24,201 bases of DNA from a virus. This document shows, one piece after another, positions 1-24,201 of the stretch (positions are counted from its first letter, which is position 1; each line of letters opens with the position of its first letter). The position numbers and the translations under genes were made by a program. Where the stretch lies: positions 1-24,201 of IMG/VR virus record IMGVR_UViG_3300034375_012477. The stretch is one strand, 5' to 3'. The notes beneath the pieces are model-generated. The model was not told the DNA's origin. It saw only the letters and a list, made by a program, of their open reading frames with translations, and ran no database searches.

Positions 1-1
1 C

Positions 2-220
2 ATGTACAATCGAGGTTTAGTGGCATGCGAGAGTGGATTGGAACGGAAACAACTGAATTTAGAGGGAGCACGTCTGGGAACGACGGGCTATATTCCTTCA
101 ATGGAGGAAGGGATGGAAATGGGAGCATCACCGAGGTCCAAGACGCTGGTAATGGAGCTGGAGGAGCCGGACGAGAAGGAGATGATGCTGTCGGCCAAAA
201 GACGTGGTTTGATGCGGTAG
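2..220 (+). CDS. Small acidic protein, probably the C-terminal part of a gene cut by the window edge
   Basis: The frame is open from the first bases of the window to a TAG at 218-220. The visible 72 residues become strongly charged toward the end (many Glu, Lys and Met, with a basic last segment SAKRRGLMR). The amino-acid mix is protein-like, whereas the overlapping +1-shifted frame over the same bases is Gly/Asp-rich and looks like a shadow until about position 229. An ATG lies at position 2, but the true start may be upstream of the window. The next plus-strand gene begins 8 nt after the stop, so the two are probably co-transcribed. I do not recognise a family. Confidence 0.45.
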   Translation: MYNRGLVACESGLERKQLNLEGARLGTTGYIPSMEEGMEMGASPRSKTLVMELEEPDEKEMMLSAKRRGLMR

Positions 221-228
221 ATGAAAGT

Positions 229-495
229 ATGGAATGCAAGGATGGTGTGTGTCCTGTCCCCTGGTTAAAAAAACCTACTGACACCGATTACGTAAACCAT
301 CCTCCTCATTACACAGAAGGCGGGCTTGAATGCATTGAAGCAATTGAAGCCCAGCTTACACCAGAGGAATATCGTGGTTATCTAAAAGGTAATATTGCCA
401 AGTATGTTTGGCGTGAGAAACATAAAGGTGGCACTGAATCACTTAGGAAAGCGTCCTGGTATTTAGAACGCCTTATTGGATTCGATAAGGACTAG
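229..495 (+). CDS. DUF3310 (phage nucleotide kinase-like) protein
   Basis: An 88-residue protein with the hallmark of the DUF3310 family: a VNHPPHY motif near residue 24, then GGLECIEAIEA, then a Gly-Asn-Ile-Ala-Lys-Tyr-Val-Trp-Arg helix and a closing pair of helices that ends in WYLERLI. The family is common in tailed phages, including cyanophages, and is sometimes annotated as a nucleotide kinase; its biochemical role is not established. I chose the ATG at 229 because the conserved domain starts shortly after it. The same frame stays open back to an ATG at 25, but that extension is low-complexity Gly/Asp sequence overlapping another plausible gene. The TAG stop shares the tetranucleotide CTAG with the stop of the converging nblA-like gene. 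Confidence 0.85.
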   Translation: MECKDGVCPVPWLKKPTDTDYVNHPPHYTEGGLECIEAIEAQLTPEEYRGYLKGNIAKYVWREKHKGGTESLRKASWYLERLIGFDKD

Positions 496-788
496 AAAGG
501 TTGTAGATCATCATCTTCGTCGTCGTCTTGCAAACAAGCGGCGGCGAGTTCTGCTAATTCAATATCAGTTGGATGATCCCAATCAATTTCAATTTCTTCT
601 TCTGCCATGATGTTTTTAATGGCGTGCCATTCCATCATTCGTTGATGGTACAGATTAAGAAGTGCACACCGTAACTCTTCCCACGTCATTTCCTGGGACT
701 CCACCTCAGCTTTGCGCATTGCAAATTGAAGTTCCAGGGGCAGTGCGAACTCCCGTGGTTCTACTGAATGCTCCATTCCGGTCTTCAT
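492..788 (-). CDS. nblA: NblA-like phycobilisome degradation protein
   Basis: Residues 15-61 of this 98-residue protein align without gaps to cyanobacterial NblA as I remember it: the LPLELQF opening (NblA: LSxEQQF), a basic/Glu helix, the M(T/S)WEEL turn, then LLNLYHQRMM and an IKNIM end. In cyanobacteria NblA is a small helical adaptor that brings Clp protease to phycobilisomes during nutrient stress. In a phage it would let the virus recycle antenna protein or change light harvesting. Unlike the usual roughly 60-residue NblA, this one has a 14-residue leader and a C-terminal tail of about 37 residues that is very acidic (a run of Asp/Glu near residues 88-94). It lies 18 nt downstream of the GH24 endolysin and is the last gene of the minus-strand series. 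An ATG at 776 is an alternative start; neither has a strong ribosome-binding site. The assignment is by remembered motif, not by a search. Confidence 0.8.
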   Translation of the reverse strand: MKTGMEHSVEPREFALPLELQFAMRKAEVESQEMTWEELRCALLNLYHQRMMEWHAIKNIMAEEEIEIDWDHPTDIELAELAAACLQDDDEDDDLQPF

Positions 789-806
789 GCTTTTGATGAA
801 ATTATT

Positions 807-1472
807 CTAATCGTAGCTGTTAAAGATAGAATCCAGGGCGGAATCACAAAAGTCAAGCCACGGATCCTCATCAATGCAAAAATCGTTGGCAAATTCAGAA
901 AGTAAATAAGGATTTAACTTTTCTTCAAGATTGCGTATTGCTCTGACCTGATGCGGAGATGCGCAGTAATTACGGAATGCTTTCAATAAGATTTCCGTTG
1001 ATGACCAGGGGTTTGCTTCAACTTCTTGTAGGAACAAGTTGATCTCTTCCCTTCTGCGATCCAGAAGTCCACCAATTACTTTGTGGTATTCATCAAAGAT
1101 CCATTTGCCTATTTCCTCTGTAGCACCAGAGAAATCTTCTGCTTCAATGCAATCAATCACACTGCTGTACAGAAAAGCGTCCCAGCCTACGGAATGGACA
1201 AATGATACTAGGGCCTGATGCATGGATCCATCAAGACCAAGGTTGAGTTTTAATAGTTGATTTTCAATAACTGATAATTCATGGAAAAGATATTCCAGTG
1301 CTTTTTCTTTTGTACAGCACTGGCCTTTTTTGACGGGAGAACCATCGGGATAGAACTGTGTCCCATACCCGATGGTATAAGGTTCACCACCTGTATGGGG
1401 ATCAGGGTATGCCTTTTCGTTAAACCCTTCGTATTTACGAATTAGATTAACGGCATGCGAAAGATCCGCCAT
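807..1472 (-). CDS. GH24 (T4-type) lysozyme, endolysin
   Basis: A muramidase that would cut the glycan backbone of host peptidoglycan at lysis. With the ATG at 1472 as start (221 residues) the GH24 catalytic pattern is visible: Glu15 in KYEGF, Asp24 in YPDP and Thr33 in YTIGYGT. This matches the E-8aa-D-5aa-T pattern of T4 lysozyme with a short insertion before the Thr. The tail RRREEINLFLQ is also typical of phage lysozymes. No signal sequence is seen, so it probably needs a holin. About 70 residues after the catalytic domain are unassigned. A TTG at 1496 in the same frame is a weaker start, because it would put a perfect 8-bp inverted repeat (1473-1494) inside the gene; with the ATG, that repeat ends exactly at the start codon. 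nblA follows 18 nt downstream. Confidence 0.9.
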   Translation of the reverse strand: MADLSHAVNLIRKYEGFNEKAYPDPHTGGEPYTIGYGTQFYPDGSPVKKGQCCTKEKALEYLFHELSVIENQLLKLNLGLDGSMHQALVSFVHSVGWDAFLYSSVIDCIEAEDFSGATEEIGKWIFDEYHKVIGGLLDRRREEINLFLQEVEANPWSSTEILLKAFRNYCASPHQVRAIRNLEEKLNPYLLSEFANDFCIDEDPWLDFCDSALDSIFNSYD

Positions 1473-1494
1473 GGAAGTAACTACTATTACTTCC
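1473..1494 (-). promoter_or_regulatory. Perfect hairpin flush with the endolysin start codon
   Basis: On the minus strand GGAAGTAA and TTACTTCC form an 8-bp perfect stem around the loop TAGTAG, and the ATG at 1472-1470 follows with no gap. The only purine-rich stretch near the start is inside the 5' arm, so folding would hide it. This could gate endolysin translation or mark an RNA-processing site; the function is inferred. Confidence 0.6.
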
Positions 1495-1507
1495 AATCAT
1501 ACACAAT

Positions 1508-1630
1508 TTATTTACCTTGCCCTCGACGCAACTTACGTCCATGACTTGCCTTGGAATGCTGGCCGTTACCTTGCTTAGTTTTCTTGGGCTTGGAAACAAT
1601 CAACAGGGCATTGGACTTGGGCTTAGCCAT
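1508..1630 (-). CDS. 40-residue, very basic small protein
   Basis: ATG at 1630-1628, TAA at 1510-1508. The product starts MAKPKSNALLIVSKPKK and ends GRKLRRGQGK, with about 30% Lys/Arg and no acidic residue. It may bind nucleic acid, as many small basic phage proteins do, but I recognise no family. It lies between the HNH gene (stop at 1712) and the endolysin, in the same orientation. A GGAG lies about 16 nt before the ATG, farther than usual. It is supported mainly by its position in an otherwise unexplained gap, the consistent direction and the coherent composition. Confidence 0.55.
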   Translation of the reverse strand: MAKPKSNALLIVSKPKKTKQGNGQHSKASHGRKLRRGQGK

Positions 1631-1711
1631 CGTGTCAAATGAGTAGCTCCTAAAGCTTAGCGCAAAAAGTACCAGGGGCAAGACTACTTAATCTCATCAC
1701 CACTTCACCTT

Positions 1712-2182
1712 TTACTTTTGAACTGTACCTTTCTTTCTTCTATTATTGCATTGCTCTTTATGCGTAGCCCATCTAACGTTTCCTGGCTCGTAATGCCCTA
1801 AGTTGTCAATACGGTCAAGCGACATACCTTCTGGCCTAATTCCAATTTCAGCGATCAACGCTTCTAAAGATTGAAACCGAAATTCAATATTAGTGTAATA
1901 ACCGCCGTGACCTGTTTTACAGCGACGTTTTGCTCTGTAATAGCTATTGCGTGTCCTTAGTAAACCCGCATCATTTTTTACTCCTGTTCCTTTTCGAACG
2001 CTTTTTCTCCCTTTGTATTTACAGGATCGGCAAGTCCATGTCCCACCTTTCCTGTTGTATTGGTCAATTCGAATAGACGAGTTTTTTCCGCAATCCGTAC
2101 AGGCTACGTCAACATAATTCCACCGTGACTCAGGCATGTGGCAAGTAACTCTGAAGAAAGTATACCACTTATGATGATCCAC
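1712..2182 (-). CDS. HNH endonuclease with N-terminal zinc ribbon, probably a homing enzyme
   Basis: A 156-residue protein if it starts at the GTG at 2182, or 141 residues from the ATG at 2137. Residues 28-54 carry two CxxC pairs (C28/C31 and C51/C54), a zinc-ribbon-like knuckle. The C-terminal block is typical of phage HNH homing endonucleases: SLDRID (residues 121-126), then [10 protein letters not shown] (131-140), then KEQCNNRR. Such enzymes cut alleles that lack the endonuclease gene and so spread it. Its 5' end overlaps the 3' end of the upstream conserved gene by 79 nt (GTG start) or 34 nt (ATG start), so the HNH gene appears to have joined onto that gene's end. Neither start has a clear ribosome-binding site. 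Confidence 0.8.
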
Positions 2183-2475
2183 TTCACTTTATGCGACCAG
2201 TAACGTGCTGACATTTTATCAGGATTAGGATCCTGGGCATTATGCCTAGCGTAATACGACTTCTTTCTTGCTTTATCTTTTTCACTCTTTGGATTTTTAC
2301 CAGCACCTTCTACGCCTTGTTGACCAAAGCGTACAATCTTTTCCTTACCTCCTTCACACGCTTTAACCACATGACTCTTGGTTGCATGTCCAGGGGTACG
2401 TTTTGGTTTATTACAAGGCATTGAATCCTTGGCTAATTTTGCAGCTTTAGCTGCTTTCTTCCTTTTATCTGACAT
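2104..2475 (-). CDS. Conserved small basic phage protein (SARYW-type C-terminus), function unknown
   Basis: A 123-residue basic protein. The part from residue 19 ([16 protein letters not shown]), through the KIVRFGQQG motif and the [10 protein letters not shown] segment to [12 protein letters not shown], resembles a small protein I remember from many phage genomes, in which the product ends at or near the final KW. Here the frame runs on for 24 residues that are hydrophobic and unlike the rest (starting [15 protein letters not shown]), coded by DNA shared with the start of the HNH gene. The extension therefore looks like a by-product of the HNH insertion. The first 18 residues are Lys/Ala-rich. 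The gene begins 5 nt after the end of the 742-residue gene. The role is unknown; family recognition is from memory. Confidence 0.75.
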
Positions 2476-2480
2476 AAGTA

Positions 2481-4709
2481 TTAACCGAATAGCGAACCAA
2501 ATCCACCGCCTCTACTCATATTAAAATAGGAAGGTGCATTTTCATCTTCCTCATCACCAAACATATCAAAGTATTTTAATCTAAGTTGACTGGGTGTTTT
2601 ACCAAGTTTTGGTACATCTGTATCTGAACCAAGTGCTCGATCAATCGATGACATTGCAGCAAAAGGATCAGAGAAATCAGGTAATTCAAATCCTAATAAA
2701 CCAGTTAATCCTTTGGAAGAAGTAGCCTGCCCAACGTCAATTGCACTCAAACTTTTATCTTCTTCCGTTGCATCAGGAAGAAATTCTTTATAAAAATCTG
2801 CTTCACTGCCGCCAAATCCTGCGTTCTTAAATACTTTATACAATGCACTGCCACCAGCTGGAGCAGCTACTTGTTCATCGGTATCTCTTTGAATGTAACC
2901 ATAACCAAGTTGTTCTTGCGTTGGCTTAATCTTTTGTTCGTTTAGCTGTCTAATGTCTTCTCGAATCTGTAAAGCAGGATCTGTACGTAAGATCTGAGCC
3001 AAGGCATCTTTTACTTCTCCAGCTGGATCTGTCTTTTCATTAACACCAAGTCCTCGCAAGCGATCTTGTAACTCAGCAGGTAAAGCTGCAATATTTAACT
3101 TATCTACTAAATCAGCTGCCTTAGCTTCTGCTGATACAAAATCAGCAAATACAGGACTTGGCAAAGAAGCTTTTTGCGCCTCCAACGCGGTCGCAAGGTC
3201 ACCTTGAATGTATTGTGCAAGATCTTGCCTGGTGTAAGTATCAGGGGCAGGATCATATCCTTTGCCTTTACCAATAACTTCGTAATGAAGGCGAGCAAAA
3301 TCAGCTTTGTTTTCTAGATCTAAACCATATTCATAAGCTAGTTGACTCCAGGATTTACCATCAATAACAGCAGCATCACTGTTGCGTGCGTTCCAGGCTG
3401 CATCAACAGCTATTTTTTGTTCAGCGTAGGTTGCTTGTTTTGCAGTTACATCAGTGCCTGTAATTGTTTCAGGATTAAAGTAAAAATTAGCATCAAAGCC
3501 ACGTGTAACCTGGTTTGAACCAAGGCTATCAATATATGTATTTGCTTGTTTATTAGCGTAATCTTTTAATGCGCTAGATGCAAGCTGTGTCTGCAGAGCG
3601 TTCTGCTCATCTTTTGTAACGTCAATATAACTAACAAATTCAGAGATAGATTTAGAAGTATCAAAACGCGGTTTTAAATAATCATTGATGAAACCATTAA
3701 CAAATTCTTGTTCTAGTTTGTATTTAATATTTGCATCTTCTGGGTTGGTGATCTCGCTCATATTGCGATATCTTTCTGTTAATGTTTTGTCAAACCAATC
3801 TTGCCAGTTGTAAGCAACAGAAGATCCAATACCAAGGCTTCTGTCCAACGTCGCAGATAATCCTTTTTCAACATCAGAACCAGCATTGAACCCAAGAAAA
3901 CCACCAAATCCTGAATCGCCTAATATTGAATTTTTAATATCTTGTTTTAAAGAATTAACAGATGGCATTCCCATTCCCTGGAAAATATTAGCCATTTGCT
4001 CTTTCTTTAATGCCTTGCTGTACTCATTAAGAGTTTGTTTCAATACGTCTGCTGATAAGGCACCAAATGCTTGTTCCCCTTGTTTATCAACAAGGCTTTG
4101 GGTGGCAAGCGCTGCAAGTGAATCCGGTCTTGCTTCGCTTGTACCAGTTATTGTTTCCCTTAAGATCTGACGCTCTCTATCGGTAGGTGCTCTACCAACT
4201 TCTGTATACACTTCAAGATCTCTTGGTTTACCTAACCTGCCACTTGGTGCGCCAACCAGGGTGTAATTTGCATGCAAAAAAGAATCTAAATCAGCGTACT
4301 TCTTTGTAATATCAACGTCAGCAATCTTTTGCCCGCCAAAAGAAACAGAGGTGGATGCGTTATTCCAGCTAGCAACTTCATCTGGTACTTGCTTTGAATA
4401 AAACTTGGCATCAAAGGTAGATAGATCAGCGCCTTGTTTAGTCGGATCCCACTGGGAAATGCCTGAAGCAGTAGCGTAAAAATTTTCTAGTTCCTGTACT
4501 GTTTGCTGATCAATGTAATCATTTGGATTTGTATAATTACCCTGGAGCGATTGATCCAGGGATTCCATCAACTGCTTGTAGTTTGTATCTCCAGCTTGTA
4601 TTCCATTAAAACGCTGCGCAATCTGACCAGCAACAGCCTTCTCATCTTCTGTTGCGTCAGCTGGTAATACAGGAGTAAGTACACCAGCCTTTACGTTAAA
4701 CCGGATCAT
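2481..4709 (-). CDS. Large 742-residue protein, probably a virion component, unknown function
   Basis: One of the longest genes in the window. It starts with an ATG whose bases overlap the TGA of the upstream HNH gene (ATGA), so it is translated from the same message. The protein is hydrophilic, rich in Asp, Gln, Ala and Tyr, mostly helical in character, without signal peptide, membrane segment or recognisable catalytic motif. Its Gly/Phe-rich ends and Asp/Glu-rich C-terminal segment (FGDEEDEN, then SRGGGFGSLFG) are of the kind seen in internal or tail virion proteins. Its base composition is clearly more AT-rich than the capsid genes. The virion role is inferred from size, composition and position near the lysis genes only. 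Confidence 0.7.
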   Translation of the reverse strand: MIRFNVKAGVLTPVLPADATEDEKAVAGQIAQRFNGIQAGDTNYKQLMESLDQSLQGNYTNPNDYIDQQTVQELENFYATASGISQWDPTKQGADLSTFDAKFYSKQVPDEVASWNNASTSVSFGGQKIADVDITKKYADLDSFLHANYTLVGAPSGRLGKPRDLEVYTEVGRAPTDRERQILRETITGTSEARPDSLAALATQSLVDKQGEQAFGALSADVLKQTLNEYSKALKKEQMANIFQGMGMPSVNSLKQDIKNSILGDSGFGGFLGFNAGSDVEKGLSATLDRSLGIGSSVAYNWQDWFDKTLTERYRNMSEITNPEDANIKYKLEQEFVNGFINDYLKPRFDTSKSISEFVSYIDVTKDEQNALQTQLASSALKDYANKQANTYIDSLGSNQVTRGFDANFYFNPETITGTDVTAKQATYAEQKIAVDAAWNARNSDAAVIDGKSWSQLAYEYGLDLENKADFARLHYEVIGKGKGYDPAPDTYTRQDLAQYIQGDLATALEAQKASLPSPVFADFVSAEAKAADLVDKLNIAALPAELQDRLRGLGVNEKTDPAGEVKDALAQILRTDPALQIREDIRQLNEQKIKPTQEQLGYGYIQRDTDEQVAAPAGGSALYKVFKNAGFGGSEADFYKEFLPDATEEDKSLSAIDVGQATSSKGLTGLLGFELPDFSDPFAAMSSIDRALGSDTDVPKLGKTPSQLRLKYFDMFGDEEDENAPSYFNMSRGGGFGSLFG

Positions 4710-5062
4710 GATGCTTTTCTATATGCGTTAAAATCGACGAGGCTAAACTCATCTGGTTTCATCCAGGTTTTTATTCTATTCAACTTTTCTTCACTAAAGA
4801 AATCTTGTTGTTTGTACCAGGTTTCCATGTCGGCTGATGCCTTGTTAGCATTGCATCGGCAACAAGCAGGAACAAGGTTGTTCCGGTTAGAACAACCAGA
4901 TTTAAAGCGAGGAATAATATGATCAAGGCTTGTAGCAACTCCTTCACAATACCCACACTTATTATCCCAAGCTTGGTATATACTTTGTCGGAAACGTTTT
5001 TTGGCAAGTTTAGGTGTTAATTCAACTAGCAGGGCAAGCGGCTCATGCTGGTTGCAAAACAT
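4706..5062 (-). CDS. HNH endonuclease (McrA-like type)
   Basis: A 118-residue protein with a complete HNH core: a CxxC knuckle at 36-39 (CGYC), the SLDHIIPRFKSG segment with Asp47-His48, NNL at 61-63 and a second Cys pair at 68/70 followed by NANK. This ββα-metal fold cuts DNA; free-standing copies in phages are often homing enzymes, but some act with the packaging terminase. Here it is far from the terminase and lies at the boundary between the large unknown protein and the recombinase/HTH cluster, so a selfish or nicking role seems more likely. Its stop overlaps the ATG of the next gene by 4 nt. An AAGAAAAG upstream of the start is a weak ribosome-binding site. Confidence 0.85.
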   Translation of the reverse strand: MFCNQHEPLALLVELTPKLAKKRFRQSIYQAWDNKCGYCEGVATSLDHIIPRFKSGCSNRNNLVPACCRCNANKASADMETWYKQQDFFSEEKLNRIKTWMKPDEFSLVDFNAYRKAS

Positions 5063-5204
5063 ACTTTTCTTGCTGTTAATTTATTTTAGTTTGCCCACAT
5101 ATGTAAGGTAACAAGATAAACAGATAAAGCTTTGCTTAAATTGCTTGACACACTGCTGTGCCAGGTTAATTTGTGCCTGTACTCAAAGCCTCATTACCGC
5201 ATCA

Positions 5205-5423
5205 ATGGCTAAGCATCCGGGCTGGGTTTCAGGTCAACAAGCCGAAAAACTTTTGGGCATCGACCGCAAAACGCTCCATCGCTATCGTGACAACGGCACG
5301 CTAAAGCTTGGTCCTCATTATGCAGCGTTCTCTGAAACCCGTTCCAGGGACAGCTTTCGTTGGAATGTAACAGCAGTCAGGAAACACCTGCAAAAGCAGG
5401 GTATGATGCCGCTGGCCGCTTAA
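5205..5423 (+). CDS. Small HTH protein, excisionase- or MerR-like
   Basis: One of only two plus-strand genes inside the minus-strand series. The 72-residue product starts MAKHPGWVSGQQAEKLLGIDRKTL and has the pattern of a winged-helix HTH of the excisionase/MerR kind: SGQQAEKLLGI, then DRKTLHRYRDNGTL, a spacer with GPHYAAF, a RDSFRWN strand and a final helix AVRKHLQKQ. Such proteins bind DNA to direct excision or to regulate. I chose the ATG at 5205 because the domain begins right after it; the frame is open upstream from a TTG at 5145, which adds Cys-rich sequence unlike the domain. A TTGACA at 5145-5150 could be a -35 box, but no good -10 follows. Its 3' end overlaps the converging recombinase-like gene by 47 nt. 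Confidence 0.7.
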   Translation: MAKHPGWVSGQQAEKLLGIDRKTLHRYRDNGTLKLGPHYAAFSETRSRDSFRWNVTAVRKHLQKQGMMPLAA

Positions 5424-5799
5424 CTTGCCTATAGTGCTTCTTACGGAGATTGTGAGCAAGAAGCAAGTCAGTAATGTTTAATTCAACATTCTGAAAAGCC
5501 ATTGCTTCATAAAGGGACAAACAAAGGGAACCAAGGCAGCTCTGTAGGTCACAGGGCTGTTTTTCTTTTAGGGAAAAAAGAAAAGCCCACTGAGGATGGA
5601 CTGGTTTAATCGATCGTTTTTTGGATGGTAATGATATTGAGTAATCTTGATTCCATGTAAGATTTTTCAGTTGTTCAGGCTTAAGGCCATAGGCAGCAAC
5701 CATGCCATAGAGCCAAGCAACATCTTTTGTTTTTTTCGTGGATGCTAAACGGAAGTACTCATCTACAATCCGCTGATCCAGGGGCGGTTGATAGGTCAT
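5377..5799 (-). CDS. Truncated tyrosine recombinase-like (integrase remnant) protein
   Basis: A 140-residue protein (ATG at 5799; a TTG at 5805 is possible). Its middle resembles the catalytic domain of the integrases I remember from cyanobacteria and their phages: DQRIVDEYF, then WLYGMVAAYGLKPEQLKNL, where active enzymes carry Arg in place of Lys (YGLRPxE), then a SKKRSIKPVHPQWAFLF strand. Near the end AHNLRKKHY resembles the HxLR box. The protein stops about 20 residues later, so the second His box and the Tyr nucleophile are absent. It is therefore either a dead remnant or a recombinase-derived regulator. Together with the adjacent excisionase-like gene, it suggests a decayed integration module. 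Homology is remote and from memory. Confidence 0.5.
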   Translation of the reverse strand: MTYQPPLDQRIVDEYFRLASTKKTKDVAWLYGMVAAYGLKPEQLKNLTWNQDYSISLPSKKRSIKPVHPQWAFLFSLKEKQPCDLQSCLGSLCLSLYEAMAFQNVELNITDLLLAHNLRKKHYRQVKRPAASYPAFAGVS

Positions 5800-5871
5800 G
5801 TCCAAATGAGCTGAGTAACCGAACCATATCCAATGGTGGGACCAACTCGCAAGGGTTAAATAAAAGCTTAA

Positions 5872-5889
5872 TAAGTCCAGAGGGACTTA
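5872..5889 (-). terminator. Probable intrinsic terminator after the structural block
   Basis: On the minus strand TAAGTCC and GGACTTA form a 7-bp stem with a CTCT loop, followed by TTAAGCTTTTATTT. It lies 20 nt after the stop of the 516-residue structural gene. The T-tract is interrupted, so it may be weak. Confidence 0.5.
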
Positions 5890-5909
5890 ATATAAGTATA
5901 CATTATTAA

Positions 5910-7460
5910 TTAAGGTGAATATTCATTTCCGTTCTTGTCAAACATAACGAAGTTTTCAAGCAAGATACGATCGGTTGCAAAGTTAAACAACCTTTGTATC
6001 ATCGGAAAAATCATTGGCGATTGACAGTTATAAGGAGGAACATCCATTTTTGATAAAGCATTCCTGGTCTGCATGAAATCTTTAATGCTTTCCTGTTCCT
6101 TCTCTGATTTTGAAACTAACTTTTGCTCCCATTCAGCCATGCTTTCAATCCCTACTGGGAAATCGGATGGTTCAGGTGGGAATACATTATCTCTAAATTT
6201 CAATGCATAGATATGTTTGCAGTAACGCAACTCATCCAAGAGTGGGGTCCAGGTGTCGTTAACTGCTGTAACCGTAATTTGTTCAATAGAGTTTGCGTCA
6301 GTTGTTTGCGTGACTGATGCGTAATCTTCAAAAACAGGTAAACCTTCTGGAGTTGATCCACGGATAGAAATATTGCTTGTGCTTCTTACATACGTTGCAC
6401 CAAAATCTGCATATACCCCTGGATTATCTCTTGTTGACCTTCGATCGGTAGGAGCATTATCCGTTACTTCATAGTTCAAACCAAAGTTATCAGGCGATGT
6501 AACTTCCAAGGATCTATTTTGATTTGATTTAGTCATGCTGGAGTTATCAATAATTCCATCACGTTTGGTTATTTCAAAACGCCCTGGTTTCAATGTAGAC
6601 AAACTTGTGCGTGGAAACTGCCGCCTATTTGAATCACCTTTTGAACTTAGATATGCATATTCCCTACGTGTGAAATCTTGGCAGGTGCACGAGTAACGCG
6701 AACCAGAATTAAGAAATCTCCCTGGAGTAAAACCGATTGGAGAAGGTGTTATAAAAGCCCCGTCAGGGCTTACCTGCACGGATCCAGCCTTCTTGAAGGT
6801 AAGGATACCTGTGTCCTGGTTAATGGCCACTACAACGGCTTGTACGTAGCCGTAGCGCGTTTGTGTGGCTGGGTTGATTGTATCTTGATCAATAATTTCA
6901 CCACTAACCGTAAGAATACGGTCTTCAAAGATTTCTGTATTAGCTGGTTTTAATCCATTAGGTTCTCCTGCAACAGGAATGTAAAAAGGAGAAGGTAATG
7001 GATTAGATGCGCTCCAGGTACCCGCTAGCTTTACATACCAGAAGTTTGCATCTTCTGTAACTGATTCAATGAATAAGTTTTGACTACTCACTGGATCAGT
7101 AAGTTGATCGGTACGAATAGAGCCAGCGAATCTCCAAATAGCCCACTGCATCCCAAGCTCTTTATTGCTTGTGGGATAACCAACGAAAGCGCCTGAGATT
7201 GTAGTCGCAGGGTTACCACTGGATATGGTGTTAGGTATTTCGTAACGAAAACGATATGTATAGTCGTTATTATAAAAAGTTGCCGTAGCAAGTTCATATC
7301 CTCTACGCCAGCGAGACCAGGCCGATTCTCTATTTACTGCATAGAGTGAATCAGGTACTGATCCTCTAGAAAATTCTGTCGTAATAGGTTTAACCGGACG
7401 AGGATCGAATTTCTTCGCCCGGTCAAAATTACCAAAAGAGCTTCCACTCTTCTTTGGCAT
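5910..7460 (-). CDS. 516-residue structural protein, probably neck/tail
   Basis: A large, mostly beta-type protein with many short Thr/Ser/Gly/Asn turns and no membrane or signal segment. It has a basic, Gly/Ser-rich N-terminus. A CTCQDF motif with Cys258 and Cys260 could be a metal-binding or redox site; I remember similar CxC-D-(F/Y) motifs in cyanophage virion proteins but cannot name the family. The C-terminal 130 residues are more helical. The start codon overlaps the stop of the upstream gene (TGATG), so the two are translationally coupled and probably belong to the same virion substructure. It closes a transcription block that contains a virion-type lysozyme, and a terminator-like hairpin follows. 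The exact role is unknown. Confidence 0.7.
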   Translation of the reverse strand: MPKKSGSSFGNFDRAKKFDPRPVKPITTEFSRGSVPDSLYAVNRESAWSRWRRGYELATATFYNNDYTYRFRYEIPNTISSGNPATTISGAFVGYPTSNKELGMQWAIWRFAGSIRTDQLTDPVSSQNLFIESVTEDANFWYVKLAGTWSASNPLPSPFYIPVAGEPNGLKPANTEIFEDRILTVSGEIIDQDTINPATQTRYGYVQAVVVAINQDTGILTFKKAGSVQVSPDGAFITPSPIGFTPGRFLNSGSRYSCTCQDFTRREYAYLSSKGDSNRRQFPRTSLSTLKPGRFEITKRDGIIDNSSMTKSNQNRSLEVTSPDNFGLNYEVTDNAPTDRRSTRDNPGVYADFGATYVRSTSNISIRGSTPEGLPVFEDYASVTQTTDANSIEQITVTAVNDTWTPLLDELRYCKHIYALKFRDNVFPPEPSDFPVGIESMAEWEQKLVSKSEKEQESIKDFMQTRNALSKMDVPPYNCQSPMIFPMIQRLFNFATDRILLENFVMFDKNGNEYSP

Positions 7461-8251
7461 CAGAAGAATCCGCCTTGTGCGGTTACGTGAGCACCTGGCG
7501 TGTAACCAGAAATATTCAAGCCATCAGGGAACACACCAACGTAAATGCGATCACCACGCTCCAGGTAAATGCCTTTGTTGCGTAGAGGCGCAGTGGGACC
7601 AAGGCCATTTGTGTTACCTGCGCCAACAACAGGTGTTGCAAGCTGAGGAAGGAGATCAGAGCAATCAACAGTACCGCTACCTGCTGGCACTGTTTTTGCA
7701 AAGAGTACACGGTAGTCACCCGATGCAGGGATAGGTGTTGTCGTACCACGGGTGTGGTAGAAGACAAAGGTAACATTGGGTTGATCTCCCCAGGCTACAC
7801 CGTTATAAAGGAAACCTGAAGAAGATCCGCCTGAGTACTCAAAAGATGTATTAATACCTGTCAGGGTAGTTGCACCTGTATAGGTGTAATAACCGTAGCC
7901 ACTTGCAGGAGCTGGAGTAACAACACCTGTTTCAGCAACAAAAACAACTTGACCGCTAACAAGAGAAATTACACTGCCAGATGTGACTGTATTAACTGTG
8001 TAATCAGCAGGACGATAGAAGTCATTACGAGTAATGGTGATTGAATCAACGACGCCACCACTGTTGTTATCTTCTTGTAGTGCAGCATCCATATCCACGA
8101 GGATAGATGGTGCTTGTCCACCTTGCACGAAAAGTGTATTGGCAGTAGAACTACCAACAGTTTGAGTGGTTACGCGAACCGAATCAAAAAGTGGCCTATC
8201 AACCAGGAGCGGTTGCTTGTTTGTGCTAGTACTGGATATTTTACTAAACAC
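7460..8251 (-). CDS. 263-residue beta-rich structural protein
   Basis: Rich in Thr, Ser, Val and Gly with alternating hydrophobic strands throughout (for example VVFVAETGVV and VTFVFYHTRG), as in tail, fibre or capsid-decorating proteins. There is no signal peptide. The start is a GTG at 8251; it is the only standard start in this part of the frame. A strong GGAGG lies about 24 nt upstream, with a 7-bp inverted repeat (8251-8275) between it and the GTG, so folding would bring the two close together. Its last base overlaps the start codon of the 516-residue gene. No family recognised. Confidence 0.75.
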   Translation of the reverse strand: MFSKISSTSTNKQPLLVDRPLFDSVRVTTQTVGSSTANTLFVQGGQAPSILVDMDAALQEDNNSGGVVDSITITRNDFYRPADYTVNTVTSGSVISLVSGQVVFVAETGVVTPAPASGYGYYTYTGATTLTGINTSFEYSGGSSSGFLYNGVAWGDQPNVTFVFYHTRGTTTPIPASGDYRVLFAKTVPAGSGTVDCSDLLPQLATPVVGAGNTNGLGPTAPLRNKGIYLERGDRIYVGVFPDGLNISGYTPGAHVTAQGGFF

Positions 8252-8275
8252 CCTGTCTATGCTAGTTTGACAGGG
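8251..8275 (-). promoter_or_regulatory. Hairpin between a distant Shine-Dalgarno and a GTG start
   Basis: Minus strand: GGAGG, then one C, then CCCTGTC, an 11-nt loop and GACAGGG, whose last G is the first base of the GTG start. Without folding, the GGAGG is too far from the start to work; with folding it comes next to it. This resembles the arrangement described for phage T4 gene 38. The function is inferred. Confidence 0.55.
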
Positions 8276-8329
8276 GCCTCCAAAAACTTCTCTTATTCTA
8301 ATGGCACAAACAACTTTTCAATATAAACC

Positions 8330-9058
8330 TTATTGACCAAGCAAGCCTAATACTTCTTGTAGGCCAAACTGTGGACGTTGCTGGAATAGTGATTGCATCA
8401 CTTGTCCTTTCATTGTATCAAGAAAAGAACGAGCTTCAGGTTTTGCCTCTTCTTCACCAGATAAATTAATGTTGATACTAACAGGTAAACCCAGGGGATT
8501 TTGAAGCTGTTTTTTTAATTTCCTTTCTTGTTTTTTTGTAAGTTGAGTTGTGGCCCCAAACGTTTGTGTTTCTTGTGGCTGACCAAAAACTTTCTGGAGA
8601 TCAGCAAGTTTTTTAACAGGTTGGCCATAGTAACTCTCGCCACTTTCGGTGGGAAGAGAAGCCCATTCTGGTGCTAGTGCAGAGGATACACGCTGGCTAA
8701 AACCTTCTTTTTCAAGGGTTGATAAACCACCGATAGGCATCAAGCGATTACGCAACAAACGTGTAGCAGCAAGATCTTGATTCTGTGGACCAAAATCAGA
8801 TAAGCCTAGTGCTTTTGCTTGTCGCTCCCAGGTAAAGGGCATGAATTGGTATGCACCAGCAGCTGCACTTTTATAGCGTCCTCCATCAATAACTTTGTCT
8901 GGATGCCGCTTTAGATCAGGTGCCAAGCCACCGCCAAACATGACGCGATAGGAATCGGGTCCGCCACGTTCAGTACCTTCCGCAAAACGAATAACTCGCA
9001 ATGCGTTCTGGATGGCAGGTCTTGAAACGTAGCTTTGTAGTAATTCGCGTTCTGTCAT
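8330..9058 (-). CDS. Lambda R-type (GH104) lysozyme, probably virion-associated
   Basis: Residues 15-160 match the lambda R endolysin (a lytic transglycosylase) block by block: RFAEGT with the likely catalytic Glu27, SYRVMFGGG (lambda: YDVIVGGE), HPDKV, AAAGAYQFMPFTWE (lambda: GAGRYQLLSRWWD), LGLSDFGPQNQDLAA and APEWASLP. It would cleave peptidoglycan with formation of an anhydro end. A further 80 residues follow, with a Lys-rich patch (KKQERKLKKQ) and a Gln/Leu-rich end absent from lambda R. That tail and its place between structural genes suggest a particle-borne enzyme used at DNA entry, distinct from the GH24 enzyme at 0.8-1.5 kb. A GAGG lies 8-9 nt before the ATG. Confidence 0.88.
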   Translation of the reverse strand: MTERELLQSYVSRPAIQNALRVIRFAEGTERGGPDSYRVMFGGGLAPDLKRHPDKVIDGGRYKSAAAGAYQFMPFTWERQAKALGLSDFGPQNQDLAATRLLRNRLMPIGGLSTLEKEGFSQRVSSALAPEWASLPTESGESYYGQPVKKLADLQKVFGQPQETQTFGATTQLTKKQERKLKKQLQNPLGLPVSININLSGEEEAKPEARSFLDTMKGQVMQSLFQQRPQFGLQEVLGLLGQ

Positions 9059-9068
9059 TTTTATTGCC

Positions 9069-9185
9069 TCATTCAGCTACCCAATTTGACTGTGCTTTGA
9101 GACCAGGTGTAAATACTGTTTGCGTAATTGCAACCAGGGATACAGTGGCTGCTAAGCGTTTAACAAAATTAGGGCAGAGAATCAT
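9069..9185 (-). CDS. 38-residue secreted or membrane peptide
   Basis: ATG at 9185-9183, TGA at 9071-9069, ending 10 nt before the GH104 lysozyme. The product has a basic start (CPNFVKRL), a hydrophobic stretch (AATVSLVAITQTVF) and an LKA-QS sequence that looks like a signal peptidase site. It could be a tiny exported or membrane peptide working with the lysozyme, but no family is recognised. There is no Shine-Dalgarno close to the ATG; a GGGAG lies about 22 nt upstream. The opposite strand over the same bases is also open (9001-9216), so this is a moderate call. Confidence 0.4.
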   Translation of the reverse strand: MILCPNFVKRLAATVSLVAITQTVFTPGLKAQSNWVAE

Positions 9186-9270
9186 CGTGATAAAGCAACA
9201 ACACTGGCTCCCGTGAATCAAAGATTCTTGTCCAGCAGGCTGGTCTTACATGCTACGCAATGCCAAGATA

Positions 9271-10581
9271 TTATTCTTTTGCTTGATTAAGTAATGCCTG
9301 GAATTTTTTCCGCATTTCTGCATCAACTTCTAGCCCGCCTGCACCGTAAGTAGGTTGCATGTTGACAGTAGAAGGAAGGCCTTGCGGTGCACCTAAACCA
9401 GGAGGTGGGGTTGGAATCATTTGTGATTGCATTTGATAACCCATTCCTTGACGTGCTGCATTACCTGCATCTTGGCCAATCAAGGTTTGTTGAATGACAT
9501 CGTATCCTGCCTGACCAGGTTTTACAGCACGTGCAAGTGTTGGATTAGCTTTTGCCCACATCTGCATACCGATATCTTCTGCCGATTGAACTTGTGCAGG
9601 TGTTGCGCCAGGTGCAACAGCAAGTTCACGTGCATCAGCGTAACGTTTTAGTTCAGGATCCTGTGCGGTCAACTGAGCAACACGTGATGCTTCTTGCATG
9701 TAAGCACGATCTTGTGCACTACCTGGGATGTAACGACCATACATGCCGGTTTCTTGTGCACTACCTGGTGCTGCTACATCAGGTGATGCCTGGCCTCTAT
9801 TGAAACGCAAACCTCGGCCTTGTCCCCCTCTTGCTCCACGGGGAGAAGCTTGTTCAGCAGCAGTTTTTTTACCTGGCGTTGAATCGAGATAATCACGACC
9901 TTGCAAAAGATTGCCTATGCCAGTACTTAACCTTTGGACACTTGTAATGATATTATCCTGAGGATTTAATACTTTTTTTGAAGTTTCATAAATTCCGTAT
10001 CCAGTTCCAAGGGGACCAAGGACTTTTGCTGCTGGTCCTGCAAAACGACTTAATGAACCAACGGCATTAATTGCATCATCTGCAAGATTTACGGCAGCTC
10101 GTCCTAAATTAGCTCCGGTTGCAGAAACCTTAGGAGTAAGTTTATTGGCAACTTGTTGAGCGCCGCCTGTCCATCCAAATTGTCTGCGTAGTGCAGGATC
10201 AAACTGAAGGGGGCTACCAGGGATTTGAGTAGCTGGTCCTTGCGACAAAACTGTGCTGGCTGCAGAAGGAGTTCCAATTCCAGGGGCACGTAACATGCCG
10301 CCGGGTCCTGCAGAGCTAATAGGAGGTTGGTTAGGAGGTTGTATAGAAGCGCGTGTGAGTGTATTTTTGGCAGCAGTCCTAGCGGCTTCTTTTGCAGCGC
10401 CTGGGGGCATTTGGTTAATCTGATCTAGTGTATTTAGATAACTAGTAGGTAAACCACCCCAATTAACATTACCTGGCACTGCACGTGAAAGCACATTGCC
10501 TGCAGCTTCTTGAAGAAAACGGTAATTACGAGGATCGGCGACACCTGATTGCCGAACAAAATTAGCTAAAAAGTTTTCCAT
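9271..10581 (-). CDS. 436-residue Ala/Gly/Pro/Gln-rich virion protein
   Basis: Starts MENFLANFVRQSGVADPRNYRF with an ATG at 10581 whose A is also the last base of the upstream TAA; a GGAGG overlaps that stop. The TTG nine bases earlier is less likely. The protein is low in complexity: a Pro/Ala region (residues 75-130), a central helical Ala/Gly segment that could interact with membranes (NAVGSLSRFAGPAAKVLGPLG), an Arg/Gly-rich stretch (PRGARGGQGRGLRFNRG) and a Gln/Met/Pro-rich end. This composition is usual for internal virion or ejection proteins. The role is inferred from composition and from its place before the virion-type lysozyme. Confidence 0.65.
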   Translation of the reverse strand: MENFLANFVRQSGVADPRNYRFLQEAAGNVLSRAVPGNVNWGGLPTSYLNTLDQINQMPPGAAKEAARTAAKNTLTRASIQPPNQPPISSAGPGGMLRAPGIGTPSAASTVLSQGPATQIPGSPLQFDPALRRQFGWTGGAQQVANKLTPKVSATGANLGRAAVNLADDAINAVGSLSRFAGPAAKVLGPLGTGYGIYETSKKVLNPQDNIITSVQRLSTGIGNLLQGRDYLDSTPGKKTAAEQASPRGARGGQGRGLRFNRGQASPDVAAPGSAQETGMYGRYIPGSAQDRAYMQEASRVAQLTAQDPELKRYADARELAVAPGATPAQVQSAEDIGMQMWAKANPTLARAVKPGQAGYDVIQQTLIGQDAGNAARQGMGYQMQSQMIPTPPPGLGAPQGLPSTVNMQPTYGAGGLEVDAEMRKKFQALLNQAKE

Positions 10582-11042
10582 TACCTCCAATTCTCCATTA
10601 AATACATGCGGGAGCCAACGGCGGTGTCGGCAGGACCAGGTAATGCCTGGATAAATTCAGCACCAGATCTTTCATAACGATATCTGGCTTGGAACGGATC
10701 TTTGTAGTTTGGTACGTAAAGAATTTGTGCCAAACGATTGGTTTCGTAGAGATAAATCTCGTCCCAAACCTTTAAAGCTTCCTTTGCATTGCTAGATCTA
10801 ATCGTACGATCAACGTCACCAGCAATACTTTCCAAACGGGTGGAAGGTGAGGTTGCAACTTCTGTTTTCTTTTCAGCCGTATCACAACGACCAATTTGAA
10901 TAGCTACCTTATCGTAAAAATACGAATCAGGAATTGTATTCATTGCTTCTTCCAGCCTGGCATAATCACCCGCTGGAACAGAAACCGTGAAGTAGCCCAG
11001 GTGATACCGGACTCTACTCTTATCAAAATCAGATAGCTGCAC
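10581..11042 (-). CDS. 153-residue connector/neck-like protein
   Basis: A mixed alpha/beta hydrophilic protein (starts MQLSDFDKSRVRYHLGYF, ends MYLMENWR). Size, position after the capsid genes and the pattern of helices are like small head-tail connector or completion proteins, but I cannot point to a signature. The GTG at 11042 is preceded by AACGGAAATAAACG, where GGAAA is a possible ribosome-binding site. It is the first gene after the strong terminator at 11101-11125, and a perfect TATAAT box lies 22 nt before its start, so it probably begins a separate transcription unit. Its stop overlaps the next start (TAATG). Confidence 0.6.
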   Translation of the reverse strand: MQLSDFDKSRVRYHLGYFTVSVPAGDYARLEEAMNTIPDSYFYDKVAIQIGRCDTAEKKTEVATSPSTRLESIAGDVDRTIRSSNAKEALKVWDEIYLYETNRLAQILYVPNYKDPFQARYRYERSGAEFIQALPGPADTAVGSRMYLMENWR

Positions 11043-11064
11043 CGTTTATTTCCGTTTGTTTTTT

Positions 11065-11070
11065 ATTATA
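11065..11070 (-). promoter_or_regulatory. Candidate -10 box (TATAAT) downstream of the terminator
   Basis: A perfect TATAAT on the minus strand, 22 nt before the GTG of the connector-like gene and about 30 nt after the terminator stem. No good -35 exists at 16-18 nt; the nearest TTGCAA is 21 nt away. It could also be a late, factor-dependent promoter. Confidence 0.35.
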
Positions 11071-11100
11071 AATGCACTGAATTAAAAGAATTTGCAAGAT

Positions 11101-11125
11101 AAAACCCCTGGTCGCCCAGGGGGTT
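11101..11125 (-). terminator. Strong intrinsic terminator
   Basis: On the minus strand CCCCTGG and CCAGGGG form a perfect GC-rich 7-bp stem with a GCGA tetraloop (GNRA type), followed by TTTTATCTT. It begins 8 nt after the stop of the helix-hairpin-helix gene. It is the clearest terminator in the window and splits the capsid block from the neck/lysozyme block. Confidence 0.85.
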
Positions 11126-11132
11126 AATATCC

Positions 11133-11561
11133 TCAAACTCTGATTAAATCAGCTGCAAGAACTGCGTCCCAATCAACCCTTTTAATCTGTTTTAACTGTT
11201 CGAGATTATTAAACCTTTCACCCGATAAGGACATCTGAAGATCTTTAATCTCTCTAGCTGTTTTAAGTCCAATACCTTTAATATGATCAGCGATCATTTG
11301 AGGTGTTGCACCATTAATATTTAACCGATTATCAGGGGGAAAAGTGCGAGGTTCTTCTTTTGCTGCTTTATCTTTTACCTGAAGAGTTTTAACAGTTTTT
11401 GTTGCAGCCTCATCAGGTGTAATTTCAGTTTTATAAGCAGTGAAAAGGCGACCATCCTGATCTTCGACCATGAACCAATCGCCATTATCCCATTCGCTTA
11501 CAACCTTGACACGTGCACCTGTTTTTTTGTGCTGATAAAGCATCGAAGGAGTAGTTGTCAT
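11133..11561 (-). CDS. Helix-hairpin-helix (ComEA/RuvA-like) DNA-binding protein
   Basis: Of 142 residues, the first 50 are a small beta domain (KKTGARVKVV, then DWFMVEDQDGRLF), followed by a Lys/Ala linker. Residues 80-140 form tandem helix-hairpin-helix motifs: LNINGATPQMIADHIKGIGLK with the GIG hairpin at 96-98 and TAREI, then a second half around FNNLEQLKQIKRV. HhH proteins grip the DNA backbone without sequence preference, so a role with packaged or recombining DNA is possible. It sits between a capsid-type gene and a terminator. The ATG has no nearby Shine-Dalgarno; a perfect 12-bp inverted repeat (11561-11585) runs into the A of the start codon. Confidence 0.75.
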   Translation of the reverse strand: MTTTPSMLYQHKKTGARVKVVSEWDNGDWFMVEDQDGRLFTAYKTEITPDEAATKTVKTLQVKDKAAKEEPRTFPPDNRLNINGATPQMIADHIKGIGLKTAREIKDLQMSLSGERFNNLEQLKQIKRVDWDAVLAADLIRV

Positions 11562-11585
11562 AAGACCAGTAATTTACTGGTCTTA
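11561..11585 (-). promoter_or_regulatory. Perfect 12-bp inverted repeat ending at the HhH start codon
   Basis: TAAGACCAGTAA and TTACTGGTCTTA, separated by one base, form a perfect dyad; the last A is the A of the ATG. As RNA it would fold with a loop of about five bases. It is not followed by a T-tract in gene direction, so it is a poor terminator for the upstream gene and fits better as an operator or translational control hairpin. Confidence 0.65.
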
Positions 11586-11604
11586 GTTTAACTTATCTCT
11601 TTAA

Positions 11605-12399
11605 TTACGGGGAGACAACACGGCCAAGCAGGTAGCCGTCGATGTCTTCGTAACCAGGAGCAACATCAGGTTGGATGTAGCACACTTCAACGATCAGATA
11701 ACCAGTGCGGCCAGCAGTGGAATCAGCGCTGGAGATGTACCAACCGCCGCCTGCAGTGGTGCCGGTCAGGGTAGTACGGGACTGAACGTTGTAAGTAGTA
11801 GCGGCAGTCACTTCGCGGTAAACCTTACCTGCGCTATTACCAGCAGCACCGGTAGCAGTCAGGAGAGGAACAGCGCTGTAAGCAGCGGAACCACCAGCGA
11901 AATAAATCTCACCGGGCTGGCTGCCAGAGGTGGTGGACTGCAGGTTTGCTTGGGAAACAGCTGCGCCAACACCTGCGTTGGATTCCAGGCCAGGACCGAA
12001 GGTAATGATGTTACCGGTTGCGGCATACACACCAGAAGCAACACGGCCATCACCCCAGCCAGAAGCAACGGAAACAGTTGCGCGATACACATAGGCAGGA
12101 AGGGTGCTGCTGCCGGAGATCACCATACCGGTGATGTCAGTGCGGGTATCGTCATTCCGATAAGGGGAAGGAACGATGACACTGCCGGAGGAAACAGCAC
12201 CGCCACCAGAAGTGTTGGTGACAGGAACGTAACCACGCTGCTGGAAGTAACGGTAGCCAGGAGTTGCCAGCACGCAAGTGGGGCCACCCTTGGAGTTATT
12301 GTTGCTGCCGTCATCGTTGGTATCAATGTTCTTGTACCAACCGTTGAGGGGCTCTGCCCAGTTACCTGGGTAGATTTTCTTAGCGGACAAATAGGTCAT
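11605..12399 (-). CDS. 264-residue beta-rich structural protein next to the capsid gene
   Basis: Thr-, Ser-, Gly- and Val-rich, with many tyrosines (starts MTYLSAKKIYPGNWAEP, ends GYLLGRVVSP) and no signal peptide. Position directly downstream of the major capsid gene, size and composition fit a capsid decoration, head-fibre or other abundant virion protein. Its GC content and codon use are like those of the capsid gene and clearly richer in GC than most of the window, which suggests high expression. TGGAAAAG about 5 nt before the ATG is a possible ribosome-binding site. No family recognised. Confidence 0.7.
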   Translation of the reverse strand: MTYLSAKKIYPGNWAEPLNGWYKNIDTNDDGSNNNSKGGPTCVLATPGYRYFQQRGYVPVTNTSGGGAVSSGSVIVPSPYRNDDTRTDITGMVISGSSTLPAYVYRATVSVASGWGDGRVASGVYAATGNIITFGPGLESNAGVGAAVSQANLQSTTSGSQPGEIYFAGGSAAYSAVPLLTATGAAGNSAGKVYREVTAATTYNVQSRTTLTGTTAGGGWYISSADSTAGRTGYLIVEVCYIQPDVAPGYEDIDGYLLGRVVSP

Positions 12400-12436
12400 T
12401 TATCTTTTCCAGTAATTTAAATGTATGGATTAATTA

Positions 12437-13591
12437 TCAGACGGTACCATCGTCTTGGATGAAGCTGAATGCGGTGGTAACGAAGTCCTTGTTCAGGATT
12501 TCAAAACCAGCATACAGTTGCCAGATCAGGATGATGAAGCGGCTGAAGTCGTCGTTGTTGTTGATGAGCACCTGAGCGTTCGGGCCGCCGATACCAACAC
12601 CAATCGACTGAGGACCAAAGAAGTAACCTTGGGCAACTTCCTGGGAAGTGTAGGTGGAACCAGCATCGAACGAAGCGTTGACGTTCTTGATGGGGAAGTT
12701 GGTCGATTCGAAGAACTTCACACCTTCAAACTGAACACCAGTAGGCATCACCGGCTCACCGGCAAGGAAGTAACCTTGACCAGCCTGGGGACCCATGTAG
12801 AAGCTGGCGTTGTTAGGCATCATGGGATTACCCATGTACATGCCTTGGCCAGGGGTACCAGCGTAACGAGCGATCTCACGGAAGTCAGGATCACGACGCA
12901 GATGCATCATGAAGACGGGATCGCAAATGCAACGATACAGACCATCAGCGAAGGTAGGAACGTTACGCTTACGCAGATCCTTAACAACGGTCAGAAGGTC
13001 AGTACGCACCTGGAACTGCTGAGTTTGGCTTTGGTACTCAGCAAGGCTATAGGTGATTTGACCGGAAGCATTCTTTTCCTTAGCACCAGCGAAGTAGTAA
13101 CCGCCTTGTGTGGTGGAGGCAGCACCGTTTGCTTCTGCTTTGGCAAGTTCATCAATGAACACACGATCACGCCACCGGCGATAATCATCGAGCAGAGTCA
13201 GCGAACCAATGCTCTGGTGGAACATGTTCAGGTTACCGGTATCCAGCAGCAGACGCTGGGCGGTAATCAGGGTTTCACGAGCAATTTTGAAGGTGCTGGG
13301 CTGAGTGGGATCACCCGGATCAGCAGGGCCAGTGTATTCTTTCAGAACAACAAGCACCTTTTCCTTGGTGATGTTGCGGCTATTGGCAGTACCAATGGTC
13401 TGATCAGAGATACGCTCGCGGCTATCCTTCGTACCAGGGGTACCCCAGAACTTATAGCGATCTAACTGAACGGTTTGACCGGGCTGACGAGTGAAGTCGT
13501 GGACAACCACGGGCTCCACAGCCATCTCGGTAACATAAGCAGGGTGAGGACGATAAAGTTCCGCACCTAAAATCTTTGGAAAATCGTTCTC
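12437..13591 (-). CDS. Major capsid protein (exon 2)
   Basis: Central 384 residues of the likely major capsid protein. Evidence: position after portal- and scaffold-like genes, size, very good codon use and segments typical of phage capsids (VEPVVVHDFTRQPGQTVQLDRY near the N-terminus, RCICDPVFMMHLRRDPDFREIARY in the middle, a hydrophobic IILIWQLYAGFEIL near the end). An ATG at 13525 exists, but it has no ribosome-binding site, and the frame continues upstream with sensible protein (ENDFPKILGAELYRPHPAYVTEM) up to 13591, exactly where a group I intron ends. The first three codons (GTG TTC ATT) lie at 14418-14426, so the spliced protein has about 387 residues. The fold is presumably HK97-like; this is inference. 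The long open frames on the opposite strand are shadows. Confidence 0.85.
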   Translation of the reverse strand, partial: ENDFPKILGAELYRPHPAYVTEMAVEPVVVHDFTRQPGQTVQLDRYKFWGTPGTKDSRERISDQTIGTANSRNITKEKVLVVLKEYTGPADPGDPTQPSTFKIARETLITAQRLLLDTGNLNMFHQSIGSLTLLDDYRRWRDRVFIDELAKAEANGAASTTQGGYYFAGAKEKNASGQITYSLAEYQSQTQQFQVRTDLLTVVKDLRKRNVPTFADGLYRCICDPVFMMHLRRDPDFREIARYAGTPGQGMYMGNPMMPNNASFYMGPQAGQGYFLAGEPVMPTGVQFEGVKFFESTNFPIKNVNASFDAGSTYTSQEVAQGYFFGPQSIGVGIGGPNAQVLINNNDDFSRFIILIWQLYAGFEILNKDFVTTAFSFIQDDGTV

Positions 13592-14417
13592 CTGGTCTCT
13601 AGTTTCTTAGAGGGGTGGACTATCTCTTCATCCCTGTGGGATGCCGGACGCTGAATCTGGTATTACGTAACAAGATCGTGTTACCCCCAGTAGTCTCTGC
13701 ACCTTCCAATCACGTTCTTGATTGGCTTGGCTCAGGATTACCCTCGTCTTTACGTTAGGGCTTCCCTGAATTCATCCGGTTTGCACTCATCAATTGCTTG
13801 GTGAGGTGACAACGTTGAGCGTTCAGTTGAGGCGTGCTACAGTCTGGAAACCTGTTTATAAACAACATGAATCCAAAACTTGTTCCAGGATTTGGTAATC
13901 TTTACTTAACGGAAGAAGGGAAAGCTTTTGAAAAACAACTTGATCCCGATAATCAAGAATATTTTCTAGAGATTCCTATTAGTTCCACCAGTGTTTACGA
14001 CCGTATTTCAGTTCTTGTAGATGGAAAGAGAAAAAGATTTCATCTTCACGTCTTGATGGCAATTGCTTTTTTAGGATTAGATCTGCGTTCTCATGGAACC
14101 AGTAACTTTTCCCTACAGATTGATCACAAAGATAACAACAAGAGAAATAATCAACTTGCTAATCTTGAGATCGTTACCAAACAAGAAAATTTAACAAGAG
14201 CCTGGGAAAACGGTTGTTACAAAAACAATGGTTTTGCCAGTAAAGGAAAGCCGAAGAAATCTTTGAGAAAATTTTCTTCGGATGACGTGAAACAAATTAA
14301 ATCTTTAAAAGAAGCAGGTCTTTCTTATAGAAAAATTGCTGAAAAATTTAACTGTAATCACGGAGCTATTTACCAAATCTTGAAGGGACATACCTACCAG
14401 GATCTGAACTAGCTATC
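13592..14417 (-). ncRNA. Group I intron in the major capsid gene
   Basis: On the minus strand the conserved core elements occur in order: P, AATTCAGGGAAGCCC (about 13758-13772); Q, AATCCTGAGCCAAGCC (13725-13739); R, GGTGCAGAGACTA (13691-13703); S, AAGAGATAGTCC (13617-13628). P4 (TTCAGG/CCTGAG), P6a (CCAATCA/TGATTGG), P7 (GACTA/TAGTC) and P8 (GTAAC/GTTAC) all pair, and CATCCC/GGGATG forms a further hairpin. The 5' exon GTGTTCATT can pair with GATGAGTGC (13783-13791), or its last seven bases with GATGAAT (13770-13776), both giving the obligatory U-G pair at the splice site. The 3' end is placed at the G at 13592, which restores the reading frame; 13589 is an in-frame alternative. About 280 nt is ribozyme; the rest is an inserted HNH gene on the other strand. 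The subgroup was not determined. Confidence 0.88.
13867..14412 (+). CDS. Intron-borne HNH homing endonuclease, antisense to the intron
   Basis: A 181-residue protein starting MNPKLVPGFGNLYLTEEG. It has the build of group I intron HNH enzymes (I-HmuI type): an N-terminal beta region, HLHVLMAIAFLG (residues 59-70), IDHKDNNKRNNQLANL (85-100) and EIVTKQEN, followed by a C-terminal HTH (SSDDVKQIKSL, then AGLSYRKIAEKFNCNHGAIYQIL, about 137-172) that would bind the target. A GTG at 13834 is an alternative start. It lies wholly within the intron, its stop 5 nt from the 5' splice site, but is read in the opposite direction, so it needs its own plus-strand promoter; I see no convincing one. A 12-bp palindrome (TGTTTATAAACA, 13853-13864) precedes the ATG. 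It is more AT-rich than the capsid gene, as expected for a mobile gene. Confidence 0.88.
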   Translation: MNPKLVPGFGNLYLTEEGKAFEKQLDPDNQEYFLEIPISSTSVYDRISVLVDGKRKRFHLHVLMAIAFLGLDLRSHGTSNFSLQIDHKDNNKRNNQLANLEIVTKQENLTRAWENGCYKNNGFASKGKPKKSLRKFSSDDVKQIKSLKEAGLSYRKIAEKFNCNHGAIYQILKGHTYQDLN

Positions 14418-14426
14418 AATGAACAC
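14418..14426 (-). other. Major capsid gene exon 1 (three codons)
   Basis: GTG TTC ATT, preceded by GGAGG ten bases upstream (14437-14441 region) and by an in-frame TAA, so the gene must start here. The T at the end makes the U-G pair of intron helix P1. AGTGTT, which includes the start codon, can pair with AACACT about 20 nt upstream, placing the ribosome-binding site in a loop. Confidence 0.65.
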
Positions 14427-14466
14427 TTTAGTTTATCCTCCAGTGTCAGTGTTTTTATCGGGTGAA

Positions 14467-14491
14467 AGATAAAGACACATGTGTCTTATCT
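14467..14491 (-). promoter_or_regulatory. Hairpin in the capsid gene leader
   Basis: AGATAAGACACA and TGTGTCTTTATCT form a 12-bp dyad with a single bulged T around a CACATGTG centre, about 40 nt before the capsid start. It may be an RNA-stabilising or processing hairpin, or a weak terminator of the Ala/Gly-rich gene; the following TTTC is too short for a good terminator. Confidence 0.4.
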
Positions 14492-14524
14492 AAAACAAAT
14501 TCTAGCAGGTAATAAGCTTTAAGC

Positions 14525-15106
14525 TTACATATACTGCATAGTAGGTGCTTTATAGCGTGCACCAGGGGAGTTGCTAGATCCGTAGGATTCAGGATCAATA
14601 GCCATTCCTTGTTGGAATCCAGGGACACCCAGTGATTCAGGGATTGCACCAAGCGCTAAACCTCCTAGTCCAGCAGCAGCCGCAGATGCTGGCACTAAAC
14701 CAGCTGCAAGTCCCTTAGCAACATTCTGCTGAACAGCTTGGCTTGGGAAAGGAAGTGCAGCTGAAACTCCAGCTAAAGGATCACCAAATAAACGAGCATC
14801 TACTGCAGAAACTGCATCAGCTCCAATATTTGCAGCTTTGCGACGCAAGCTATCTTGTGGAAGATCGCGTGCCACGTCACCAATCTTGTTCCCAAGACGA
14901 GTAACTTGTTTTTGCGCCGCTGCAACTAAAGCAGGGTTGTACTTACCTGCAAGTGCACGGGCTCCTAATAGTCCTGCTGCGCCGCCCAAAGCACCAGTAC
15001 CTGCAGCAAGTGCAGCAGATCCTGGATCTTCATTCTGAGAAAGGGCATACCCGCCGGTCAGCAAACCAGCTGCAGCGGGTACACCGTATCTATAAGCGCC
15101 ACGCAT
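14525..15106 (-). CDS. 193-residue Ala/Gly-rich protein between scaffold- and capsid-type genes
   Basis: Starts MRGAYRYGVPAAAGLLTGGYALSQ with a GGAG six to seven bases before the ATG. Three Ala/Gly/Leu segments (near residues 10-25, 33-53 and 130-153) are hydrophobic enough to be membrane or fusion-like helices, separated by a charged helical part with KQVTRLGNKIGDVARDL. The C-terminus is polar and Tyr/Pro-containing. Similar Ala/Gly-rich proteins in phages are often minor internal virion proteins. The start lies 4 nt after the stop of the scaffold-like gene, and the capsid leader follows. No family recognised. Confidence 0.65.
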   Translation of the reverse strand: MRGAYRYGVPAAAGLLTGGYALSQNEDPGSAALAAGTGALGGAAGLLGARALAGKYNPALVAAAQKQVTRLGNKIGDVARDLPQDSLRRKAANIGADAVSAVDARLFGDPLAGVSAALPFPSQAVQQNVAKGLAAGLVPASAAAAGLGGLALGAIPESLGVPGFQQGMAIDPESYGSSNSPGARYKAPTMQYM

Positions 15107-15110
15107 GGAA

Positions 15111-16064
15111 TCACTCCATTACAAACAGCTTGTTGGAAACCACTTGAGGCTGAGCGTTATTCAGGAGACGCCATGCCTGGCTGGGATCCACATCCATTTG
15201 TTGCTTAAAGCTGCCCCAGAAGTTTTCAGGTTGCTGAGGAGCTGCTGCGGTAGGAGGAGCAGGGAATTGACCCAGGGCAGAATCAATCGGTGCAGTGGGA
15301 TAACCACGGGTTTCCAATTGAGCCTCATCCTCATACACAGGATAGGGACCCTCAGGACCAAAGAACTTCAGCGTGTAATCGCTAAGTACATCGGGATTGG
15401 TCAGGATCTCGTTGTATGCCAGGTTCTCCTGGTGCTCATTAACACTGAATTCGGCATAGCCATTCAGCAGTTCTTGTGCTTTGCCACCCCAGGCAACAGC
15501 ACTATCCAGCATATCTTCCAGCTGGAGAGCATAATTATTTAGAATTGCGGGAGCTTCTGTTCCGTACGCGCTTACCACGTTCCGGCTTTCCGGGCTCCAA
15601 TCCAGGAGATCCGCTACGTCCTCCAATGATTGAATCGAGGAAGTTTGGGAAGAGTTGGGCGAGTAGGCCTGGTTGGGTAATGAGGTCTGCGGAGCCGATT
15701 GTTGCGTACCCAGGTTGCTGGGAAGCTGGCCGTAGTTGGCTGGACTGTATTGCGTCGTCTGAGACGGTTGACCCTGGAACGGGGATTGAACTGGTGCGCT
15801 CAGCAGATTCACCACCTTGTTGAACGCCGATTCCCATGGGTTGCCCTGGGCTTCCGGTTGGGATTGGGGGGCGTACTGCGTAGGGGCTGATTGGTAGCTG
15901 GGGGCTGCCTGTGGTACCGCCTGAGGGTAACTGGTACCCACCTGATACTGGACTGGTGCTGCCACTGGAGCTTGCGCCGGAGCCGGAGCCACGTAGCTGC
16001 TCGGAGCCACCGCTGCCGGAACTTGGCTCGTCTGTGGGATCGATTGGACGGTAGCGTCCTGCAT
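15111..16064 (-). CDS. Scaffold-like protein, 5' half overprinted on the portal-like gene
   Basis: A 317-residue protein with two parts. Residues 1 to about 165 are Pro/Gln/Ala/Ser-rich and disordered in character. The rest is folded and acidic, with SLEDVADLLDWSPESRNVVSAYG, then a helical ALQLEDMLDSAVAW segment and FSVNEHQENLAYNEIL. Position between portal and major capsid, acidity and low complexity suggest a scaffold or assembly protein, but no signature proves this. The ATG at 16064 has an excellent AAGGAG seven bases upstream. The first 530 nt are also coding in the portal-like frame (this gene is in the +1 frame), and the shared stretch is unusually GC-rich for the window. Confidence 0.7.
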   Translation of the reverse strand: MQDATVQSIPQTSQVPAAVAPSSYVAPAPAQAPVAAPVQYQVGTSYPQAVPQAAPSYQSAPTQYAPQSQPEAQGNPWESAFNKVVNLLSAPVQSPFQGQPSQTTQYSPANYGQLPSNLGTQQSAPQTSLPNQAYSPNSSQTSSIQSLEDVADLLDWSPESRNVVSAYGTEAPAILNNYALQLEDMLDSAVAWGGKAQELLNGYAEFSVNEHQENLAYNEILTNPDVLSDYTLKFFGPEGPYPVYEDEAQLETRGYPTAPIDSALGQFPAPPTAAAPQQPENFWGSFKQQMDVDPSQAWRLLNNAQPQVVSNKLFVME

Positions 16065-17811
16065 AACTCATCTCCTTTTGTAAGGCTTCTAATGTTCGAT
16101 ACAGATATGGTGTTAGATCCAATCTGGGATCCGCAGCCATCGGTAGATCCGGTGCTTGCGGGTGAGGAGTCTGCATCATTCCCCCCACTAGACGAGCAAA
16201 TTGAGAGTAAGCACCCTGCAATTCGTTCACCATCCTGAATGGGAACCCAGATAGCATCTCGGCTCTTTCCTCATCCGTTTTAGAAGGGAAGAGGTACTTC
16301 AGTGCTTCAATGCTATCAACACCTAATTCCTGAAGGTTTCTTACAACAATAGAGTTGTTAAGAATATCTTGCGTGGAATCTTCATAGACGGGACCAAGCC
16401 AACGCCATAAAACAGTTAGATCCCCATCAGGAATTAACCCAACAACACTTGGTGGTATTTGTTGAGTTTCCACACAAGCTAACATAAGTTTCTTCAATTG
16501 TTCGTTATATTGACTTAATGCATCTTCGTATGCAGCCTGTTGTTCAGGTGGTGCATCATCAGGTAATTCAACTGGTTTCTCCATACCAGCAGCAGCCGCA
16601 AGTGTTGTTTTAAACAGCTGCTCTTCTTGATAAATAATAAGTTCTAGACAACGACAAATACCGTGGGTGTAAATGGCGTTTGCTTTCTTCTTTGATGTGG
16701 CGGCAACGCGGCCAAACAATGATTTGTATTCAGTTGCAGTAACACCTGCAGAAATTGACAACTCATCCACGCCACCAAGAGCGGTACGGATCTCTTCCCT
16801 ATACTGACGGGCAAATGCGTTTTGATCACCTGTAATAGCATCTGGAACAATATAACCAACACGATCGTTTGGTTCCAGGTTTGCAATAACTCTTGGAACC
16901 CTGATCTGACCATCCATGCCACGGCTGACTGGATCAGCTTTAAACATGGAACGGCTCATGGGCGAAGGGCTCATGAAACCTGAGTTAGCAGCAATAGATG
17001 GCCGTTGAACGGACATATCACCACCTGCTTCCATTAAGTCGGTTTTAGGCCGAGAGGAAAGCAATGTTGGATTACCAAAAAAGGTAATGTTCTTGCGCAT
17101 CGTGCGCATTAAATCATCATGGGTGCAGATGTGATTTGCCATTTGGTCAAATTCACCCACCCCTTCATTGGAGAAGCCTTGGGCATTGTTGATGATCTCA
17201 ACACATGGAATAAAACCAAGGCTATTTTTTAACTTCTTTGTATTGCCCGTTAGGGCATAAGTGGGCATATCAAAATTTAATTCTGCATCAGAATGAGTTT
17301 CTTCAATTTCTCTTCCTTTAATAGATAAACGAATATAGCGTTTTGCTCCAGGGCTATAAGTACTTTGTGTACCTGAAATACTCGTAGTATTAATTGCTTC
17401 GCCGAAACCGTTGCCTTTACGTACCTTATAACTGTAGATAATTACAACTTCATCAAGTTCGCCATCAACGTTGTAATAGGCACGATATTCGTGATCACGA
17501 AAATAGTAAAGCCGATAGTTCTGTTTAGTTGGCCGAATGTAAAAAAGACCTTTTCCATCACATAAAAAGTATTCCCAGATGGAATCCAAACGGGTATCAA
17601 TCTTGTTGTACTTTAGTACGCGATCGATAAAGTCCTTTCGTTGAGCACCAAAGTTATCCTGGCCTGCAAAGAATTCAACTCCTTGGCGAATGCCAAAAAG
17701 TTTCATTTGTGCTACGTGGGACGCAACAATGCCCGTATCAACAACAATGTTGCTATCTTTATCCAGATAGGCATTGATAATTTCTTGAAGCCGGGCTCTA
17801 GCGTCCGCCAT
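15535..17811 (-). CDS. Portal-like protein
   Basis: A 758-residue protein downstream of the terminase and upstream of scaffold- and capsid-type genes, the standard portal position. Features consistent with a portal: an N-terminal helical region, a beta wing (FYIRPTKQNYRLYYFRDHEYRAYY), a TIL-like central part (IANLEPNDRVGYIV), and a helical stem/crown region near residues 340-560 with repeated Gln/Leu/Ala heptads. The portal would be the ring through which DNA enters the head. The recognisable protein ends near MSYAGRYRPIDPTDEP (about residue 582); the last 176 residues are Ser/Gly/Pro-rich and basic at the very end, and lie entirely over the scaffold-like gene in another frame. The ATG follows AAAGGAG at good spacing. 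The portal call rests on size, context and general pattern. Confidence 0.8.
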   Translation of the reverse strand: MADARARLQEIINAYLDKDSNIVVDTGIVASHVAQMKLFGIRQGVEFFAGQDNFGAQRKDFIDRVLKYNKIDTRLDSIWEYFLCDGKGLFYIRPTKQNYRLYYFRDHEYRAYYNVDGELDEVVIIYSYKVRKGNGFGEAINTTSISGTQSTYSPGAKRYIRLSIKGREIEETHSDAELNFDMPTYALTGNTKKLKNSLGFIPCVEIINNAQGFSNEGVGEFDQMANHICTHDDLMRTMRKNITFFGNPTLLSSRPKTDLMEAGGDMSVQRPSIAANSGFMSPSPMSRSMFKADPVSRGMDGQIRVPRVIANLEPNDRVGYIVPDAITGDQNAFARQYREEIRTALGGVDELSISAGVTATEYKSLFGRVAATSKKKANAIYTHGICRCLELIIYQEEQLFKTTLAAAAGMEKPVELPDDAPPEQQAAYEDALSQYNEQLKKLMLACVETQQIPPSVVGLIPDGDLTVLWRWLGPVYEDSTQDILNNSIVVRNLQELGVDSIEALKYLFPSKTDEERAEMLSGFPFRMVNELQGAYSQFARLVGGMMQTPHPQAPDLPMAADPRLDLTPYLYRTLEALQKEMSYAGRYRPIDPTDEPSSGSGGSEQLRGSGSGASSSGSTSPVSGGYQLPSGGTTGSPQLPISPYAVRPPIPTGSPGQPMGIGVQQGGESAERTSSIPVPGSTVSDDAIQSSQLRPASQQPGYATIGSADLITQPGLLAQLFPNFLDSIIGGRSGSPGLEPGKPERGKRVRNRSSRNSK

Positions 17812-17843
17812 TAATTATTCTCCTTTTTTAAATAGTAGCAGCT

Positions 17844-18188
17844 TCAGGAGACAGTTTTGTTCTGGAATCCCATCGGCATTTGTGTCATTGGCATGGTCAT
17901 TGCACCAGCGTTGCCCATAGGTGCCATGCCACCCATACCAAAAGCTAAAGGAAGTTGCGGTCCACCGGGCATGATTCCACGGCGACGTAGTTCTTCATTT
18001 AGTTGTTGATTCTGTTGCGTGCCGCCTTCATATATTTTTCTCAGCTGCTCACCAGAGCGTCCACCAAGGGCACCTGCGCCACGGTTGATATCAAAGCTAG
18101 GGTTACCAGCCATCATCATTGGGTTCATGCCAGGGTATGCTACTTGGCCTGGAGCACCCGGCACATTTTGATATCCACTAAAACGCAT
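17844..18188 (-). CDS. 114-residue Gly/Met/Pro-rich protein
   Basis: Low complexity at both ends (starts MRFSGYQNVPGAPGQVAYPG and contains many Met-Pro and Gly-Met pairs) with a short charged helix in the middle (GRSGEQLRKIYEGGTQQNQQLNEELRR broken at Gly-Gly). A GGAG lies about 10 nt before the ATG. It lies 32 nt before the portal-like gene and is probably a minor virion or assembly protein. No family recognised. Confidence 0.6.
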   Translation of the reverse strand: MRFSGYQNVPGAPGQVAYPGMNPMMMAGNPSFDINRGAGALGGRSGEQLRKIYEGGTQQNQQLNEELRRRGIMPGGPQLPLAFGMGGMAPMGNAGAMTMPMTQMPMGFQNKTVS

Positions 18189-18214
18189 TTTTAATCATCT
18201 CCAATTTTTTTATT

Positions 18215-18397
18215 CTAATCCTCTATAACTTCATATGCATTGATGTCATTCAATTTAGTAATGACAATGCCTTCACCACGGAAATCATAATTTAAAACAT
18301 CGCCTTCTTGCCAGGCCAGATCTTCGAGTACCTCATCTGGAAGGGTAATGAAACAATCACCGTTATCATCTTCTTGTACTTCGATGACGTAAGTCAT
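18215..18397 (-). CDS. AbrB/MazE-type small protein
   Basis: The 60 residues follow the swapped-hairpin AbrB/SpoVT pattern: a first strand YVIEVQEDDNGDCFITLPDEVL (usual form: G-x-I-x-I-P-x-E-V), then LAWQEGDVLNYDF (usual form: L-G-x-x-E-G-D-x-L) and a last strand GIVITKL. AbrB-like proteins bind DNA or neutralise a toxin. This one is very acidic and has few basic residues, so DNA binding is doubtful. I remember similar short proteins in other cyanophage genomes. The start overlaps the stop of the membrane/coiled-coil gene (ATGA) with GGAAGT upstream. No toxin-like gene is adjacent. Confidence 0.7.
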   Translation of the reverse strand: MTYVIEVQEDDNGDCFITLPDEVLEDLAWQEGDVLNYDFRGEGIVITKLNDINAYEVIED

Positions 18398-18690
18398 TTT
18401 ACTTCCAGTAGTTTTTCAATTAGTTTATCAAGCTTTGTATTGATTTGACTAAGATTGTCATGCATCTGTTGGATTTCTCTAAGAAAATCAACTTTTAATA
18501 CGTATTCCAGGGGCATACGCTTCACGTCGTTTTCCAAAATGTCAATCCTTCTTTTTTGCGAGCCGACATAATTAAATACTTGTTGGATCTGTTCTGATTG
18601 ACGGCCAAGTATTTTAGTTGCCATCCATCCACCGCCAGTTACAGCAGAAACAACAGCTGTAATGCCGATTGCAATATATTCAGGTCCCAC
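18394..18690 (-). CDS. Single-span membrane protein with coiled coil, possible holin or spanin-like role
   Basis: 98 residues: a hydrophobic N-terminal segment (about residues 5-27, IAIGITAVVSAVTGGGW) that fits one transmembrane helix, then a long charged helix with heptad-like spacing (QIQQVFNYVGSQKRRIDILENDV, then HDNLSQINTKLDKLIEKLLEV). This topology occurs in phage lysis accessory proteins and in membrane-anchored packaging or superinfection proteins; the sequence does not decide which. It starts with a GTG at 18690 without a clear Shine-Dalgarno, 32 nt after the large terminase gene. Confidence 0.6.
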   Translation of the reverse strand: MGPEYIAIGITAVVSAVTGGGWMATKILGRQSEQIQQVFNYVGSQKRRIDILENDVKRMPLEYVLKVDFLREIQQMHDNLSQINTKLDKLIEKLLEVK

Positions 18691-18722
18691 AATAATATCG
18701 GTATTTTTTTCTATTCTAAAAG

Positions 18723-20249
18723 TTAGTAATCAACCTGAAGCTTACCTTTACGCATTAATCCGTTAATCATCCAAACCAACGCATCAACACAGTCATCATG
18801 ACTGCTAACACCAAAGTTGGTAAGCTCTTCAAACATTGCAGTGAAGTTGCGGTAACGATTGAAGATAATCTTGCGATCTTCAAACAAACCCATGCAACCA
18901 CGGAAACGTGCCAACTTATCTGCACGGAATCCTTTGACAGGATGCCAATTTAAGTTATAAAGATTTTCATTGTTTAAACAAACGCGTTTGAAGTCAGCTT
19001 CCAGTGATGCCTGGTACTGTACAGCTTCTGAGTAAATATCACAGGTGGAATAAGTAGGAAAATAATTACCTTGTTCATCGCGTCCAAGGATGGACCAATC
19101 ATTAAGTAGTTCCTTGAGGGCATCAAGTTTTTCAAGGTTACCCATTACTCGCAATCTGCGGTAATCAATAACGTGAATGCGATCCTCGATGCGACCACCC
19201 AGAACCATAACGGTATAATCATTTTTCTCTTTCGTACCAGCAGATAGGTCAACCCCTACAGCAAGCGTGTCAAACTCCGTAGAGATCTCAGCTTTAACAA
19301 TAAGTTCTGGCGCCAGGGACAATTCATTCTGTCTGACGATTTGATTCATGTACTGAAAAGAAAAAGCAATAGGTGCTTGTCGTTTCTTTTCCTTTAAATA
19401 GTCCAACGACCACATATCTGGCCAGTATGAAACTTCATCCCCTGTTTTGGGATCAGTAAGAATTGCAGATAACACGATCTGCATCCAATTGTTTTGTGGG
19501 TTAAAAGTAGTTGAATGAATATCGTCATGTCGGAAGCGTGTACCAAGGCAGATGGCACGTGCTCCTTCAAACATGGTTGGTGCAATCACTGCATTCCAGT
19601 TGTCCTGCATCTGTTTACGGATGTCTGGATTAGCAATATCAGCGGCTGATTTAATTGCGTCATCAATGATTACCAGGTGAGAACGTTTTGATGTCACCGA
19701 ACCTTTGAGGCCCGCTGCACATAAAGTAAATTGCTCTTCACCAGTGGTATCAATACCAGCAAACTTATGGTCAATAGACCAGTATTCATTACTGGTTACG
19801 TTTTTAAGAAGGCGTACTTTAGGGAAAACTTCTTGATATCTTTTGCTTTCAATGATTCGTTTGATGGTTGCTGACTTGGAACGAGCAATATCAACCGTAT
19901 AAGAAAGGTAAAGAATTTGCAGCGGTTTCTTTGCCATGGTGTGTACACCAATGGCCCATGCAGTAAATAATCCAAGGATGGTTGATTTAGCTGAACCTCG
20001 TGGAGCCAATAGATCAATATTGGGGCCAGCAATCTTTACTAAACAACTACTATCTTCTTGCGTTACAAAGTGCCGATGCCATTCTTTATGATGCTCGGCA
20101 GGTGGTTTATCTGCTACATACTCACAAAAGAAACCAAAATCATCCCTTGCTTTTTCCAGGGATTCAAGGTTTCGTGGAACTCTAATTTGTTGCCTGCGTG
20201 CAGCAGCTTGTGCATTACGTCTATAAGCAAGATGTTGATAAGCAGGCAC
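18723..20249 (-). CDS. terL: Terminase large subunit
   Basis: The 508-residue DNA-packaging motor. Visible motifs: Walker A with LLAPRGSAKST (residues 80-90, Lys88), Walker B HLVIIDD (191-197), coupling motif CLGTRF (234-239), and the RNase H-like nuclease acidic residues in VGVDLSAG (Asp334) and in SSHDDCVDAL (Asp485, Asp486, Asp489). The ATPase drives DNA into the head through the portal and the nuclease cuts the concatemer. The start is a GTG at 20249; a 10-bp inverted repeat (20250-20284) ends exactly before it, and no Shine-Dalgarno lies at normal distance. A GAGG-containing purine stretch lies just beyond the repeat. Putative small-subunit and charged small proteins precede it in the same direction. 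Confidence 0.95.
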   Translation of the reverse strand: MPAYQHLAYRRNAQAAARRQQIRVPRNLESLEKARDDFGFFCEYVADKPPAEHHKEWHRHFVTQEDSSCLVKIAGPNIDLLAPRGSAKSTILGLFTAWAIGVHTMAKKPLQILYLSYTVDIARSKSATIKRIIESKRYQEVFPKVRLLKNVTSNEYWSIDHKFAGIDTTGEEQFTLCAAGLKGSVTSKRSHLVIIDDAIKSAADIANPDIRKQMQDNWNAVIAPTMFEGARAICLGTRFRHDDIHSTTFNPQNNWMQIVLSAILTDPKTGDEVSYWPDMWSLDYLKEKKRQAPIAFSFQYMNQIVRQNELSLAPELIVKAEISTEFDTLAVGVDLSAGTKEKNDYTVMVLGGRIEDRIHVIDYRRLRVMGNLEKLDALKELLNDWSILGRDEQGNYFPTYSTCDIYSEAVQYQASLEADFKRVCLNNENLYNLNWHPVKGFRADKLARFRGCMGLFEDRKIIFNRYRNFTAMFEELTNFGVSSHDDCVDALVWMINGLMRKGKLQVDY

Positions 20250-20284
20250 AGTTAGTATTCATTCGTTATAAATAAATACTAACT
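20250..20284 (-). promoter_or_regulatory. Inverted repeat ending at the terL start codon
   Basis: AGTTAGTATT and AATACTAACT are perfect 10-bp arms around a 15-nt loop, and the GTG start follows with no gap. The 5' arm overlaps the stop codons of the two upstream frames (20279 and 20284). A GA-rich stretch with GAGG lies just 5' of the stem, so the hairpin could bring it near the GTG. The function is inferred. Confidence 0.55.
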
Positions 20285-20656
20285 CATTCGTCGTCCTCGT
20301 CCTCTTTCTCGTCCTTGCCCTTGCGATTCTTCTTCTGCTCCTTGTACTTCTTCGCTTTCTCTAAAGCGGCCTTCCGCTTCTCCTTGTCCGACATCTCGCT
20401 GCCGTCCTCTTTCTTGGCCTCCTTCTTTTTGAAGTACTCCAGAAGCTGGGGCGGCATTTTGTTCTTGCTCATTTTCTTTGTTATCTAATAAGGCATTCAT
20501 TACCTCTTGACCACGAGAAACCTTGGGATCAAGAGGAGTAGGTTTCTTGATACCAGCTGATTGTTCGCGGTTTTTATTTAATTGACGAACAACTTCGAAT
20601 AAACGTCCGGCAATATTTTCTCCATATTCTGGAGGTTGCGGAGGTGGTTTTCTCAT
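20279..20656 (-). CDS. 125-residue protein with a Gln/Glu/Arg-rich tail, overlapping a second gene
   Basis: The first 65 residues look like ordinary protein (starts MRKPPPQPPEYGENIAGRLFEV, then VSRGQEVMNALLDNKEN). The last 60 are low complexity (Glu, Gln, Gly, Arg) and coincide with the 62-residue gene read in the +1 frame. Either the gene really extends through the overlap, or its natural end is near the start of the nested gene and the extension is forced by the Lys/Glu codons of the other frame. It has no clear ribosome-binding site. It lies between the putative small terminase and terL. Confidence 0.5.
   Translation of the reverse strand: MRKPPPQPPEYGENIAGRLFEVVRQLNKNREQSAGIKKPTPLDPKVSRGQEVMNALLDNKENEQEQNAAPASGVLQKEGGQERGRQRDVGQGEAEGRFRESEEVQGAEEESQGQGRERGRGRRMS
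20284..20472 (-). CDS. 62-residue charged protein nested in the +1 frame
   Basis: Starts MSKNKMPPQLLEYFKKKEAK and continues as a Lys/Glu-rich helix (SDKEKRKAALEKAKKYKEQKK) with an acidic end (KEDEDDE). The MPPQLLEYF start reminds me of small conserved cyanophage proteins encoded near the terminase, so this frame is probably the functional one over these bases. It lies wholly within the 3' half of the 125-residue frame. AAAGAAA is the only, weak, ribosome-binding site. The function is unknown; charged helical proteins of this size can be packaging accessories. Confidence 0.6.
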   Translation of the reverse strand: MSKNKMPPQLLEYFKKKEAKKEDGSEMSDKEKRKAALEKAKKYKEQKKNRKGKDEKEDEDDE

Positions 20657-20674
20657 GTTACCAGTCTACGTGAA

Positions 20675-21271
20675 TTATTCTTCTAACTGCATGTGGGACC
20701 ACACACTCATTGATGCTTCTTCCAATGGAATTTCAATTGGATCATCTTTGAAGATAGTAATTAGTTCACGGATGGCACGATCAGCACCAGCCATCAATAA
20801 ACCTTTTCTATCCTTGATAGAAGTAGAAAGCTCAACTTGAGCAATGGTGCCACGTAATTCTTTTTGCATTGATGCAATACGTGCTACACCAGCATCACGT
20901 TTGACAAGACCATTATCAACATCCTGCCTTAGCTTACGGATGTCTTCTTGCATCTCATCAATTTCATACAACAAAACCTTCCTGTGGTCAGGTTTTGGAT
21001 AATTTTTATTTAACCAGTGGTCACAACCAGTGATGCTTCCGTTGTAACGCAAAAACCTGGCATAAAGATAACATTCAATTACAGAGAAGTTCTCTGCGCA
21101 AAAAGATTTAAATGCTTCTTCAGTTGGTGAATCTAAATTGTCTAGCCAACGATCAAATATCTCAATATCGATATGCTCGTTGTGCTTGGCTGTAGTCACG
21201 GGCTTCGTCGCTTTCGCCGAAACGCTGTGCTTGCTCTGCAGACTTTCTTTGTTCTTCACCTGATTTACCAA
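20675..21271 (-). CDS. Putative terminase small subunit
   Basis: A helical protein of up to 198 residues. The middle (IFDRWLDNLDSPTEEAFKSF, then FSVIECYLYARFLRYNGSITGC) is like an HTH-type DNA-binding head. A coiled-coil part follows (LLYEIDEMQEDIRKLRQDVDNG, then ARIASMQKELRGTIAQVEL), and a C-terminal helix pair may contact the large subunit. That plan, and the position before terL, fit a small terminase that recognises viral DNA; this is inference. The frame opens at a TTG at 21271, but the first part overlaps the upstream gene by 110 nt; a GTG at 21199 gives a more compact start (174 residues). Confidence 0.55.
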   Translation of the reverse strand: MVNQVKNKESLQSKHSVSAKATKPVTTAKHNEHIDIEIFDRWLDNLDSPTEEAFKSFCAENFSVIECYLYARFLRYNGSITGCDHWLNKNYPKPDHRKVLLYEIDEMQEDIRKLRQDVDNGLVKRDAGVARIASMQKELRGTIAQVELSTSIKDRKGLLMAGADRAIRELITIFKDDPIEIPLEEASMSVWSHMQLEE

Positions 21272-21446
21272 TAGTTTCCCTTTCTTGGGTACCAGCTTCC
21301 CTCATCTTTTCTTTAGATGAGCCAACAGATACATCTTGGAAGATCTTAACAGCTGAAGCAGCTTTACGCGCTTTATCCTCATCGAAGAATAAATCATACG
21401 GATCAGGATTTTCCGCGCTTTCAAAATAAAACGGCTCTTCTTGCAT
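21162..21446 (-). CDS. 94-residue charged protein of unknown function
   Basis: Acidic at the start (MQEEPFYFESAENPDPYDLFFDEDKAR) and Gln/Glu/Arg-rich helical toward the end (EEQRKSAEQAQRFGESDEARDYSQAQRAYRY). AAGGA lies about 8 nt before the ATG, a good ribosome-binding site. Its last third overlaps the possible N-terminus of the putative small terminase. It lies 2 nt after the 61-residue gene. No family recognised. Confidence 0.6.
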   Translation of the reverse strand: MQEEPFYFESAENPDPYDLFFDEDKARKAASAVKIFQDVSVGSSKEKMREAGTQERETIGKSGEEQRKSAEQAQRFGESDEARDYSQAQRAYRY

Positions 21447-21448
21447 GG

Positions 21449-21634
21449 TTAATTTTCCTTCTGTTTATCTGTTTTCTTTTTGGGTTCTTCACCAAAAGGA
21501 TCTTTGCTGTCCGTAGTGCCAGTAGATCGTTCACGGTTAATCTTATCCTTAGCGTAACGGTAAGCAACATCAGCTGCTTGCCGATAACGATTTAGATCAA
21601 ATTCTGCACCTGAATCTTTATTATCTACTGGCAT
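21449..21634 (-). CDS. 61-residue charged protein of unknown function
   Basis: Starts MPVDNKDSGAEFDLNRYRQAADVAY; a single amphipathic helix (RQAADVAYRYAKDKIN) is followed by a disordered Lys/Glu/Thr-rich tail. There is no clear Shine-Dalgarno. The tight spacing to the next gene (2 nt) and the same direction support it. Confidence 0.5.
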   Translation of the reverse strand: MPVDNKDSGAEFDLNRYRQAADVAYRYAKDKINRERSTGTTDSKDPFGEEPKKKTDKQKEN

Positions 21635-21665
21635 TATCTACGCAGAGCTATTGATTTATTTTAGA

Positions 21666-21947
21666 TCAGAAATTGCCCATCATGCCAGCAAGACCTGCGG
21701 CAAAGGTATCGCGCTGACGTGCACGGTTCGATTGAGCAGCTTGACGCATCTTGGAACCTTCCAGGCGACCAAGGAGAGTTTCAAAATCTTGAAGTTCAGC
21801 ACGGCTCATGCCGCCACCGTACTCGCGCTCAGCCTGTTGATCAATAAGCTGCTGCGCTTCTGCTTCGCCCATGCCCTGTGCACGAAGCTGAGCAAGGCTG
21901 GTACGGTTGCGATTAGCAGCCTTAGGAAGATTAATACTGTAAGTCAT
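21666..21947 (-). CDS. 93-residue Gln/Arg/Ala-rich helical protein
   Basis: Starts MTYSINLPKAANRNRTSLAQ and is mostly helical (LRAQGMGEAEAQQLIDQQAERE, then ELQDFETLLGRLEGSKMRQAAQSNRARQ broken by Gly), ending AAGLAGMMGNF. The Gly/Met/Phe end is similar in style to the end of the 175-residue gene nearby (ASMMGAFNF), which hints at a common C-terminal signal or shared role among these small virion-type proteins. No clear ribosome-binding site. No family recognised. Confidence 0.55.
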   Translation of the reverse strand: MTYSINLPKAANRNRTSLAQLRAQGMGEAEAQQLIDQQAEREYGGGMSRAELQDFETLLGRLEGSKMRQAAQSNRARQRDTFAAGLAGMMGNF

Positions 21948-21993
21948 AAAACGTAAAAGCTCTACAAATTAATTTTAATGCACTATTTTTAAT

Positions 21994-22350
21994 TCACCTA
22001 TAAAAAGATGTTAGAAACTCTTGGAAACGACGACTTTTTAAATCGCGGCTCCTGTTTGCACGGTTTCTAGGCTTGGAGCCACCACGGCCACGGCCTCCCA
22101 TAGGACCACGATCATCCACAATGGGACCACGTACGTTTTGTAAGTCGGCTGCGGTCATAGAATCACGGCCTCCCATAGGACCACGATCATCCACAATGGG
22201 ACCACGTACGTTTTGTAAGTCGGCTGCGGTCATAGAATCACGGCCACGGCCTAAAGATACACTAGAGGGAGGCCTGCGGCCACCTCTAACGTTGCTGCCT
22301 CTGTCCCATACAGAACTAGCTTGCGCAGATGTAAAAGGATTAATACGCAT
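21994..22350 (-). CDS. 118-residue Arg/Gly-rich protein with a 25-residue tandem repeat
   Basis: Starts MRINPFTSAQASSVWDRGSNV. The centre holds two identical copies of a 25-residue unit (GRDSMTAADLQNVRGP followed by IVDDRGPMG), coded by an exact 75-bp tandem repeat. The end is very basic (GRGRGGSKPRNRANRSRDLKSRR broken by Lys-Pro). AGGTGG at good spacing before the ATG supports translation. RG-rich proteins often bind nucleic acid; the real function is unknown. Confidence 0.6.
   Translation of the reverse strand: MRINPFTSAQASSVWDRGSNVRGGRRPPSSVSLGRGRDSMTAADLQNVRGPIVDDRGPMGGRDSMTAADLQNVRGPIVDDRGPMGGRGRGGSKPRNRANRSRDLKSRRFQEFLTSFYR
22089..22245. repeat. Exact 75-bp tandem repeat, 2.1 copies
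   Basis: The segment from 22089 recurs at 22164 without a difference over the whole period. The period is a multiple of three, so the reading frame of the RG-rich gene is kept and the protein repeats 25 residues. Confidence 0.95.
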
Positions 22351-22380
22351 TAGCTTAAACCACCTATTTATATTTTAACG

Positions 22381-22908
22381 TTAAAAATTAAATGCGCCCA
22401 TCATGCTTGCAAACATTTGGGAACCACGTTGGATGTTAGCCACCCTTCTATTACCTGCGTTAACAATCTTCTGTAAATCAATTTTTCCTTTGTATTCAGC
22501 TTCTGTTAAAGGGATACGATTATCGACTTCGTACTTTAAACGTTCGGTTGCACCAGCTTCCTGTAATTGGGCAATTGCTTTGCGTGTATCCCATTCGTAA
22601 CCAGTTGTTGCTGAATTAAGTTCAGCTAACGTTGCATCAATACCTTCCTTTTGGTACCCACCAAAACTACTGCCTCCGCCACCGCTGGTAGTGGATCCTG
22701 TTGAAATTGGCTCAACTAATTTAGGTTGATATGCTCCTGTTGCAGCTGCACTTTGAGTTGCAGATGAAAGTTTAATACCTTTATTAGCTGCTTTTGCGTA
22801 AACATCAGCCGTTGAAACGCCTAAATTGTCAGCGATACGTTGGATTTCTCCAGGGCCTAGTTTATTGCCTACGTCTCTTAAAGCTTGACCAATACCTCTT
22901 CCAGCCAT
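22381..22908 (-). CDS. 175-residue helical, Gly/Ser-linked protein, probably virion
   Basis: The N-terminus (MAGRGIGQALRDVGNKLGPG, then IQRIADNLGVSTADVYAKA) resembles a small HTH-like helical bundle. A Ser/Gly linker follows (STGSTTSGGGGSSFGGY). The C-terminal half is helical (IDATLAELNSATTGYEW, then KAIAQLQEAGATERLKYEVDN) and ends QMFASMMGAFNF. AGGAG lies 7 nt before the ATG. I believe similar proteins occur in phage virion modules, but cannot name one. A short palindrome (TTTTAACGTTAAAA) overlaps its stop. Confidence 0.6.
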   Translation of the reverse strand: MAGRGIGQALRDVGNKLGPGEIQRIADNLGVSTADVYAKAANKGIKLSSATQSAAATGAYQPKLVEPISTGSTTSGGGGSSFGGYQKEGIDATLAELNSATTGYEWDTRKAIAQLQEAGATERLKYEVDNRIPLTEAEYKGKIDLQKIVNAGNRRVANIQRGSQMFASMMGAFNF

Positions 22909-22938
22909 TTTTACTCCTGTTAATTAAACTATTTTAAG

Positions 22939-23496
22939 TTAACTACCCATTGCCGCTTTAAGAGCGGTTACATTTGCGGGATTAAATGTAAAAGTACCGC
23001 GCTTAAGGTAACCTTGCTCATCGCGCCCCATGGGTCCATACATTGCTTCAAACAAGTAATCTTGCTCTGTTTTAATCTTACCCATGCCTTCAGGTGATGC
23101 CATGAGTGTATCACCTAAAAAGGCTGAGAAAGCACCTGGATCACTTGGAGAAATGCGGCGGGCTCCAGCAAGACCTTTAAAACTTTCAATCTCATCAAAA
23201 GTAGGTGCGCGACCTAATAAGGTTTCGTAGCTACTCTCAATTAAAGGATCAAGGGAACGATACCGCCCTGGTTTAATAGAACGAGATTTTTTACCAGCAA
23301 GTTTACGCGCTGCTTTCTGTGCTTTGCCTGATTTCCAGCCATACACATCTGCTTCTGCAAGAAAAGAAGCTGCGGCCGATTCTGGAGATTCCTGGCCTAA
23401 TTTAATAGCCTGCTTATAACTTTTAATGAAAGGTCTCTTTCTGCCGCCTTGATAACGACCTAAAATACCTTCGATAATAGATTCATCAGCGTACAT
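22939..23496 (-). CDS. 185-residue basic helical protein, probably virion
   Basis: I chose the ATG at 23496 because GGTGA lies five bases before it; a GTG at 23505 overlaps the upstream stop and is an alternative. The first half is basic (YQGGRKRPFIKSYKQAIKLG, then KAARKLAGKKSRSIKPGRYR). The second half contains SSYETLLGRAPTFDEIESF, which is similar to short YxxLLGR-x-P-x-x-E segments of DUF4214-type repeats, and an end with EAMYGPMGRDEQGY. The role is unknown; the place among other small virion-type genes suggests a structural part. Confidence 0.6.
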   Translation of the reverse strand: MYADESIIEGILGRYQGGRKRPFIKSYKQAIKLGQESPESAAASFLAEADVYGWKSGKAQKAARKLAGKKSRSIKPGRYRSLDPLIESSYETLLGRAPTFDEIESFKGLAGARRISPSDPGAFSAFLGDTLMASPEGMGKIKTEQDYLFEAMYGPMGRDEQGYLKRGTFTFNPANVTALKAAMGS

Positions 23497-23501
23497 GTTA
23501 T

Positions 23502-23975
23502 TCACCCATAGAAAGAACCAGAAGTAAGTCGTGCCATTGCCGGTCCATACTTACCTGCCATCTTGTCAAAACTATCCATCCTTCCTTCAAAGCCCCTTGC
23601 TTTTTTGTAAGCAGGAGAATTCATTAAAGCAATTTCACGTTTGGTGTCTTTAAAATCAAGATACCTAGGAAATTCTTGCGCAGAGAGTTGGCTGCCAAAC
23701 GCATATTCCCTATCTTTCTCCATTTGTTCGCGGGCTGCACTAGCAGCACGAGAACCACCAAATAATTGCCCTACAGTACCAAGTGCAGATAAGGTTAATC
23801 CTGTCCAGCCAACGGGGCCAAGTGCTGCACCTAAACCTGCTAAGCCGCCTGCTGCGCCACCTGCACCGGCTAAGGCACCAGTACCAGAAAGTGCTGCACC
23901 TGCGCCTGCAGCAGAAGGAGCTAACGCAGCAGTACCAAAGCTAGGTGCCATGAAGCTAGGAATTGCCGGAAACAT
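23502..23975 (-). CDS. 157-residue protein with Ala/Gly-rich hydrophobic N-terminus
   Basis: The first 75 residues are Ala/Gly/Leu-rich (AALAPSAAGAGAALSGTGAL, then GLAGLGAALGPVGWTGLTLSALGTVGQLF) and could form a membrane-active hairpin. The remainder is charged and helical (AAREQMEKDREYAFGSQL, then MDSFDKMAGKYGPAMARL). This plan is seen in ejection or internal virion proteins of other phages. GGGAGG lies at proper distance before the ATG, inside the end of the upstream gene. Confidence 0.6.
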   Translation of the reverse strand: MFPAIPSFMAPSFGTAALAPSAAGAGAALSGTGALAGAGGAAGGLAGLGAALGPVGWTGLTLSALGTVGQLFGGSRAASAAREQMEKDREYAFGSQLSAQEFPRYLDFKDTKREIALMNSPAYKKARGFEGRMDSFDKMAGKYGPAMARLTSGSFYG

Positions 23976-23977
23976 AA

Positions 23978-24201
23978 TTAAGCCCTCCCTAAACGTGAAC
24001 GAATGCCAGAACCAAATGCTGGACGGTTACCATAAGCAGCAAATGTACCTGGTAACTGTTGAGTTTGTGCGGCTAAGCTTTGCAACGGAATTGCCCTCAT
24101 TGCATTAATGGTTTGAGGGATTTGACCAATTGCATTAATCCCTGCACCAATTAAGTTTGATTGTAAACCAAACCGTTGCTTTTGTTCACCAATGCGTTTT
24201 A
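23978..24201 (-). CDS. Partial gene, C-terminal end of an unknown protein
   Basis: The frame enters from the right edge and ends with TAA at 23980-23978. The visible 74 residues (KRIGEQKQRFGLQSNLIGAG, later INAIGQIPQTINAMRAIPLQ and a Gly/Arg-rich end SGIRSRLGRA) are Gln/Ile/Ala-rich and helical. Its GGGAGGGCTTAA end also carries the ribosome-binding site of the next gene, 2 nt downstream. The start lies outside the window. Confidence 0.7.
   Translation of the reverse strand, partial: KRIGEQKQRFGLQSNLIGAGINAIGQIPQTINAMRAIPLQSLAAQTQQLPGTFAAYGNRPAFGSGIRSRLGRA

Follow-up and report, generated by a model that had tools for sequence, protein, structure and literature searches.

NblA is an adaptor of ClpC and hands proteins of the phycobilisome over to the Clp protease (PMC7966870), and it has been reported that NblA contacts the phycobilisome via its C-terminal side (PMC7760959). 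Phage-encoded NblA is known in Ma-LMM01, MaMV-DC, PaV-LD, marine podoviruses, S-TIM5, and S-SCSM1, and phage NblAs of other lineages degrade phycobilisomes (PMC9602691). According to two papers that cite Nadel et al. 2025 (PMC12892361, PMC13386980), phage NblA is thought to lower oceanic photosynthetic light capture. Host NblAs (PF04485; structures 1ojh and 3cs5) pair their two-helix hairpins into a four-helix-bundle dimer; those read are 57–66 aa long, and the phage NblAs of Ma-LMM01, PaV-LD, and S-SCSM1 have 65, 54, and 54 aa, respectively, the last of these falling in a separate PHROG, 27081. A second described system that bears on the present locus is the C-terminal tip of SSB (SSB-Ct), which reads DFDDDIPF in E. 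coli and EDEIPF in SSBs of putative picocyanobacteria, and whose terminal Phe fits, with its side chain and carboxyl group, into a pocket found on many proteins of genome maintenance (PMC10164576). The closest relative of the locus itself is found in the Synechococcus phage S-EIV1, where the orthologue AHV82245.1 is annotated as a "hypothetical protein" and its gene is the neighbour of the lysozyme gene.

The gene described here lies in the window, i.e., the whole stretch of 24,201 bases that was analysed (IMG/VR virus record IMGVR_UViG_3300034375_012477), and the coordinates of its parts and neighbours are collected in Table 1. It is confirmed as a real open reading frame on the minus strand and encodes the protein MKTGMEHSVEPREFALPLELQFAMRKAEVESQEMTWEELRCALLNLYHQRMMEWHAIKNIMAEEEIEIDWDHPTDIELAELAAACLQDDDEDDDLQPF; the plus-strand reading of the same interval contains in-frame stops and was ruled out. 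The conserved start is possibly Met5 rather than Met1, because a second clade of relatives starts at the Met5 column, and by eye no clear ribosome-binding site was found upstream of either methionine (window 776–788). The initial annotation had described the protein as about 1.6 times the usual length for NblA with an acidic C-terminal tail, and both statements hold, as its length compares with 57–66 aa in host NblAs and an acidic run DDDEDDD occupies residues 88–94. Downstream, the stop of the NblA-like gene and the convergent DUF3310 open reading frame share 4 nt (CTAG).

Table 1. Positions in the window of the NblA-like gene, its parts, and the flanking genes.
Feature	Position	Strand	Remarks
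NblA-like gene	492..788	-	ATG at 788, TAG at 494-492; 98 aa
Alternative NblA-like start	Met5, 776	-	94 aa if used
NblA core	603..743	-	residues 16-62; PF04485, hhalign, AlphaFold2 predicted hairpin
Third helix (predicted)	531..566	-	residues 75-86, within the conserved segment IDWDHPTDIELAELAAAC; absent from host NblAs
Acidic linker DDDEDDD	507..527	-	residues 88-94; length and order differ among relatives
C-terminal tip LQPF	495..506	-	residues 95-98; SSB-Ct-like
Endolysin (phage lysozyme) gene	807..1496	-	PF00959, E 5e-21; 18 nt before the NblA-like start
DUF3310 gene	1..495	+	ORF extends past the window start; convergent to the NblA-like gene

Judged by its proteins, the window is a member of the S-EIV1 cyanophage lineage, whose namesake infects a polar freshwater Synechococcus. 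The portal-type protein shows 74% identity over 99% of its length to that of S-EIV1, which is its sole match in the phage collection; the lysozyme is 58% identical to the S-EIV1 lysozyme, and the NblA-like protein is 63% identical to AHV82245.1 over residues 5–74. AHV82245.1 occupies the same slot behind the lysozyme gene and before a DUF3310-type gene, but its acidic linker is longer and its tip is ELAPF instead of LQPF. A near-identical NblA-like gene (L005, 99%) is carried by a 78-kb contig (G001), and five scans of IMG/VR gave at least 324, 31, 556, 588, and 17 related stretches, respectively. Among distinct relatives with enough flanking sequence, a lysozyme gene lies directly upstream in 79 of 79 and a convergent DUF3310 gene downstream in 82 of 82, so that the position behind the endolysin pointed out in the initial annotation is a property of the family, and no relative examined departs from the order endolysin, nblA-like gene, convergent DUF3310 gene. 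The NblA-like gene is therefore not a one-off but a fixed part of the S-EIV1-type lineage, with at least 324 to at least 588 stretches in the three broadest scans. Since the gene sits at the end of the series of structural and lysis genes, it is probably expressed late.

Other genes of the window also deserve mention. Three HNH-type endonuclease genes are found among the structural genes, at 1712–2182 (minus), 4706–5062 (minus), and 13834–14412 (plus). A short gene at 2104–2475 (minus) is common to phages of unrelated marine bacteria; its DNA (2179–2413) shares 69% identity with Puniceispirillum phage HMO-2011 and, across 103 bases, 76% with Roseobacter phage CRP-9. At 21994–22350 (minus) there is an imperfect in-frame direct repeat, in which DSMTAADLQNVRGPIVDDRGPMGG is encoded twice in tandem.

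The initial annotation had proposed a gap-free NblA match at residues 15–61, to be checked by a profile search and a structure prediction. HMMER aligns residues 16–62 with positions 2–48 of the PF04485 profile without gaps (E 2.1e-4), which bears out the proposal; all 22 aligned relatives match the same family (best E 1e-5), and the runner-up family is matched by only 8 of the 22 (best E 0.11). The window protein by itself, however, scores 22.1 bits, under the curated cut-off of 25. When the phage family was compared with 14 host and phage NblAs by hhalign, columns 14–63 of the former were aligned without gaps to columns 5–54 of the latter (probability 93.7, P 2e-7), and in a profile search of the PDB the top match was NblA itself (1ojh, E 0.0039). 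A further PDB match, to a V-type ATPase (8wci), covers residues 52–84 only (E 0.06) and was judged to be chance. The best PHROG for the window protein is 23930, a weak match (E 0.046), and the same PHROG is matched by the NblA of Ma-LMM01 at 1.1e-5; an NCBIfam search with the window protein gave no match. Several weak PF04485 matches in small cyanobacterial genomes were dropped, as their frames overlap rpoC or other genes.

The predicted fold agrees with the profile results. An AlphaFold2 monomer model, run on the family alignment, contains the expected paired-helix hairpin (helices 18–32 and 36–63, pLDDT about 85) and an additional short helix at residues 75–86, while residues 87–98 are without secondary structure and pLDDT falls below 50 at 93–98. 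A Foldseek search with this model gave no match in the PDB and none of significance among the viral models of BFVD; for so short and helical a protein, this null result is not counted against NblA homology. From the PF04485 match, the matches of the relatives, hhalign, 1ojh, and the predicted hairpin, it is concluded that the homology of the core to NblA is distant but real. The likeness to host NblA thus consists of a gap-free core of 50 residues and a predicted two-helix hairpin; the phage protein differs in adding the third helix, the acidic linker, and the Pro-Phe tip.

The core also differs from other NblAs at one position. The family alignment has 28 invariant columns, and Ala62 is invariant in the phage family; at the aligned residue, position 53 in Anabaena, each of the 14 NblAs compared carries Lys or Arg. 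In work by Bienert et al. from 2006, K53 of Anabaena NblA is said to have a role in phycobilisome binding. The invariant Ala in place of a basic residue therefore suggests that phycobilisome binding may be lost or altered in the phage family. The view that NblA activity is precedented in phages is right insofar as active phage NblAs are known (PMC9602691), but this replacement means that activity on phycobilisomes cannot be assumed here.

The tail behind the core was compared across 93 distinct proteins, all of them complete and no shorter than 80 aa, taken from the retained loci. After the core, a conserved segment with D-x-P-T and E-x-x-E-L (the third helix) leads into the acidic stretch, and 85 of the 93 proteins end in Pro-Phe-COOH after a run of Asp/Glu, as in DDDEDDDLQPF of the window protein. 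Among the 85, position -5 is Glu or Asp in 77, position -4 is Leu, Val, or another hydrophobic residue in about 80, and across the full set the last 16 residues are free of Lys and Arg in 71. The initial annotation had stressed a tail dense in Asp/Glu; the tail is indeed acidic, but what is conserved is the Pro-Phe C-terminus that follows the acidic run. Among 136 distinct genes, Pro is encoded by CCT, CCG, or CCC and Phe by TTC or TTT, and this silent variation indicates that the protein sequence is the conserved thing. Among relatives, 13 nt or 4 nt are shared with the DUF3310 gene, or the two genes do not overlap, and Pro-Phe is retained in each case, which rules out that its conservation is forced by the convergent overlap. 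The tip is not universal, since a deep clade of six cores has acidic tails ending in CFL, CLL, SFL, FAV, SAV, and PVG, and one single protein (L401) likewise has an acidic tail without Pro-Phe. No such tail was found among about 35 distinct host NblAs, and neither an acidic tail nor a Pro-Phe end is present in the phage NblAs of Ma-LMM01, PaV-LD, and S-SCSM1, whose likeness to the present protein is that they are phage-encoded members of the NblA family.

The ending resembles that of SSB, in which acidic residues on a disordered linker are likewise followed by a free-ended Pro-Phe. Seven SSBs of hosts that their genome size marks as probable picocyanobacteria end in EDEIPF or EEEIPF and six other host SSBs in DDIPF; the SSB of S-EIV1, encoded like that of the related phages by a gene separate from the NblA-like gene, ends in TDEPF, and SSB ends in related phages include HEPF, EEPF, EPPF, EVPF, DEPF, MVPF, DQPF, NAPF, EQPF, and NQPF. 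A Pro-Phe end occurs in 13 of the 877 open reading frames of S-EIV1 and six relatives, namely in six NblA-like proteins, five SSBs, and two unrelated single cases, so that SSB and the NblA-like protein are the only conserved Pro-Phe enders of these seven genomes. There are two differences from SSB-Ct. The phage tip is borne by an NblA-type helical hairpin (hhalign, AlphaFold2), the OB-fold ssDNA-binding domain being absent, and in it Pro is mostly separated from the hydrophobic residue by an additional position (LQPF versus IPF). By its sequence pattern, the chance that a Pro-Phe end arose by accident on an acidic tail and then persisted across the lineage seems small. When the tails of SSB and of the NblA-like protein were compared for covariation, the only phage of the Pro-Phe-lacking clade whose SSB was read (G014) has an SSB (L122/L452) that continues past DDNEHF and ends in CFQLF, without Pro-Phe; its close relative L453 stops at DDNEHF and lies on a contig that is not linked to an NblA gene. 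The absence of Pro-Phe from both the SSB and the NblA-like tail of G014 is suggestive, though it concerns one lineage. It had been proposed earlier that the tail could change the protease or phycobilisome partner; this is possible, and its sequence resembles SSB-Ct more. In the literature searched, which was without Nadel 2019, Nadel 2025, and Chenard 2015, neither a link between NblA, cyanophages, and SSB nor a description of the S-EIV1 NblA-like protein was found.

The most economical reading of the locus is a composite one, in which a diverged NblA-type adaptor carries a docking peptide that resembles the SSB tip, and on the sequence evidence we give it about an even chance. This diverged NblA-family adaptor would be the product of a late gene fixed in S-EIV1-type cyanophages, and its hairpin core most likely keeps the ability to dimerise and to act like NblA, bringing a host target to ClpC–ClpP late in infection, with phycobilisome subunits as the default guess. 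C-terminal to the core, the protein would have gained the short helix, the acidic disordered linker, and the Pro-Phe-COOH tip, and the tip would most likely bind a partner with an SSB-tip pocket, either host proteins of the RecO/RecG/PriA type or phage replication proteins. The late expression, the delivery to ClpC, the phycobilisome target, and the partner of the tip are what we infer within this scheme. That the tip is a functional mimic of the SSB tip is a tentative proposal, which we hold to be somewhat less probable than its negation. A more specific form, in which the NblA-type proteolysis adaptor is fused to an SSB-tip mimic and docks on the hub of SSB partners (host repair, recombination, and replication restart, or the phage replisome), either blocking these partners or delivering them to ClpC, is equally tentative.

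Three other explanations have been weighed against the composite adaptor. The one that survives best, though it appears rather unlikely, is that the protein is an ordinary phage NblA whose core degrades phycobilisomes and whose acidic tail serves solubility or charge without binding any particular partner. Core homology, the activity of phage NblAs from other lineages (PMC9602691), and the clade that retains an acidic run without Pro-Phe are all in keeping with it, but a charge element needs no exact Pro-Phe end, yet this end is kept in 85 of 93 proteins through silent codon changes, and the tail is absent from the other phage and host NblAs read. Less probable still, and in our view unlikely, is that the protein does not act on phycobilisomes at all and that its NblA-like hairpin now serves as a dimer scaffold for SSB-like tips, which would block SSB partners of the host or the phage, or titrate them, in recombination, nuclease action, or replication late in infection. 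The SSB-like tip and the invariant Ala at a site where all 14 compared NblAs are basic would fit such a scaffold, as would the fact that NblA acts on phycobilisomes via its C-terminal side (PMC7760959), exactly the side that is rebuilt in the phage protein. Against it, the core can still be recognised as NblA and is strongly conserved, as the number of invariant columns shows.

In the ClpX adaptor SspB, the tail docks on the unfoldase. By analogy, the adaptor could carry its target while the C-terminal peptide, on a flexible linker, engages ClpC or a different Clp unfoldase, and the layout of a folded domain, a disordered linker of variable length, and a conserved terminal peptide, together with the role of NblA-family proteins as ClpC adaptors (PMC7966870), would suit such a tether, but it is quite improbable, as host NblAs need no tail to bind ClpC, no known acidic Pro-Phe peptide docking on ClpC was found, and the tip matches host and phage SSB tips instead.

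The composite adaptor thus remains the preferred reading, and its interest lies in several points. The lineage is very widespread, and as far as was found its NblA-like gene is annotated only as hypothetical. The novel part is the tail, which is absent from all other NblAs read. It has been reported that S. elongatus UTEX 3055 carries an 89-kb prophage that is nearest to S-EIV1 (PMC9239245), and this prophage could offer a tractable laboratory system for the NblA-like gene. If the tip is a working mimic of the SSB tip, DNA metabolism and a protease adaptor of light harvesting would be linked through one small phage protein.
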